Shown in pieces: positions 1 through 61,690 of a stretch of 61,690 nucleotides of DNA (position 1 is the stretch's first letter; each line of letters begins with the position of its first letter). Location of the stretch: contig JAGSHN010000003.1 in assembly GCA_029855935.1 (NCBI GenBank), positions 1 through 61,690 of the forward strand. The letters run 5' to 3'. The position numbers were made by a program, and so were the translations under genes. The notes below the pieces were generated by a model. The model was not told the origin of the DNA and did not search any database. It saw only the letters and a program-made list of their open reading frames with translations. The stretch comes from Candidatus Thorarchaeota archaeon (lineage in GTDB: Archaea > Asgardarchaeota > Thorarchaeia > Thorarchaeales > Thorarchaeaceae).

Positions 1-119
1 GAACAGACCCAACCCCCAAACGCCCCCGTGTCGGTGTCCGCCACCACCGCCGCACGGGGGCACATCATTGTTGTGTACACCCTCATATGTCGGTCACTAG
101 GCCGTCCATTTGTCGTGCG

Positions 120-674
120 TCAGTGGGATCGGTCCCCCTCTCCCTGACTCTCACTCCCATCCCGTCTTCTCTCGAATCTGTCGTCGGCTGTGATTGGCAC
201 CTCTGCTGCAGACAGACGTCTCGCGAGCCAGCCAGAGGAGGCGTCGGTTCTGTTGTCGAACTCGGGCACGAACGGCTTGATGTCGATCAACGGCGTCCCA
301 TCGAGCATGTCCGCGCCCTCGAACTCAATGACGTTGTGATGGACCCTGAGGACTCTGACGACGGATATGCCGATGGGGTTCGGCCTCGCTGGCGCCCTTG
401 TCGCGAAGACACCGTGCGCTCTCTGGTCCATGTATGGCACCACTGTGAGCTCCGGTTCTCGAGCCCTGTGGAACCAGTAGAGGAGGATGATGTGCGAGAA
501 CTCGTCGAGGGAGAGCAGCCCCTCCGCGTACTCCTCATAGACAACGACCGTCCCCCTCTCCGTGGACATGCTCGACTGCAGAGGTGCGCCTCTGCCGGTG
601 ATGAGGGATGTCCTTATGACCCCAATTGGCCTGACCACAATGCGGTCTTGTCCTGCTGCTGGCTCGTCTGTCAC
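120..674 (-). CDS. trmO: TrmO/TsaA-type tRNA (m6t6A37) methyltransferase
   Basis: The protein belongs to the TsaA/YaeB (UPF0066) beta-barrel family, which uses S-adenosylmethionine to N6-methylate t6A37 in tRNA reading ACY codons. The family signature is visible: a start-proximal VRPIGVIRT strand, a D-E-F-S-H-I-I-L-L-Y-W-F-H segment, and the RAPARPNPIGISVVRV block near the middle. The frame is open further upstream to 755, but the family normally starts about where the chosen GTG (674) lies, which follows a GGTGAT-like ribosome site; this gives 184 residues. A C-terminal charged tail of about 25 residues (ERRRDGSESQGEGDR) is low complexity. It is divergent from the hydrogenase operon. Family assignment is confident, the start less so. 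Confidence 0.85.
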   Translation of the reverse strand: MTDEPAAGQDRIVVRPIGVIRTSLITGRGAPLQSSMSTERGTVVVYEEYAEGLLSLDEFSHIILLYWFHRAREPELTVVPYMDQRAHGVFATRAPARPNPIGISVVRVLRVHHNVIEFEGADMLDGTPLIDIKPFVPEFDNRTDASSGWLARRLSAAEVPITADDRFERRRDGSESQGEGDRSH

Positions 675-886
675 GGTATCACCACCGCCGTCGTCTGCGG
701 CCCTGATGCATGCACATCCCTCTGATATCTGCTGGTATCGGGGCGTCTGTCTCATTCTCCTGTCCGTCGATCGTCACATGGCCGGGTCTGTGCTATAGTG
801 AAGCAGTTGAGATGCCTCACCAGTTACGCTTAATTAGGAATGATGTGGCCCCAGCCCCGACGTTTCAGACAGGCTGGGTGCCAACA

Positions 887-1918
887 GTGAGAATACTCAA
901 AATGGAACCAAAGTACTTTCAGGCCTTCATTGAGAGCCTTGACAAGTTCGGAAGAGTGTACGCCCCTGTCCGTCGGAACGGTGTGTTGACTTGGGACACT
1001 CCCGAGAGGTTTGAGGAGATCGTCCTTGGCGGGGAACACACGATGATCCCCGTCAAGAAGCTCTTTCATCCCATGAGGTTCGACATGTTCCGCTTCGATG
1101 ACAGTGGCTTCACACCAGACTATTCCTCCTCGGAGAAGAGGGTCATCGTGGGAGTGCCGCCGTGTGAGATTCACAGCCTCCTGCGTCTTGACGAGGTCTT
1201 CATGGAGCGACCGGTTGACCCCTACTACGCGCAACAACGCAGAGACTCTGCCATCATAGGCTACTCATGTCTGCCTGGTGAGAACTGCTTCTGCAGGAGC
1301 ACGGGGACGGACATTGTCGAGGAGGGCTTCGACCTGTTCTTTGTCAACCTCGGCGAGTTCTATCTCGTCTGGGTGGGGTCGAGCCTGGGTCACGATATGG
1401 TCCTCGTTCACGAGGACTTCTTTGACGACAGTGTCTCGCATGATGACATCAAGAAGTACATCGCGTGGCGGAAGAAGCGTGATGGTATGTTCAAGAAGTC
1501 GTTCGACTTTCGGAGCATGCCCGACCTGATGGAACTGAGTTATGAGAGTCCAATCTGGGAGGGGTTCGCCGAGAGATGTCTCTCGTGCGGTCAGTGCACT
1601 ATGGTGTGCCCAACCTGTAATTGCTACAATGTTGTCGATGTGCTCGACATATCGAGCGCGACGTCAGGGCGTCGCGAGCGACACTGGGACAGCTGCATGT
1701 TCGTCGACTACAGTCTTGTTGCCGGAGGCCATAACTTCAGGGGTGCCCGAGCCGAACGTCTGAAGCTGTGGTACACGCACAAGCTGCGGGCGTACGCCAG
1801 CGAGTACGGCAAGCCGGCCTGCATCGGCTGCGGTCGCTGCGTCGAGGCGTGTCCTGTTGACATCAACGTACTGACCGTCGCCGAGGCCCTGGTGACGATG
1901 GAGGTGCCTGCACGATGA
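887..1918 (+). CDS. hydB: Group 3b [NiFe] hydrogenase (sulfhydrogenase) beta subunit, Fe-S protein
   Basis: This is the electron-transfer iron-sulfur subunit of a soluble sulfhydrogenase, passing electrons between HydA/HydD and the flavin subunit HydG. Two ferredoxin-type clusters are seen near the C-terminus (CLSCGQCTMVCPTC and CIGCGRCVEACPVD), and a cysteine-rich CLPGENCFC motif lies in the middle. The gene order beta-gamma-delta-alpha matches Pyrococcus hydBGDA. The frame runs upstream to 710 with an ATG at 812, but GTG 887 (VRILKMEPKYF) lines up best with the known N-terminus, and a TATA-like CTTAATTA at 827-834 would place transcription start near 857, so 887 (or ATG 902) is preferred. 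Its stop overlaps the hydG start in ATGA. Confidence 0.92.
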   Translation: MRILKMEPKYFQAFIESLDKFGRVYAPVRRNGVLTWDTPERFEEIVLGGEHTMIPVKKLFHPMRFDMFRFDDSGFTPDYSSSEKRVIVGVPPCEIHSLLRLDEVFMERPVDPYYAQQRRDSAIIGYSCLPGENCFCRSTGTDIVEEGFDLFFVNLGEFYLVWVGSSLGHDMVLVHEDFFDDSVSHDDIKKYIAWRKKRDGMFKKSFDFRSMPDLMELSYESPIWEGFAERCLSCGQCTMVCPTCNCYNVVDVLDISSATSGRRERHWDSCMFVDYSLVAGGHNFRGARAERLKLWYTHKLRAYASEYGKPACIGCGRCVEACPVDINVLTVAEALVTMEVPAR

Positions 1919-2763
1919 TTGCGACAGAGAGCGTTGAGAATCCCTTTCAGCCCGAGCCCGCACGGATAGTCAGACAGTACGATCTGATCAAGGACCATCG
2001 GTTCTTTCAGATCCGGCATCTGGACATGTCGCGGGCGATGTCCTTTACGTACAATCCCGGGCAGTTCCTGATGCTGTCCATCCCGGGAGTCGGAGAGGCA
2101 CCGTTCTCGATATCCTCCACGCCGAGTCGTCCTGGAATAATCGAGCTGGGCATCAGGCGCACGGGCAGGCTGACGGACGCGCTATTCAGGAAACGGGACA
2201 ACGACATAGTCTTCATCCGCGGTCCATACGGCAACGGCTTCAAGATTGATCAGATGCGTGGTAAGGACATCCTGATAGTGGCTGGCGGGCTGGGCGTCAT
2301 CCCACTCCGCTCGATACTCTACTATGTGCTTGACAACCGCGATCAGTTCGGCCGCCTCTACTTTATGTACGGCGCGAGGTCGCCGGAGGAGATGCTCTTC
2401 AAGACGGAGTTCTTCCAATTGAGAGAGCGTGAGGACATAGAGTGCCTCTACACGGTCGACAGGGCCTCAGAGGGCTGGACTGGCGAGGTCGGTGTCGTCA
2501 CGAAGCTGTTCAAGTACCTGCCAGACATCGATCCCGAGGGTGTCAACGCCGTTGTCTGTGGCCCGCCTGTGATGTACAAGTTCGTCATCAAGGAGCTTCT
2601 CAAGCTCAAGATTCCGAAGAACCAGATTCAGATGACATTGGAGCGCAGGATGAAGTGCGGTGTTGGAAAGTGTGGCCACTGCGTGCTGGACCACCTCTAC
2701 ACCTGCATCGATGGACCAGTCTTCACATACTGGGACACGCTACACTTCAGGGAGTTGATATGA
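1915..2763 (+). CDS. hydG: Group 3b [NiFe] hydrogenase gamma subunit, FAD/NAD(P)-binding diaphorase
   Basis: This is a ferredoxin-NADP reductase-like subunit that exchanges electrons with NAD(P)H. The FAD domain carries a degenerate RxYS motif (APFSISSTP), followed by a nucleotide-binding glycine loop (GGLGVIPLRS) and, near the C-terminus, a [2Fe-2S] motif C-x4-C-x2-C-x7-C (CGVGKCGHC then YTC). At 282 residues it is close to the roughly 290 of Pyrococcus HydG. The start is translationally coupled to hydB through an ATGA overlap, and the stop is one base from the hydD ATG. Cofactor preference (NADPH in Pyrococcus) cannot be read from the sequence. Confidence 0.93.
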   Translation: MIATESVENPFQPEPARIVRQYDLIKDHRFFQIRHLDMSRAMSFTYNPGQFLMLSIPGVGEAPFSISSTPSRPGIIELGIRRTGRLTDALFRKRDNDIVFIRGPYGNGFKIDQMRGKDILIVAGGLGVIPLRSILYYVLDNRDQFGRLYFMYGARSPEEMLFKTEFFQLREREDIECLYTVDRASEGWTGEVGVVTKLFKYLPDIDPEGVNAVVCGPPVMYKFVIKELLKLKIPKNQIQMTLERRMKCGVGKCGHCVLDHLYTCIDGPVFTYWDTLHFRELI

Positions 2764-2764
2764 G

Positions 2765-3574
2765 ATGTCGGGAACAAAGACTACAACGAGTGGTGGGGAG
2801 AGCAAGGGTAGAGAGAGGCCGCGCCTTGGCATCTACGGACTCACCGGATGTGCAGGCGACCAGCTCCTGCTGATCCACACTGAGGACCACCTGCTCGACA
2901 TCTTTGAGGCCTTCGATGTCAGGTCATTCGTGATGGCCTCGAGCAATCCTGTCGAGGAGGAGCTCGATGTGGCCATTGTCGAGGGGAGTGTGAGCACCGA
3001 GGAGCAGAGAGAGCACCTCCTTGAGATTCGCAAACGCGCGAAGATACTGGTGGCTGCGGGCAACTGTGCCACTGCTGGAGGTGTCCAGGCGATGTACGCC
3101 AAGGACGGCTCATTTGCAGAGCGTATGAGAAGGGTCTACGGTGATGATGTCAAGTTTGTCACCGAGCCGATAGAGGGGAGTCCCCTCGACGAGTTCGTCA
3201 CAGTTGACTACTATCTCCCTGGCTGTCCCATCAGTCAATCACAGGTGTTGGCGCTCCTCTCAAGGCTTCTACACGGAGAGCAGCCCGAACCGTATCCTCA
3301 TCCCGTCTGCCACGAGTGCAAGCTGAGGGAGAACCGGTGTCTGCTGCTGGACAAGAAGTTCTGTCTTGGTCCGGTCACTCTCGGTGGCTGCGGTGCCGCC
3401 TGTCCGAGCAATGGGGTGGGCTGTACTGGCTGTTGGGGGCCAAACCCGGATGGCAACTTCGAGGAGCACTTCAAGCTTCTCCAGAGCTTTGGCATGAGCA
3501 AGGATGAGATCATCCGGCGAGTGAGGAACTATGGTGGCCACAAGATACTGCAGTACATCAAGGACTTGGAGTAG
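2765..3574 (+). CDS. hydD: Group 3b [NiFe] hydrogenase delta (small) subunit
   Basis: This is the electron-transferring small subunit that packs against HydA. Proximal-cluster cysteines are seen in GLTGCAG, AAGNCATAGG and LPGCPIS, and a C-terminal cysteine-rich block (CHECK, RCLLL, KFCLG, GGCGAACPSNG, GCTGCWGP) provides ligands for the medial and distal clusters. There is no Tat signal, so the enzyme should be cytosolic, as expected for group 3b. At 269 residues it is of family length. A hydrophilic N-terminal tail of about 18 residues precedes the conserved RLGIYGLTGC strand. It sits inside the hydBGDA operon, 19 nt before hydA. Confidence 0.93.
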   Translation: MSGTKTTTSGGESKGRERPRLGIYGLTGCAGDQLLLIHTEDHLLDIFEAFDVRSFVMASSNPVEEELDVAIVEGSVSTEEQREHLLEIRKRAKILVAAGNCATAGGVQAMYAKDGSFAERMRRVYGDDVKFVTEPIEGSPLDEFVTVDYYLPGCPISQSQVLALLSRLLHGEQPEPYPHPVCHECKLRENRCLLLDKKFCLGPVTLGGCGAACPSNGVGCTGCWGPNPDGNFEEHFKLLQSFGMSKDEIIRRVRNYGGHKILQYIKDLE

Positions 3575-3593
3575 CCGGAGGAGGAAGTGAACG

Positions 3594-4886
3594 ATGAGTA
3601 AGACGGAGAGAATTGAGATCGAGCCTCTCGCCCGCGTCGAGGGCCACGGAGGTATTCGAGTGGAGATCAAGGACAACAAGGTACAGAATGTGGAGGTGCG
3701 GATTCTTGAGGGTCCCCGGCTCTTCGAGACTCTCGTGTTGGGCAAGACGCCAGAGGAGGACCTGAGCATAGTCCCGCGCATCTGTGCCATCTGCAACCTC
3801 TCGCACAAGTTCGCCGCACTGCGCGGTCTCGAGAAGGCGCTGGGAGTCACGGTCCCTGAGGCCACACAGCTCTACAGAGAGCTGATGCATCACGGCGAGA
3901 TGCTGGAGAGCCACAGCCTGCATCTGTACTTCCTGGCCCTGCCCGACTTTCTGGGCTACGACAATGCCATCGCGATGGCCGAGAAGTACGGCGATGTTGT
4001 GACGAAGGCCCTTGCACTGAAGAAGTTCGCCAACAAGGTGATGCGGATAATGGGTGGCAGGATGATTCACGGTGAGAACCCCATCCTTGGTGGCTTTGGC
4101 CGCCTGCCTGACCACAGGACGCTCCAGCAGCTGAGGGAGGAGGCTGAGGGCTTTCTGCCCTTCGCCATGGAGACAATCGATCTGCTTGCCAGTCTTGAAG
4201 TCCCCGACTATATGGAACGGGAGACACGTTTTCTCTGTCTGAAGCCGCCGCACGATGGGTACGGCTACTACGGTGACATCCTGCTCGCCTCTGATGGCAA
4301 GGAGTATGATGTGGAGGACTACAAGAGCGTCATCTCCGAGCGTGTTGTGGGCCACAGCTTTGCCAAGCGCGGCAGGTACCAGGACCGGCCCTTCACAGTG
4401 GGCGCCATCGCGCGTGTGCTGAACCTTGGCGACAGACTGACTGGCAAGGCCCGTGAGGCGCGCGACAGGCTTGTCAACGAGCGCTGGTATCGCAACCCGC
4501 TCTACAACAACTTCGCACAGGCCGTGGAGATGGTCTTCTCGCTGGAGGACATGGTCCGCGTCATTGACCGCCTCTTGGAGCTGGACCAGCCCGAGATTGC
4601 GAGACCGACGCGCGAGACGGGCGTTGGAACGGGCGGGGTCGAGGCGCCACGTGGCATTCTCCTACATCACTACGAGATCGAGAACGGGCTGACGGTCAGT
4701 GCCGACATAATCACTCCGACGGCGATGTTTCTCGACGATGTCGAGGCCTTCATCCGGCGGGCGAGTGAGAGCCTTCTCTCAAAGAACGAGCTCGACAACT
4801 TTGAACTGCGTCTTGAGATGGTAGCGCGGGCCTTTGACCCGTGCATCAGCTGCAGCACTCACCTTGTGACGGTGGAGTTCGAGTGA
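3594..4886 (+). CDS. hydA: Group 3b [NiFe] hydrogenase alpha (large, catalytic) subunit
   Basis: This is the NiFe-site subunit of reversible H2 oxidation and proton reduction. Both nickel motifs are intact: the N-terminal RICAICNLSH (RxCxxC) and the C-terminal DPCISCSTH (DPCxxCxxH). The N-terminus has the family ARVEGHGG motif. Only seven residues (LVTVEFE) follow the final histidine; a short C-terminal peptide is usually removed by a maturation endopeptidase, and no such protease or hyp gene is in this window. The length is 430 residues. An SD-like GGAGGAAG precedes the ATG. It is the last gene of the operon; the 136 nt after it hold nothing I can identify. Confidence 0.94.
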   Translation: MSKTERIEIEPLARVEGHGGIRVEIKDNKVQNVEVRILEGPRLFETLVLGKTPEEDLSIVPRICAICNLSHKFAALRGLEKALGVTVPEATQLYRELMHHGEMLESHSLHLYFLALPDFLGYDNAIAMAEKYGDVVTKALALKKFANKVMRIMGGRMIHGENPILGGFGRLPDHRTLQQLREEAEGFLPFAMETIDLLASLEVPDYMERETRFLCLKPPHDGYGYYGDILLASDGKEYDVEDYKSVISERVVGHSFAKRGRYQDRPFTVGAIARVLNLGDRLTGKAREARDRLVNERWYRNPLYNNFAQAVEMVFSLEDMVRVIDRLLELDQPEIARPTRETGVGTGGVEAPRGILLHHYEIENGLTVSADIITPTAMFLDDVEAFIRRASESLLSKNELDNFELRLEMVARAFDPCISCSTHLVTVEFE

Positions 4887-5022
4887 CTGAGTAGAGCAGA
4901 CCTGATGAGCAACGGCGTCTACGGGATGGATAGGTTGGCCCAACAGCGTCCATCTCGTTGTCGCCGTCTCCTCCTCTATCTCTGCAATCTATGTTCTGCA
5001 GACGTTCGCGTCAGAGTGAGGT

Positions 5023-5847
5023 CTAGGGCCAGTCACGGAGCATCTCGGCGCTCGGCCCGATACGGGTGATCTCCTTCACCTCTATGATCACATCACGGTC
5101 GAGTTCCCTTACCCTCTGCATTATCTCGGTGAGGCGCAGGGTGCCCTCCCCAGGGGCGAGGTGCTGGTCGCTCGTGCCGTCGTTGTCGTGGACATGGACC
5201 TCTGTGGTATAGTCCGACAGGATGTCGAGAAACTCCGCAGGGTCGCGTCCGGTGGTGTTTGCATGACCGACGTCCACAACCGCAGACGCACCGAGGTCGG
5301 AGAGCAGATTGACGATGTCCCTCTGCTCCTCGGGCAGCAGGATGAGCTCTCTGTCCTTGCCGCGCTGCTTGTTCTCGAGTCCCAGTCTGACATTCCTTGC
5401 GTGAGCGTAGATGGCAAGATCGAGTAGGCTGGCATAGAGCCTCTCTCGGGCGAGGTCCAGTCGAGCTATCTGGTCCGCCGGACACTTTCCGCAGTGGACC
5501 ACAAGCGACCCGACCTGAAGCCTGTGCGCCACATCAATCGACATCCTGACGACCTCGACAGACGCCCGTCTGATTGGTTCCTTCAGACTCGCCAGATTGA
5601 TGTCGTGAATTGGTGCGTGGAGGGCGAGGTCCAGTCCTACTGAGGCAAGAGTGTCCCTGACAGCCCGACCCAGGTCCCCGTCATTATCATCGCGTCTCTG
5701 ACCATTGCGATGCAGCATGGCCTCTGGTGTGTAGGGGTCCTCGAGAACGACCTCGACGAGGTCCAGCGCGGCATCGGCGCAGATGCTGACGAAGTCACGG
5801 AGCGGGATGGGGCACCCTGAGTAGTAGGAGGCGCCGATTCTGATCAC
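5023..5847 (-). CDS. Sugar-phosphate isomerase/epimerase-like TIM-barrel protein
   Basis: The protein resembles the xylose-isomerase-like TIM barrel family (AP endonuclease 2, IolE/IolI). Visible hallmarks are the N-terminal RIGASYYSGCP strand, the LALHAPIHDINLAS segment with metal-site His/Asp, LRLGLENKQRG (metal Glu), SAVVDVGHANTTG (metal Asp/His) and EVHVHDNDG near the C-terminus, ending in IIEVKE. A perfect ribosome site GGAGGTGAT lies directly before GTG 5847; the GTG at 5853 is part of that site and less likely. It is the last gene of a minus-strand operon with a CDP-alcohol phosphotransferase and a nucleotidyltransferase. An inositol or polyol substrate is a context-based guess. Confidence 0.8.
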   Translation of the reverse strand: MIRIGASYYSGCPIPLRDFVSICADAALDLVEVVLEDPYTPEAMLHRNGQRRDDNDGDLGRAVRDTLASVGLDLALHAPIHDINLASLKEPIRRASVEVVRMSIDVAHRLQVGSLVVHCGKCPADQIARLDLARERLYASLLDLAIYAHARNVRLGLENKQRGKDRELILLPEEQRDIVNLLSDLGASAVVDVGHANTTGRDPAEFLDILSDYTTEVHVHDNDGTSDQHLAPGEGTLRLTEIMQRVRELDRDVIIEVKEITRIGPSAEMLRDWP

Positions 5848-5869
5848 AATCACCTCCGTTGATTGATGG

Positions 5870-6601
5870 TCACTGCAACGTCCTTAATCTTGTGGCGACA
5901 GTGAGGTTCCCGCTGATGGCGATGGCGAGCAGCGCGAGGAATGGGCAGCCCAGTACGGAACAGACGAAGATCACGAAGAGACGCACATCCCTCGTCATCC
6001 CGAGGAATCTGCCGTCCCTCCTCTCGAAGACGCCACCCTGTTCCATCTTCGCACGTGAGTAGCTGACCAACAGCGATCCTGCGACCGCGAGAGCATACAC
6101 AATGAGAAGCATCTCGGCCCCCACTGGCACGAGCAGGAGTGACAGTGGCAGCACCGCCACCAGAGGTCTCTCTCCCAACACTGCCAAGTACATACCCGTG
6201 ACTATTGCGAGGTCGGCATACCTGTCGAGGACCGCGTCCAGTATCCCCCCACCGACGGAGGCAGTGCCACGCAGGCGCGCAAGGTCACCGTCGACACCGT
6301 CCACTATGCTGCTCAGCTGTACCAGCATGCCTCCGACAATCAGGGACGGTGGGACCCCGAGGACTGTATAGTCCTGTGGCAGGAACATATTTCCCGCTGC
6401 GTAGAACACGGCAGCCAGACACGCGAGAAACAACGCCGTCCACGACACAAGGTTCGGGGTCACCCACGAGATGGCTTCGAGGGCGTGTGCGAGGGGCACG
6501 GACGCTCTCCTGTTGAGATGTCTGGACACTATCCCATCAATCTTCTGCATCCGGGCTGGTCTGATGTCGGGCACAAGTACTGTTCTCTCATCCTCTCTCA
6601 C
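5870..6601 (-). CDS. CDP-alcohol phosphotransferase, resembling the DIPP synthase domain
   Basis: This is an integral membrane CDP-alcohol phosphotransferase of 243 residues. The catalytic signature DGxDGxxAR(x8)GxxxDxxxDR is complete, from VDGVDGDLAR through GGGILDAVLDRYAD (residues about 98-130). The N-terminus KIDGIVSRHLNRR followed by ITPN-like WVTPNLVSW resembles the DIPP synthase half of archaeal IPCT-DIPPS enzymes, which join CDP-inositol to inositol-1-phosphate. About five hydrophobic helices are seen. The start overlaps the stop of the upstream nucleotidyltransferase (ATGA at 6598-6601), so the two are probably a split version of that bifunctional enzyme. The actual alcohol acceptor is not shown by the sequence. 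Confidence 0.85.
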   Translation of the reverse strand: MREDERTVLVPDIRPARMQKIDGIVSRHLNRRASVPLAHALEAISWVTPNLVSWTALFLACLAAVFYAAGNMFLPQDYTVLGVPPSLIVGGMLVQLSSIVDGVDGDLARLRGTASVGGGILDAVLDRYADLAIVTGMYLAVLGERPLVAVLPLSLLLVPVGAEMLLIVYALAVAGSLLVSYSRAKMEQGGVFERRDGRFLGMTRDVRLFVIFVCSVLGCPFLALLAIAISGNLTVATRLRTLQ

Positions 6602-7443
6602 AGATATCCCTCCGTTCTCAACTGTTCAAGCGGGCTCTCGGTCATCTCTGTCTGCGACAACTCCGGTATCTCCATCCTGGGGCCCAGAGAGTACAGGACG
6701 CCGAGGTCAGAGACTATGATCTGCTCGGCTGCGTGCAGGTCCTCGGGCGTGTCAATGTCCATCCAGAAGCCTCCGTCAGAGTCGGCCGCCACCGTACTGA
6801 GGCCCCTGTCAATCATCCAGTTGACAGCGTCCGTCACAGTGCAGTGTCCGTGATTGCTGCTCATCACCTCCGCCACCGCAGTGCTGAACCTCTCCCCGAC
6901 ACGAAAGACGCCAGTGTCGATGCTATTCCACTGCTGAATGCCCTTTCCTATACGCCTGATCCGTCCCTCCTCATCCACAAGGACCCGTGTCGGGTCGTCG
7001 GGGTCATTGAGATACGTCCCCTCAGAGTCCACAACGAGCACGAGGTCCGCATGCTCTGCTGCCCCCCTCGCCAGCTCGTACAGGGATGGCTCGACGATGT
7101 GGTCTGCCATTGTCATCACAGCACTGTCACAGTCCACTGCCTCGATGCCGCATCTGGCGGAGACGCCGTTTCCCAGCCTGTAGTTCGGGTTGAGAATGAC
7201 GTCCACATCCGCCGACCAGGACCTGCTCTCGACCCACGAGCGCACCTCCTCGGCACGACTACCCGTCACCACTACGATTCGCTCGATGCCGGCGAGTTCG
7301 AGGCCCGTGAGGGTCCACCACAACAGCGGACGCCCGAGAAGCGGGATCAGAGGCTTCGGGGGAACATACCCCCCGACTCTCATCCGGGAGCCGAGGCCTG
7401 CCGCCAGAACCACCGCGCTCCTAGTGATCTCTCTGTGGACCAT
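6598..7443 (-). CDS. Sugar/polyol-phosphate nucleotidyltransferase (IPCT-like)
   Basis: This is a Rossmann-like NTP transferase that activates a phosphorylated alcohol as a nucleotide diphosphate. The N-terminus shows VVLAAGLGSRMRVGG and PPKPLIPLLGRPLLWW, the nucleotide-binding signature; the metal Asp lies in AVMTMADHIVEP, and a DGGFWMDIDTPEDL motif near the C-terminus is typical. It is read as CTP-dependent because of its ATGA coupling to a CDP-alcohol phosphotransferase, the architecture of inositol-1-phosphate cytidylyltransferase. The frame is open to 7518, but ATG 7443 is preceded by a strong AGGAGGGAAG ribosome site. First gene of the operon; length 281 residues. Confidence 0.82.
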   Translation of the reverse strand: MVHREITRSAVVLAAGLGSRMRVGGYVPPKPLIPLLGRPLLWWTLTGLELAGIERIVVVTGSRAEEVRSWVESRSWSADVDVILNPNYRLGNGVSARCGIEAVDCDSAVMTMADHIVEPSLYELARGAAEHADLVLVVDSEGTYLNDPDDPTRVLVDEEGRIRRIGKGIQQWNSIDTGVFRVGERFSTAVAEVMSSNHGHCTVTDAVNWMIDRGLSTVAADSDGGFWMDIDTPEDLHAAEQIIVSDLGVLYSLGPRMEIPELSQTEMTESPLEQLRTEGYL

Positions 7444-7905
7444 CTCTGTTCTTCCCTCCTGAGTGACCGTTTCTGTTCCGAGCCCTCGGTAGCCGAGGTC
7501 CGCAGTCGGACTACGCACTGTCTGTCATGGCCGTGCCTCACTGTATCGTGAGGTCACTCGTTCAATCCAATGTCGTCTTGGTCTGTACATCGTGTGAATG
7601 TGTGGTACGGATGCGTCACCACGATGATTCAATTCGTCATTCCGCGACGTGATGACGCCCGTACAGGACGGTCCCTGTACAGACCATCTCTGCATGTCAC
7701 CTACTTACTACTCACCATCATGATACGTACGAACAAATATAGCATTTCGGGCTAGTGCCGTGAGGGTCCTCCGTCAGCATGTCTTGGCTCGAACGAACGG
7801 CTTATATCGCAAGCTGAGATGTGTCGTCGTCAACCACTCTCTACGGCTCCGCTGTCCGGTCTGGTCACACAGTCCGCGGAGGAGGTCGATTGTCCGTGAC
7901 AGGAA
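7444..7905. promoter_or_regulatory. Divergent intergenic region with two inverted repeats and TATA boxes
   Basis: This 460-nt gap between divergent operons contains no convincing gene. It holds an inverted repeat CCTCAC/GTGAGG (7536-7553) near the minus-strand operon, a 20-bp dyad GTACAGG-6-CCTGTAC (7661-7680), and two TATA-like elements for the plus strand, AAATATAG (7735-7742) and CTTATATC (about 7801-7808). The second would place transcription start about 75 nt before mgtE. The dyad is a candidate operator; nothing shows which regulator uses it. Confidence 0.45.
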
Positions 7906-9117
7906 GTGATGATGATGGTGGGCCCCGGCCGTCTGACGGAAGCGGCACGCTTCCTCGGTCAATCGCTGTTGTCCCTTCTGTTTGACTTTGGGGGTCTCGC
8001 GGCTGGAGCTCTGCTGGCGACCTTCTTTGGGGTCTTCCTGTCGGTCCCGTGGGCCATACTGGTCTTTCCCGGCATTCTGAGCATCCGTGGTGCGGTGGGT
8101 GGCCTCTTCAGTGGCCGGCTCAGTACGGCTCTCCACATCGGCTCTGTTCGTCCCTCGCTTCTGCACAACACACCAGCGTACTACGACCTGATTCGATCCG
8201 TCACCGTACTGACACTGATGAGCGCCCTCAGCCTGAGCGCAATGGCGGCCGTCTTCAGTGTCGTACTGCTCGCTATCCCGGTCGCAGATATTCTCTGGTT
8301 GGTGGTCGTCGTCATCGGCACGATGGGCATCTCGTTGGCTGTGGTCTCACCAGTGACGATTGGGGTCTCTGTTGTGTCGTTCCGGCGTGGGCTCGATCCC
8401 GACGTGGTCACGTATCCCATTGTCTCCACAATCGCAGACATCCTTGTGACCCTCTGCTACATTGCCGTCCTGACAGTCTTCACTGGCCTGCCCCATCTCA
8501 TACCCGTCATCATCGTCCTCGATGCACTCTTTGTGTTTATTGCTCTCGGGCTTCTCCTCACGGCCCGGCACGACAGCAATGTCATCTCAACACTCCGCCA
8601 GTTCGTCGTGACGCTGGCACTGGTCGTTGTCATAGTGAACATCACGGGCTCCTTTCTCGACAGGATAAGTCAGGTGGTCAGGTCGCGTCCAGACGTCTAT
8701 TTCGTCTATCCTGCACTCATCGACACGGTCGGTGATGTGGGATCAATCGTCGGTTCCACTACGACTACCGAGCTGACGCTCGGTACCATTCAGCCATCGG
8801 TCCGTGGTCTCGGTGCCCAGATGCCAAAGCTGCTGATGGCATGGGTGGCGTCGCTCATCATGGTTGGTGGCTATGCGTCGCTCGGGTTCCTCTATCTCCA
8901 ACTCACTCTCGCCTCGCTGTGGAATCTGCTGCTGATTCTCGTCGCCGCGAACTGTATGTCGGTACTGCTGGTGAGCCTGATCTCGTTCACCCTCGCCATC
9001 ACCACTGCGCGACACGGCCTCAATCCTGACAATCTCGTCATCCCAGTGGAGAGCTCGCTTGCCGACACCATCACCACACTGTCGCTGCTGGTCGCGATAC
9101 TCCTCCTCTCGGGCTGA
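7906..9117 (+). CDS. MgtE/SLC41-type divalent cation transporter
   Basis: This is a membrane protein of about 403 residues made of two similar MgtE transmembrane units, each with four to five helices. The first unit has FGVFLSVPWAILVFPGILS followed by IRGAVGGLFSGRLSTALHIG, and the second ends in ITTARHGLNPDNLVIPVES, the paired signature of the SLC41/MgtE channel domain that carries Mg2+ or similar cations. The bacterial N-terminal and CBS domains are absent, as is usual for archaeal and SLC41 forms. Three consecutive ATG/ATG/ATG codons (7906-7914) leave the start uncertain by two residues. A soluble PhoU/TrkA-C protein follows after 140 nt and may gate it. Confidence 0.85.
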   Translation: MMMMVGPGRLTEAARFLGQSLLSLLFDFGGLAAGALLATFFGVFLSVPWAILVFPGILSIRGAVGGLFSGRLSTALHIGSVRPSLLHNTPAYYDLIRSVTVLTLMSALSLSAMAAVFSVVLLAIPVADILWLVVVVIGTMGISLAVVSPVTIGVSVVSFRRGLDPDVVTYPIVSTIADILVTLCYIAVLTVFTGLPHLIPVIIVLDALFVFIALGLLLTARHDSNVISTLRQFVVTLALVVVIVNITGSFLDRISQVVRSRPDVYFVYPALIDTVGDVGSIVGSTTTTELTLGTIQPSVRGLGAQMPKLLMAWVASLIMVGGYASLGFLYLQLTLASLWNLLLILVAANCMSVLLVSLISFTLAITTARHGLNPDNLVIPVESSLADTITTLSLLVAILLLSG

Positions 9118-9258
9118 CGATGTACCGGACCGCCACAGTACGGACGCAGGAGGAGGCGGTCATTGCCAATGCGATAGCCTTAATTCTGCGCGTCGCAACG
9201 TAGGACGCAGAGCAGTAGGTCATCGGTGCATCTCTGGCACCGAGGAGCAGTCATCTTA

Positions 9259-10458
9259 ATGCCCTCTCGAAAGAGAATGAAACCCATCAAGTACGAGGCC
9301 GTCCCTGTACGGGAACTGCTGACCCGTATGAAGACGTTGTCTGAACTGATGATAGACCTCGCATACTCGGCGCTCCTCTTCTCCGACCCGCAGCTGGGCG
9401 AGTGGGTACTGGAGCTGGAGGAGCATGTCGACGAGATTGGCTATCAGCTGTTGATGACACTGTCCCTCTCCGTACGCGACAGACACGATGCTGAGCGCGC
9501 TGTCGGTCTGTTCAGCATGGCCAGCTCGGCAAACAAGATCTCAGATGCTGCTGCAGACATAGCATCTCTGGCGCAGACTGGTCGTCACAAGAACCCTCTC
9601 GTCGCCGAGGTCTTCGACCTTGTCGAGGAACATCTCGTGAAGGCCCGTGTGATTGACACCTCCGACCTCGTCGGACGCACTCTGGAGGAGATATGGCGTT
9701 CTGCCGATGTGAACGTCGACGTAATGGCTGTACGCAGGGCCACTGGCTGGACGTTCAATCCGCCTCCCGACTTCGTCATAGAACCGGGTGATGTGGTCTT
9801 TGCTCGTGGGTCGGTCCACGAGACCGAGGTCTTCGCGGAGCTGGCGACGGGCGCACCAGCACGTGAGGCCGAGATGTCACCGGAGGAGTCGCGAGGGCTG
9901 TCTCATCTGATGCTGGAGATGAAGGAGACCTCGGAGTTCATGGTCTCGCTGTCCTACGCGTCTGTCGTCCACAGTGATGCTGAACTCGCGGAGGAGGTCG
10001 GAGAGCTGGAGGACAGGCTCGATGAGATGTGCGAGATGTTCATCCGCCAGGTCCTGATAATGGAGAACGAGGACATCGAGGTGCGATGGGACCTCGTGCG
10101 TCTCGCCACGGCCACAGAGCAGATAGCCGATGCGGCATGGGAGATGGCCCAGATACCACTCAGTGGTCTGGAGACGCATCCAATCATCGGGGACATCGTA
10201 CACGAGGCCGACGAGATTGTGGCAAGGATCAGGGTGACTGAGGGCTCTCCTCTGGACGGCAAGACGCTTGATGAGCTTGCCCTTGGGGACAACTACGGCA
10301 TCTATGTCCAGTCGGTCCGCAGAGCGGGTCGCTGGTTTCACCGACCCAACAAGATGTTTCGTCTGAGGGCAGGCGACTACCTCATTGTCGATGGTTATCG
10401 TCAGGGGATTGAGGAGCTGCGGGAGCAGATGGGGGAGTCCGCCACAGCTGATGAGTGA
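9259..10458 (+). CDS. Tandem PhoU / TrkA-C (RCK_C) domain regulatory protein
   Basis: The protein is a duplication: each half (residues about 10-205 and 210-395) has an all-helical PhoU-like segment (MKTLSELMIDLAYSALLFSD; MKETSEFMVSLSYASVVHSD) followed by a TrkA-C domain (DLVGRTLEEI to PGDVVFARGS; SPLDGKTLDEL to AGDYLIVDGY). TrkA-C domains bind small ligands and control ion transporters. The location immediately after an MgtE-type transporter is a common archaeal pairing, so it probably regulates that transporter. ATG 9259 follows GAGGAG; ATG 9277 is possible. No membrane segment is seen. Confidence 0.82.
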   Translation: MPSRKRMKPIKYEAVPVRELLTRMKTLSELMIDLAYSALLFSDPQLGEWVLELEEHVDEIGYQLLMTLSLSVRDRHDAERAVGLFSMASSANKISDAAADIASLAQTGRHKNPLVAEVFDLVEEHLVKARVIDTSDLVGRTLEEIWRSADVNVDVMAVRRATGWTFNPPPDFVIEPGDVVFARGSVHETEVFAELATGAPAREAEMSPEESRGLSHLMLEMKETSEFMVSLSYASVVHSDAELAEEVGELEDRLDEMCEMFIRQVLIMENEDIEVRWDLVRLATATEQIADAAWEMAQIPLSGLETHPIIGDIVHEADEIVARIRVTEGSPLDGKTLDELALGDNYGIYVQSVRRAGRWFHRPNKMFRLRAGDYLIVDGYRQGIEELREQMGESATADE

Positions 10459-10510
10459 GCGGGACTGATGACAGGCGTATATGAGAACAGGTGCCCACAC
10501 ACTTGTTCCA

Positions 10511-11584
10511 TCAGTCTATGCCGACAACCTGCTTGTACAGTCTCAGCGCGAGGTCCGGGTCGGTCACGCCCTTCACGACTGCGGTGCCGCGTCGCATGAC
10601 AGTCACAGTCACCCCATCCTGCATGTCCACAGCGACGAACAGCCTACTCCTCTTCACTCTGTAGGTCTTCTCCTCCATTCTCGAAGCTATCTCCTCAAGG
10701 TCAAGGGAGAGGTCCTCTGGTGGCGTTATGTTGAAGCTGTTCGTACACAGCATAGTCACAGTTATGTCATCGCTCATCTCCGGTTCTACCTCCCCCGGTG
10801 CGGAGCACACCGGACAGTTCTCCGCCCGGCCTATCTCGAAGGACTCTAACGAGAGGGATCTGATGTCCGCGTGCAGCAGGCGTCCTGCGAGGTTCGGTCT
10901 GCGCCCTGTGGCGAGCAGCACCGCCTCTTGGACCTCAATGGCACCGACCATCTCGAGTATGGTTGGCGTCACACCCACCACAGCGCACGTCCTCTCGGGG
11001 TCGTCCCTGGCATCGCCAAGCAGACAGTGCAGGCATCCGGTCTCGCCTGGTATGAATGTCGATGCGTTGCCGTAGTACTCAATCGCACCGGCATAGACAT
11101 AGGGGATGCCCAGCCTCTGCGTGGCAATGTTGACAATTCGTCGGGCGTGGATGGTGTCAAGGCCGTCAAGGACCATATCACTCCCGTGCAGCAGCTCCTC
11201 GGCGTTCCTCGGCGTGATTGAGTCGAGGACAGGATCGAGTCTCACATCGGGATTGACCGCCGCAAGCCTCTCGACAGCAGCCTCGACCTTTGGTCTGCCG
11301 ATGTCCTCGGTTGTGTAGATCGTCTGCCTCTGCAGATTGGACAGGTCGACGATGTCGTGGTCAATCACCCTGATGGTGCCGAAGCCTATGGCCGTCAACA
11401 GTCTCAGGACGGGGCTTCCCAGCCCGCCAGCACCGACAACAGTGACAGCAGTCCTCCTTATCCTCTCTAGGTCGTCTCTCGAGAAGTCGCGGAGCGCGAG
11501 CATGCGTGAGTACCGCTCAAGGGATATGTCCTTGGTCTTCATGGCCTCTGACACTGCCACGTCACCACTACTCTTAACTGACAT
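10511..11584 (-). CDS. moeB: E1-like adenylyltransferase (MoeB/ThiF/HesA family)
   Basis: This enzyme adenylates the C-terminus of a ubiquitin-like sulfur carrier (MoaD/ThiS/SAMP). It has the ATP loop VTVVGAGGLGSPVLRLL, the DxDxVxxSNLQRQ motif (IDHDIVDLSNLQRQ), a paired zinc site (CLHC and CPVC) and a candidate catalytic cysteine in ERTCAVVGVTP. The first 250 residues are the E1 fold. The last 90 or so (from about EPEMSDDITVTMLCTN) form an extra beta-rich domain that I do not recognise. It ends the tungstate/molybdopterin gene run, 16 nt after moeA. No carrier protein gene is next to it. Confidence 0.85.
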   Translation of the reverse strand: MSVKSSGDVAVSEAMKTKDISLERYSRMLALRDFSRDDLERIRRTAVTVVGAGGLGSPVLRLLTAIGFGTIRVIDHDIVDLSNLQRQTIYTTEDIGRPKVEAAVERLAAVNPDVRLDPVLDSITPRNAEELLHGSDMVLDGLDTIHARRIVNIATQRLGIPYVYAGAIEYYGNASTFIPGETGCLHCLLGDARDDPERTCAVVGVTPTILEMVGAIEVQEAVLLATGRRPNLAGRLLHADIRSLSLESFEIGRAENCPVCSAPGEVEPEMSDDITVTMLCTNSFNITPPEDLSLDLEEIASRMEEKTYRVKRSRLFVAVDMQDGVTVTVMRRGTAVVKGVTDPDLALRLYKQVVGID

Positions 11585-11599
11585 GCTGTGGGCGTCGGC

Positions 11600-12823
11600 T
11601 CAGTCAAAGAGTGTGACCTCTATCTCCTCGCCCTCCTCAAGCACGTCGAGATTGACCGGCAGGATGACGTAGCCATCCGCCCTCGACATGCTTGTGATGG
11701 CACCCGAGTGCTTGTACACGACGTGCGCGACCCCGTTCTCAATCCTCACTGTCAGAAACTGTTTCCGACCTGACGAGGAGACGTATCGCTTTGCCATCCT
11801 TGCGGTCACGGTCTGGGGTCTCCTCGGGGGGAGCCTCGCCAGCCTCCTGATGGCCGGGACGAGAAAGATGTACGCATTACTGAGACACGAGGTCGGATAG
11901 CCCGGCATGCCGAGGACAGGAGTGCCGTCCACCACCGCCAGCAGTGTGGGCTTCCCCGGCTTGATCTGTACGCCGTGGAAGAGTATCTCCCCCATCTCCT
12001 CGAGGACATGTACCATCATGTCCTTCTCTCCCACCGATGAGCCACCCGAGAGCACGACCAGGTCGGAGTCCAGCGACTCCACGACGGCCTGACGGAGCGC
12101 GTCGTAGTCGTCCTCGACAATGGGGTGCCTTCTGACGGTCGCGCCATTCTGCCTGAGGATGGCCTCGAGGGTGTACGAGTTGACATCGTAGATCTGTCCC
12201 GGGGCGAGCTCTCCTCCCGGCGCCACGACCTCATGTCCTGTCGGTATGACGCTGACAACGGGTCTCTGGAAGACCTCCACCTCAGTGAGACCGAGTGCGG
12301 CGAGCACCCCCACTCGTGCGGGCGTCAGATACGTCCCTCTCGTCAGCACCACGTCGCCAGTCCTGATGTCCTCCCCCGCCCGTGAGATGTTGGCCCCAGG
12401 ATAGACGGGTCTCACGATGGCGACAACATTGTCATCGCGCCGTTCCGTATACTCCACCATGACGACAGCATCCGCGCCTGTCGGGAGAGGGGCGCCCGTC
12501 GCCACCTGCACACAGGTCCCTCTCGAGACGGTGATATCCGGCTGTGTGCCTGCATGAACCTCACCGACCACACGTAGAGTCACTTCGTTCTCGATGGACG
12601 CGCCAAAGGTGTCCTCCGCGCGCACGGCATAACCGTCCATTGCAGCCCTGTCGAATGGTGGCACGTCCCCTGTGGAGACAACGTCCTGACCGAGGACGCG
12701 TCCCACGGCCTCACCTATCTTGGTGATGCGTTCAGTCCTCTCGACTGGTGTGACACTCGACAACAGCAGTCTCTCGGCCTCCTCGTGTGAGACCAGCAGC
12801 CTGAACGGGCTCATCCCTGTCAT
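11600..12823 (-). CDS. moeA: Molybdopterin molybdenum/tungstate transferase MoeA
   Basis: MoeA inserts the metal into adenylylated molybdopterin. The 407-residue protein has the usual four-domain plan: the N-terminal PPFDRAAMDGYAVRA motif, a MogA-like domain with VVLSGGSSVGEKD, the PVLGMPGYPTSCL motif and a C-terminal beta domain. Its start immediately follows the moaB stop codon (12824/12823), so the two are translated together. Because the cluster starts with a tungstate (tup) transporter, the metal handled is likely tungsten, an inference from context. Confidence 0.94.
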   Translation of the reverse strand: MTGMSPFRLLVSHEEAERLLLSSVTPVERTERITKIGEAVGRVLGQDVVSTGDVPPFDRAAMDGYAVRAEDTFGASIENEVTLRVVGEVHAGTQPDITVSRGTCVQVATGAPLPTGADAVVMVEYTERRDDNVVAIVRPVYPGANISRAGEDIRTGDVVLTRGTYLTPARVGVLAALGLTEVEVFQRPVVSVIPTGHEVVAPGGELAPGQIYDVNSYTLEAILRQNGATVRRHPIVEDDYDALRQAVVESLDSDLVVLSGGSSVGEKDMMVHVLEEMGEILFHGVQIKPGKPTLLAVVDGTPVLGMPGYPTSCLSNAYIFLVPAIRRLARLPPRRPQTVTARMAKRYVSSSGRKQFLTVRIENGVAHVVYKHSGAITSMSRADGYVILPVNLDVLEEGEEIEVTLFD

Positions 12824-13342
12824 CTATCTCCTGTCCACCTCCCAGAGCAGGTGCCCAATCCCGGGCAGTATTATCCTCTCCAGTGCGAGTCGCACGGCGC
12901 CTGTGGACCCCGGAAGACAGTACACCACAGTCTTGCCGGCGAGTCCTGCTGCAGCCCTGCTGTAGACCCCCGGCAGACCGACCTCCTCATAGCTCAGCCT
13001 GCGGAAGAGCTCTCCAAAACCCGGCAGGGCCTTGTCGAACAGCACCTCGACTGTGTCGACTGTCAGGTCTCTTCGTCCCACACCGGTGCCGCCTGTGGTC
13101 ACTATGACACGTACCTCCGGGTTGGCGACGAGTCGCTTCACAGTCGTCAGTATCGTCGCCCCGTGGTTTGGGACTATGTCATGGGCAATCACTCTGTGTC
13201 CTGCGGCCTCTATCATCTCCATAGCCATCTGTCCGGACCTGTCGGTCTCGGGCGTCCGGCTGTCGCTGATCGTCAGGACGGCAAAGCCAGTCCGTATCTG
13301 TTGATCTCTTCTGTGTCCGTCCTCGTGTCCGTGTTCACTCAA
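12824..13342 (-). CDS. moaB: Molybdopterin adenylyltransferase MoaB/MogA
   Basis: MoaB adenylates molybdopterin before metal insertion. The family fold is evident: TGFAVLTISDSRTPETDRSG, IVPNHGATI, VIVTTGGTGVGRRDLT (molybdopterin-binding loop) and VYCLPGSTGAVRLALERI. The frame is open far upstream, but a TTG at 13342, overlapping the end of moaC by 8 nt and preceded by AAGGAG, gives a normal 172-residue protein, so I place the start there. The first twenty residues are charged and histidine-rich. Second to last step of the Moco/Wco pathway before MoeA. Confidence 0.9.
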   Translation of the reverse strand: MSEHGHEDGHRRDQQIRTGFAVLTISDSRTPETDRSGQMAMEMIEAAGHRVIAHDIVPNHGATILTTVKRLVANPEVRVIVTTGGTGVGRRDLTVDTVEVLFDKALPGFGELFRRLSYEEVGLPGVYSRAAAGLAGKTVVYCLPGSTGAVRLALERIILPGIGHLLWEVDRR

Positions 13343-13823
13343 CTCTGACCTTCTCCTTCCGGACCACTCTGATGTCCTCAAGCCGAGCGGTCGGGTACTG
13401 CCCGTTCTCGTCCTTCTCAAGATATTTGACCATGTCCCAGATACTGAGCAGAGCAACTGTCACACCCGTGAGTGCCTCCATCTCGACACCAGTTGTGTAT
13501 CTCGCCCGGACGGTACATCTCGCCTCAACGTACTTGTCCCCGAACTCGAACGCAAGCTGGACGGATGTGAGCGGGATCTGATGACAGAGCGGTATCAGCT
13601 CTGCAGTCCTCTTTGCCGCCTGCAGTCCCGCGATCTCGGCGACGGTGAGGACGTCCCCCTTCTTTGTCCGTCCCTCACGCATAGCCGTCACGGTATCGGC
13701 CTGCAGGACGATACGTCCTCTTGCCTCCGCCTCCCTGTATGACTGCACCTTGTCCGTCACATCGACCATTCTGACGGGGTCCTCTCTATTCACCGGAATC
13801 ACCCTCTCCACTGCTGTTGCCAC
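13335..13823 (-). CDS. moaC: Cyclic pyranopterin monophosphate synthase MoaC
   Basis: MoaC works with MoaA to convert GTP to cyclic pyranopterin monophosphate. The canonical motifs are all present: MVDVTDK near residue 19, AAKRTAELIPLCHQIPL in the middle, GVEMEALTGVTVALLS and the C-terminal DIRVVRK(E)K. The length is 162 residues, slightly long because of an 18-residue N-terminal extension before MVDVTDK; a start at that methionine is possible. It overlaps moaE by 38 nt upstream and moaB by 8 nt downstream. Confidence 0.95.
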   Translation of the reverse strand: MATAVERVIPVNREDPVRMVDVTDKVQSYREAEARGRIVLQADTVTAMREGRTKKGDVLTVAEIAGLQAAKRTAELIPLCHQIPLTSVQLAFEFGDKYVEARCTVRARYTTGVEMEALTGVTVALLSIWDMVKYLEKDENGQYPTARLEDIRVVRKEKVRVE

Positions 13824-14238
13824 TGACCCAGACCTCTCCAGACTCCCTGAACTCCTTCTTCCAGATGAGCGCCCTCCTCTTCAGCTCCTCAATGACGTAT
13901 CTACAGCCTCTGAATGCCTCATCACGGTGCGCCGCGCCCACGACTATCAGCACGATGTCCTCACCGACACTAAGAGCGCCCTGTCGGTGGACGATGGAGA
14001 CATCGGTCACTCCGAACCTCTCGATGGCCTCCTCTCTTATCCTTCTCAGCTCTGCGACGGCGATGTCCTCCTCCACCTCGAACTCGAGGCCACGCACTCT
14101 CTCGCCATCACTGACATCCCGGACAACGCCGAGGAACATGACAGCACAGCCCATCTCTGGACGCAGGGTCTCCCTGATGACTCTCTCAATCTCCAGCCCA
14201 CCGTCTGCTATCTCGATCACGGTACGTTCACTCTCCAC
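13786..14238 (-). CDS. moaE: Molybdopterin synthase catalytic subunit MoaE
   Basis: MoaE transfers sulfur from the MoaD thiocarboxylate to precursor Z. The conserved segments CAVMFLGVVRDVSDG, HRQGALSVGEDIVLIVV, HRDEAFRGCRYVIEELK and the catalytic lysine motif ALIWKKE are intact. It is 150 residues. It overlaps moaA by 11 nt and moaC by 38 nt, so expression is tightly coupled. The partner carrier MoaD is not in the window. Confidence 0.95.
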   Translation of the reverse strand: MESERTVIEIADGGLEIERVIRETLRPEMGCAVMFLGVVRDVSDGERVRGLEFEVEEDIAVAELRRIREEAIERFGVTDVSIVHRQGALSVGEDIVLIVVGAAHRDEAFRGCRYVIEELKRRALIWKKEFRESGEVWVSGNSSGEGDSGE

Positions 14239-15229
14239 GGTAGTAGGGCTCCCTCCGACACACCGCCTCCTCTATCGCCCTCAAGACCTCCTCGTCCGAC
14301 ATGCTGTGAAGACTCCCTCCCACATCGACGAGATTGTCAGACCTCAACAGACAGGGCTTGAGTCTCCCGTCAGAGGTGACACGGAGGCGTGTGCAGGCGC
14401 TGCAGAACTCGTTGTTGTGCAGTGGTTTGACGAACTCCACCCTGACCGTGCCACTACCATCCACCAGCAGTTCGTACTGCATCCTCCCGTGGAGCCGGCG
14501 TCTGGTCACTCTCAGCGCCCTTCTGCGGACCTCCTCCTCGATCTCCGAGAGGCCGAACCACAGCCCCCGTATCCACTCAGGGCCGTCCGGCATCGGCTGT
14601 AGCTCGATGAGCTGCAGGATGGCACCAACGGACGCCGCATACCGCAGCATTGCAGGTATGTCCCTCTCGTTGTATCCCCTCAGCACCGTCATATTGATCT
14701 TCACTGGTGACAGCCCGACCTGCACGGCCCTCTCAATCCCCCTCTTGACCTCGTCTATGTCGTCAGTACCGGTGATCCTGAGATGTGTCTCCCTGTCCAG
14801 AGTGTGCAGGCTGACGTTGACGCGGTTCAGGCCTGCATCTGCAAGGTCCTGAGCAAGGACTGCAAGACGAGAGCCGTTCGTCGTCAGTGATAGGTCCTCG
14901 ACGAGAGGAGCGATGCGCCTGACGATCTCCACTATGTCATCTCGTACAAGTGCCTCGCCACCCGTGAGCTTGACTCTTCTGACCCCCTGTCGTGCAGCGA
15001 CGCGCACTATCCTCTCTATCTCACCCGGTGTCATCTCCTCTCCCGGGAAGCGTTCTCCCTCCCTGTGACAGAAGAAGCACTGGTGGTCACAGCGCTGCGT
15101 CACTGATATTCTGAGATAGTCCACGGGCCGCCCGAACCTGTCAATGAGGCCGACCTGCCCGTGTGAGATGCACCGGTCCGCCTCGCTTGTCGGTGGGGTC
15201 ATTGTGTTGTCCAACTCCGGCGCCTCCAA
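14228..15229 (-). CDS. moaA: Radical SAM GTP 3',8-cyclase MoaA
   Basis: MoaA performs the first step of molybdopterin synthesis from GTP. The radical SAM motif is C-x3-C-x2-C (CDHQCFFC, residues 47-54), the SAM-binding segment VKLTGGEALVRDD follows, and a second [4Fe-4S] site is seen in CSACTRLRVTSDGRLKPCL near the C-terminus. Length is 333 residues. The usual C-terminal Gly-Gly is not present: the protein ends in YYRGE, which would be unusual compared with bacterial and human MoaA. It lies 8 nt after tupC and overlaps moaE. Confidence 0.94.
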   Translation of the reverse strand: MEAPELDNTMTPPTSEADRCISHGQVGLIDRFGRPVDYLRISVTQRCDHQCFFCHREGERFPGEEMTPGEIERIVRVAARQGVRRVKLTGGEALVRDDIVEIVRRIAPLVEDLSLTTNGSRLAVLAQDLADAGLNRVNVSLHTLDRETHLRITGTDDIDEVKRGIERAVQVGLSPVKINMTVLRGYNERDIPAMLRYAASVGAILQLIELQPMPDGPEWIRGLWFGLSEIEEEVRRRALRVTRRRLHGRMQYELLVDGSGTVRVEFVKPLHNNEFCSACTRLRVTSDGRLKPCLLRSDNLVDVGGSLHSMSDEEVLRAIEEAVCRREPYYRGE

Positions 15230-15237
15230 GATAACTG

Positions 15238-16368
15238 TTATGATTGGTCGTGCATCTCGGCTCGATGAGCACCCGCGCCACCATAGACCGAGACAGACGA
15301 CACCTTGAACGTCACGAACACATTGTCGCCCGTAGAGACCTGAAGCCTGTCGAGCGACTCTCTTGTGATCAGCGCGACCAGCGGTACGCCCACGTCGACA
15401 GTCAGTCGCACCACAGAGTCATCGGTGTCAATGGCCGCGACACGTCCTCTCAGGCAGTTCCTCGCACTTGACAGCACGGGCGCCGTCGAGACTATCACGT
15501 CCTCTGGAGGTATCCGGATGGTCATCTCACCGGTGAGGTCGGTGGCCACATCCAGAGTGATGCTGTCGTTGTCGAGCAGCCTGACCGTGGTGAGATGCAG
15601 CCCGGCACCACCGCTGACATCCCTCACGGTCACCGCCCTGAACACGTTACACACGCCGTCCCTGAGAGCGATGTCCTCCAGCTGGGAGATGAGCAGGTCT
15701 CTTGAGTGCAATGTGGACTCGACGCGTCCACAGCTCATCACGGTCACCCGGTCAGCCAGTCTGGATATCTGCAGGATGTCGTGTGATGCGATGATCACCG
15801 TGGTGCCGCGCTCGTGCTGCAGCTCGTGCAGTGTGGCCTCGACCACTGCAACCCCGTCCCTGTCCAGATAGGCTGTCGGCTCGTCGAGGACGAGTACCTC
15901 AGGGTCGGTCACGAGCGCCATCGCGATGGAGACGCGCCTCTGCTCGCCACCGGAGAGAGAGCGCGCGTGCCTCTCGGCCAGCCCTGCGAGTCCAAGCATG
16001 TCGAGAGCCTCCCGTACACGATGACGTACCTTCTCCTCGGTCGCCCCTCTCGCCCTCAGCCCGTACGCCACGTTCTTGAACACTGTTGTGCCGAACAGGA
16101 CTGGCCTCTGAAAGACCATTGTCACAGCGTCACGGAGTGTGGCGAGGTCATCGGCACTGATAGGCTCCCCCCGGAGATAGACCTGCCCGCTGGTGGGCGC
16201 CAGCAGTCCGGCCACGACCCTGAGGAGCGTCGTCTTTCCAGCACCGTTGGGGCCGACCAGCGCGTGGCACTCGCCCCCTCTCAGGTCCAGTGTGACACTG
16301 TCGATGGCCCTGATGGGGCCAAAGTTCACAGTGACCTCACTGAGTCGTATCACTCCCAGAGCCACCAC
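15238..16368 (-). CDS. tupC: Tungstate ABC transporter ATP-binding protein
   Basis: This is the ATPase of the tup importer. Walker A (GPNGAGKTTLLR), Q-loop (VFQRPVLFGTT), ABC signature (LSGGEQRRVSIAMAL) and Walker B (VLVLDEPTAYLD) are present in the first 200 residues. The C-terminal 130 residues form two TOBE-like beta units (about 240-370) that in related proteins bind oxyanion, giving feedback control; short TupC proteins often lack them. It overlaps tupB by 19 nt; several GTG codons lie near the start, so its exact position is uncertain. Confidence 0.9.
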   Translation of the reverse strand: MVALGVIRLSEVTVNFGPIRAIDSVTLDLRGGECHALVGPNGAGKTTLLRVVAGLLAPTSGQVYLRGEPISADDLATLRDAVTMVFQRPVLFGTTVFKNVAYGLRARGATEEKVRHRVREALDMLGLAGLAERHARSLSGGEQRRVSIAMALVTDPEVLVLDEPTAYLDRDGVAVVEATLHELQHERGTTVIIASHDILQISRLADRVTVMSCGRVESTLHSRDLLISQLEDIALRDGVCNVFRAVTVRDVSGGAGLHLTTVRLLDNDSITLDVATDLTGEMTIRIPPEDVIVSTAPVLSSARNCLRGRVAAIDTDDSVVRLTVDVGVPLVALITRESLDRLQVSTGDNVFVTFKVSSVSVYGGAGAHRAEMHDQS

Positions 16369-17012
16369 CTCACTCGTCGCTCTGCGGCGTTGAGTATCAG
16401 ATTGAATGAGATCATCAGTGTCAGCAGTATGACGGTGAGACTGAGACCGAGTACGATCTCGCCCCGGGTGGTCTCCAGTGCTATTGATGTGGTCAACACC
16501 CTTGTCAGGCCCTGGAGATTACCCCCGACCATCAGTGCGACGCCCAGCTCTGAGATCGCGCGGCTGAAGCTTGCTGAGAAGGCGAGGACGATGCCGCCAA
16601 GCGACTCGCGCATCACGGAGAACACGGCCTCCCGCTCATCCGCCCCCAGTGTCAGTGCCAGGTCGCGGATGGACGGACTCACGTTCTCGACGGTCTCTGT
16701 CGTGATACTCACCATTATCGGCAGCACGAGGAGCGCCTGTCCGATGATCAGTGCCATTGGAGTGTAGAGTAGGCGCAGGAACCCCAGTGGACCGTTTCTT
16801 GAGAATGCAAGGTAGAGCAGGAGTCCGAGAGCCACCGTCGGCAGACTCATCAGTCCCCTGAAGAGGCCCGTCAGGGTGTCCCGTCCGCGGAACCTCCTCA
16901 GGCCCAGCACCACCCCGATGGGGAGGCCGATGGCCATCGCCACAAGGGCTGCAGCGCCTGATATCACCAGCGAGCGCAGTGTGATGGCCAGGATCTCGTC
17001 CTCTACCGTCAT
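16350..17012 (-). CDS. tupB: Tungstate ABC transporter permease
   Basis: This is a 220-residue permease with about five to six membrane helices. It has the EAA-type cytoplasmic loop (AVFSVMRESLGGIVLAFSA followed by FSRAISELGVALMVGG) that contacts the ATPase, as in TupB/ModB. It sits between tupA and tupC, 27 nt downstream of tupA, overlapping tupC, and is read as tungstate-specific because of the TupA motif in its partner. Confidence 0.9.
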   Translation of the reverse strand: MTVEDEILAITLRSLVISGAAALVAMAIGLPIGVVLGLRRFRGRDTLTGLFRGLMSLPTVALGLLLYLAFSRNGPLGFLRLLYTPMALIIGQALLVLPIMVSITTETVENVSPSIRDLALTLGADEREAVFSVMRESLGGIVLAFSASFSRAISELGVALMVGGNLQGLTRVLTTSIALETTRGEIVLGLSLTVILLTLMISFNLILNAAERRVRWWLWE

Positions 17013-17039
17013 TCGTCCATCTCTCCAGACCCTCTCGTG

Positions 17040-18038
17040 TCACGAGTACAGTCCATAGTCTCCGACCCTCCACGGGGGTGGACACTCGTACAGTGTGCCC
17101 TGATACTCGAAGAACGCGTACGAGCGGATCCACGAGGCGACCTCGGAATCACCTCCGCTCACGAGGACGCTCACAGCCGGGTTGAACAGTGGTCTGCCGA
17201 GGGTGTCCTGTCCGTACTCCGCAATGATGTTCTGTGCCTCTTCACTGACGAGATAGGTGATGAATCTCATTGCTCCCTCAAAGTTGACGTGCTGTATCCT
17301 CGTCCTGTTCACAGCAATCGCACTGTAGACGTTTATCAGCCTCTCATCGTTCTCCACAAGGTCTGCAAGCTGGATGAGTCCCTCCGCCTCGTACTTCAGG
17401 AACGTCCCGATGTCCGACAGTGTGTACAGCCTCTGCTCACTGGCCACCCTGAGGGTCGCCCCCATCCCGCTGCCCGAGGACACGAACCACGGCTCCTGTC
17501 TCAGCGTATCATAGTCGAGTCCCGTCTCTGCCCACAGGGCCTTCTCCTTCTGGTTCGTCCCGCTCATATCGTCGCGACTTACCCATACGGCCTGTCCTGA
17601 GGCCTGTCCGTATGCGGCTATCCGCTGCAGTGCCTCATCTGGTGTGGTGCCGTTGACCTGCGCCGGGTCCTCCTCGGGTCCGACGATGACGAAGAAGTTG
17701 TAGGCGAAGATCTTGCGGTTGACGCCATATCCCTCTGCCATGAACTGATGCTCGAGGTCAGGTGAGTGCACCAGCAGGGCGTCCACGTCGCCGTTCTTTG
17801 CATGCTCGATGGCGATGCCCGTGCCCGCCGAGATGAACGCGATGGTGACGCCCGGTTCTCGTCCCTCATAGTCCGCTCCGAGACGGTCGAGTAGGCCTGT
17901 GTCGTACAGGCTAGTTGTTGTGCCGATGTAGACGACCTGTCTCCGTGCAGCATACGCGAGATAGTAGTACGCGGCTACTGATCCGATCACCGTCAATGTG
18001 ACAACCACCGCCGCGACGAGTCTTCTCTCTCTTCTCAC
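17040..18038 (-). CDS. tupA: Tungstate-binding lipoprotein/anchored protein TupA
   Basis: This is the extracytoplasmic substrate-binding protein of the importer. An N-terminal membrane anchor or signal (RRLVAAVVVTLTVIGSVAAYYYLAYA) precedes the TupA oxyanion motif IGTTTSLYDTGLLDRL. Further family motifs are GTGIAIEHAKNGDVDALLVH, NFFVIVGPEEDPAQ and a C-terminal DTLGRPLFNPA. The TTTSxxDTGLLD motif distinguishes TupA from ModA and WtpA, so tungstate is the likely substrate. Translation starts at a GTG preceded by GGGGATGA. A TATA-like AGTAAAAG at 18087-18095 is the likely promoter of the whole nine-gene run. Confidence 0.92.
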   Translation of the reverse strand: MRRERRLVAAVVVTLTVIGSVAAYYYLAYAARRQVVYIGTTTSLYDTGLLDRLGADYEGREPGVTIAFISAGTGIAIEHAKNGDVDALLVHSPDLEHQFMAEGYGVNRKIFAYNFFVIVGPEEDPAQVNGTTPDEALQRIAAYGQASGQAVWVSRDDMSGTNQKEKALWAETGLDYDTLRQEPWFVSSGSGMGATLRVASEQRLYTLSDIGTFLKYEAEGLIQLADLVENDERLINVYSAIAVNRTRIQHVNFEGAMRFITYLVSEEAQNIIAEYGQDTLGRPLFNPAVSVLVSGGDSEVASWIRSYAFFEYQGTLYECPPPWRVGDYGLYS

Positions 18039-18086
18039 GGGTCGTCATCCCCGTCATGTCCGGGGCTGCATGACGGTTTGCGTCCC

Positions 18087-18095
18087 CCTTTTACT
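18087..18095 (-). promoter_or_regulatory. Archaeal TATA box for the tup-moa-moe operon
   Basis: On the minus strand the sequence reads AGTAAAAGG, an archaeal TATA-like element. Transcription would begin about 26 nt downstream, near 18064, leaving a 25-nt leader before the tupA GTG at 18038. Confidence 0.5.
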
Positions 18096-18147
18096 TCTAT
18101 CGGCCAGGTCAAGGGCCCCCTCTGTCCGTCCGGCCAGTTGAGGCAGA

Positions 18148-18155
18148 CTTATAGC
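18148..18155 (+). promoter_or_regulatory. Archaeal TATA box for merA (leaderless start)
   Basis: CTTATAGC is centred about 29 nt before the GTG at 18181, the normal TATA-to-start distance in archaea. The merA transcript is therefore probably leaderless or nearly so. Confidence 0.55.
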
Positions 18156-18180
18156 CATCCTAAACAATAGTTAACAGACA

Positions 18181-19911
18181 GTGGCCAGCAAGATGACAGC
18201 GGACAGAGCGAGAGAGCGTGATGAGATCGACCTGAGGATACTCGGGATGACGTGTGATGGCTGCGCGACTCACGTGCGTGCGGCACTGACATCCGTGCCT
18301 GGGGTGCTCGATGTGGACATACCCAGCTGGCGGGCCGGACGCGGTCGGGTCGTGGTGCAACGCAGAGTGAGAGATGACGACCTTGTGCGTGCGGTCAGAG
18401 ACGCCGGATACGATGCCTCTGTGGAGTCGCGCCGACCACTACGGCAGGCGGAGCGGACGCGGGTCGAGCCCTCTCCCGGTGACACTGGCGGAACGGCATT
18501 CGATCTCATAGTCATAGGAACGGGTGGTGCGGGAATGGCCACAGCAATCCGCGCTGTGGAGATTGGAGCGCGCGTGGCAATAGTCGAGAGTGGTGTCATC
18601 GGTGGCACGTGCGTCAACATTGGCTGCATTCCCTCGAAGGTGCTGATGAGGGCTGCACAGGCCCTCACCATGGCGCGCAAGCCCCGCTTCAGGGGTGTCC
18701 ACGTTGGAGCGGTGACTGTGGACTGGCGCGAGATTGTGGCGCAGAAGGACGAGACTGTCCATATGCTCCGTCGTAAGAAGTACGTCGACGTGCTGGCCTC
18801 CTATGGTGACTCCATTCGCCTCTTCCGTGGTCGCGCGAGGATTGTGGGGGATGGCAGGGTCAGAGTCGGTGAGAACGGTCCCGTCCTGACGGCTCGTGGC
18901 ATTGTTGTCGCCACTGGCGCCCGTCCACGCATACTGGACATCCCGGGCATTGAGGGGGTGGACGTGTTGACCAGTACCTCCGTGATGGCAATGGACCGTC
19001 TCCCGGAGTCGATTGTCATCATTGGTGGACGCTCTGTCGCCCTTGAGATCGGTCACGTACTGACGAGGTTCGGGACGCGAACCATGATTCTACAGCGCAG
19101 CGGGCGCATCCTCCCCGACCACGAGCCTGAGATCTCCGACTCGCTGGCACAGTTCCTCCGCTCGGAGGGGATGGACATCGTGACTGGTGTCAGGCCCGTG
19201 TCAGTGAGGCAGGATGGCGAAGAAGTTGTGGTCACGGCAGAGGTGGGCGATGAGACGAGAGAGTTCCGTGCTGAACGGCTGATGATGGCCGTTGGACGTG
19301 TACCCAACACCTCGGGACTGGGTCTTGAGGAGGTCGGCGTGAGGCTGGACGACCGGGGGGATATCATCGTCGACGACAGGATGCGTACGTCGAACCCGCA
19401 CATCTTTGCCGCGGGCGATGTCGCGACTCTCCCCAAGTTCGTCTATGTTGCAGCCGCGTCGGGAAAGGTGGCTGCTGAGAACGCGCTCAGCGACTCTGAG
19501 ACAAGGCTCGACCTGTCGGTGATGCCGAGCGTGACCTTCACCGACCCTCAGGTGGCGATGGTGGGTCTGACGCAGCGACAGGCAGAGGCGCAGGGTCTCG
19601 GTGTGACGACAACACTCCTTGATTTGGAGCACGTCCCACGCGCTGTGACCTCACAGGACACACGCGGCCTGATCAAGATGGTCGTCGACAGTGCGACACG
19701 ACGCCTTCTCGGGGCGCACATTCTGGCCGCAGAGGCTGGTGAGATCGTACAGACTGCCTCTATTGCCATTGCGATGGGCCATAGATATGGCCTGACTGTG
19801 GATGCACTCACCGGGATGCTGTTCCCGTATCTGACGATGATGGAGGGCATCAAGCTGGCAGCACTGTCGCTGGACAAGGACGTCTCCCAGCTCTCCTGCT
19901 GTGCCGGGTAG
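18181..19911 (+). CDS. merA: Mercuric reductase with N-terminal heavy-metal-binding domain
   Basis: MerA reduces Hg(II) to Hg(0) with NADPH. All hallmark parts are present: an N-terminal HMA/MerP domain (GMTCDGC, residues 22-28), the FAD loop VIGTGGAGMATA, the active-site disulfide GGTCVNIGCIPSK, the NAD(P) loop, the MerA-specific VPRAVTSQDTRGLIK, and the C-terminal vicinal cysteine pair in LSCCAG that delivers mercury to the active site. Length is 576 residues. Start is GTG 18181, with ATG 18193 possible. No merR, merT or merB is adjacent, so control must come from elsewhere. Confidence 0.94.
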   Translation: MASKMTADRARERDEIDLRILGMTCDGCATHVRAALTSVPGVLDVDIPSWRAGRGRVVVQRRVRDDDLVRAVRDAGYDASVESRRPLRQAERTRVEPSPGDTGGTAFDLIVIGTGGAGMATAIRAVEIGARVAIVESGVIGGTCVNIGCIPSKVLMRAAQALTMARKPRFRGVHVGAVTVDWREIVAQKDETVHMLRRKKYVDVLASYGDSIRLFRGRARIVGDGRVRVGENGPVLTARGIVVATGARPRILDIPGIEGVDVLTSTSVMAMDRLPESIVIIGGRSVALEIGHVLTRFGTRTMILQRSGRILPDHEPEISDSLAQFLRSEGMDIVTGVRPVSVRQDGEEVVVTAEVGDETREFRAERLMMAVGRVPNTSGLGLEEVGVRLDDRGDIIVDDRMRTSNPHIFAAGDVATLPKFVYVAAASGKVAAENALSDSETRLDLSVMPSVTFTDPQVAMVGLTQRQAEAQGLGVTTTLLDLEHVPRAVTSQDTRGLIKMVVDSATRRLLGAHILAAEAGEIVQTASIAIAMGHRYGLTVDALTGMLFPYLTMMEGIKLAALSLDKDVSQLSCCAG

Positions 19912-19982
19912 GCCCATCATCTCTCACGATGCGGGGATGGCGCCTCAACAGATGCGTCAGGGCTCCTCTGTCGGGCGTGGAG

Positions 19983-19998
19983 TTCGACAATTGTCGAA
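19983..19998. promoter_or_regulatory. 16-bp perfect palindrome, candidate operator
   Basis: TTCGACAATTGTCGAA is a perfect inverted repeat lying directly before a TATA-like CTAATAATT (about 20010-20018). It is positioned to control the opine dehydrogenase/B12 operon downstream; no regulator gene adjoins it. Confidence 0.55.
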
Positions 19999-20035
19999 GG
20001 CCCGAAAACCTAATAATTGCATCCGAGAATCAAAG

Positions 20036-20181
20036 ATTGGGACTTGCTGCATTGCGCGACCCGTCCAGGGGACGGGGACTTGGACCCCCGCATAGAGGCT
20101 GACTCCACTCAGGATGTGTGACGTACATCAGAGCAGCTGGCGTGGGCCCAAGGTGAGGCGCACACCACGGAGGTATAGGTC
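20036..20181 (+). other. Structured 5' leader of the opine dehydrogenase/B12 operon
   Basis: If transcription starts about 26 nt after the TATA-like element, a leader of roughly 140 nt precedes the ATG at 20182. It contains a CCGTCC/GGACGG hairpin (about 20067-20081) followed immediately by a GGGG-ACTTGGA-CCCC hairpin. No known riboswitch is recognised. The ribosome site GGAGGT is at about 20170. Confidence 0.35.
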
Positions 20182-21366
20182 ATGCCGTGGACAGTACGGG
20201 ACAGTATGACACAGGGTGGCCCGTATGTGACGGTTGTCGGTGCAGGTCATGGCGGACGTGGCCTGGCGGCCTACCTATCTCTCAGTGGATACGAGGTGAC
20301 GCTCTACAACCGCACGATTGAGAACGTGCTGGAGATTCAGCGACTGGGCGGGATACACATCACGGGTATAGTGGAGGGCTTCGCCCCGCTGCGTCTTGTC
20401 ACTGATGACATGGGTGCCGCCATAAGGGACAGCGATATGATCATCATCACGGTGCCTGCGAACGCGCACGCATGGATTGCAGAGAGGATGGCCCCTCATC
20501 TCAGGTCGGGGCAGCTGGTGCTGCTGATGCCCGGTCGCACCGGTGGCGCGCTGGAGTTCTCGCAGGTCCTGTCCGCCAACTCCTGTACGAGCGAGATCCT
20601 CCTCGGCGAGGCAGAGACGTACGTGTTCGTCTCGAGGATGACGGGCCCCTCCTCGGTCCACGTCTCGAAGGTGAAGAACTACGTCCGGGTGAGCGCCTTT
20701 CCTGCAATCTCGAACCGCAGGTTCATCCGTCGTCTGAGGCGACTGCCGCTGTCCTTCAAGCTGGCAGACAATGTCATGGAGACCGGTCTCGACAATATGG
20801 GCGCGATGCTCCACCCGGCACCGACAATTCTCTCTGCTGGGCTCCTGGAGTCTCGAGGTGGGGGCTACAACCACTATCACGAGGCGATCTCTCCGACCGT
20901 GGCGCGGCTCATCGAGCGGATGGACGCCGAGCGTGTCAGTGTGGCAAGGGCGTTGTCGCTGAGCCCAATGACGCTCTTAGAGTGGTTCGAGGAGTCCTAT
21001 GATGCCACAGGTGCGAACCTGTACGATGCGATACGCAAGGTCGACGCCTATCGGGGTGTGGGCTCGCCGTCCAGTCTGCATCATCGCTATGTGCTTGAGG
21101 ATGTCCCGACAGGACTGGTGCCTATCTCCCATCTCGGTCGTCTGGTCGGTGTCGACACTCCTGCTATTGATGCTGTGGTCAATATGGCCTGCCAGCTCTA
21201 TGAGCGCTCCTTCTGGCACGAGGGACGCAATCTCTCCAGACTGGGCCTCAGTGGTCTCACGCCAGCTGATGTGATCGAATACGTCAACACGGGAATGCGT
21301 GCCGTCGAGGTGTCACTGCTGGAGGAGCTGTGGAGCATCTACGGGATGGAGGTGGACGAGGTATGA
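20182..21366 (+). CDS. NAD(P)-dependent opine (octopine/nopaline) dehydrogenase family protein
   Basis: The N-terminus has a dinucleotide-binding Rossmann fold (VTVVGAGHGGRGLAAYLSLSG) followed by a beta strand ending in TLYNR, and a DSDMIIITVPANAHAW segment. The C-terminal half (from about residue 185) is the all-helical opine dehydrogenase domain with the family histidine region GAMLHPAPTIL and NHYHEAISPTVARLIERMD. Such enzymes reductively couple an amino acid and a 2-oxoacid or the reverse. Length is 394 residues; GGAGG lies 8-10 nt before the ATG. Its stop overlaps the start of the B12-binding gene (ATGA), so the two products likely act together. The real substrate is unknown. Confidence 0.82.
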   Translation: MPWTVRDSMTQGGPYVTVVGAGHGGRGLAAYLSLSGYEVTLYNRTIENVLEIQRLGGIHITGIVEGFAPLRLVTDDMGAAIRDSDMIIITVPANAHAWIAERMAPHLRSGQLVLLMPGRTGGALEFSQVLSANSCTSEILLGEAETYVFVSRMTGPSSVHVSKVKNYVRVSAFPAISNRRFIRRLRRLPLSFKLADNVMETGLDNMGAMLHPAPTILSAGLLESRGGGYNHYHEAISPTVARLIERMDAERVSVARALSLSPMTLLEWFEESYDATGANLYDAIRKVDAYRGVGSPSSLHHRYVLEDVPTGLVPISHLGRLVGVDTPAIDAVVNMACQLYERSFWHEGRNLSRLGLSGLTPADVIEYVNTGMRAVEVSLLEELWSIYGMEVDEV

Positions 21367-23015
21367 AGATTCTGGCTGCTGCGATTGGAAATGATGTCCA
21401 TGTTGCTGGTGTCCTGTCCTTTCTGTCGCAGGCCGAGGCCGAGGGACACGAGACCATATTCCTTGGTCCGGCGACATCAATTGAGACGCTCATCGAACAG
21501 GTCAGGGTGCACGACCCGGACCTGATTGGCGTGAGCTACCGGCTCACTGCTGAGAGTGCCGAGGGCCTGTTCAGAGAGCTGAAGAGGGCGATTGAGAGTG
21601 AGGGCCTGCAGGACAAGCGATGGGTACTGGGCTGCACCGCACCGGTGAAACCCGTGGCCGAGAGGTTCGGCATCTTTGAGGAGATCTTCACGGGCTTCTC
21701 AACGGCTGACGACACGTTGTCCTTCCTGCGTGGCCGCACCCAGATGAGTCCTACAGAGCAGTATCCTCAGGACCTGATGTCGAGGATATCGGCGAAGGCG
21801 CCCGTGCCGATCCTCAGACACCACTTTGGCCTGCCATCACTTGAGGAGACCATCGAGGGCGTGGCGAAGATCGCAGAGGCAAAGGTTCTCGATGTTATCT
21901 CTCTCGGTCCCGACCAGAACGCTCAGGAGTCGTTCTTCCGTCCTGAGGAGATGCGTGAGTACCTTGTCGGTGATGGTGGCGTCCCACTGCGTGACCCGTC
22001 CGACCTGCGCAGGATATACGAGGCCTCGCGTCGTGGAAACTATCCGCTCCTGCGCTGTTACAGTGGCACGCGTGACCTCCTGAAGTGGGCCGAGATGCTC
22101 CACGAGACCATCAACAACGCTTGGTGTGCCACGCCACTGATGTGGTACAGCGAGCTCGATGGGAGGAGCACGCGTCCGCTGGAGGAGGCGATCAGAGAGA
22201 ACATGGCCAATCACAGGTGGCATGCGGAGCACGGTATCCCAGTGGAGTTCAACGAGCCTCATCATTGGAGCCTGCGCAGTGCCCACGACACGATCGCAGC
22301 GGCAATGGCGTATCTCTCAGCATACAATGCCAAGGCGGCGGGAGTGAGTGTCTACGTGGCGCAGTATATGCTGAACACCCCGCTCGGGACGTCCCCGAGG
22401 AACGACCTTGCCAAGACGCTGGCCAAGATCGAGCTTGTGGAGTCGCTCCACGACGAGCACTTCACCTCCGTCAGACAGGTGCGTCCGGGTCTGTTCTCGT
22501 ATCCCCCAGACCTCGATATGGGCAGGGGACAGCTGGCAGCATCTGTCTACACGGGGATGATGCTGCGCCCACACATTGTCCACGTTGTCGGCTATTGTGA
22601 GGCCGACCATGCTGCGACCGCCGATGAGGTGATAGAGAGCTGCAAGATTGCGCGGCGCGTGATACATGACTGTCTGTACGGACTCCCCGACCCGTTGCAG
22701 GACAGGGAGATACTGCGTCGCAAGGAGGAGCTTGTGCAGGAGGCGCGTCTTCTCGTGCGTGCAATCGCCTCCGTGGGCGAGCCTGATGCGCCAGACCCGC
22801 TCACCGACCCCAGGACCTACGTCCGGGCGGTCGAGATGGGCATACTGGATGCGCCCCATCTGCGAGGCAACTCGATTGCTCGCGGCGAGCTGAAGACACG
22901 GATGGTGGGCGGCGCGTGCGTCGCTGTCGATCCCGACACTGGGGAGCCGATTGACGAGGCCACTCGCCTAGAGATGCTGGGACTTGACGTCAAGAGCCTC
23001 ATCAGTGCCAGATGA
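21363..23015 (+). CDS. Cobalamin-binding, mutase-like protein of unknown reaction
   Basis: The first 125 residues are a B12-binding domain: GNDVHVAGVLSFLSQAEAEG followed by FLGPATSIETLIEQ and the DLIGVSYRLT strand (a DxHxxG variant in which histidine is the cobalt ligand). The remaining 420 residues look like a TIM-barrel catalytic domain with TPLMWYSELDGRS, PVEFNEPHHWSLRSAHD and NSIARGELKTRMVGG. This resembles glutamate/methylaspartate-mutase-type or aminomutase enzymes, but I cannot name the reaction; homologues are often labelled methionine synthase without proof. Start ATG 21363 overlaps the upstream stop (ATGA), giving 550 residues. Confidence 0.72.
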   Translation: MKILAAAIGNDVHVAGVLSFLSQAEAEGHETIFLGPATSIETLIEQVRVHDPDLIGVSYRLTAESAEGLFRELKRAIESEGLQDKRWVLGCTAPVKPVAERFGIFEEIFTGFSTADDTLSFLRGRTQMSPTEQYPQDLMSRISAKAPVPILRHHFGLPSLEETIEGVAKIAEAKVLDVISLGPDQNAQESFFRPEEMREYLVGDGGVPLRDPSDLRRIYEASRRGNYPLLRCYSGTRDLLKWAEMLHETINNAWCATPLMWYSELDGRSTRPLEEAIRENMANHRWHAEHGIPVEFNEPHHWSLRSAHDTIAAAMAYLSAYNAKAAGVSVYVAQYMLNTPLGTSPRNDLAKTLAKIELVESLHDEHFTSVRQVRPGLFSYPPDLDMGRGQLAASVYTGMMLRPHIVHVVGYCEADHAATADEVIESCKIARRVIHDCLYGLPDPLQDREILRRKEELVQEARLLVRAIASVGEPDAPDPLTDPRTYVRAVEMGILDAPHLRGNSIARGELKTRMVGGACVAVDPDTGEPIDEATRLEMLGLDVKSLISAR

Positions 23016-23197
23016 GGGCGAGCGTCCTCCGACATGCTCGGTCTGTCCATCGGCGCACTGAGAACATGGTGCGGCGACTCGTCTCCTCCTGGCGCAGTGC
23101 AGGACAATGGTCGACGACGGGGATGGGCCCTCAGGCCCTCCGCCCCATACGAGCGCCCGCTCTCTCTCCTCATCACCCTCTGCCCACATGGTCTGGG

Positions 23198-25216
23198 CTA
23201 CGCATTGAGTAGCCTGTGGGCCCTCTCGACGATGTTGTCGACAGTGAATCCGAACTTCTCAAAGAGCACCCTGTAAGGCGCGCTCTTGCCGAACTCCTCA
23301 ATCGAGATGACGTCCCCTGCAGGACCGACCCACCGTTCCCAACCCATTCCCACTCCCGCCTCGACAGCAAGGCGGCGTGTGACAGATGGCGGGAGAACGC
23401 TGTCACGGTACTCTGCTGGCTGCGCCTCAAACAGATCCCAGCTCGGAAACGAGACGACTCTTGTTCTTGTGCCCTCTGCAGCGAGTCGCTCTCCGGCCTC
23501 GAGAACGAGATGCACCTCGGATCCACTTGCCATCAGTATGACATCCGGGGGCTCTCCGTCAGTGCCCTCTGGCAGGTCGGCAAGAACATAGGCACCTCTT
23601 GAGAGGCCTGAGGCATCTCCGTATCTCTGACGGTCTATGACTGGCACCCTCTGTCGGGTGAAGATGAGCGCTGTGGGTCCGTTGTCTCTGCCGAGCGCGA
23701 CACGCCATGCCTCTGCCACCTCGTTCGCATCGGCTGGTCGGATCAGGCACAGGCCGGGCATCGCCCGCAGAGAGGCGAGATGCTCTATCGGCTGATGCGT
23801 GGGTCCGTCCTCACCAAGGCCGATACTGTCGTGGGTGAACCACCAGATGCTCGGATATCGTGACATTGCTGAGAGGCGTATCGCGGGACGCATGTAGTCG
23901 GAGAAGATAAAGAAGGTCCCGGCGAAGGGTCTCAGCCCTCCGTGGACGGCCAGTCCATTCGTGATGGCGGCCATTGCGTGTTCTCTCACTCCATAGTGGA
24001 TGTTGCGCCCCCCTGGTTGGTCGGCCTGAAACGACGTGCTCCCCTCTATCCAAGTCTTGTTCGAGGGTGTCAGGTCTGCAGAGCCACCGAAGAGTTCGGG
24101 AAGTAGGTCAGCGAGCGCGTTCAGCACTCTTCCTGACGCCACACGGGTTGCCATCCCCCTCTCGTCTGCCGGGAAGGAAGGTATTCTCTCCTCCCAGCCG
24201 TCCTGCAGGCGTCGCTGCATCCGCCTCTCGAACTCTTGCGCACGGTCGGGATGGTCTCTCCTATAGGCCTCAAAGACGGCCCTCCACTCCTCTTCGTACT
24301 GGCGGCCCCTGTCCACGGCCTGCCGGAAGTGCTCAAGCGCGTCGTCCGGGATGTAGAACATGGGCTCTACCGGCCAACCAAGGCGCTCCTTGGCGCCACG
24401 CAGCTCCTCCTCTCCCGGTGGGGCACCGTGTGAGGCCTCAGAGTCCTGTATTGTGGGGAAACCGTACCCTATGTGCGTCCTGCAGAGTATGATCGATGGT
24501 CTCGGGTCTTTCTTCGCCTCCGTGATGGCCCTGTCAATGGCATCCACGTCGTTGCCATCACTCACTCTCTGAGTGTGCCAGCCCTGCGCCTCGAACCTCG
24601 CCATCACGTCCTCCGTGAATGTGAGTCCTGTTGAGCCATCTATGGATATCCTGTTGTCGTCATACAGCACGATGAGCTTGCTCAGGCCAAGATGGCCGGC
24701 CAGTGAGGAGGCCTCATAGGATATCCCCTCCATCAGGTCGCCGTCGCTGGCGAGCACAAATGTGTAGTGGTCGACGATGATGTGATCCTCTGTGTTGAAG
24801 GTCGCGGCGAGATGTCTCTCGGCAATGGCGAGACCCACCGCATTGGCGAATCCCTGCCCTAGAGGCCCTGTCGTGACCTCCACACCTGGCGTGACCCCAT
24901 ACTCCGGATGGCCGGGAGTGCCACTCTCCCACTGTCTGAACCTCTTGATCTGCTCAAGTGACAGGTCGTAGCCGGTGAGATGGAGTATGGAGTAGAGCAG
25001 CATCGAGCCGTGACCGCCGGACAGGACGAACCTGTCCCTGTCGGGCCACTGGGGATTTCGGGGGTTGAATCGCATATGTCGCATCCAGACCGTGTAGATC
25101 ATGGGTGCAGCTCCCATGCACATTCCCGGATGCCCGGAGTTTGCAGTCTGTATCGCATCGGCGGAGAGGAACCTGATTGTATTGATGGCCCTGTTCTGAA
25201 TCTCTCGGTCGGTCAT
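23198..25216 (-). CDS. tkt: Transketolase, full-length bacterial type
   Basis: This thiamine-diphosphate enzyme moves two-carbon units between pentose and hexose phosphates. The N-terminus has [14 protein letters not shown], the GHGSMLLYS and [14 protein letters not shown] motifs, the thiamine-diphosphate metal site [13 protein letters not shown]-like ([10 protein letters not shown]) and the C-terminal half has [16 protein letters not shown] and [16 protein letters not shown]. At 672 residues it is a complete single-chain enzyme; many archaea have split N- and C-terminal genes instead. The frame is open to 25366, but ATG 25216 starts at the normal [15 protein letters not shown]. It follows sufB on the same strand after 133 nt. 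Confidence 0.94.
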
Positions 25217-25349
25217 TTTCGTTCGATGACTCTCCCTTGTCTTCGGGGGGCTTGCTGCGGGTCCAAGACTATGGTCCCAATAAGTGCTATGCTTCCCTCT
25301 CCTCATGTCAGATGCACCAAAGCGCTCTGTCGGGGACGAGCACGACGGG

Positions 25350-26579
25350 CTACAGCCCCTTCTCAAGGGTCATCCGTACGGCATCATCGATTGCCTTCTG
25401 GAGTCGCGGTGGCAGGTCAGGCGCCTTGAGATGCATGAACCCTCTCACAATGAGCGATGTTGCCTCGTCCTCCGTGAGGCCCCTCGACATAAGGTAGTTC
25501 AACTGGTCTGCTCCGACCTTGCCGACGGTTGCCTCGTGACTCAGTTCGACCCCCTCTGCCGAGGCATCCAGAATGGGGACTGCCCTTATCCCCGCCGAGT
25601 CGCTGAGCAGAAGGCCATTGCACTCCAGCCTCGCTCTGACACCGTTCACCCGGCCCTGCAGCTCGCCACGCGCTATGATCTGCGACTGGTCGGTGGCAAT
25701 CGTCCGTGATATCACCTTCCCGCGTGTCCCTCTGGCCTCCAGACTGAGCAGGCCTCCCACGTCGTACTTGGACGTCCCCGTACCATAGACCACTGTGTAC
25801 AGGTCCGCACGGGCATTGCGTCCCACTAGATGCACCTTAGGATAGGTCTGAAGTGACTTGACGGGACTCAGTATTGCATACGATGAGACATACACGCCAT
25901 TCGTGTCTACCATGACGCCAGTGCGTGGCCGCACGTCGACAGCCTCATTCCACTTATGGACCATCGTGAACGTCAGTCGTGCGTCCCTCTTCACGTAGAA
26001 CTCTGAGATACCGAGGTGCAGCGCCCGCTCGACGTGCGAGGGTGTGGCGCACCCCGTCACGATGTGCAGCTCGGCCCCCTGCTCGGCAATCACGATGTTA
26101 TGAACATTCTGAATTGACCGTCCCTTCTTTATCACAAGACAGGTCTGAACAGGCATCTCAATCTTGGCGCCCTCCTCCGCGCGGATGAAGTAACCATCGT
26201 AACCGTGGAGTTCGCTCAGTGCCGTGTATTTGTCCGCGTCGACGGGGACGGCTCTCCAGAGGTAGTCTTCCAGCCAGTCGTACTTCTCTAGTGCTCTCCG
26301 TGTGGGTAGTACCTCGAGCCCCTCTTGCTTGATCATGACATCCGCGAGTACGCTCTCGTTGTCGAACTGCATGAACGAGCCGGCAACACTCCTCTGGCCG
26401 ACATCGAAGCCGACCTCCTCAAGGAGCATCCGGTCCTCGTCTGTCAGCTCCTTGACATCGAGCCTGCGCTCCTCTGTCTCCTCCACTCTGTACTCGCTGA
26501 GATCCAGGTCGTCTCCGAAGACTGATGGCCGGTCCAGTGCCCTCCTTGCTCTCTCCTTGATGTCATCGCTGTCTGCCAA
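25350..26579 (-). CDS. sufB: Fe-S cluster scaffold protein SufB/SufD family
   Basis: SufB is the beta-helical scaffold on which [4Fe-4S] clusters form with SufC. Visible family traits are an N-terminal helical region, [19 protein letters not shown], the [30 protein letters not shown] repeats and the C-terminal [35 protein letters not shown]. In this 409-residue protein the VGADQLNYL-type end is intact. It starts 21 nt downstream of sufC. No SufD, SufS or SufU lies nearby, so this is the minimal archaeal SufBC pair. Confidence 0.93.
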
Positions 26580-26600
26580 CAGGACTCACCCTCTATCTGT

Positions 26601-27383
26601 CTATGTCGTGGCTGCAGTCTCGGCCAGAAACCGCTCGTAGCCCTTCTCCTCCAGTTCTGGGATGACGCTCATGTCCCCTGTGTAGACGACTCTGCCGTTC
26701 TGAAGAATGTATACCTTGTCGACCTCGAGGAACTCAAGGATGTATCTGTGATGACTTATGACGACCATCGTGGTCGACTTCTCCTCCCTTATCGCTCGCA
26801 GTTCGCGTCCGACTATCTTCAGGGAGTCATAGTCGAGGCCACTGTCCGGCTCGTCTAGGAACATTATCTTTGGTCTCATCGACAGTACCTGAAAGAGCTC
26901 GCTGCGCTTCATCTCGCCACCGGAGAAACCATCGTTGAGGTCGCGCCCTGCGAGATTGCCGATTCCCAGCCTGTCAAAGTCGTCATACAGCTCCTTTCGG
27001 CACGTACACTGCTCTGCCATGAGGTAGTCCTCTGACGTGCGACAGAGATACTCCGGACAGATCCTGCAGATGAACTCCTCAAGAGTGACACCCGGGATCG
27101 TGGGCGGAGTCTGAAACGCGTAGGCTATCCCCATCCTTGCACGCTCGGTGATGCTCTTGTCGAGAATGGAGTCGCCCTCGAAGAGGATGTCACCACCCTT
27201 GACCTCGTACTCCGGGAGTCCCATCACAGTCTTCGCGAGTGTCGACTTCCCCGATGCGTTGGGGCCGAGGACGGCGTACACCTTGCCTCGCTCAAACTCC
27301 ATGTCCACGCCGCGGAGTATCGGGACGCCTCTCACCTCCACGCGGAGGCCCATGATCTGCATCAATGGCTCTGGTGTCGACAT
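26601..27383 (-). CDS. sufC: Fe-S assembly ABC ATPase SufC
   Basis: SufC is the ATPase of the Suf system. Walker A is GPNASGKSTL, the signature is FSGGEMKRSELFQVL and Walker B is KIMFLDEPDSGLD. A cysteine-rich stretch (CRICPEYLC, then CTC) lies between Q-loop and signature at about residues 108-133, with five cysteines; ordinary SufC has none there. ATG 27383 (MSTPEP) follows GAGGTAG, and a TATA box at 27417-27425 supports it over the ATGs at 27401 and 27404. Length is 260 residues. Confidence 0.93.
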   Translation of the reverse strand: MSTPEPLMQIMGLRVEVRGVPILRGVDMEFERGKVYAVLGPNASGKSTLAKTVMGLPEYEVKGGDILFEGDSILDKSITERARMGIAYAFQTPPTIPGVTLEEFICRICPEYLCRTSEDYLMAEQCTCRKELYDDFDRLGIGNLAGRDLNDGFSGGEMKRSELFQVLSMRPKIMFLDEPDSGLDYDSLKIVGRELRAIREEKSTTMVVISHHRYILEFLEVDKVYILQNGRVVYTGDMSVIPELEEKGYERFLAETAATT

Positions 27384-27416
27384 CGGACTACCTCGATTCA
27401 TCATAGTTAACTCAGT

Positions 27417-27425
27417 GGTTTTAAC
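27417..27425 (-). promoter_or_regulatory. TATA box for sufCB
   Basis: On the minus strand GTTAAAACC forms a TATA-like element about 26 nt before 27395, leaving a 12-nt leader with GAGGT before ATG 27383. This favours the shorter SufC start. Confidence 0.5.
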
Positions 27426-27444
27426 GGTATTGAAAGGGGCGAAC

Positions 27445-27876
27445 CTACCTCTTCGAATAGGTGCCCATCAACTGTGCCGAGTCGATCTTGTGACGCTCGC
27501 ACTCCTCTCGGAAATTGCGCTTCGTCACATCGCCAAGGCTGGGGACATCGAGGGCGTAGAGCGTAAAGAAGTATCGGTGTGTTCCCGAGGGGGGTGCTGG
27601 TCCGCCCCACTCGACGATGCCGAAGTCATTCTTGACCTGTCTACCAGGCACTGGTCCACCCGCCGGTATCTCTCTGACATCGGCCGGTATCTCGTGGACG
27701 AGCCAGTGGATCCAGTCCCCCACGGGGGCATCAGGGTCGTTGCAGACGAGCGCAAAGCTCTTCGTCCCCTCTGGCACGTCGTCCCAGGCGAGGTGAGGGC
27801 TCCTGTTGCCCCGGCGATACGCACAGGCATCCGGTATCGGCTCTCCATTCTTGAAGTCATCACTCCACAGTCGCAT
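27445..27876 (-). CDS. PEBP/YbhB-family (Raf kinase inhibitor-like) protein
   Basis: This small phosphatidylethanolamine-binding-protein fold is of unknown cellular role in archaea. The DPDAPVGDWIHWLVHEIP motif and the second ligand-site motif YFFTLYALDVPSL are clear, as is PIPDACAYRRGNRSPHLAW at the N-terminus. ATG 27876 follows GGTGAGAAG and gives 143 residues, the normal length; the frame continues to 28080, but that extension is not family-like. It lies back to back with the rubrerythrin-like gene; the 200 nt between them must hold both promoters. Confidence 0.88.
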   Translation of the reverse strand: MRLWSDDFKNGEPIPDACAYRRGNRSPHLAWDDVPEGTKSFALVCNDPDAPVGDWIHWLVHEIPADVREIPAGGPVPGRQVKNDFGIVEWGGPAPPSGTHRYFFTLYALDVPSLGDVTKRNFREECERHKIDSAQLMGTYSKR

Positions 27877-28078
27877 CTGTCTTCTCACCGACTGTTCATG
27901 ATGCAATAACTCGCTCTTCTGCGTTGTGATTCTGCTGGCCCCTGACGTGATGACGTGCCCATCAGCAGTACCCCCGCCATCAATACTGACTGGATAGGTA
28001 CTCACATTGTTTCCCGACGGTGATATACCTATCATCACGCTTTTAGCGCCAGCAGACAGTCCCGACACGGGATTCAAC

Positions 28079-28549
28079 ATGACAGAGATTCAGAAGTCCT
28101 TTGAGCGCCTCATCAATCTCGCCATCCAGCGGGAGGTGGAGGCATACGAGTTCTACATGAAGGCCGCCGAACAGGCCGAGCTGACCTCCTCTGCTGAGCT
28201 GCTGCGCGAGCTGGCAAGACAGGAGGAGGGCCACAAGCGAAAGCTTGAGAGGGCTCTCTCAGAGGGCGTTGTGACGACGTTCGGGGATGTCTCCAATGCC
28301 GAGGAGGCGATCACAGTTCTGGACCGCTACCTTGTGGACGTCCCACTGCGACCCGACTCGTCACCACAGGACATTCTCGTTGTTGCCATCAAGCGCGAGC
28401 AGAATGCGCAGGCGTTCTATCAGCGTCTTGCAGAGATGGTATCTCATCCTGGGCACAAGGCAGTCTTCGAGACACTGGCGCACGAGGAGCAGACGCACAA
28501 GGAACGGCTTGAGCGCATCTATGATGACATCTTCCAGCCTGACCTGTGA
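28079..28549 (+). CDS. Rubrerythrin/ferritin-like diiron protein
   Basis: This is a four-helix bundle of 156 residues with paired diiron ligands: a first helix with REVEAYEFYMKAAE, a second helix ending in RQEEGHKRKLE, a third helix KREQNAQAFYQRLAE and a fourth with AHEEQTHKERLERI. The spacing of ExxH-type motifs (EEGH, EEQTH) matches rubrerythrin and COQ7-type ferritins. No rubredoxin domain follows, so it is an erythrin-like short form. It likely protects against peroxide, in line with the superoxide reductase at 32.5 kb; this is inference. Confidence 0.85.
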   Translation: MTEIQKSFERLINLAIQREVEAYEFYMKAAEQAELTSSAELLRELARQEEGHKRKLERALSEGVVTTFGDVSNAEEAITVLDRYLVDVPLRPDSSPQDILVVAIKREQNAQAFYQRLAEMVSHPGHKAVFETLAHEEQTHKERLERIYDDIFQPDL

Positions 28550-28779
28550 GGAGCAGTGAGCATTCCACCATCGGGTGGCCTGCCGACCCTCGGTTCGGCA
28601 GCGACTCTCCTCTACGTCCGCACAGCAGTCTGCGTATCGGCACCATGCCTGTCTGTGACAGAGGGCGATGCACGGCTGATTCGTGGTGCCGGTGTGCAGG
28701 ATAGAGAGAGGGAGGGGGAGCGTGGAGCCAGCAGGGCCCGCGCCATCCCAGATGACCTATGCCGCTCCCATACCTGTTC

Positions 28780-30060
28780 TCACTGTCGATGCAGCAGCGG
28801 GGCTGCGATGAAGGTGAGGCCTCTCTTTGTGAGCTCTCTGGCAGTCCTGTTCAGTGCATCGTGCTTGTCGAGGTAGTTGCGCGTCAGGTACGGCATCAGG
28901 CCCTTCTCGATGATCTCCTCCTTCGGGAGGAAGTACTCAAGGATGTCACTTGGATGCTCGCGTTTTGCATCGACCTCCGGGACTCCACCCTCGTGCTTCG
29001 CACTGATGTTCTTCACGTGGTCTGCGACCTCCAGCAGTTCCTCCAGTCTGTCATACGGCTGGCGGACAATGTGCTTGAAGGTCTCAGTGATGTGATGCTC
29101 TATCCTTACAACGTCCTCGAAGCCGAAGTTCTCACGGATGTACGCCGCCATCTCTATAGTTTCATTGTTGACACTGTTGCTCAGGTTGAAGCCGATCAGC
29201 GGGCTCGTGCCGTCCGGCCGGCTGAACAGCTTTGCCGTCATCAGTGTCCACAGGCACGCGTACGGATTGTCATTGCCCATAAAGACGCTGATCTTGAACT
29301 CCATATCGACACCTAGCTTGTGGAGCATATAGCCGAGCAGCACAGTTCCCGGGTTGATGTTGAGCACCTGCTTGATCCCGTACTTGGTGTAGTAGTAGAG
29401 ATACTCGTCCAGCCAGCGCAGAGCGAACCTGTTCGGCTGGCCCACGCCGCCAAAGTATCCGGTGATGGTGTCGGGACCACCAAGATGAACATTGACGGGC
29501 AGTCCGTCAGGACCCGGGTATGTCCCCTTGCTGTCAAGGGTCTCCACGTAGGATGAACCAGTGATCTGCATTGCCGCAGCAAAGGCGGGCAGGTCACCGT
29601 CCTCCTCCTGCTCCTTCATCTTGCGGACTCGGATGAACCGTCCCGGCATCAGCTCCTCTCGTTCGAGTGCGACCTTTGCCTCCTCTATCACCCACGGAAA
29701 GTACTGACATGCGCTTATCTCAAGGGTGACGGCAAACGAATCATCGAAGGTCATTGAGTCGGCCCTGTCACCAAGCACCTTTCTCCTGTAGTCCTGAACC
29801 GTTATGAATGCACCCTCATCACGGCGCTCCTGTAGCCAGTGGAGGTCCTTGATATACGACGGACTCTTCTTCTCCACCAGCGCCATCAGGTTGTCCAGCC
29901 TGCGCGCCTCGGCGGCCTGTCGGTTGATCTCCTCCACACCGCCATACTTGTCCACTATCTCGAGCAGATCGTTCACCAGAGGATTGTCCTCCCGAAGGAG
30001 GAACTCGTTTATCTCCTCCAGTCGCTGAGGGTCTATCCTGAGCTTCTCTCGGTCTACCAT
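28780..30060 (-). CDS. Conserved-looking uncharacterised protein, possibly a TIM-barrel enzyme
   Basis: I do not recognise this family. The 426-residue protein starts at ATG 30060, after an AAGGAAGG-like site, although the frame is open to 30141. The first 75 residues are helical and charged. The rest alternates strands and helices, with candidate ligand-rich segments GGPDTITGYFGGVGQPNRF, VLNINPGTVLLGYML, NLSNSVNNETIEMAAYI and VVRIEHHITETFKHI, suggesting an enzyme of barrel type. No signal peptide or membrane helix is seen. It is alone between the rubrerythrin-like gene and the ECF component. Confidence 0.6.
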   Translation of the reverse strand: MVDREKLRIDPQRLEEINEFLLREDNPLVNDLLEIVDKYGGVEEINRQAAEARRLDNLMALVEKKSPSYIKDLHWLQERRDEGAFITVQDYRRKVLGDRADSMTFDDSFAVTLEISACQYFPWVIEEAKVALEREELMPGRFIRVRKMKEQEEDGDLPAFAAAMQITGSSYVETLDSKGTYPGPDGLPVNVHLGGPDTITGYFGGVGQPNRFALRWLDEYLYYYTKYGIKQVLNINPGTVLLGYMLHKLGVDMEFKISVFMGNDNPYACLWTLMTAKLFSRPDGTSPLIGFNLSNSVNNETIEMAAYIRENFGFEDVVRIEHHITETFKHIVRQPYDRLEELLEVADHVKNISAKHEGGVPEVDAKREHPSDILEYFLPKEEIIEKGLMPYLTRNYLDKHDALNRTARELTKRGLTFIAAPLLHRQ

Positions 30061-30257
30061 TGTCCAGCCTTCCTTGAACGAGTGCTTGAATATCTCAGTG
30101 CGTGCCCTCTCATACTGATAAAGGGTATGGCGTCCTGCCATTCGATATCTCGTCGGGTCTCTGGCTCACCACTCGGCTGACACATCTCCTGTTGACATGC
30201 CAGACTGCTGCACGGTCTACAACACCGTGCAGAGGCACGTGGCCGTCATACGGGCCG

Positions 30258-30824
30258 CTACCGCACCTCTATGTCCCCGCCAATCACTGGCAGGATAAGC
30301 CCGCGCAGCCGTGGTCCTATCAGTGCCGTGACGACTCCCCCGACAGTCACCTGTATCACGTTGATTGAGATGAGCTCTGCCAGTGCCGCCTCCGGTGTTA
30401 TCAGGAGGACTAGGGTCTCTCCGAGATAGTAGCCCAACAGCATCGCGATGGCGCCGAGGATGATTCCCACCACGTCCAATGCAGTGAGTTGGTCTACCCT
30501 CCTTGACCGCCACGAGAACAGGCCGACCATAAGACCCTCCGTCCCCTTGACCACCAGCGTGATGGGAGCGAAGAAGACGTAGCCTAGCCCCACATCGGCC
30601 ATCATCGAGCCCACGCCGCCCGCCACGAGTCCACCGACGGGGCCGAGGATCATCCCGCTTGTCATCACCAATATGTCCCCCACGTTCAGGTATCCGGTCG
30701 TGGTCGGGAATGGTATCACCAAGACCATAGTCGCTGCTGCAGTCAGTGCCGTCATCATGGCCACAGTGGCAAGGTACACAGGGTTCGTCGTCGTCCTTGT
30801 GGGTCGGTTCATCTCGATGTTCAT
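30258..30824 (-). CDS. ECF transporter substrate-binding (S) component
   Basis: This is a 188-residue membrane protein with five to six helices, of the QueT/HmpT/ThiT-type ECF S-component fold: LATVAMMTALTAAATMVLV, GYLNVGDILVMTSGMILGPVGG, MMADVGLGYVFFAPITLVVKGTEGLM and a C-terminal VGGVVTALIGPRL. S components bind vitamins or precursors and need separate energising A/T proteins, which are not in this window. It is divergent from the threonine-synthase-like/PadR gene, sharing a 66-nt promoter region with a palindrome. The substrate cannot be read from the sequence. Confidence 0.8.
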   Translation of the reverse strand: MNIEMNRPTRTTTNPVYLATVAMMTALTAAATMVLVIPFPTTTGYLNVGDILVMTSGMILGPVGGLVAGGVGSMMADVGLGYVFFAPITLVVKGTEGLMVGLFSWRSRRVDQLTALDVVGIILGAIAMLLGYYLGETLVLLITPEAALAELISINVIQVTVGGVVTALIGPRLRGLILPVIGGDIEVR

Positions 30825-30856
30825 CCTGCTGTCACCGCCGCCTGTCGCATCAACAT

Positions 30857-30866
30857 AATATATAAG
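30857..30866 (+). promoter_or_regulatory. TATA box for the 30891 gene
   Basis: AATATATAAG is centred about 30 nt before ATG 30891, so the transcript of the fusion gene is probably leaderless. Confidence 0.5.
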
Positions 30867-30871
30867 CCTAA

Positions 30872-30885
30872 GCCTATATATAGGC
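30872..30885. promoter_or_regulatory. 14-bp palindrome in the divergent promoter region, candidate operator
   Basis: GCCTATATATAGGC is a perfect palindrome in the 66-nt region between the ECF S-component and the threonine-synthase-like/PadR gene. It overlaps the expected transcription start zone of the latter and may also act as the TATA box of the former. Two direct TAAGCCT copies lie just before it. Confidence 0.5.
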
Positions 30886-30890
30886 GGGCG

Positions 30891-32378
30891 ATGACGACCG
30901 ATGTGAGGGGCCTACTCTGCACGCAGTGTGGCAGACATGTCCCTGTGGAGTCTCGTGCCACTGGATGCCCGCGATGTGAGGGTGTTCTTCAGGTCGAGTA
31001 CGACATCGAGCGGCTCAGGGAGCGGGTCACACGTCACTCACTTGGCCGTGAAGAGCGTGGTGTCTGGCGGTTCCGGGACGTGCTACCTCTGGGGGCGCGT
31101 GCGCAACGCATCTCTCTAGGTGAGGGCGGTACGTACCTGCACCGATGTGACCGTCTGGCCACCAAGACAGGCGTGGGCAATCTCTTCCTGAAGGACGAGA
31201 CAATCAACCCCACGGGCTCCTTCATCGACCGTGGGATGGCGGTTGAGATCTCCGCAGTGAGGGACTGGGGCGTCCGTGAGGTACACTGCTGGTCTCTGGG
31301 GAACCTCGCTGTGTCCATGTCGGCGTATGCAGCACGTGCTGGTCTTCCTGCTGTGGTGACGATGTCTGAGAACGTCGCCTCTGACGTGGGGAAGTTCTAT
31401 CAGGTGCTGGCGTACGGTGCTCGTGTCACAAGGTCGGGGGAGTCATCAGATGCAGTGCTGGCGTACGGTGGTGGTGACGATCGTCACCATGTCGTGATGT
31501 CGACGAATCCCTTCTTTCTTGAGGGTGTGAAGACGACCGCCTATGAGGTGATGATGCAGCTGCAGTGGACTCCTCCCGACTGGGTCGTCGTGCCGATGGG
31601 CAGCGGAGGTCATATCACACAGGTCTGGAGGGCCGTGCTAGAGATGGAGCAGCTTGGGCTGCTCGACGACGGGCGCCCCCGTCTGATTGGCGTGCAGAAT
31701 ACCAGATGTGCCCCGATAGTAGAGGCCCTCCGCAATGGTCACGATGAGAGAATTGAGCCCTGCAGGGACCACTCATTCATCACACGCGACATCGGTGTCC
31801 GCAGTCCCCGCTGTGGTGTCTCAGCGCTCAGAGCGATACGCGAGTCCAATGGTACTGCCATAGCCGTGACAGACTCTCAGACGATCGACTCTGTCCGCAG
31901 TCTGGCACGTCTGGAGGGGGTCTTTGCAGAACCGTCGTCTGCAACGGTGATTGCTGCCGTTGGGCTGTTGGTTGATGATGGTGTGGTTGACCGTCAGGAC
32001 ATGGTTGTCTGTATGGTCACCGGGATGGGGCTGAAGGCACCGGAGATAACCCGCGACTTGGTGCGGGACGACACCAGACTGAGGACCCTTCTTCGCCGTG
32101 TTGAGGACTCCATCTCTCCGGCTGCGCTGGGTATGACGAAGCGGAGGATCCTAATACTTCTGGGGCAGGAACCATTGTACGGCTATGCCATCCGCAAGAG
32201 GCTTGAGTCGGAGTTCGGTGTCCGCATCTCTATCCCCAGTGTCTATCAACACCTCTCCGAGCTCGTGAGCCTTGGGCTGGTTGAGCGTGCAGGTATGACA
32301 CAGACCTACCAGGGCCGGGTGCGGAACTACTACATACTGACTGGACGGGGGCATGACCTACTGCTTGGCCTATCGTGA
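30891..32378 (+). CDS. Threonine-synthase-like protein lacking the PLP lysine, fused to a PadR winged helix
   Basis: Residues 1-410 are a threonine synthase-type fold-type II PLP protein with an N-terminal zinc ribbon (CTQCGR, CPRCE), the KDETINPTGSF motif, a SLGNLAVSMSAYAARAGL loop and the phosphate loop PMGSGGHITQ. The PLP-binding lysine that follows PTGSF is isoleucine here (codon ATC at 31224-31226, residue 112), so normal catalysis is not expected. Residues about 413-495 form a PadR-type winged helix (ILILLGQEPLYGYAIRKRLE, PSVYQHLSELVSLGLV, YYILTGRG). I read it as a ligand-sensing transcription factor; a palindrome upstream may be its site. Confidence 0.82.
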   Translation: MTTDVRGLLCTQCGRHVPVESRATGCPRCEGVLQVEYDIERLRERVTRHSLGREERGVWRFRDVLPLGARAQRISLGEGGTYLHRCDRLATKTGVGNLFLKDETINPTGSFIDRGMAVEISAVRDWGVREVHCWSLGNLAVSMSAYAARAGLPAVVTMSENVASDVGKFYQVLAYGARVTRSGESSDAVLAYGGGDDRHHVVMSTNPFFLEGVKTTAYEVMMQLQWTPPDWVVVPMGSGGHITQVWRAVLEMEQLGLLDDGRPRLIGVQNTRCAPIVEALRNGHDERIEPCRDHSFITRDIGVRSPRCGVSALRAIRESNGTAIAVTDSQTIDSVRSLARLEGVFAEPSSATVIAAVGLLVDDGVVDRQDMVVCMVTGMGLKAPEITRDLVRDDTRLRTLLRRVEDSISPAALGMTKRRILILLGQEPLYGYAIRKRLESEFGVRISIPSVYQHLSELVSLGLVERAGMTQTYQGRVRNYYILTGRGHDLLLGLS

Positions 32379-32489
32379 GTTCCTCCCAGCCTCCACCCCC
32401 TGCCCATTGAGCTAACCTTTTATTCCCGAGAGCGGGATAGTGACTACTGGCTCCCTAGGAGCCTGACTTGAGCTGAGAGGTTGGAGAAA

Positions 32490-32882
32490 TTGGCGGACAA
32501 GAAATGGCTACAGACTGCTGACTGGAAATCCGAGAAGCATGTCCCTGTGATTGATGCGCCCGAGAAGGTCAAGGCTGGCGAGCTCATCAAGGTCGAGGTC
32601 TCCGTCGGCAAGGAGATACCGCATCCCAACAAGACAGAGCATCACATCAAGTGGATTGACCTGTTCTTCTGGCCTGATGGTGCGAAGTTCCCGATGGAGG
32701 TCGGTTACATCAGCTTTGACACGCACGGAGAGTCGACCGAGGGGCCTAACACCGGGCCACTACACTCGGAGCCGATGACGACCTTCGCGTTCCGCACGAC
32801 GGTCTCGGGGACGCTGATGGCCACGTCCTACTGCAACATTCACGGGCTCTGGAAGAGCGAGAAGTATCTCAAGGTAGAGTGA
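32490..32882 (+). CDS. Class II superoxide reductase (neelaredoxin-like)
   Basis: This SOR-type protein reduces superoxide to peroxide at an Fe(His)4(Cys) site. The metal motifs are visible: EKHVPVIDAP near the N-terminus, EIPHPNKTEHHIKWIDLFF in the middle, and YCNIHGLW at the C-terminus (Cys and His ligands). There is no N-terminal desulforedoxin domain. Two in-frame TTG starts (32481 and 32490) are possible; the second is preceded by GAGGTTGGAG and gives 130 residues. It is typical of anaerobes exposed to oxygen. Confidence 0.92.
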   Translation: MADKKWLQTADWKSEKHVPVIDAPEKVKAGELIKVEVSVGKEIPHPNKTEHHIKWIDLFFWPDGAKFPMEVGYISFDTHGESTEGPNTGPLHSEPMTTFAFRTTVSGTLMATSYCNIHGLWKSEKYLKVE

Positions 32883-32958
32883 GCAGACAGTCTACCTTCG
32901 ATGCCCCTGTCACACAGATGCAGGGGCACACCTCGCTCTGTCCACTGTTGACCCTGGC

Positions 32959-33537
32959 TCAGGGACGGAGTATCCATCTCACCAACTCGGCCGTACCGGG
33001 ATTCTCCTCAAGGAATCTGTCCCTGAACTCCTGGTTCTCTATGTCCACAATGATATGCGTGAATGTCGGGTCGTGCCCGATGACCCGAAAGGCTGCCTCA
33101 ACGCCACGAGGCCGCAACGCATAGTTCGCCAGAGCGAGTGTCACCAAGAAGAGTCCAACTGACACAAGGGCCCATGTCGGTATGGACATCCCGGATGCGA
33201 TACTGCCACCTATCTTGAGGTAGCCCGTGAGGGCCACCGAGCCCACTATGACCATTCCGACGATGCAGATGAGTCGTAGTCTGCAATAGTCCTCTGACGT
33301 GAACTGATGGTCACTGCAGACGGGAAGATGCACCGACTTTGATGGCCGGCTGATCAGGTCGCGGGGGCGCATGTACAGGCGATCCACCCACCCTGCGTTG
33401 TATCTCCTGTTCTCAACCAGCGTGAGACGCACATAGTCGATGGCAGGTCTGCCGCACACCACACATACCTTTGGAAACCGTGACCTGTCCACCTCGAATC
33501 TCACGACAGGCTCCTTGAAGTACTCCTTATGAGGCAT
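32959..33537 (-). CDS. Uncharacterised membrane protein with a zinc-knuckle-like motif
   Basis: I do not recognise this family. It is about 192 residues from ATG 33537 (the frame reaches 33573). An N-terminal cytosolic part carries CVVCGRPA and, about 50 residues later, HLPVCSDH, which together look like a zinc site. Two hydrophobic helices follow (LICIVGMVIVGSVALTGYL and PTWALVSVGLFLVTLALANYA), then a 55-residue polar tail. It is downstream of serS on the same strand. Confidence 0.6.
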   Translation of the reverse strand: MPHKEYFKEPVVRFEVDRSRFPKVCVVCGRPAIDYVRLTLVENRRYNAGWVDRLYMRPRDLISRPSKSVHLPVCSDHQFTSEDYCRLRLICIVGMVIVGSVALTGYLKIGGSIASGMSIPTWALVSVGLFLVTLALANYALRPRGVEAAFRVIGHDPTFTHIIVDIENQEFRDRFLEENPGTAELVRWILRP

Positions 33538-33624
33538 CTGACTTGGCTCTCCACGAATGCTGTGTTTCTCCACTTGCCGTCGTTGTTCCGCACGTGCTTC
33601 CGTGCCGAACGCTTGTTGCGAGGC

Positions 33625-34923
33625 TCACTCCGCGCTGACGGGTGCTATCTCTGTCATATCAGATGGCAGATATTTGTGCAGCGCTCTCGGTATCCTCACG
33701 CTGCCATCCTCCTGTTGATAGTTCTCCAAGATCGCCACAATGGCCCGCGGATTGGCCATCATTGTGCTGTTGAGAGTGTGGACGTAGGCCTTCTCCGTAC
33801 CGCCCTTCTTGATACGATACTTGATGCCCAGTCTCGTGGCCTGATAGGCAGTGCAGTTGCTGCACGACACTGCCTCCCGATACTTCTGCTGTGCGGGCAT
33901 CCACACCTCGAGGTCGTACTTCTTTGCGGCGACTGTTCCTATGTCTCCAGTGCATACGTTCACGATCCTGTACGGTATCTTTATGGCCTGGAAGAACGCC
34001 TCGGCATTGGCGATCAGCTCCTCGTGAATGTCCCACGACTCGTCCGGATGGCTGAAGACAAACTGCTCGACCTTGTTGAATTGGTGTACTCTGAAGATGC
34101 CCTTTGTGTCCTTGCCATGCGTCCCTGCCTCCTTTCTGAAACACGTACTGAACCCAGCAAGCCGGATCGGCAGGTCCGTCGGCTCGAAGATCTCACCCAT
34201 ATGCATCGCCGCCATTGGATGCTCCGATGTAGCAATCAGATAGAGGTCCTCGCCCTCAATCTTGTACATCACATTCTCAAAGTCCTCAAGGTCGGTGACA
34301 CCCTCGTACGGCTCTCTGCGCATCATGAATGGCGGGAATATGGGGGTGAAGCCTCTCCTGATGAGCATCTCAAGGGCCATCATCTGCATTGCCAGGTCCA
34401 GCATCACGAGTTCGTTCTTCAGGAAGTAGAATCTCGCCCCTGCAATTCGTGCTGCACGGGGGATGTCTGCGAGGTCGAGTCTCTCAAGGAGATCGACGTG
34501 GCTGACGGGCTCGAAGTCAAATGTGGGAGTTCCTCCCCAAGTCCGGACCACCACGTTGTCCTCCTCGCCCTCACCGTAGGGAACGGTGTCGTGCAACAGG
34601 TTCGGGATTCGCATCTGAATCCGCCGCAGCTCCACCTCAAGGCGTCCCGTCTTCTCCTCGACAGCCTTTATCTCCTGTTTGACCCTGCTGACCTGCGAGA
34701 CGAGGTGAGAGACGTCCTCTCCGGCCCTCTTCCGCGACCCTATCTCCCGAGAGAGCCTGTTCCGCTCTGTCCTCAGCTCCTGTATCCGCCTCTTGCGCTC
34801 TCGGATCATCCTGTCTAGCTCAAGGAGGCGTGATAGGTCGTCGAGTATTCTATCGTCTCTCCGTCGCTGGAGATTCTCTCGTACCAGCTCCACATTCTCT
34901 CGGATGAATCTGAGATCTATCAT
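33625..34923 (-). CDS. serS: Seryl-tRNA synthetase
   Basis: This class II synthetase charges tRNA(Ser). The first 110 residues form the antiparallel coiled-coil arm (IDLRFIRENVELVRENLQRR and onward), and motif 2 is FSTCFRKEAGTHGKDTKGIFRVHQFNKVEQ, which is split over the catalytic core; motif 3 contains the C-terminal EISSCSN-like segment, here REAVSCSNCTAYQATR. It is the common SerRS type, not the rare methanogen SylS. Length 432 residues. A TATA-like CTGAAAAGG at 34991-34999 on the minus strand lies 70 nt before the ATG. Confidence 0.95.
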   Translation of the reverse strand: MIDLRFIRENVELVRENLQRRRDDRILDDLSRLLELDRMIRERKRRIQELRTERNRLSREIGSRKRAGEDVSHLVSQVSRVKQEIKAVEEKTGRLEVELRRIQMRIPNLLHDTVPYGEGEEDNVVVRTWGGTPTFDFEPVSHVDLLERLDLADIPRAARIAGARFYFLKNELVMLDLAMQMMALEMLIRRGFTPIFPPFMMRREPYEGVTDLEDFENVMYKIEGEDLYLIATSEHPMAAMHMGEIFEPTDLPIRLAGFSTCFRKEAGTHGKDTKGIFRVHQFNKVEQFVFSHPDESWDIHEELIANAEAFFQAIKIPYRIVNVCTGDIGTVAAKKYDLEVWMPAQQKYREAVSCSNCTAYQATRLGIKYRIKKGGTEKAYVHTLNSTMMANPRAIVAILENYQQEDGSVRIPRALHKYLPSDMTEIAPVSAE

Positions 34924-34995
34924 GGTACATCATCTTCTCTCGGGAGTCTGTCTATCGGTGGGTATGTCTGTAGAGTCCAGCAGAACAAGCCCTTT

Positions 34996-36096
34996 TCAGT
35001 TTCGCGCCTCGGACACGACGGTGTTGTAGACCCTCTCCAGCTGACCTATCTGGTGTGCCCAGGAGTACTCGCGCTCGATCTTCTGGCGGCACCGCAGTCC
35101 CATCCTCCTGCGCATCTGCTCGTCCTCTGCTAGTACTCTCATTGCATCGACAACAGCGTCAACACTGTGTGGCTCGACGAGCACCCCCTCATCCTCTCCG
35201 AGAAGCCTCTTTGTCTCGCCAATGGCAGTCGTTATCACTGGCAGTCCACATGACATCGCCTCGAGTACACTGAGTCCCAGTCCACCGATGTTCTGCGGGA
35301 TGACGAATACATCGGCTCTCTGCAGCAGCTGTGGGACGCGATAATGGGGGACTGTGCCCACCCATCTGATTGCTCCGTCATCATTGTCATCATCGATTGT
35401 ATGCTTGAGTATTCCATCTCCTATGAGCGTGAGACGGGTGTGTCTGTTCTCGCTGTGATATCTCCGGAACGCGTCCAGCAGGATGTCAACACCCTTGTCA
35501 TAGCTCAGTCGTCCGACAAAGACGAAGTCGACAATGCCATCATCAGGGCGGTTCCGCGGTGGGGTGAAGAGATCAGTGTCCACACCGTTGCGAATCACCG
35601 TGAGCTTCTCCTCGGGGACCCCGAAGTGCATAAAGTATGCCTTCTGGACGGGGTCAACCAGCACCACATGGTCATACTGTCTTGCAGCGTGAAGCGACAG
35701 CCTCCATGCGACACCGAAGACGGTCTTGTACAGCGTCGACCCCTCTGCATAGGCCAGATGAAATGTCACAACGGTGGGGGGCAGCGAGTTCCTGAAGTAT
35801 GGAAGGAGGAACTCGGTGCTACCGGAGTTCATCTGCACGTGGATTATCTCGATGTCGTTCTCTCTGCTCTTCTCTACAATCATCTTCGGTGCGCTGGGTA
35901 CGTCCAATGAGACGTGCGGGTTAAGCTGGATGCCGCCGTATCTGTGGACGTGATCACTGGGGAGGCATCCCACATCATCAGAGTGAGTGAATGCGTGGAC
36001 AGTGTGCCCATTGCGTCTGAGGCCATCGACAACGTAGGTCGCTCTCACACAGAGCCCGTCCGCTGCGTGAAACTTGCTGACCATCCCTATGCGCAT
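34996..36096 (-). CDS. GT4-family glycosyltransferase
   Basis: This is a GT-B fold glycosyltransferase using a sugar nucleotide. The N-terminus has RIGMVSKFHAADGL, the hinge region VIRNGVDTDLFTP, VGRLSYDKGVDILLDAFRRY, and the C-terminal nucleotide-sugar site NIGGLGLSVLEAMSCGLPVI with the E-x7-E pattern. Two starts are possible: ATG 36129 and ATG 36096. A TATA box (CATAAAAAG, 36135-36143) lies so close to 36129 that transcription should begin near 36112, so ATG 36096 is chosen, giving 366 residues. The acceptor is unknown. Confidence 0.88.
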   Translation of the reverse strand: MRIGMVSKFHAADGLCVRATYVVDGLRRNGHTVHAFTHSDDVGCLPSDHVHRYGGIQLNPHVSLDVPSAPKMIVEKSRENDIEIIHVQMNSGSTEFLLPYFRNSLPPTVVTFHLAYAEGSTLYKTVFGVAWRLSLHAARQYDHVVLVDPVQKAYFMHFGVPEEKLTVIRNGVDTDLFTPPRNRPDDGIVDFVFVGRLSYDKGVDILLDAFRRYHSENRHTRLTLIGDGILKHTIDDDNDDGAIRWVGTVPHYRVPQLLQRADVFVIPQNIGGLGLSVLEAMSCGLPVITTAIGETKRLLGEDEGVLVEPHSVDAVVDAMRVLAEDEQMRRRMGLRCRQKIEREYSWAHQIGQLERVYNTVVSEARN

Positions 36097-36134
36097 AGCG
36101 CAGTCCGCTCCAACAAGATGCCGCTCCATTGACT

Positions 36135-36143
36135 CTTTTTATG
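36135..36143 (-). promoter_or_regulatory. TATA box deciding the glycosyltransferase start
   Basis: On the minus strand CATAAAAAG lies only 6 nt before ATG 36129. An archaeal TATA box directs initiation about 25 nt downstream, after that ATG, so translation should begin at ATG 36096. Confidence 0.5.
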
Positions 36144-36151
36144 TCCTTGCA

Positions 36152-36790
36152 CTAGACCTTGCCTGCCGAGGGACAGAGGTGTCTAATCACGCAGTCATCA
36201 CATCTCGGCTTCCTCGCTGTGCATACCTGCCTCCCGTGGGCGCCCAGTAGTCTGGCATACTCCCGCCATCTCTTCCGCGGGAGGATCTCTATCAGGTCTC
36301 TCTCTATATCCGCAGGTTTCTCACTCTCGCTGAGGCCAAGCCTCCTCGTCACTCTCGCCACGTGCGTGTCAACAACAATGCCCTCATCTATGCCCAGTGC
36401 TGATGACAGGACGACGTTGGCGGTCTTGCGCGAGACACCCTTCAGTCGTGCGAGTCTCTCGATACTGTCCGGCACCTCTCCTCCGAACTCCTCGACAATC
36501 TGCCGTGCGGTCTCCTTTATGTACACGGCCTTCCTGTTGAACGTGCCGACCGGTCTGATTATCTCCTTTATCTCGTCAAGAGGGGCGTCTGCCAGAGCCT
36601 TGGGGGTGGAAAATCTCTCAAAGAGTATTGGTGTGACGGAGTTGACGCTCTTGTCAGTCGTGTGAGCCGACAGAATGGTCGCGATCAGCAGCTGAAAGGG
36701 GTTCTCGAACCTGAGATAGGTCTGCGGGGCGTCCGGATACGCCTCTCCCAGTGCATCAAGAATCCTGATGGCTCTCTCTTCCTGCGACAT
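36152..36790 (-). CDS. nth: Endonuclease III
   Basis: This bifunctional DNA glycosylase/AP lyase removes oxidised pyrimidines. The helix-hairpin-helix motif LKGVSRKTANVVLSS carries the catalytic lysine, followed by the aspartate in VVDTHVARV. The C-terminal [4Fe-4S] cluster loop C-x6-C-x2-C-x5-C is intact (CTARKPRCDDCVIRHLC). Length is 212 residues, as in E. coli Nth. It lies between the glycosyltransferase and MFS genes on the minus strand. Confidence 0.94.
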   Translation of the reverse strand: MSQEERAIRILDALGEAYPDAPQTYLRFENPFQLLIATILSAHTTDKSVNSVTPILFERFSTPKALADAPLDEIKEIIRPVGTFNRKAVYIKETARQIVEEFGGEVPDSIERLARLKGVSRKTANVVLSSALGIDEGIVVDTHVARVTRRLGLSESEKPADIERDLIEILPRKRWREYARLLGAHGRQVCTARKPRCDDCVIRHLCPSAGKV

Positions 36791-36867
36791 CTCTGTTCGC
36801 CTGTATAGATGATGTCGACCGTCCTCTTCAAGTCTAGTAAGATGTTCCCTCTGCCGAGGTCACCTGC

Positions 36868-38271
36868 CTATGCCCCCTCCTCCAACTCTGTCGTCTCAGC
36901 ATCCCCAATGGTATCATCGGCGTAGAAGCCGTTGGTGCCTATGGATACGAGGATGAATATGTTGAGCAGGAATATCAGCGCGAACAGTGCTGGCTGCGAG
37001 ATATAGGTGAATATCAGTCCCGCGACGAAGGGGCCAATGGAGGAGAAGACGTAGACTATGAACCAGAACACTGCGAGAAACTTTGACGTGTCCGTCTGAG
37101 GCAGGCTCCTCCTGATCATTGCCGTTATTATCAGCCACCAGAGCGCGTCGTTGACGCGTTTGAGAACTATCGCAATGAATGCTGTGGTGAAGAGTGCGCC
37201 CAGCCCCTGGGCGAGAGCATCGGCCGCTGCGATCATTGCTGGTGTCCCCCATATCGGCACCACCGGGGCAAAAAACAACAGCCCCGTGCATACTGGCATG
37301 ATGCTGTATATCATCAGTCCTGCGCGCCTCACGCCGAGCCGATCAGCCACCCGACCCGTCTTCAGGAGGAGCGGTACGGACACCAGTAGAGTCACAGCGA
37401 GCATGACGCCGATGCCATTGATTGACACTCCAAGGTACTCGTTGGCATAGAGCAGGGCGCCGAAGTTGAACAGGGCATCACTGAATCCGTCTATGATGAC
37501 AATGAGGAGTGCGCCTGGGATGACTCTCACCAGGAGTCGTGCTGCACGTATGTTCTCTGAGAGAAAGTCCCTGAGCAGTGTCCTCTCCCTCGACCTCTCG
37601 GCCATCCTGCTCGGCTCAAGGAGGATCAGCCGTACCATCGAGCACACAACGAGCGCGACTCCCGCGGCGATTGCCACCACACGGAAGCTCATCGGGAACC
37701 CGTAGACTGGTACCATCAGGTTGAACGCGACCAAGACGGCGACTCCAAAGACCTGTCCGGCTCTGAACAGCGAGAGGGCGAATCCGCTGTGTTCTCGCGG
37801 TATGTTATCAAGAATATAGGCTGACGAGCCTCCCTTTCCGAGGTCTATCAGCGCCCATGTCATCAGTGCAGCGACGACCATCGGAAGGTCCGTGAAGAGG
37901 CCGATGAGAATGAAGTATCCCGAGGCGAACGCCATCGCGATCACGGCGAGGCTCTTGCGATTCACCACATCCCCCACGTATCCCCCGATGAGCCTGCAGG
38001 CCGCAGCCACCGTGGCCGTGATTGCTGCTACTGCGCCAATCAGCGTGTAGCTCCATCCAATCGCCCTCAGATAGAGGTTGAAGAATGAGTTGATGGTCGT
38101 GAACGCGGCAAAGACCCATGCGGTGATCAGATACACCGAGTAGTTCTTCCAAGAGAAGATCTCTGATAGTGCTGTGACAACATTGCTGTGTTCCAAGCCG
38201 GAACTCCCCTCAGTCGTTGTGCCCGTGCAGGACCCCAGATGCTTCCCTCTCCTTCCGATGACATCTCTCAC
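36868..38271 (-). CDS. MFS transporter
   Basis: This is a 12-helix major facilitator superfamily protein of 467 residues. The loop after helix 2 has a GGYVGDVVNRKSL motif matching the MFS G-x-x-x-D-x2-(G)RK signature, and a second GRVADRLGVRRAGL-type loop follows in the C-terminal half, confirming the duplicated layout. The first 30 residues are hydrophilic. The substrate cannot be told. It is next to nth but separated by 77 nt and probably transcribed independently. Confidence 0.88.
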   Translation of the reverse strand: MRDVIGRRGKHLGSCTGTTTEGSSGLEHSNVVTALSEIFSWKNYSVYLITAWVFAAFTTINSFFNLYLRAIGWSYTLIGAVAAITATVAAACRLIGGYVGDVVNRKSLAVIAMAFASGYFILIGLFTDLPMVVAALMTWALIDLGKGGSSAYILDNIPREHSGFALSLFRAGQVFGVAVLVAFNLMVPVYGFPMSFRVVAIAAGVALVVCSMVRLILLEPSRMAERSRERTLLRDFLSENIRAARLLVRVIPGALLIVIIDGFSDALFNFGALLYANEYLGVSINGIGVMLAVTLLVSVPLLLKTGRVADRLGVRRAGLMIYSIMPVCTGLLFFAPVVPIWGTPAMIAAADALAQGLGALFTTAFIAIVLKRVNDALWWLIITAMIRRSLPQTDTSKFLAVFWFIVYVFSSIGPFVAGLIFTYISQPALFALIFLLNIFILVSIGTNGFYADDTIGDAETTELEEGA

Positions 38272-38430
38272 TTTTCCATCTTTTGGTCACAGGTCTCTCA
38301 TGATATCTCCTGTCTCTTGACTGCTGACGACGGACGATTCATGTCGCTACAATCATAGTCATCAGGACAGCACGGACCGTCAAGGGGGTTCTCGCAACCT
38401 CCTCATACTGTCCGCCTGGTTGACTGAAGA

Positions 38431-38453
38431 TGGCCGTCCGGAGGGGACGGCCA
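38431..38453. terminator. Hairpin downstream of the small gene at 38488
   Basis: TGGCCGTCC-GGAGG-GGACGGCCA is a perfect 9-bp hairpin. It lies about 35 nt past the stop of the minus-strand small gene and 160 nt before the MFS start, so it may end that transcript or stabilise its 3' end. There is no T-run, so intrinsic termination is uncertain. Confidence 0.4.
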
Positions 38454-38487
38454 CCTCTTCACCTATCTCCCGATATCAGGAGATGGT

Positions 38488-38754
38488 CTATTCAGCCAAG
38501 ACACGGACTTGGACCCCTCCATCCGTGCTGGGTGTCGCAACGAGCCGGCACATCGCAAGGTCTGCGGTGAGCACCAGGCTGTCGGGTGCACACCCCGCAC
38601 TGAGCAGGTTGCGCATCGCCATCTCAAGATTGAGGGCGGTCAACCTGATGACCTCTGGGTCGGTGTATGGGTCCACCAGTCGTCCCTGTCCTGACAGGGT
38701 CATTTCTTCTGTTGTGTTGATACATTCGCTTCGAATCACATATTGGTCCTCCAT
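38488..38754 (-). CDS. Small hypothetical protein
   Basis: This open frame encodes 88 residues from ATG 38754 (a GTG at 38760 is possible) in a region otherwise lacking genes. The product has a plausible folded-protein composition with an alternating N-terminal strand pattern, a helical NLEMAMRNLLSAG segment and C-terminal strands (SLVLTADLAMCRLVATP and GVQVRVLAE). I do not recognise it. A 9-bp hairpin downstream fits a separate transcript. It may equally be non-coding. Confidence 0.4.
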   Translation of the reverse strand: MEDQYVIRSECINTTEEMTLSGQGRLVDPYTDPEVIRLTALNLEMAMRNLLSAGCAPDSLVLTADLAMCRLVATPSTDGGVQVRVLAE

Positions 38755-38760
38755 TGTCAC

Positions 38761-39339
38761 ACTATCTCTGTCCGTAGGAGTCTGTTTCGTCTAGAACGGT
38801 GCTGGGTCTGGACTGATCGGGTCCATCTCTCTTGTCACCTCCGTACTTACCTTGGCATCAGTTTCATCTACAGCCTCTACTGTACGACCCGCAGGCCGTG
38901 ACAGCTGAGTACTGTTCAGTGTCTATTCCTGTGAGTCGTTGCGACTCAGTGTCTGACGATGGCCATTCTCATGGCCCGAGGCAATTCTCCACTCGCTGCA
39001 GTGCCGGTCAGCAGATCATCGCCGTTGCTATGAGTTTCTCACCAGTGCTGGTGGGTTGTTGGCACTGCCCCGTTGCTGTATTGTCTGGTTGGTCAACCGT
39101 GTGACCCTTCTCTGTCAGGCCAGCCTGTCACCAGGCCGCCCCGGTAGTCTCTGCCAACTAACTATCTGACAACCGCCTTACTTAAAAGGGAGGGACGCAT
39201 CAATCTCGCCCCACAGCCACGGATTTTCGGCTCTACGGGCTGGTCTGAGCAGGGCTGTATATAGTTCCTCGACAGAGGTGCACAAAATTCCGATTTATCC
39301 GCACAATCTTCTTAACAATTGGCCAGACCCTCTCTGACG
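38761..39339. promoter_or_regulatory. Intergenic region with plus-strand TATA boxes before the paired regulators
   Basis: This stretch of nearly 580 nt contains no gene I can support. Two plus-strand TATA-like elements are present: CTTAAAAGG (39181-39189) and GTATATAG (39257-39264); ATTTATCC (39292-39299) is a third, weaker one. They may serve the regulator gene, or an untranslated transcript lies in between. Confidence 0.4.
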
Positions 39340-40452
39340 ATGAGATGCCGCGACTACCTGATGACTGAGAGCCAACTCAGGCTCATTCGAAGGATGGCCC
39401 TGAGCCCACACCTGCGTCCCAGTGACCTTGCGCGATTCCTCGGCGTCACCAGGTCTTCTGTCATCCAGATGATACACGGGCTGAGGTCAGCATTCGACCT
39501 CACGATACGCGGAGAGGTCCGGCACAGTGCTGTCGGTCTGACACGGGTGTTGGGTTATGTGACCTCTCCCGAGATGTCGAAACGCGTGCAGCGTCTCCTG
39601 AGGTTCCTGCGGAGAAGACCTGGCGTCTACAGGATTGAGGAGGTCTCGATGACCTCGACGGGTGACACGGCGGTCTACTTTGAGGCGTTCGTGGCGGCAG
39701 GAGACTCAACATCCCGTTTCCTGTCCCAACTAGAGAGATTTCGTCGAGCACCGTACGCGCTGGATCTACGCTATGACTCAACATCGCCACCTGTTCACGG
39801 CCTGAACCTTGCACTGTTTGATGGAACCGAGTGGGCAATGCATGACGATTTCCGGCTGACGGCAGTGTTTGATGTAGCACGACGGTACAGCGATTTCTTC
39901 ACCGGAATGTCAGAGTCTGCGATATCCGCAGGTCGGCCGGCCATCACACTCTCGCCCCGGGAGGCGATATGTCTGGGTGCACTGGCACACAACTACTTCA
40001 TCTCCGCCCCCTTGGTGGCAGAGGCCTTCAGGCGCAGAGGCCTCGATCCCCCCTCAGGGAGGACGCTGCGCAGAGCGCTGTCAGCTCTCCGTAGGACCGC
40101 CGTGAGACCATACCTCCATATTGACAATGTGGGTCTGCCACATCAGGTCCTTGTGCTTCTTGAGGACCAGTCGCCAGAAAAGAGAGTCATCCGGACGATG
40201 ATCGCTCAGGCCCCACTCTTCCCGCGCTCGAGACTGCTGGTCGGTCATGACCTGTTGAGCGTCGACGTGTGGTTGCCACACTCCGTCAATCTGGGTCGTT
40301 TTGCAGCCTCTCTCAGCCCGCTTGGCGTCTCTGGGGCCAGTGTTCGCACTCTTGTCCTCGAAAATGCCGGGAGGGGAAAAGAATTAGAGGAAGTGTTCCT
40401 ACACTTGGCCGAAGAGCTGGGGACTTCTGTTCTTCGCCCCCCGTCCACATAG
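39340..40452 (+). CDS. Two-module winged-helix regulator (Lrp/AsnC-like), first of a pair
   Basis: The protein has a first winged helix at residues about 8-55 (TESQLRLIRRMALSPHLRPS, then LARFLGVTRSSVIQMIHGL), an alpha/beta domain with a GLNLALFDGTEW motif near residue 155, and a second winged helix (TLSPREAICLGALAHNYFIS, then APLVAEAFRRRGL, from about 205) with another alpha/beta domain. The layout is that of two Lrp-like modules in one chain. The next gene has the same layout. ATG 39340 is chosen; TTG 39319 and ATG 39361 are alternatives. Function and ligand unknown. Confidence 0.6.
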   Translation: MRCRDYLMTESQLRLIRRMALSPHLRPSDLARFLGVTRSSVIQMIHGLRSAFDLTIRGEVRHSAVGLTRVLGYVTSPEMSKRVQRLLRFLRRRPGVYRIEEVSMTSTGDTAVYFEAFVAAGDSTSRFLSQLERFRRAPYALDLRYDSTSPPVHGLNLALFDGTEWAMHDDFRLTAVFDVARRYSDFFTGMSESAISAGRPAITLSPREAICLGALAHNYFISAPLVAEAFRRRGLDPPSGRTLRRALSALRRTAVRPYLHIDNVGLPHQVLVLLEDQSPEKRVIRTMIAQAPLFPRSRLLVGHDLLSVDVWLPHSVNLGRFAASLSPLGVSGASVRTLVLENAGRGKELEEVFLHLAEELGTSVLRPPST

Positions 40453-40484
40453 GACTGAACTGAATCAACGGCGAGGCCGATCAC

Positions 40485-41909
40485 TTGGAGTCGGATGATT
40501 CTGGACGCATCGTTCTCAGGACGCCCTATGACGAGCTGATTCCACAGGTGTCAGACCCCGCAGCCGCCTTCTATCTCGATGTGATTCGTGTGTATCTCGC
40601 CCTGTGCGAGGGGCTTATCTCCCTCGAGGAGGCGCAGCGCCTGTCGGCAATCCTCCGAGAGGATCCGGAGTACGCGAAGCACCCCATTGATCCCAGCCTT
40701 CTTCCAGTGTCCTCGGCTCTGAAGAACAGGCTGATAGAGAATCTCCAGACTCTGAAGAGATACAATCTATACAGCGTTGATGCAATCAGGTCCGCCTATG
40801 GCTTCTCCTTCATGCTCACGGACGCGCCGATGACACAACAGGACTTCAGCCTACTCCGACTCCTCGCCGACGACCCACTGATTCACGTGACGAAGGCAGC
40901 ACGTCAGCTAGGGGTGACGAATCACATAGTCTCGCAGTCCATGCGCCGCCTCCGCGAACGCAACGGCCTACGCTTCTCCGCGCTCGTTGATACCACTGCC
41001 TTTGGCATCAACTCATTCATGCTTTTCTTCAAGACCCAGCCCGATGTGGACTGGTCCGCTGTGGAGACCGGTCTGGCGGAGTTCCCCTTCACAAAGAGTA
41101 TTCTCAAGACCACTATGTCGAACACTGGCTACGCGTCGTTTCTCTTCCCAGGCGGCGAGGAACGGGTCAGGCAGTTCCGTCGTGGCATCGCACGTCTTGT
41201 CGGAGAGGTCTTCGAATTCGCGACTCTTCACAGTCAGACGGGAATGATGCGTGGACTGAACCTCTCCCTCTATGACCTGCGCTCTTGGCAACTGCCCGAG
41301 GAGTTTGAGGGTCTGCTCGACCTCTCCGTACCTCCACCGTCAGACGGATTGCCCAAGGTGCTGTGGTGCAGAGGGCCACGCTATACCACTCTTCAGGCGA
41401 TAGACTTCATGATTGTCTCTCAGCTACGCGTCAACAGCCGAATGACAACGACGCAGATACGCGAGCGCCTCCGACTGATGGGCGTGGACATAGGTCCTCG
41501 CCCCCTGATGGCCTCACTGCGCCGTGTGCGGAGTCCGCGTCTGATGCGACCGTTCATCGCGTTTGGTGGGGTTGGTCTGTCGACGAACTTCTGCTTTGAG
41601 ATAGTGTGCAACTCGCAGTGGCAGAAGCGTGTACTGTCCTTTGTCCCCCTGTTGCCGGCCTCTCTGGTGTATGTGTCGGACAAGGGTCTTGTGATCTGGA
41701 TGGACGTGCCATCTGAACATCAGACGTGGTACTATCGTGTGATTCGGTCGCTTCAGGAACAAGACGGTGTGGACCTCGTGCAGCCCATAATGATGGTCAG
41801 TCAGTACGGCTCGCGCTCTATGGACGACCTGACACGTCACTGGCGGGCCACTCGCGACGGTTGGTATGTCGACCCAGACATGCTCGACCTGTCTCGGTAC
41901 GTGTTCTGA
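40485..41909 (+). CDS. Two-module winged-helix regulator, second of a pair
   Basis: This 474-residue paralogue of its upstream neighbour starts at a TTG 32 nt after that stop. An extra helical N-terminus (residues 1-110) precedes a first winged helix (DFSLLRLLADDPLIHVTKAA then RQLGVTNHIVSQSMRRLRE). An alpha/beta domain with GLNLSLYDLRSWQLP is followed by a second winged helix (YTTLQAIDFMIVSQLRVNS, then TTTQIRERLRLMGV) and domain. The shared GLN-LxL-[FY]-D motif and order identify it as a paralogue. It may form a heteromer with the first; this is inference. Confidence 0.6.
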   Translation: MESDDSGRIVLRTPYDELIPQVSDPAAAFYLDVIRVYLALCEGLISLEEAQRLSAILREDPEYAKHPIDPSLLPVSSALKNRLIENLQTLKRYNLYSVDAIRSAYGFSFMLTDAPMTQQDFSLLRLLADDPLIHVTKAARQLGVTNHIVSQSMRRLRERNGLRFSALVDTTAFGINSFMLFFKTQPDVDWSAVETGLAEFPFTKSILKTTMSNTGYASFLFPGGEERVRQFRRGIARLVGEVFEFATLHSQTGMMRGLNLSLYDLRSWQLPEEFEGLLDLSVPPPSDGLPKVLWCRGPRYTTLQAIDFMIVSQLRVNSRMTTTQIRERLRLMGVDIGPRPLMASLRRVRSPRLMRPFIAFGGVGLSTNFCFEIVCNSQWQKRVLSFVPLLPASLVYVSDKGLVIWMDVPSEHQTWYYRVIRSLQEQDGVDLVQPIMMVSQYGSRSMDDLTRHWRATRDGWYVDPDMLDLSRYVF

Positions 41910-42001
41910 TGTTGAAGCGATTGTGCGCCCTCTATCACTGGCCTATACATAGAGGTCACACGACGGAGAGCGGTCAGCGTAGTTGGATTGATGGTGGGCC
42001 A

Positions 42002-42664
42002 CTAGTTGTCCTGCGATATCTCAAGACGGGGACGTAGATGAAACCTGCGTGCGATCTTCCCGCCGGGAGGTGGTGGAGCGGCCTCCTCGACGGACTCGAC
42101 CAGCACCTCTCTCTTTCCGACGGTCTTGAACCCGTAGCTCGTGATCAGCATCCGAGACGGCCAGTTCTCCTCATAGACCTCACAGTAGACCTCCTCGACT
42201 CCGGCATCGAGAAAGTACTCGACGGCGCGCTGGATGAGCGCAGTGGCGACACCCCTTCGTCGTCGTGAGGGAAGCACACCGAGTCCGGTGATCTCGCCAT
42301 AGACGGAGCCGTCCTCTCTGTCGCGCTCCACAAAGCAGGCGATGAATCCCACAGGCTGACCAAACATCTCTGCGATAAAGATTCCCTCGGTGTCGAGCTT
42401 CTGTGCATCCTCCACCGTCAGAGGTGCGAACGGGTCGGGCGAGGCGATGAAACAGCGATTGTACAGATCGACGAACATCTCGATCTCATCGGGACGGAGA
42501 GGGCGCACCTTGACGTACTTCGGCACGGGCTTGTGTTCCCACCACTCTCGCGCGAGTTCCAGTGCCTCCTCGGCCTCTGCTCTCATCACGAGGTAGGCGC
42601 GTCGGGTGACACGCCGCCGTGATGCGCCATCAGAATCATCTGCATCCATGATTATGACCGTCAT
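42002..42664 (-). CDS. GNAT-family N-acetyltransferase
   Basis: The acetyl-CoA-binding motif A is clear: ITGLGVLPSRRRRGVATALIQRAVEYF, followed by VYCEVYEENWPSRMLITSYGF. The first 45 residues are an added helical region (residues 1-45), and a proline-rich C-terminal tail (PPPPGGK) ends the protein. The acceptor is unknown. ATG 42664 is listed; ATG 42649 is possible. Length is 220 residues. Confidence 0.85.
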   Translation of the reverse strand: MTVIIMDADDSDGASRRRVTRRAYLVMRAEAEEALELAREWWEHKPVPKYVKVRPLRPDEIEMFVDLYNRCFIASPDPFAPLTVEDAQKLDTEGIFIAEMFGQPVGFIACFVERDREDGSVYGEITGLGVLPSRRRRGVATALIQRAVEYFLDAGVEEVYCEVYEENWPSRMLITSYGFKTVGKREVLVESVEEAAPPPPGGKIARRFHLRPRLEISQDN

Positions 42665-42728
42665 AGAATAGTGTCATCGGAGTTAATTCTTCCCCTGTCG
42701 TTCTCTCAGGGGACCATGGGAGAGACTC

Positions 42729-43514
42729 TCACAGTCCGTTCATCTGTTCGCGCCTGCCGACCAGCCTCTCAATGGCGACAGCAGTGGCATCGATGGACTT
42801 CTCGACCGCCTCGATGAGTAGTGGGTGCTGCTCTCCAGTCTTCTCGGTTTCGTCGCTCTGCTCGCCCTTCTGCTCTCCGTGCAGGTTGCCGTCCACTGCA
42901 AGGATGGATGCTGCCTCGAGACCACGCGTGCTGGCAAAGACATAGAGCAGAGAACTCTCCATCTCCACGCACTTCACGCCGAGCCGTGTCCAGAGATCGA
43001 GTGGGTTCGACTCCGGCGATACGTAGTAGACATCGCTGGTCCAGCAGATGCCCTTGTGGACCCTCTCAGCGGGTAGCATCTCGCTGATGGCTCGGTACAA
43101 CTCCTGCTGCCAAGAGGGCGTGGCCACCGCCGGATACTCGATGGGGGCGTAGTTCAGGCTGGTGCGCTCGTCACGGATGCAGCCCGTCGGGACGACCACA
43201 TCACCAGTCCTGACGGAGAGGTCGATACCGCCACAGGATCCCAACCTGATGATCGTCCTCGCCCCGAGACGTGCAAGCTCCTCGATACAGATGTGCGTCG
43301 AGGGTGTGCCTATGCCTGTCCCGGAGATTGTGACCGCCACTCCTCCTGGAGTGTATGCGCGGTATGTGACGAACCCGCGATACTGAGCGACCCTCTCAGG
43401 GTCTCTCAGATGCTGCGCAATGACTGGCACCCGGTCGGGATTTCCAGTGATGATGGCAATCTCCTCGACATCGCCCTCTCCTACGCGGAGGTGGGGCTGT
43501 ATTCTGCGCCTCAT
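42729..43514 (-). CDS. Nucleoside phosphorylase (uridine phosphorylase-like)
   Basis: This phosphorylase (NP-I) family protein cleaves nucleosides with phosphate. The motifs are AIITGNPDRVP, the phosphate-binding VTISGTGIGTPSTHICIEEL, IRLGSCGGIDLSVRTGDVVVP, and VKCVEMESSLLYVFA (ribose site). It is closest in style to uridine phosphorylase/MTA-type enzymes of 260 residues, but base specificity is not determinable by eye. A lysine/glutamate-rich stretch (QKGEQSDETEKTGEQ) lies in the C-terminal part. Confidence 0.85.
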   Translation of the reverse strand: MRRRIQPHLRVGEGDVEEIAIITGNPDRVPVIAQHLRDPERVAQYRGFVTYRAYTPGGVAVTISGTGIGTPSTHICIEELARLGARTIIRLGSCGGIDLSVRTGDVVVPTGCIRDERTSLNYAPIEYPAVATPSWQQELYRAISEMLPAERVHKGICWTSDVYYVSPESNPLDLWTRLGVKCVEMESSLLYVFASTRGLEAASILAVDGNLHGEQKGEQSDETEKTGEQHPLLIEAVEKSIDATAVAIERLVGRREQMNGL

Positions 43515-43592
43515 CTCTCTACGACCTCACTCTCGGTGAACGGCCCGCCCTAAGACGGACATCTCACACGGACCACTCGATGCACTCGTTGC

Positions 43593-44309
43593 TCACTTTT
43601 GACCCTTGCGCTCCGTGGCGGAGAGCGACAGGCGAGAGACACACATCTCCGCTAGTGGACATCTGTGACATCGTGGTCGACGGCGGAGACACACCTCTGC
43701 GACAAGGTCGATGATGCCCCAGTATAGACGCGGGTCGTGGTCTGGTGCCCCGAGGATGGCCATGAAGTGCCAAGCACGTTCGTCATCAGGTCCGGCAAGG
43801 TCGACACCGAAGACGCGTCTGAGGAGGTGGACTACGTTACCATCGACAAGTGGCACGCCCTCCTGAAACGCAAAATTGAGGACTGCCGCCGCGCCGTAGC
43901 GCCCAAGGCCGGGCAGTGACTCCAACTCCGAACGCGTCCTCGGGACACGACCCCCGTGCTGTTCGACGATCAGCCGGGCGGTCTCCTGCAGATGGCGGGC
44001 ACGAAGGTTCTGCAGGCCCAGTGACGCGACCAGCGATCTCACCTCAGCGGGCCGGGCGCGCATCAATGACTGCGCGTCGGGAAAGCGCTCCAGAAGGGTA
44101 TGGTAGACCCGTGAGACAGCTCTCGCAGTCGTCCGACGGAGCAGCATCTCGGCAATCAGCACTTGATAGGGGTCCGTTGTCGTGCGCCAGGGGAGCCGCC
44201 GGCCCCTCTTGTCATACCAGCCGATTATGGCCTCGCGGACTCGGGAGAGGGTCTCCCTGTCGAGGGCAGATATGATGGTGTCTCCCTCTTGGTCATCATC
44301 ATCGCTCAT
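43593..44309 (-). CDS. MIG-type G/T-mismatch thymine DNA glycosylase
   Basis: This HhH-GPD glycosylase with a [4Fe-4S] cluster resembles Methanothermobacter Mig. The segment DPYQVLIAEMLLRRTTA is nearly that of Mig. The helix-hairpin-helix LPGLGRYGAAAVL has tyrosine where endonuclease III has its lysine, and the aspartate is kept in LVDGNVV, the pattern of monofunctional MutY/Mig enzymes. The cluster loop CLRRRPRCHRCPLAEMC is intact. It removes T from G/T mismatches formed by deamination of 5-methylcytosine in Mig. It overlaps afpA by 11 nt. Confidence 0.85.
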   Translation of the reverse strand: MSDDDDQEGDTIISALDRETLSRVREAIIGWYDKRGRRLPWRTTTDPYQVLIAEMLLRRTTARAVSRVYHTLLERFPDAQSLMRARPAEVRSLVASLGLQNLRARHLQETARLIVEQHGGRVPRTRSELESLPGLGRYGAAAVLNFAFQEGVPLVDGNVVHLLRRVFGVDLAGPDDERAWHFMAILGAPDHDPRLYWGIIDLVAEVCLRRRPRCHRCPLAEMCVSRLSLSATERKGQK

Positions 44310-44853
44310 TGTACATCTCTCTCAGGCGACTGACGAGTTCCTCTACACTGCCGACGACAGTCACCCCCTCCATCATCCTGAGGCGCTCCACATTCTCAAG
44401 GTCCACCTGCCGAGTGCGGATTGTGAACCGTGTTCCGTCCGGAGCCTCTGTCTCAACGGTGCCTGGACGCTGGTCCACTGGCAGGAGCAGCACTGGTGTC
44501 GTCCCCTTCAGCGTCTGTGCCACTGCATTCGTCAGCAGCGTGTCCTCGATTCCGTGGGCAATCTTTGCCGCAGAGTTCGCCGTCAGCGGTGCCACAACAA
44601 GGACATCATACTTTCCGACCTGCAGCGGTCCAGCAATGAAGGGGACATTGGCGTCCACCTCGACCTTCACACGGTCGAACTTGGCGTGCAGGTCGTCCCA
44701 CAGGCGATACCAGTGGAGTACTTGCCGACCAGCCCGCGAGACGAAGACATCGATACGAGCGCCGGTCTCCGAGTGGAAACGATGCATCGCCTCGATTGTC
44801 TCGCGGAGCAGGTCACCAGCACCAGTTATTCCCCAGGCAACTCTCAATACCAC
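44299..44853 (-). CDS. afpA: Archaeoflavoprotein AfpA-like FMN protein
   Basis: This is a 184-residue flavoprotein of the Dfp/AfpA/DmrB class, an FMN electron carrier. The N-terminal RVAWGITGAGDLLRET, the VEVDANVPFIAGPLQVGKYDVLVVAPLTANSAAKIAHGI segment and the C-terminal VLLLPVDQRPG are typical of AfpA (donor: ferredoxin in Archaeoglobus) and of dihydromethanopterin reductase DmrB. The two cannot be told apart here. It is divergent from an F420-type oxidoreductase and shares a palindrome-rich promoter region with it. Confidence 0.82.
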   Translation of the reverse strand: MVLRVAWGITGAGDLLRETIEAMHRFHSETGARIDVFVSRAGRQVLHWYRLWDDLHAKFDRVKVEVDANVPFIAGPLQVGKYDVLVVAPLTANSAAKIAHGIEDTLLTNAVAQTLKGTTPVLLLPVDQRPGTVETEAPDGTRFTIRTRQVDLENVERLRMMEGVTVVGSVEELVSRLREMYNER

Positions 44854-44892
44854 TCACCGTCTCTGCACGATGACACATCCCAGTCGCAAGAT

Positions 44893-44957
44893 AATAGTCT
44901 GGTGGAACAGAAGACTATTGTGCCTCCGTCACCCAGACTTGATTGGGCAGCCCAATC
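44893..44957. promoter_or_regulatory. Inverted repeats in the afpA / flavin oxidoreductase divergent promoter
   Basis: Two dyads lie in the 186-nt gap: AATAGTCT (44893-44900) with AGACTATT (44912-44919), 11 nt apart, and a palindrome GATTGGGC-A-GCCCAATC (44941-44957). A further AGACTAT occurs at 44974-44980. They are candidate operator sites for shared control. Confidence 0.45.
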
Positions 44958-45039
44958 ATCAGCAGACTATAGGCCTTGTTCGGCGCGTCGCATCAGAAGA
45001 GGGCCGGATGTCGGGCCGCCCCCTGGGAGGACGCCAGAG

Positions 45040-46032
45040 ATGACTGGCTACCGCGTTAGTATCGGACTGACAACGGGGATGAGCAACAGGACGGTCACAT
45101 GGCTGATCAACAATGCAGAGTCTATGGGCGCAGATGGCATCTGGATCGGAGAGGACATCGGCCGGGGCCACGACATCTTTGTCCTCACGGCCCTCATACT
45201 GGCATCGACACATGCCTGCAGAGTGGGAACTGCCATCGTGCCGGTGGCCACTCACCCGGTCTTGGAGCTCGGCAGGGCAGCATACTCCCTTCAGGCCATT
45301 GCTCCAGACCGCTTTGTCCTCGGTCTCGGACTGGGCGGTGTAGAGGACCTACAGAGGAGAGGTATCCGTATTCGTAGGCCAGTCACGCTTCTCCGAGAGG
45401 TCGTCACCACCCTCCGACAACTCTGGGCGGACGAACAGGTGAGCATCGATCTTGAGAGTGAGGGGCATGTGGAAGGCCGCCTCGGCGTCAGACCGCTGAA
45501 CCGGACATGTCCTGTGTTTCTGGGTGTCAGGGGTCCACAGATGCTCAGGCTGGCGGGGGCTCTTGCAGACGGTGTCATCCTCTCCGGTCCCGTCGGGTAT
45601 CTTGCAGAGGCAGTCAGGACCGTCAGAGGTGCAGCAAGGACGGCAGGCAGAGCAGAGGCGGATGTGGAGACGGTGGCGTGGCTTCCCACCATAATGGGGC
45701 GTCAGGACAGGAGGTCAAGACTGGCACGGATTGTCGTGGCCACCATAATTGCCGATACACCACCCAGTGTACTGAGCGACACCGACCTTGACCCCGAGGC
45801 GCTCGCGCGTGTTCAGCAGGCCGTTCGCAACAGCGGTCCCGAGGCTGGTGCGGAGCACGTCACGGAGGAGATGGTGAGCACCTTTGCCATCGCGGGGTCT
45901 GTTGACGACTTTCTTGATGCATTCGAGACTCTGCATAGCATCGGTATCACGGAGATCGTTGTCGGGCCACCCTTCTCAAAGGACTGGAGAATGGCAATGA
46001 CTGATGTCCTCCACGCCGCAAGAGGACGGTAG
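45040..46032 (+). CDS. LLM-class (F420/FMN-dependent) oxidoreductase
   Basis: This belongs to the luciferase-like TIM-barrel family that includes F420-dependent methylene-tetrahydromethanopterin reductase (Mer). Family hallmarks are the N-terminal VSIGLTTGMSN and ADGIWIGEDIG, LASTHACRVGTAIVPVATHPVLELGRAAYSLQ, DRFVLGLGLGGVEDL, and a C-terminal TEIVVGPPFSKDW. ATG 45040 follows GGGAGG and gives 330 residues; the frame is open to 44182, but that part is shadow. Whether it is a true Mer cannot be said; Mer residues were not checked. Confidence 0.83.
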   Translation: MTGYRVSIGLTTGMSNRTVTWLINNAESMGADGIWIGEDIGRGHDIFVLTALILASTHACRVGTAIVPVATHPVLELGRAAYSLQAIAPDRFVLGLGLGGVEDLQRRGIRIRRPVTLLREVVTTLRQLWADEQVSIDLESEGHVEGRLGVRPLNRTCPVFLGVRGPQMLRLAGALADGVILSGPVGYLAEAVRTVRGAARTAGRAEADVETVAWLPTIMGRQDRRSRLARIVVATIIADTPPSVLSDTDLDPEALARVQQAVRNSGPEAGAEHVTEEMVSTFAIAGSVDDFLDAFETLHSIGITEIVVGPPFSKDWRMAMTDVLHAARGR

Positions 46033-46123
46033 GACTCATCCGCCTCAACGTATTGTCCCACCCCCTATGTTCGTGTAGCTCTCCCCCGCTCTCTGGCGTC
46101 ACACCCTCTGTCTCGTTCACTAA

Positions 46124-46132
46124 CCTAAAAAG
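46124..46132 (+). promoter_or_regulatory. TATA box for the geranylgeranyl reductase gene
   Basis: CCTAAAAAG, followed by GGGGAGG, lies 60 nt upstream of predicted transcription from about 46156. The same TTAAAAGGGG-type element is found before the regulator pair and the LRR gene. Confidence 0.4.
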
Positions 46133-46216
46133 GGGAGGTGTCCCCGTGAGGGCTGTTGGCCGTGGGAGTGGTGCCCCAGCGGCGTCCCTCTTCACCGGGG
46201 CGAGGAGAAAAGGTGG

Positions 46217-47461
46217 ATGAGAACTGCTATGCGCGCCTGGGATGTTGTTGTTGTCGGTGCTGGCCCTGCTGGTTCAATTGCCGCCCATGAACTGGCGAAG
46301 CGGGGTGTTCACACACTTCTTCTTGAGAAGTTTCGGTTACCCCGCGACAAGCCCTGCGGTGGCGCCGTGATGTATCGTGGGCTGCGAATAGTCCACAGGG
46401 TCCCCAGACGACTCGTTCAGCGCCCTGTTCACGGTCTCCGTTTTGTGATGCCCGACGGCTCCTCCGCACAATTCAGGTCTGAGCAACTGATTGGGATCAC
46501 CACAAACCGTGCCGAATTTGATGAGTATCTGGCGTATCGGGCCGTCGATGGTGGTGCTGAGCTCCTTGAGGATGCCCGAGTGATCTCTGTCGAGGTGCGA
46601 CCCGACCGTGTCGTCACGCGACTGAGCGATGGTCGCGAGTTCAGCTCGTCATTCGTCATCGGCGCTGACGGCGTCAACACGGTGGTCGGACCGTCGGTTG
46701 GTCTCCGACCCTCTCGCAAGAATCTATACCGTGTTGGTCTGGGCATGGAATCGGACTTTCATGTAGGTGAGGAGAGAGTACTGGAGGCCTCCGGAGGGGA
46801 CCCGACCATCCTTGAGATCCGCCCGGTCGAGAACAGGGTGAGCTACGGCTGGGTCTTCCCAAAGAGAGAGCATCTGGCGATTGGCATTGCGGGTGCTGCA
46901 GTCCATATGCAGCCACTGCGGAGCCTGTTTGACGGCTTTGTCGCTCATCTTGAGAGAGAGTTCGGATTTCCACTGGTGATTGAACGGAGACGCACCCACT
47001 TTCTCGGTGCGGACGGAGTGCGCAACAAGAATGTCACGGGCCGCGTGATTCTCGTTGGTGATGCAGCTGGTTTTGTCGACCCGATGATGGGCGAGGGGAT
47101 TGCCTATGCCATGCAGTCCGGCCTGTTTGCTGCCCGTGTGATGACCGAGGCTCTCGAGCGTGGTCGCTACGACGAGGCGTTTCTGTCGCGCTACGACAGA
47201 CTGTGCCGTGATAGGTTCGGTGCCAACTTCTCGATGGCTGAGTGGGCTGGCACACGTGGCACGTCGTTCGCTGGCTCCGTGCTCCGCGTGGCTGCGGGCC
47301 TGAGGATGTCATCTGACATTCTGGCGATGCTGGCTCGTGGTGACATAGGCTATTCGGACATTCCTCCCGTGGTCCTCAGTCGTCTGCCACGTGAACTCCC
47401 TCATCTGATTGGAGACTATGTCCGGAACCGGCTCCTGCGTCACCGAAAGGATAATGCCTGA
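46217..47461 (+). CDS. Geranylgeranyl reductase family FAD protein
   Basis: This is a PHBH-fold flavoprotein of the GGR/digeranylgeranylglycerophospholipid reductase family, which saturates archaeal isoprenoid chains. It has the N-terminal FAD loop WDVVVVGAGPAGSIAAHELA, the KPCGGAVM motif, VIGADGVNTVVGPSVG, YGWVFPKREHLAIGI (the YxWxFPK active-site motif) and GDAAGFVDPMMGEGIAYAM. Length is 414 residues. AGGTGG lies directly before ATG 46217. Members also reduce other polyprenyl substrates. Confidence 0.88.
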   Translation: MRTAMRAWDVVVVGAGPAGSIAAHELAKRGVHTLLLEKFRLPRDKPCGGAVMYRGLRIVHRVPRRLVQRPVHGLRFVMPDGSSAQFRSEQLIGITTNRAEFDEYLAYRAVDGGAELLEDARVISVEVRPDRVVTRLSDGREFSSSFVIGADGVNTVVGPSVGLRPSRKNLYRVGLGMESDFHVGEERVLEASGGDPTILEIRPVENRVSYGWVFPKREHLAIGIAGAAVHMQPLRSLFDGFVAHLEREFGFPLVIERRRTHFLGADGVRNKNVTGRVILVGDAAGFVDPMMGEGIAYAMQSGLFAARVMTEALERGRYDEAFLSRYDRLCRDRFGANFSMAEWAGTRGTSFAGSVLRVAAGLRMSSDILAMLARGDIGYSDIPPVVLSRLPRELPHLIGDYVRNRLLRHRKDNA

Positions 47462-47488
47462 CGCGTGCCCTGACCACCTGACCAAGAG

Positions 47489-48598
47489 ATGCCTCCTCTA
47501 TCCGACCCTGCACCACAACGCATTGTCCCAGAGTCCCTCCACCAGCGACGACCTATCATACTGTCACTGTTGTCGCTCCTACTCCTCCTGACGATGATGA
47601 TCCAGCCCATCACTGGTCCGGCAGGACGCGTCTCCCCTGCTGTTGCAGCAGCCATTCACACTCCTCTCTTCGATGGCGACAGGGCCTACGAACACCTTGT
47701 CCAGCAGTGCGACTTCGGTCCGCGTCCTCCCGGATCGGAGAACCTCTCCCTGTGCCGGCAGTATATTGTCGACAGACTGAGAGATCAGGGCTGGACGGTC
47801 GAGCTACAGAACTTCACCTATCACGAGGTCGCCTGCTCGAATGTCATAGCATATTGGGGGACACGAAACGCCACGTTGATTGTCGGCGCCCACTATGATA
47901 CGCGTCCGGTGGCCGACCACGATCCCGCGCCTGAGAACCGCAGTCGTCCCATCCTTGGGGCCAATGACGGTGCGAGCGGCACAGCGGTGATTCTCGAGCT
48001 GGCACGCATCCTACCAGAGGACATCCGCTCTGATGTTGAGTTCGTCCTCTTCGATGCGGAGGACAGTGGTTACTATCAGGACTGGTCGTGGATTGTCGGC
48101 TCCACACACTACGTGGACGTCATGCCCTCCAATCGGCGCGCTACAGTCCGCGCGATGGTGCTTCTAGATATGGTCGGCGATGCCGAGCTGCGTCTGCCCC
48201 GCGAGGGCTGCTCGACCCGATCCCTACAGGACCAGATCTGGTCCATTGCATCCTCACTCGGCCACGATGATGTCTTCTTGGACACACTCGGTGCCACAAT
48301 TCTTGACGACCACAGACCATTCCTAGACATAGGCATACCCGCTGTCGACATCATACAGCACAACCCCTTCCCGTGGTACTGGCACACCTTGGAGGACACT
48401 CCTGACAAGTGCAGTGCGGATAGTCTGTCTGCGGTCGGCGGCGTAGTCGAGACGTTTCTCGTAGAGACCGCTCACAGCGAGACAACATATCCGCCCAACA
48501 GCCCTCTGTCAGACCTGCCCTATCTCGGCATCCTTGCGGCACCCGTGTTCATCCTCCTCGTCGTCATCGTCGTACGGAGGCGTCGCACATCGCTCTAG
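47489..48598 (+). CDS. Membrane-anchored M28-family zinc peptidase (glutaminyl cyclase-like)
   Basis: The 369-residue protein has an N-terminal signal or anchor (IILSLLSLLLLLTMMIQPIT) and a C-terminal membrane helix (LGILAAPVFILLVVIVVRRRR), so the catalytic part faces outside. Zinc ligands are visible in VGAHYDTRP, GANDGASGTAV (bridging Asp), FDAEDSG (catalytic Glu), MVLLDMVGDAEL and WYWHTLEDTPD. The FDAEDSG and HNPFPWYWHT segments are closest to the glutaminyl-peptide cyclotransferase-like branch. Start ATG 47489 lies 27 nt past the GGR stop, so it may be in the same transcript. Confidence 0.85.
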   Translation: MPPLSDPAPQRIVPESLHQRRPIILSLLSLLLLLTMMIQPITGPAGRVSPAVAAAIHTPLFDGDRAYEHLVQQCDFGPRPPGSENLSLCRQYIVDRLRDQGWTVELQNFTYHEVACSNVIAYWGTRNATLIVGAHYDTRPVADHDPAPENRSRPILGANDGASGTAVILELARILPEDIRSDVEFVLFDAEDSGYYQDWSWIVGSTHYVDVMPSNRRATVRAMVLLDMVGDAELRLPREGCSTRSLQDQIWSIASSLGHDDVFLDTLGATILDDHRPFLDIGIPAVDIIQHNPFPWYWHTLEDTPDKCSADSLSAVGGVVETFLVETAHSETTYPPNSPLSDLPYLGILAAPVFILLVVIVVRRRRTSL

Positions 48599-48653
48599 GC
48601 CGCAAGTGAAATAAGCCGCCGGACAAGATGGGCGCACGCCCTTCCTGCAGCTG

Positions 48654-49562
48654 GTGCCCACAGTGGTGAGTCCGAGCACTCTGTATCGTCCAGCCAGCCT
48701 CAATCCTCCTGCGCTCCTCTGTGTGAGCGTCAGTCCATCGGGCAGACGCGTTGCCTGCGGGTCGGCTGCAGGACGAGTGCTTGTACTCGACCCACGCTCT
48801 CGTAGGCCTAGGCGCGCCCTTGTGGGTCACGATGACATAGTCGTCAGAGTTGCCTTTCTGAAGTCCGATAGGTCGCTGCTCTCTGCGGGCTGGGACGGCA
48901 GTGTGAGGAAGTGGTCGTCCGCACGTGGAACGGAGGGCGCGGTCGCATCACTGACTCACGACTCCCCGGTCAAGTCCCTATACGTCGACCTGGAGGTGCT
49001 ACGGGGGGCTGCTGGCTTTCAGAATGGTCTTGTCAAGGTCTTCACGCTGGACTCGATGAGATGCATCCGAAACGTACAGGCGCACGAACGCGATGTCTCG
49101 GGAGTGGCCCTGCTGAACACGGGTCGTACCCTTCTCACCGCCTCTTGGGACGGTACCTGTCGTGTGTTCGAGCTGGGACGTGAGACCACGCTTGTCCGGG
49201 AGATTCCCGTGGAGTCCCGTGTCCGTGATCTCACGGTCCTTCCTGACGGCACTGGCTGTCTTCTCGGACTGCATAGCGGCCGTGTACTGCGCATTGACCT
49301 CTCCTCTGGTGAGGCGTCGGAGCTCGGCCGACACGCTGATGCAGTGGTCGCACTGACCATCTCTCCCGATGGTGACCTGTTGGCCACGGGTGGCTGGGAC
49401 CGAATGGTGCGTATATGGTCGCTCTCCTCGGGAGAGTGCGTGGCCCGTACACGATGCGTATCCGGTGTCACAGGCCTCGCGTGGTCAGGCGATGGTCGCT
49501 CGCTCTATATCACGAGTCTTGCCGGAATCCTCAGCCGCTGGGACGACCCTGTGTCAGAATAG
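48654..49562 (+). CDS. WD40-repeat protein
   Basis: This is a beta-propeller of about 302 residues with roughly seven blades. WD-type repeat endings include SAGWDGSVRKW, TASWDGTCRVFE, ATGGWDRMVRIWS and a final LSRWDDP, each with the SPDG/LxxxxxxL pattern typical of the family. No catalytic domain is fused, so it is probably a protein-binding scaffold. Start is GTG 48654; no strong ribosome site is seen, and a TATA-like GTGAAATAAG lies about 40 nt upstream. Confidence 0.85.
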   Translation: MPTVVSPSTLYRPASLNPPALLCVSVSPSGRRVACGSAAGRVLVLDPRSRRPRRALVGHDDIVVRVAFLKSDRSLLSAGWDGSVRKWSSARGTEGAVASLTHDSPVKSLYVDLEVLRGAAGFQNGLVKVFTLDSMRCIRNVQAHERDVSGVALLNTGRTLLTASWDGTCRVFELGRETTLVREIPVESRVRDLTVLPDGTGCLLGLHSGRVLRIDLSSGEASELGRHADAVVALTISPDGDLLATGGWDRMVRIWSLSSGECVARTRCVSGVTGLAWSGDGRSLYITSLAGILSRWDDPVSE

Positions 49563-49613
49563 GTGTTCTCTTCCTCAGCTGCGCGAGGCGCCGAGCCGAC
49601 TCCCATGCCTCTT

Positions 49614-50165
49614 CTATTGGGTCTGATTGCTCTCGGGGACACGAATGTCGATCTCGACAAATCCCTCGCTACGCCACGTGATGCGTACTCTGTCATGCTG
49701 GCGCCTCCCCGCAGCGAGGTCGGATAGAATGTCTAGGTTCTTGTTGCGGCTTCTCTTGTCAAAGGGTATGGGCATATAGTCACCATTCTCGAGAGCGACG
49801 AGCAGCGCCCTCTCCGTGACTCTCACCAGCGGTGGTGACAGTATCAGCCGGCCCTCTTTGAATCTTGGTCTCTTCTTCCGGGCGCTGATCAACACCCGTG
49901 CCATCTTGCGATGCTCTCCAATTGTGACCCGTGCTGTCTTGACGACATCAGCAAGGTACTCGGGCCGCCTGTCGAACTTCTTCTCAAACTCCTCTCGCAC
50001 GGCCTCGATAGTCTTCGCCGCACTGGTGATGTGTCTCTGCAGGATTGCGCGGATTACAAAGTCCGTCGCCTCAGCGTATCTCTGCAGCTCTCTCCTCAGC
50101 GCCTGCTGCTTCTCCCGTGAGAGAACCACACTGTCAAGCCTAATTATCTGGACCTGAGCGGACAT
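49614..50165 (-). CDS. Stand-alone protein resembling the N-terminal half of TnpB, no RuvC domain
   Basis: This 183-residue protein ends where the RuvC domain of TnpB would begin. Its order matches the TnpB N-terminal half: a first strand (VQIIRLDSVVLSREK), a helical stretch (ALRRELQRYAEATDFVIRAIL), a second helix (YLADVVKTARVTIGEHRKMARV), a basic RKKRPRFKEGRLILSPP loop, strands (ALLVALENGDYMPIPFDKR) and a final strand pair (RVRITWRSEGFVEIDIRVPE). It is rich in arginine and lysine, consistent with RNA binding. The RuvC catalytic residues are absent and no remnant follows. Annotation by pattern only. Confidence 0.5.
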   Translation of the reverse strand: MSAQVQIIRLDSVVLSREKQQALRRELQRYAEATDFVIRAILQRHITSAAKTIEAVREEFEKKFDRRPEYLADVVKTARVTIGEHRKMARVLISARKKRPRFKEGRLILSPPLVRVTERALLVALENGDYMPIPFDKRSRNKNLDILSDLAAGRRQHDRVRITWRSEGFVEIDIRVPESNQTQ

Positions 50166-50304
50166 TCTCTACCTACACCACTTGTTCCTGCGGCCGTCGT
50201 TCGCGACCACAGACAGGCAGACACACCTAATCAATGTAGTCCTGCAGGTCACTAGGTGAACAACGGGCGCGATGGCGGCGTGGTCACGAGATCCCGCTCA
50301 CGTC

Positions 50305-51330
50305 TCAGAGTCGCTGTGCTATGAACTGTGCTTCCGCAATGCTCCTTGTCACGCCCTTTGGTTGAAAGTCGTAGGCGCCATACTCCTCGAATATCTGGCT
50401 GTAGAACTCGCTCTCGTGTTCTCGCAGGTCGTCGACGAGGTCCTTGAGTTCGTGCACCATTATTCCATCACTGACGAGAAGTGCTCTGGCCAGAGCGAGT
50501 ATAGCCCTCCGGAGCTCCAGGACGGCCAGCTCGTAGTCGCCCTCGATGTTCAGCTCCAGCACACTGTGATAGCCTCTCTGTGCAACCGACAGATACTCAA
50601 ATGCCTCGAACGGAACGTTCTCTCTGGTGTTCAGACGCTCCTCAGCCACCTCAATCCAGTGTCGAAGGTCCTCAAGGACATCGTTGATCTCTTCCTCCTC
50701 CATGCCGCGTAGCTTGAAGGTCCTCAGAAAGAGCTGGTATGCTATGGGGTCAAGCATCCTGACCTCGGTGAGAACCTCTGCTGGCCGAATTATGCAGAAC
50801 AGGTTGTTCCGCATCAGAATCACCCTGCCGAGGTCGAACAATGCATTGCGCACCAGTTCCATGGCAGTGATGACGTCCTCCCTGTCAGTCGCCCGCGTGG
50901 CGTCATTCAGTCGCTGAATTGCCCTCTTCTTGACAGACTCGATTACGTTCTCCGGCCAGACGAACTTGGCAGCCTTCTCCAGCCACTTCTTCAGCGAGCC
51001 GTCCCTGTCAAAGACGACCTGTGCCTCTCTCAGCCTCCCGACCACATCCGCAATCTTGAAGGCGTCCTCCGTCGTCTCGTTGAGGACCGCGTCAATCTCG
51101 GTCGCCGGAACGAACACCATGCTCACCCGCACCTCCTGTCGCTCGGCCACGAGCGGTGACGGCGGCTCGTCCTCCTCCCAGACAATACACAGGTCAAGAA
51201 CGGAGTTCAGTGTCAGCGTCCCTCTTACGTAGGCGCCATATACATAGACTCCGCGGGCGTTCTCGTTATCGCGCCACTCCTTGGCTATCTCGTCAAGTGC
51301 CGTGCTGAATTTCTTCTTGACGTCAATCAT
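50305..51330 (-). CDS. Degenerate nucleotidyltransferase-like protein with helical C-terminus
   Basis: The first 95 residues resemble a minimal nucleotidyltransferase (VYVYGAYVRGTLTLN then LDLCIVWEE), but the GS motif is GA and only one Asp of the metal DxD pair is kept, so it is probably inactive. Residues about 130-340 are all-helical, with charged HEPN-like patterns (KRAIQRLNDATRATDRE; a repeat of ELRRAILALARALLVSD at the C-terminal side). The frame starts at ATG 51330 (341 residues). It sits upstream of the TnpB-N-like gene on the same strand; a link is not proven. Confidence 0.55.
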   Translation of the reverse strand: MIDVKKKFSTALDEIAKEWRDNENARGVYVYGAYVRGTLTLNSVLDLCIVWEEDEPPSPLVAERQEVRVSMVFVPATEIDAVLNETTEDAFKIADVVGRLREAQVVFDRDGSLKKWLEKAAKFVWPENVIESVKKRAIQRLNDATRATDREDVITAMELVRNALFDLGRVILMRNNLFCIIRPAEVLTEVRMLDPIAYQLFLRTFKLRGMEEEEINDVLEDLRHWIEVAEERLNTRENVPFEAFEYLSVAQRGYHSVLELNIEGDYELAVLELRRAILALARALLVSDGIMVHELKDLVDDLREHESEFYSQIFEEYGAYDFQPKGVTRSIAEAQFIAQRL

Positions 51331-51670
51331 CTCGTGAGGACCTCACACAGGTTCGCTTCGCTCTATCCTGTCCGAAGTGGATCCGGCCCGGCCTTCCCTA
51401 CTCCTCAGCCGGTCGGTCAACCCGTCCCGAATTGGCACCCGTTTGCCATAAGGTTATCTATGACTTATCAGCCTGCTGCCTCCTCCTCTGCCACTCGGAG
51501 AGTCTTCCCTCCGCGGCAAGTCCGCGCTCTACTCCTCCTGCAGCGCGGTACACTGTATATCCACATCACAGAGCCTCGTCCAGCGCAACAACAGATCTGT
51601 CCTCCGGGGCCTGTCCATACGGCGAAGTCAGGGCACGACACATTGGTCACGAGATGAGTTAAATGTCCGA
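51331..51670. promoter_or_regulatory. Intergenic region before rph
   Basis: This gap of 340 nt between divergent genes holds no gene I can support. A plus-strand TATA-like TGTATAT (51554-51560) would give a leader of about 85 nt before rph. Confidence 0.35.
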
Positions 51671-52420
51671 TTGCCCACTCCGCCTGTCACTCATCTGAGC
51701 GAGGTTGTCCCAGAGTTGCCACGCATCGATGGTCGATCCAACGACGAGCTCCGACCTGTTGAGGTCACCCGCGGCTTTCTCAAGCACCCTGCCGGCTCGG
51801 TCCTGATCAAGACAGGTGACACACAGGTCATCTGCACGGCCACAATCGAGGAGGCCGTGCCCGGCTGGCTCAATGGTGAGTCACAGGGCTGGGTCACCGC
51901 CGAGTACGGAATGCTGCCCGCCGCGGGAACCGAACGCAACAGCAGGCATCGTATCAGCGGACGCACCTACGAGATACAGAGGCTCATCGGCCGCTCCCTG
52001 CGCGCCGCAGTCGACCTCGCGATGCTCGATGGCTTTACAATCAGGATTGACTGTGATGTCATACAGGCAGACGGCGGCACCCGGACGGCCTCAATCACTG
52101 GCGGCTTCATCGCTCTCTATGACGCCCTCCAGACAATGGTCGAACAGGACATGCTCCACAGGGTGCCCATCAGGGGAATGGTCGCGGCGGTCTCCGTGGG
52201 TGTCGTCGACGGCCAGGTTCTCCTCGACCTGTGCTACGAGGAGGACAACCGAGCGGAGGTTGATATGAACATCGCGATGCTCGATGAGACCTTCGTCGAG
52301 GTACAGGGGACTGGCGAGGGCTCCACCTTCAGACGCGACCAGCTCAACGAGATGCTCGACCTGGCCGAACGTGGTATCTCACAGTTGATGGAGATTCAGA
52401 GACAGGTCCTCAGTGAGTGA
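51671..52420 (+). CDS. rph: RNase PH, bacterial type
   Basis: This is a phosphorolytic 3'-5' exoribonuclease. The sequence follows bacterial RNase PH rather than archaeal Rrp41: [89 protein letters not shown] and [16 protein letters not shown]. The arginine-rich GRT loop region is slightly shorter than usual. Length is 249 residues. The start is TTG 51671, with a TTG at SELPR-type residues nearby as alternative. It is unexpected in archaea, which normally use exosome Rrp41/42. Confidence 0.9.
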
Positions 52421-52643
52421 GTCGTCCGAGATCCTCCCCTGTTGACTGGAGTCCGCACTGGAACTGGTATTCTATTCTCGCGTCTGCTGGCGTTGAGACT
52501 ACTAGTCTTCGTCCCTCCTCGTCGCTGTGTTGGAGGATAGAAGGGGACCACCCGACCACCGCGTTGTTCTGTTAGAAACGCATATCAGAGTGCAATCTTC
52601 TGATGACTACGGTGACGCCTCAGACTTGATCATAAGGTCTGGA

Positions 52644-53825
52644 ATGCGTCACACAGGGGTGGCGATTGTGTCATTTGCGAGAAAAAGAAGTAGAGTTCTG
52701 CCGATATGTGCCGTCATAGCACTTGCACTGACGATGGCGGTGCCACCAGCATATGCCGTGGCCCCATATCCATCTACACTCATCCTGAACGTTGATATGC
52801 CCTCGGTGGTCAATGTTGGCGATACTGTCACGATAGTGGCAACGACCAACCGGCACGCTGAGATCAGTATCTATGTTGATGGGTCGTTGAAGGCGCACGC
52901 CTATTATGCCAAGTCTCTGACGTATTCGTTCACAGCATCAAAGGTCGCGCTACACAACGTACGGGTCATCGCTACTGTCGGAGTTGTGCCCGGGCCGCTC
53001 TTGGTGCGTGGCCACGGTCCAGCAGCAGCCTCCAAGTCGGGCTATATACGTGTTCGATGGGACCCGCCCTTCACAGGCATCCGTTACTGGTCTGCCGATG
53101 CAGCAAGACACCCGGACTCTCTGTCACTCTTTGAACTGACGCTTGAGGCACTCGACTACGGGGCGAGAAAGCTGGGACTCACCAACGTCCGAACCTCAAA
53201 GACATCTGCCATCAAGGCCCTTGCACGATTCTCCAAGGACATCCTGCGTCCACTGTGGCAGAGCGACAATGATGCCCTTGCTGACATAGAGGTGGTCCCG
53301 TCGTTCAGCCACTTCTACAGTTACATGGACTCCTATTACCCCGGGAACTACAGCCTGCGCAACCGCTTCGACTGTCGAGATCTCGCCGCACTTGTCTCGG
53401 GCATGGCCCGGAGCATTGGACTATGTTCTCAGATGATATCGCTTGACGCCAGCCCAGACACATCATCCTCATCGGCCCATCCAGGGCCTGACTATGATGT
53501 TGATTGGCGTGAGCAGCACGTGATTGTTGTCGTGTATGGTATCTATAGGTACTACACGTTCAATGACGAAACGAGGAGTAACAACGGCTGGTTCCTGATT
53601 GATCCTGCATACGGTCTTGATGGCTATGACACTGTAAAGCATATCAGAGAGGTATACATTCACGGTGATGATGGTCACGCGGATGTCTTCAAGTTCATCT
53701 GGAACTTCACGTCCGATGGCTGGGGTTCGGGAGTCACAGAGGACCATCAGCAGACCGCTTGGGTCGGCTATCCAAGTCCGCCCGGTACCGCGGACTATCA
53801 ATCAGATCCCTATTGGATAGACTAG
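52644..53825 (+). CDS. Secreted transglutaminase-like cysteine protein
   Basis: This 393-residue protein is exported: the N-terminus carries a signal peptide (RVLPICAVIALALTMAVPPAYA). The catalytic triad of the transglutaminase-like superfamily is visible as RFDCRDLAALVSGMARSIGL (Cys), EQHVIVVVYG (His) and GWFLIDPAYG (Asp). An N-terminal beta domain (residues about 40-130) looks immunoglobulin-like. It may cleave or crosslink proteins outside the cell. ATG 52644 is chosen over the upstream 52527 because it precedes a typical signal. Confidence 0.78.
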   Translation: MRHTGVAIVSFARKRSRVLPICAVIALALTMAVPPAYAVAPYPSTLILNVDMPSVVNVGDTVTIVATTNRHAEISIYVDGSLKAHAYYAKSLTYSFTASKVALHNVRVIATVGVVPGPLLVRGHGPAAASKSGYIRVRWDPPFTGIRYWSADAARHPDSLSLFELTLEALDYGARKLGLTNVRTSKTSAIKALARFSKDILRPLWQSDNDALADIEVVPSFSHFYSYMDSYYPGNYSLRNRFDCRDLAALVSGMARSIGLCSQMISLDASPDTSSSSAHPGPDYDVDWREQHVIVVVYGIYRYYTFNDETRSNNGWFLIDPAYGLDGYDTVKHIREVYIHGDDGHADVFKFIWNFTSDGWGSGVTEDHQQTAWVGYPSPPGTADYQSDPYWID

Positions 53826-54666
53826 ATGCGCGGGCCGTCGATTGATTCATCAGTAGCCTGGGCCGGGCGTAGCAATGCGCCTGGCCCCCTCTTCTTGACT
53901 GTTCCCCCGCGTCGTCTGAGATAGTGCCACACTGTGGGTCCAATCTTGTGAACAGCCCCTCAGTCATTCCCTCTACGGTTCCTTGCGCAAGCTTTATCTT
54001 GAGACGACGCGCAGTCTATAGTGCATTCGTCGAGTAGAGGCGGTATTGTACGGCGGCTGCAGGAGGTCGCCTGTGAGAACCGTTCTGGCAAATCTCGGCG
54101 GATAGCAATGTTTAAAACCGCTGCCAGTCAGGCAGCCGAGGCGCGCACTCAGTGACCTCACAGAGGTCGTTGTGTGCAGTCGCGATCAAAAGAGAACAAC
54201 ACTGGAACGTCCGAAGTCCTCCGAAGAGGAGGCCTCTCACGCTCGCCACGTGAGGGCTCATCGGGACCAGACAGGGCCTCAAGCCTGCAGGGGACTGGCG
54301 CCTGCAACGGCCTGTGGTCCGGCAGGACGGAGTCATTCCCGATGGGGGACGGTCCTACGACATCCGACCCGAGGCGGTGCCGTGCACCAAGGGTCTGGGC
54401 GTCGGGACTGCAGAGGATGAAGGTTGACCATTCCATTCAACACACATACACTGTTCACTCCGTCTGACCGACCCGCCACACAATGTGAGCGGATGGCCAG
54501 ATGGAATGACGAATGGATACACATACTACAGACAGACCATTCGATCTCCGGGTCGAACGGTCCAGTCCCTGGTGGTGACGTGCACAGCAAACAACCAAGA
54601 TGCACCCGTCAGGACACTGTGGCCCAGTGCCACCCGACGGGTATTGCTGCGCCGGTCACATGATTA
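53826..54666 (+). promoter_or_regulatory. Upstream region and promoter of the 23S rRNA gene
   Basis: No protein gene is supported in this stretch of 840 nt. A strong plus-strand TATA box TTTAAAA (54111-54117) gives a start near 54140, so the transcript would carry a leader of more than 500 nt before the rRNA. The leader includes a GACCTC-ACA-GAGGTC hairpin and the 5' arm of the processing stem. No 16S rRNA or tRNA is visible here. Confidence 0.5.
54408..54446 (+). repeat. 5' arm of the 23S rRNA processing stem
   Basis: CTGCAGAGGATGAAGGTTG (54408-54426) is a perfect reverse complement of 58215-58233. A second helix pairs TCAACACACA (54437-54446) with 58183-58192. Archaeal pre-rRNA is cut at such stems by the bulge-helix-bulge endonuclease, often circularising the 23S precursor. 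Confidence 0.8.
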
Positions 54667-58086
<3,420 letters not shown>

Positions 58087-58182
58087 AAGTGTGGCTCGTG
58101 TGGCACCTGGAGTCGGTGCAGTCCGGCTGGTGGGTGCGGAGTGCGGGTCGCAGTGGAAGGGACTGGAGACTGTCAGTGAGTG

Positions 58183-58233
58183 TGTGTGTTGACAGTGGTC
58201 TGAGGCATAAGTGCCAACCTTCATCCTCTGCAG
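58183..58233 (+). repeat. 3' arm of the 23S rRNA processing stem
   Basis: CAACCTTCATCCTCTGCAG (58215-58233) pairs perfectly with 54408-54426 and TGTGTGTTGA (58183-58192) with 54437-54446; the 22 nt between them form a bulge. Confidence 0.8.
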
Positions 58234-58905
58234 ACCATCTTGATTCTCTCTGATTTGCAGTTCCACTCTTTTGTTTTGGAGCCAGTCGCGTCTTGTATGA
58301 CCGCAGACAGCATCTTTTGGTATTGGGGCACTCTTACATTTGCCGATGTAGTTCTCGGCCGATATCTGTTCTGTCGGGTAAGAGAATGCCTCTTTCATCC
58401 GCGCAAGAAATATTGGCCATTGACAGCCGTGATATCCTGAGAAACAGCGCTGCCTATCCAGAAACAGGTCGGACGTGAGATTTAGTAATGACTGCTGCAA
58501 GAGGGGGCATGCAGTGAGAGTCGGGTCCGGACGGGCGACACAACATGGAGAGACAGGGGGCGCCGATAATATGAGGCGTATCACAACAGGTCTGACGCCC
58601 ACTGTGGCGGGGCACTGTGCGCAGGAGGACGGACATTCACCTGCTCACTGCAACACTCGGAGGGCATCACGAGAATGACCTCGCCGAGAGAGGACAATGG
58701 AAGAGAATGAACAGGAGGCGAAAGAGTAGAAGCATGAGGACGGCGTGGGGAGACGTGAGCCCTCCGAACCCTGTCCTCTGTGACTACGGACTGTCATGTG
58801 TCACCAGTGGCCGATCGCGTCCTCTGCCTATTGTATGAGCTTAAAAGGGGATGTTGGGGAATGACGTGTGTATGGAGTCCTGTCAATCATTGAGGGGGCC
58901 ACCTA
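58234..58905. other. Intergenic region after 23S, no gene found
   Basis: I see no 5S rRNA, tRNA or convincing gene in this stretch of 670 nt. Near its end a TATA box CTTAAAAGG (58840-58848) serves the LRR gene. Confidence 0.4.
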
Positions 58906-60387
58906 ATGAGTGATGGTGAGCAGGGTGGAGACGGGCTGGAACTGCAGGAGGAGTACGACGAGGCCGCTGACGAGGCGGCGTACGAGGACTGGCTGGACGA
59001 GGTGGTGTACACTCACTGCTGTCCGTACGCGTCAATCCCCTACACCACTGATGAGGGCAAGAAGGACGAGTTCGAGGTGCACTGGTCGACGACGGAACTG
59101 GAACTTATCCTGCTTGACGACTATCTGGTGGATGTTGACCTGAGTGAGGTACCGCAGTGTCGCTGGCTCAAAGAGATAACCATTTCGCATCATAGGCTGA
59201 GACGGATTGATCTGAGTCCGCTGGCAGAGTGTCGTCGTCTGACCGAACTGGACCTCAGAGACAATCAACTTGAGGAGGTGGACCTGAGTCCGCTTGCCGG
59301 GCTTCCGCGTTTCCGCATTCTTAATCTCACAGCGAACAGGTTGCAGGTGATTGATCTGAGTCCGTTGGCACAGTGTCCCCGTCTGGAGTCTCTCATCCTG
59401 ACCAGAAACCAGTTGCGGGAGGTGGACCTGAGTCCACTTGCCAGTTGTTCGAACCTTGCTGAACTCTCATTGCGCGGGAACCAGTTAGAGCGTGTGGATC
59501 TGAGTCCGCTTGCTCGTTGTCCAAGCCTTGCCAAGCTCTTATTGGATGGGAATCAGTTACGAGAGGTGGATTTGAGTCCACTTGCCAGTTGTCGGAACCT
59601 TGCTGAACTCTCATTGCGCGGGAACCAGTTAGAGCGTGTGGATCTGAGTCCGCTTGCTCGTTGTCCGAATCTTAGACATCTTTCTTTGACTGGGAACCAG
59701 CTAGAGCGTGTGGATCTGAGTCCGCTTGCTCGTTGTCCAAGCCTTGCGAAACTCTCACTACACGGAAACCAATTGCGGGAGGTGGACCTGGAACCGCTTG
59801 CCCGTTGCTCGAATCTTACTGAACTGTACTTAGGTGCGAACTGGCTAGAGCGTGTGGATCTGAGTCCACTTGCCAGTTGTCGGAACCTTGCTGAACTCTC
59901 ATTACGCGGGAACCGGTTGAGCGAGGTGGACCTGGAACCGCTTGCCCGTTGCTCGAATCTTACTGGGCTCTCATTGGATGTGAACCGGTTAGAGCGTGTG
60001 GACCTGAGTCCGCTTGCTCGTTGTCCGAACCTTAGACATCTTTCTTTGACTGGGAACCGGTTAGAGCGTGTGGACCTGAGTCCGCTTGCTCGTTGTCAGA
60101 ATCTTGCTGAACTGTACTTGGAAGAAAATCAGTTGCGAGACATTAATTTGGAACCACTGGCCAGTTGCACACGTCTCTCTACTATCTATCTAGAGGGAAA
60201 CCCGCTAGGGGAGGTGGACATCACGCCACTCATCCTCTGTAGAAACCTCACCATATTTCAAGTTGATGACGATGTCCGTCTTATTGGCAATAGGGTTCGA
60301 CTCTCCACTATGGACAAGGAGCTTGTGAGTTTTGTTCTCAAACATCGATTTCTCCACGACATCTACGACCGGATAGAGTGGTACTGA
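58906..60387 (+). CDS. Leucine-rich-repeat protein
   Basis: The 493-residue protein has an acidic N-terminal part (residues 1-85, with ELQEEYDEAADEAA and CCPYASIPY), about fifteen complete 24-residue repeats and one partial (about 86-460), and a short C-terminal cap. The repeat consensus is LxELxLxxNxLxxVDLSPLAxCxN, with a cysteine in most units (DLSPLARC). It folds as a curved solenoid for protein binding. No signal peptide or transmembrane segment is seen. A TATA box precedes it by 60 nt. Ligand unknown. Confidence 0.88.
   Translation: MSDGEQGGDGLELQEEYDEAADEAAYEDWLDEVVYTHCCPYASIPYTTDEGKKDEFEVHWSTTELELILLDDYLVDVDLSEVPQCRWLKEITISHHRLRRIDLSPLAECRRLTELDLRDNQLEEVDLSPLAGLPRFRILNLTANRLQVIDLSPLAQCPRLESLILTRNQLREVDLSPLASCSNLAELSLRGNQLERVDLSPLARCPSLAKLLLDGNQLREVDLSPLASCRNLAELSLRGNQLERVDLSPLARCPNLRHLSLTGNQLERVDLSPLARCPSLAKLSLHGNQLREVDLEPLARCSNLTELYLGANWLERVDLSPLASCRNLAELSLRGNRLSEVDLEPLARCSNLTGLSLDVNRLERVDLSPLARCPNLRHLSLTGNRLERVDLSPLARCQNLAELYLEENQLRDINLEPLASCTRLSTIYLEGNPLGEVDITPLILCRNLTIFQVDDDVRLIGNRVRLSTMDKELVSFVLKHRFLHDIYDRIEWY
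59161..60240 (+). repeat. Tandem 72-bp coding repeats in the LRR gene
   Basis: Consecutive LRR units are repeated at 72-bp spacing with high DNA identity in the central part (about 59400-60120, e.g. CTTGCTCGTTGTCCGAA). Some pairs of units differ at only a few bases, suggesting recent duplication or recombination. Confidence 0.7.
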
Positions 60388-60774
60388 ACACGCCTCACCC
60401 CATCTCCGCCTGTCTAAGGTAGATTGGTCTCCCTGATTGACTGGAGTATGCAGTTTCTTCCTACATTCATTGTTTCTCGACCTGGCTGTCCAGTCAGCCA
60501 GCAGTCAGTTCCTGACGGTAGGCCTCTCACAGCGTAGAGAGACTGGGCGAACAGTCTGATGGTCGCAGAGTATCTCTCCTCCCTCCAAGAGCAAGAGATA
60601 TAAGTCACTGTTCTGCACATCGAAACTTGCTACTACTTTTTTGCCTCTGGAGAGGTAGTACCGCTTGCTGTCCGGTTGTGGGGTTGACTACGGGGACAAG
60701 AACAGAGATCTGGACAGTGAGGGGTATGCCGCTCTCCTCTAAGAGATTAAGAGGGATGATGGGAGGAGTTCCAG
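60388..60774. promoter_or_regulatory. Intergenic region before the secreted toroid protein
   Basis: Only a TATA-like AGATATAAG (60595-60603) and a GGAGGAG ribosome site (about 60761-60767) are recognised; the leader would be about 145 nt. Confidence 0.4.
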
Positions 60775-61530
60775 GTGCGGTACAACTCGCGACTCTTTGT
60801 TCGAGTCACACTCTTAGTACTCGGTCTGTTGTTGTGTTCTGTGGTGACCACGGTCCAGGTATTGGCACAGGAGCCTACCCGAACTAGTGTCACACTCCCC
60901 GAGTACGTGCTGAGCTGCTACGATTCTGTCAACAAGGGGTTTGGGTCTCGACCCGGGGAGAACGCAACGTTGGAATCGACGCTGGAGGCTGTTCGGCTCC
61001 TTGTGGGAGAGACAGACACTGCTGCCTGGTCGGTGGAGTTACGACAGGCTGTGGACGAGATTGTTGAGCACTATGTGTCGCTACAGGTTGACGGTCGTGG
61101 TGGGTTTGCGTTCTCAGAGGGGGAGGCCCCTGACGTGCAGGCGACGGCGCTGATACTCGAGACGCTGCGTGTCCTGAATCGCCTCGATGCAATTGACATC
61201 GACGGAGTAGTTCGGTATCTCCGCATATCCTCGTATGGTCATGGACGAACAGGATTTACTCTGGACCGGTGGTTGACAGAGGGCGACTTTGAGTACAAGT
61301 ACTGGATGCTCCGTGCAGCAGCAGCGATTGATGGTGTTCCGGACAGTAGTGGAGTCCCGATTGCGGGGCCTGAGACCATTGGCCTGACGCGGATCAGTCT
61401 GCATCGGCACGTCTTGGCGCCAGAGGCGAATCGTGCGGACTTTCCCGAGAACGAGCCGTATCTGGTCTGGGGTCAGACTTTATTCTCGCAGGGGAGAGGT
61501 CTGGACGCCGACTATGCAAGTCCGGAATGA
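60775..61530 (+). CDS. Secreted alpha/alpha-toroid (terpenoid cyclase/prenyltransferase-like fold) protein
   Basis: A signal peptide (RVTLLVLGLLLCSVVTTVQVLAQ) is followed by repeats of the QW/prenyltransferase toroid type: VNKGFGSRPGENATLESTLEAVRLL, GGFAFSEGEAPDVQATALILETLRVL and IDIDGVVRYLRISS. The product is only 251 residues, with two to three repeat pairs, fewer than full toroid enzymes, and no clear catalytic Asp motif. It may be a binding module. GTG 60775 follows GGAGGAG. It is uncertain whether the frame was truncated. Confidence 0.65.
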   Translation: MRYNSRLFVRVTLLVLGLLLCSVVTTVQVLAQEPTRTSVTLPEYVLSCYDSVNKGFGSRPGENATLESTLEAVRLLVGETDTAAWSVELRQAVDEIVEHYVSLQVDGRGGFAFSEGEAPDVQATALILETLRVLNRLDAIDIDGVVRYLRISSYGHGRTGFTLDRWLTEGDFEYKYWMLRAAAAIDGVPDSSGVPIAGPETIGLTRISLHRHVLAPEANRADFPENEPYLVWGQTLFSQGRGLDADYASPE

Positions 61531-61690
61531 GCAACGAGTCACAGTGCCTTTGAATGAAGTTAGGATAGAGAGTAAGAGGATGTATGCATTGTGTGACTGC
61601 GTGGAGGGATAGAAGAAGGAAGGTAGGAGTCGTGGTCAACAGCGAGGCGGGGCGCTGCGAGTTCACCTGTCCGTCGACCGGGCTCCGCAC

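Follow-up and report, generated by a model that had tools for sequence, protein, structure and literature searches.

Transcription factors of the MocR/PdxR type join a sensor derived from a PLP enzyme to a DNA-binding domain. They lie beside, and are often divergent from, pdxST or vitamin B6 transport genes, with a shared intergenic operator (PMC5320631). Apo-PdxR is an activator of pdxST and a repressor of its own gene, with PLP serving as an anti-activator (PMC5320631). MocR regulators are reported to be absent from Archaea (PMC5320631). Two archaeal regulators, ThiR and RbkR, combine a vitamin-pathway enzyme domain with an HTH domain and control vitamin genes; their enzyme folds and vitamins differ from those considered here. 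A third point of comparison is NF004170/PRK05638, a family annotated as an enzyme, whose PadR-like C terminus is part of the model. Here we describe a threonine synthase–PadR fusion of Asgard archaea, which we propose is a non-homologous archaeal analogue of MocR/PdxR, PLP sensing being inferred. No description of this fusion was found in the literature that we searched, which left out most subscription papers.

The window analysed, a 61,690-nucleotide stretch of contig JAGSHN010000003.1 from a Candidatus Thorarchaeota archaeon (assembly GCA_029855935.1), belongs to a source genome of 32 contigs and 2.97 Mb. The gene at positions 30891–32378 (plus strand) encodes, in a single frame, a 495-amino-acid protein made of a zinc ribbon, a lysine-less threonine synthase domain and a C-terminal PadR winged helix (Pfam PF00291 and PF03551), and 20 orthologues share this architecture. 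These 20 full-length fusions, drawn from 47 genomes of the Thorarchaeota family, were aligned with that of the window to give a set of 21 sequences, in which the zinc ribbon cysteines C10, C13, C26 and C29 (30918–30977, plus strand) are invariant. The PALP domain (PF00291, residues 74–378, E = 1.9e-60) is of fold type II and threonine synthase-like according to its Pfam and PDB matches, a similarity that NCBIfam also supports. The PadR domain (PF03551, residues 420–490; 32148–32360, plus strand) scores 48.6 bits against a cut-off of 27 (E = 8e-13), with a putative recognition helix around SVYQHLSEL; Y430-G-Y432 and Y452-Q-H454 are invariant in the 21-sequence alignment. A structure prediction from a two-sequence alignment reached a mean pLDDT of 44.6 and was set aside as evidence. 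A scan of genome contigs returned one locus, on a Thorarchaeota contig, apparently that of genome G003. Many of the counts given below were made with custom scripts, and the genome set includes incomplete assemblies, so single absences are weak evidence.

Codon 112 (ATC, Ile; 31224–31226, plus strand), in the motif NPTGSFIDRG, stands at the position of the Schiff-base lysine, and Ile112 aligns with the catalytic lysine in all four of the closest PDB threonine synthase chains. All 21 full-length Thorarchaeota family fusions have Ile or Leu at residue 112 and none has Lys (0/21), a conservation that rules out a sequencing error or an isolated mutation at this codon. The PLP pocket is otherwise recognizable. 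N138 (31302–31304, plus strand), which corresponds to the threonine synthase Asn making contact with PLP O3′, is invariant in the 21 sequences, as are G237, G239, G240 and T377; the GSGG segment (residues 237–240; 31599–31610, plus strand) is equivalent to the PLP-phosphate loop and aligns with GNAG of the PDB threonine synthases. In threonine synthase, the counterparts of N138, of the three glycines and of T377 hold the O3′, the phosphate and the pyridine nitrogen of PLP, respectively. The whole clade lacks the catalytic lysine and retains the PLP-pocket motifs. Judged by its active site, and from sequence alone, we infer that the fusion protein is not a working threonine synthase. Absence of the arginine that binds the substrate phosphate was also considered as evidence of inactivity and dropped, as canonical Thorarchaeota threonine synthases of the L002 type lack it too.

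The initial annotation of the locus had reported the zinc ribbon, the GSGG loop, the replacement of the PLP lysine in PTGSFIDRG and a PadR domain in the same frame, and all of these held, each where it had been placed. It had also asked for an alignment of homologues at position 112 and named a sequencing error in the ATC codon as a possible refutation; the alignment shows that homologues in the lineage lack the lysine and that some distant fusions (family f20, below) keep it, and the error is excluded.

The fusion is not a MocR, as both defining domains fail. The MocR/PdxR sensor is a fold type I aminotransferase and that of the fusion a fold type II threonine synthase; the winged helix of MocR/PdxR is N-terminal and of the GntR type, whereas the only DNA-binding domain found in the fusion is the C-terminal PF03551, and neither pair of parts is homologous. 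The fusion also differs in having no Schiff-base lysine. The genomic setting of MocR/PdxR is matched, with a link to pdxST or to a presumed B6 transport gene and a conserved intergenic site, although the B6 cargo of the transporter component is inferred.

Divergent from the fusion gene, at 30258–30824 (minus strand), is an ECF transporter S-component (PF07155, E = 2.7e-32; 112.5 bits, cut-off 26.7), which we propose to be a vitamin B6 uptake protein. The two prokaryotic B6 S-components known, PdxU and PdxU2/HmpT, both fall in PF07155 (PMC9997740), and mass spectrometry has identified pyridoxamine as a cargo of HmpT (PMC4860826). The best PDB match, and the only solved relative found, is HmpT/PdxU2 (4hzu, E = 1.7e-15). 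At the positions of HmpT E41, H84, Q87, Y120, N140 and Q143, S-components beside the fusion have D/E, K, E, Y, N and Q throughout the aligned set; four pocket positions (E/D41, Y120, N140 and Q143) are thus kept, whereas H84 is replaced by K and Q87 by E. The Asgard S-components probably share one conserved substrate, close to that of HmpT and perhaps not identical with it. Two EcfT-family proteins are encoded in the source genome, so the S-component could work. In all 20 orthologous loci the divergent S-component is the neighbour of the fusion. A caveat on adjacency as evidence is that the block holding the two genes is itself syntenic in many family genomes; at two loci (L045 and L056) the pair is kept although the other listed neighbours have been lost, and across the Asgard phylum the two genes adjoin in divergent, convergent and co-directional arrangements. 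The S-component itself is present in 41 of the 47 family genomes, many of which lack the fusion. In most related loci it is followed, in the same direction, by a protein about 69–83% identical to the 453-amino-acid protein at 28780–30141 (minus strand) of the window, for which no Pfam, NCBIfam or PDB family gave a match.

Between the two genes lies a 14-bp palindrome, GCCTATATATAGGC (30872–30885), a putative operator for which there are no binding data and which recurs, with 0–2 mismatches, in every family locus that carries the fusion. The palindrome and the divergent ECF S-component had likewise been noted in the initial annotation and were confirmed. Beside the palindrome is a nearly invariant element, ATATATAA (30858–30865), which we propose is a bidirectional TATA box; its spacing to the operator is fixed at 7 bp in the 21 sequences, and the DNA around the two blocks is hardly conserved (mean information 0.25 bit outside them). 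The 12-bp core of the palindrome occurs exactly once in the 2.97-Mb genome, and nearly all exact copies in family genomes sit at the fusion/S-component locus.

We compared these loci with 18 S-component loci that have no adjacent fusion, 17 from genomes without a detected fusion and the other a second copy in G005. The operator is absent from all 18, the best match having 3–5 mismatches, compared with 0–2 in every fusion-bearing locus. Most of the 18 nevertheless have a recognizable core promoter, CTCA[AG]nnTTATATG, and the minus-strand TATA form CTCAAnnTTATAT persists at many S-component promoters without the fusion. Because the palindrome is gone from these loci while the core promoter often remains, the operator belongs to the regulator and not to the basal promoter. 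The sequences themselves show that the fusion is constantly paired with an ECF S-component or pdxST and that the operator tracks the presence of the fusion. Given this comparative support, which is strong and includes no experiment, local regulation of the S-component by the fusion is very likely, as is the identity of the fusion protein as a local transcription factor derived from threonine synthase, DNA binding being inferred. The gene most often found next to the fusion-less S-component is desulfoferrodoxin-like.

A chance repeat or a plain TATA box was rejected as an account of the palindrome on the grounds of core uniqueness, the distribution of exact copies, the fixed spacing and the loss without the fusion. 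A wider regulon read from additional operator copies was also rejected, as only two other exact sites were found in family genomes, a number compatible with chance. One of them lies inside a P-type ATPase-like gene in G021; the other, an exact CCTATATATAGG on contig C7 of G014 (L130), is roughly 200–350 bp upstream of a gene for a trpB-like PLP enzyme, and may itself be there by chance.

Vitamin B6 is the likely subject of the regulator, B6 transport by the S-component being itself inferred. This reading rests on the PF07155 S-component, on patterns of PdxS absence and on pdxST as a substitute neighbour. PdxS (PLP synthase) was detected in none of the 47 family genomes and in 9 of 14 control genomes. 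Where the fusion locus was examined, PdxS occurs in 0 of 48 genomes in which the S-component adjoins the fusion and in 7 of 10 in which it does not (Fisher p = 4e-7, uncorrected for phylogeny; the counts are not phylogenetically independent). In the two lysine-less lineages without an S-component neighbour, pdxST adjoins the fusion instead, divergent from it in G224 (L090) and in line, directly downstream, in G048 (L095). Against the B6 reading, no PF08543 kinase (PdxK/ThiD family) scores above cut-off in the source genome, which leaves the route from imported B6 to PLP unexplained. ThiC and PdxS are likewise not found above cut-off there, and the source organism may need both an external thiamine precursor and B6.

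The overall explanation that we consider likely is a local regulator, derived from threonine synthase, that controls B6 uptake or synthesis. A dimer of the fusion protein would bind the palindrome CCTATATATAGG. Read on the minus strand, CTCAAnnTTATATAT, the ATATATAA block would serve the S-component gene as its TATA box, and the operator would be directly upstream of it; an operator abutting the promoter in this way could serve either to activate or to block uptake. The same block would also suit as the TATA box of the fusion gene; that would put the operator downstream of the TATA box and ahead of the probable transcription start, an arrangement predicted to give self-repression. The threonine synthase domain is predicted to bind PLP, or another B6 vitamer, non-covalently and so to change the DNA-bound state, such that B6 uptake (or pdxST synthesis) would be lowered when PLP is plentiful. 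Confidence differs among these parts. It is likely that PLP is the signal, that the fusion works as PdxR does, PLP-dependent control of transcription being inferred, and that PLP lowers rather than raises expression, a direction that is also inferred. That PLP, held non-covalently, is the direct ligand is the view towards which we lean, by a small margin and without binding data; a hydrophobic residue at the lysine position could possibly point to a different ligand. The suggestion in the initial annotation of a MocR-like, lysine-less regulator is thus supported, with the ligand and palindrome binding still inferred; the probable link to vitamin B6 and the finding that the palindrome tracks the regulator go beyond it.

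Of the alternatives, the one that survives best, although unlikely, is that the protein senses an amino acid or phospho-amino acid (threonine, O-phosphohomoserine or serine) inherited as a ligand from the ancestral enzyme, with only indirect control of a vitamin transporter. In its favour are the threonine synthase ancestry of the fusion and a lysine-free pocket that may hold an amino acid, alone or with PLP; in GabR, GABA acts jointly with PLP (PMC5320631). Against it, the neighbouring genes are B6 genes and not amino acid genes.

That the regulator and S-component serve not B6 but HMP, the precursor of thiamine, we consider very unlikely. In favour of this reading, the original name of the closest solved S-component, HmpT, refers to hydroxymethylpyrimidine, and ThiC is absent from the source genome and undetected in any Thorarchaeota family genome. 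However, among 26 genomes outside the Thorarchaeota with the fusion/S-component pair, ThiC is found in 20, which could make their own HMP, and PdxS in none; the substitute neighbour in two lineages is pdxST and no thiamine gene; the source genome lacks a PF08543 (ThiD-family) kinase; and the sensor domain has the fold of a PLP enzyme. There is similarly little to recommend the view that the fusion has no regulatory role here and that common descent or a plain TATA box alone explains why neighbour and palindrome are conserved. In many genomes the block around the locus is indeed broadly syntenic, and TATATATA is part of the palindrome. However, the pair survives loss of synteny and occurs in three orientations across the phylum, the palindrome vanishes without the fusion while the core promoter often stays, and, were the palindrome the TATA box for the fusion, transcription would start inside the open reading frame. 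All but excluded is the reading implied by the name of NF004170/PRK05638, in which the protein is an active threonine synthase and its DNA-binding domain an accessory: that family aligns over the whole protein, PadR part included, and lysine-bearing fusions exist in family f20, but the match (274.6 bits) is below the curated cut-off of 421, the Schiff-base lysine is missing throughout the clade and the source genome encodes two other full-length homologues that keep it (L002 and L003). Substituting I112K in silico raised the NF004170/PRK05638 score by 2.3 bits, an indirect view of the lysine in members of that family.

Returning to the B6 regulator that we favour, the fusion is common across 228 genomes of the Asgard phylum. 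In the fetched Asgard set, residue 112 has three states. The group that includes the window has Ile, Leu, Val, Thr or Asn, some lineages have Arg or Ser, and family f20 has Lys. Fusions split from canonical threonine synthases with a support of 0.967, and sequences with I, L, V, T or N at this position cluster together with a support of 0.72 (both FastTree). The union of threonine synthase with PadR is ancient, and Lys in the f20 fusions with Arg elsewhere implies that the fusion came before the loss of lysine, or that this loss occurred more than once. A close operator match (0–2 mismatches) is present in 7 of 12 lysine-less fusions outside the family; none was found for Lys, Arg or Ser fusions outside it. 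Most f20 fusions (L108–L122) keep both Lys and PadR and have the S-component downstream on the opposite strand, without a CCTATATATAGG-type operator; the regulatory link is less clear for these, which are beside the S-component but lack the operator.

A bolder reading is that these proteins form an undescribed class of Asgard B6 transcription factors, in which threonine synthase was joined to PadR and the lysine then discarded, leaving PLP to be sensed as a free ligand instead of by way of a Schiff base; the balance of evidence tips only modestly towards it. If true, this would be, within the literature searched, the first proposed B6 regulator in Archaea, and a case of convergence in which two unrelated PLP-enzyme folds, each in a different domain of life, became B6 switches. 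Asgard archaea, many of them without PdxS and so perhaps reliant on B6 from outside, would gain a proposed B6 uptake protein, and genes that are probably annotated as threonine synthase would receive a new label. Fusions with Lys, Arg and Ile or Leu offer a natural series for the transition from enzyme to sensor.

Four Arg112 fusions (L098, L102, L111 and L119) are divergent from genes whose products resemble, by eye, the replication proteins GINS and MCM, and are not beside the S-component; these loci may represent a separate functional branch. At three other loci (L042, L044 and L047), an acetyltransferase-like gene has been inserted ahead of the S-component, and the operator is found upstream of it. 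This gene, GNAT-like by eye, is the first of the divergent S-component unit; bacterial PdxR regulons are also reported to include RimI-family acetyltransferases (PMC5320631).
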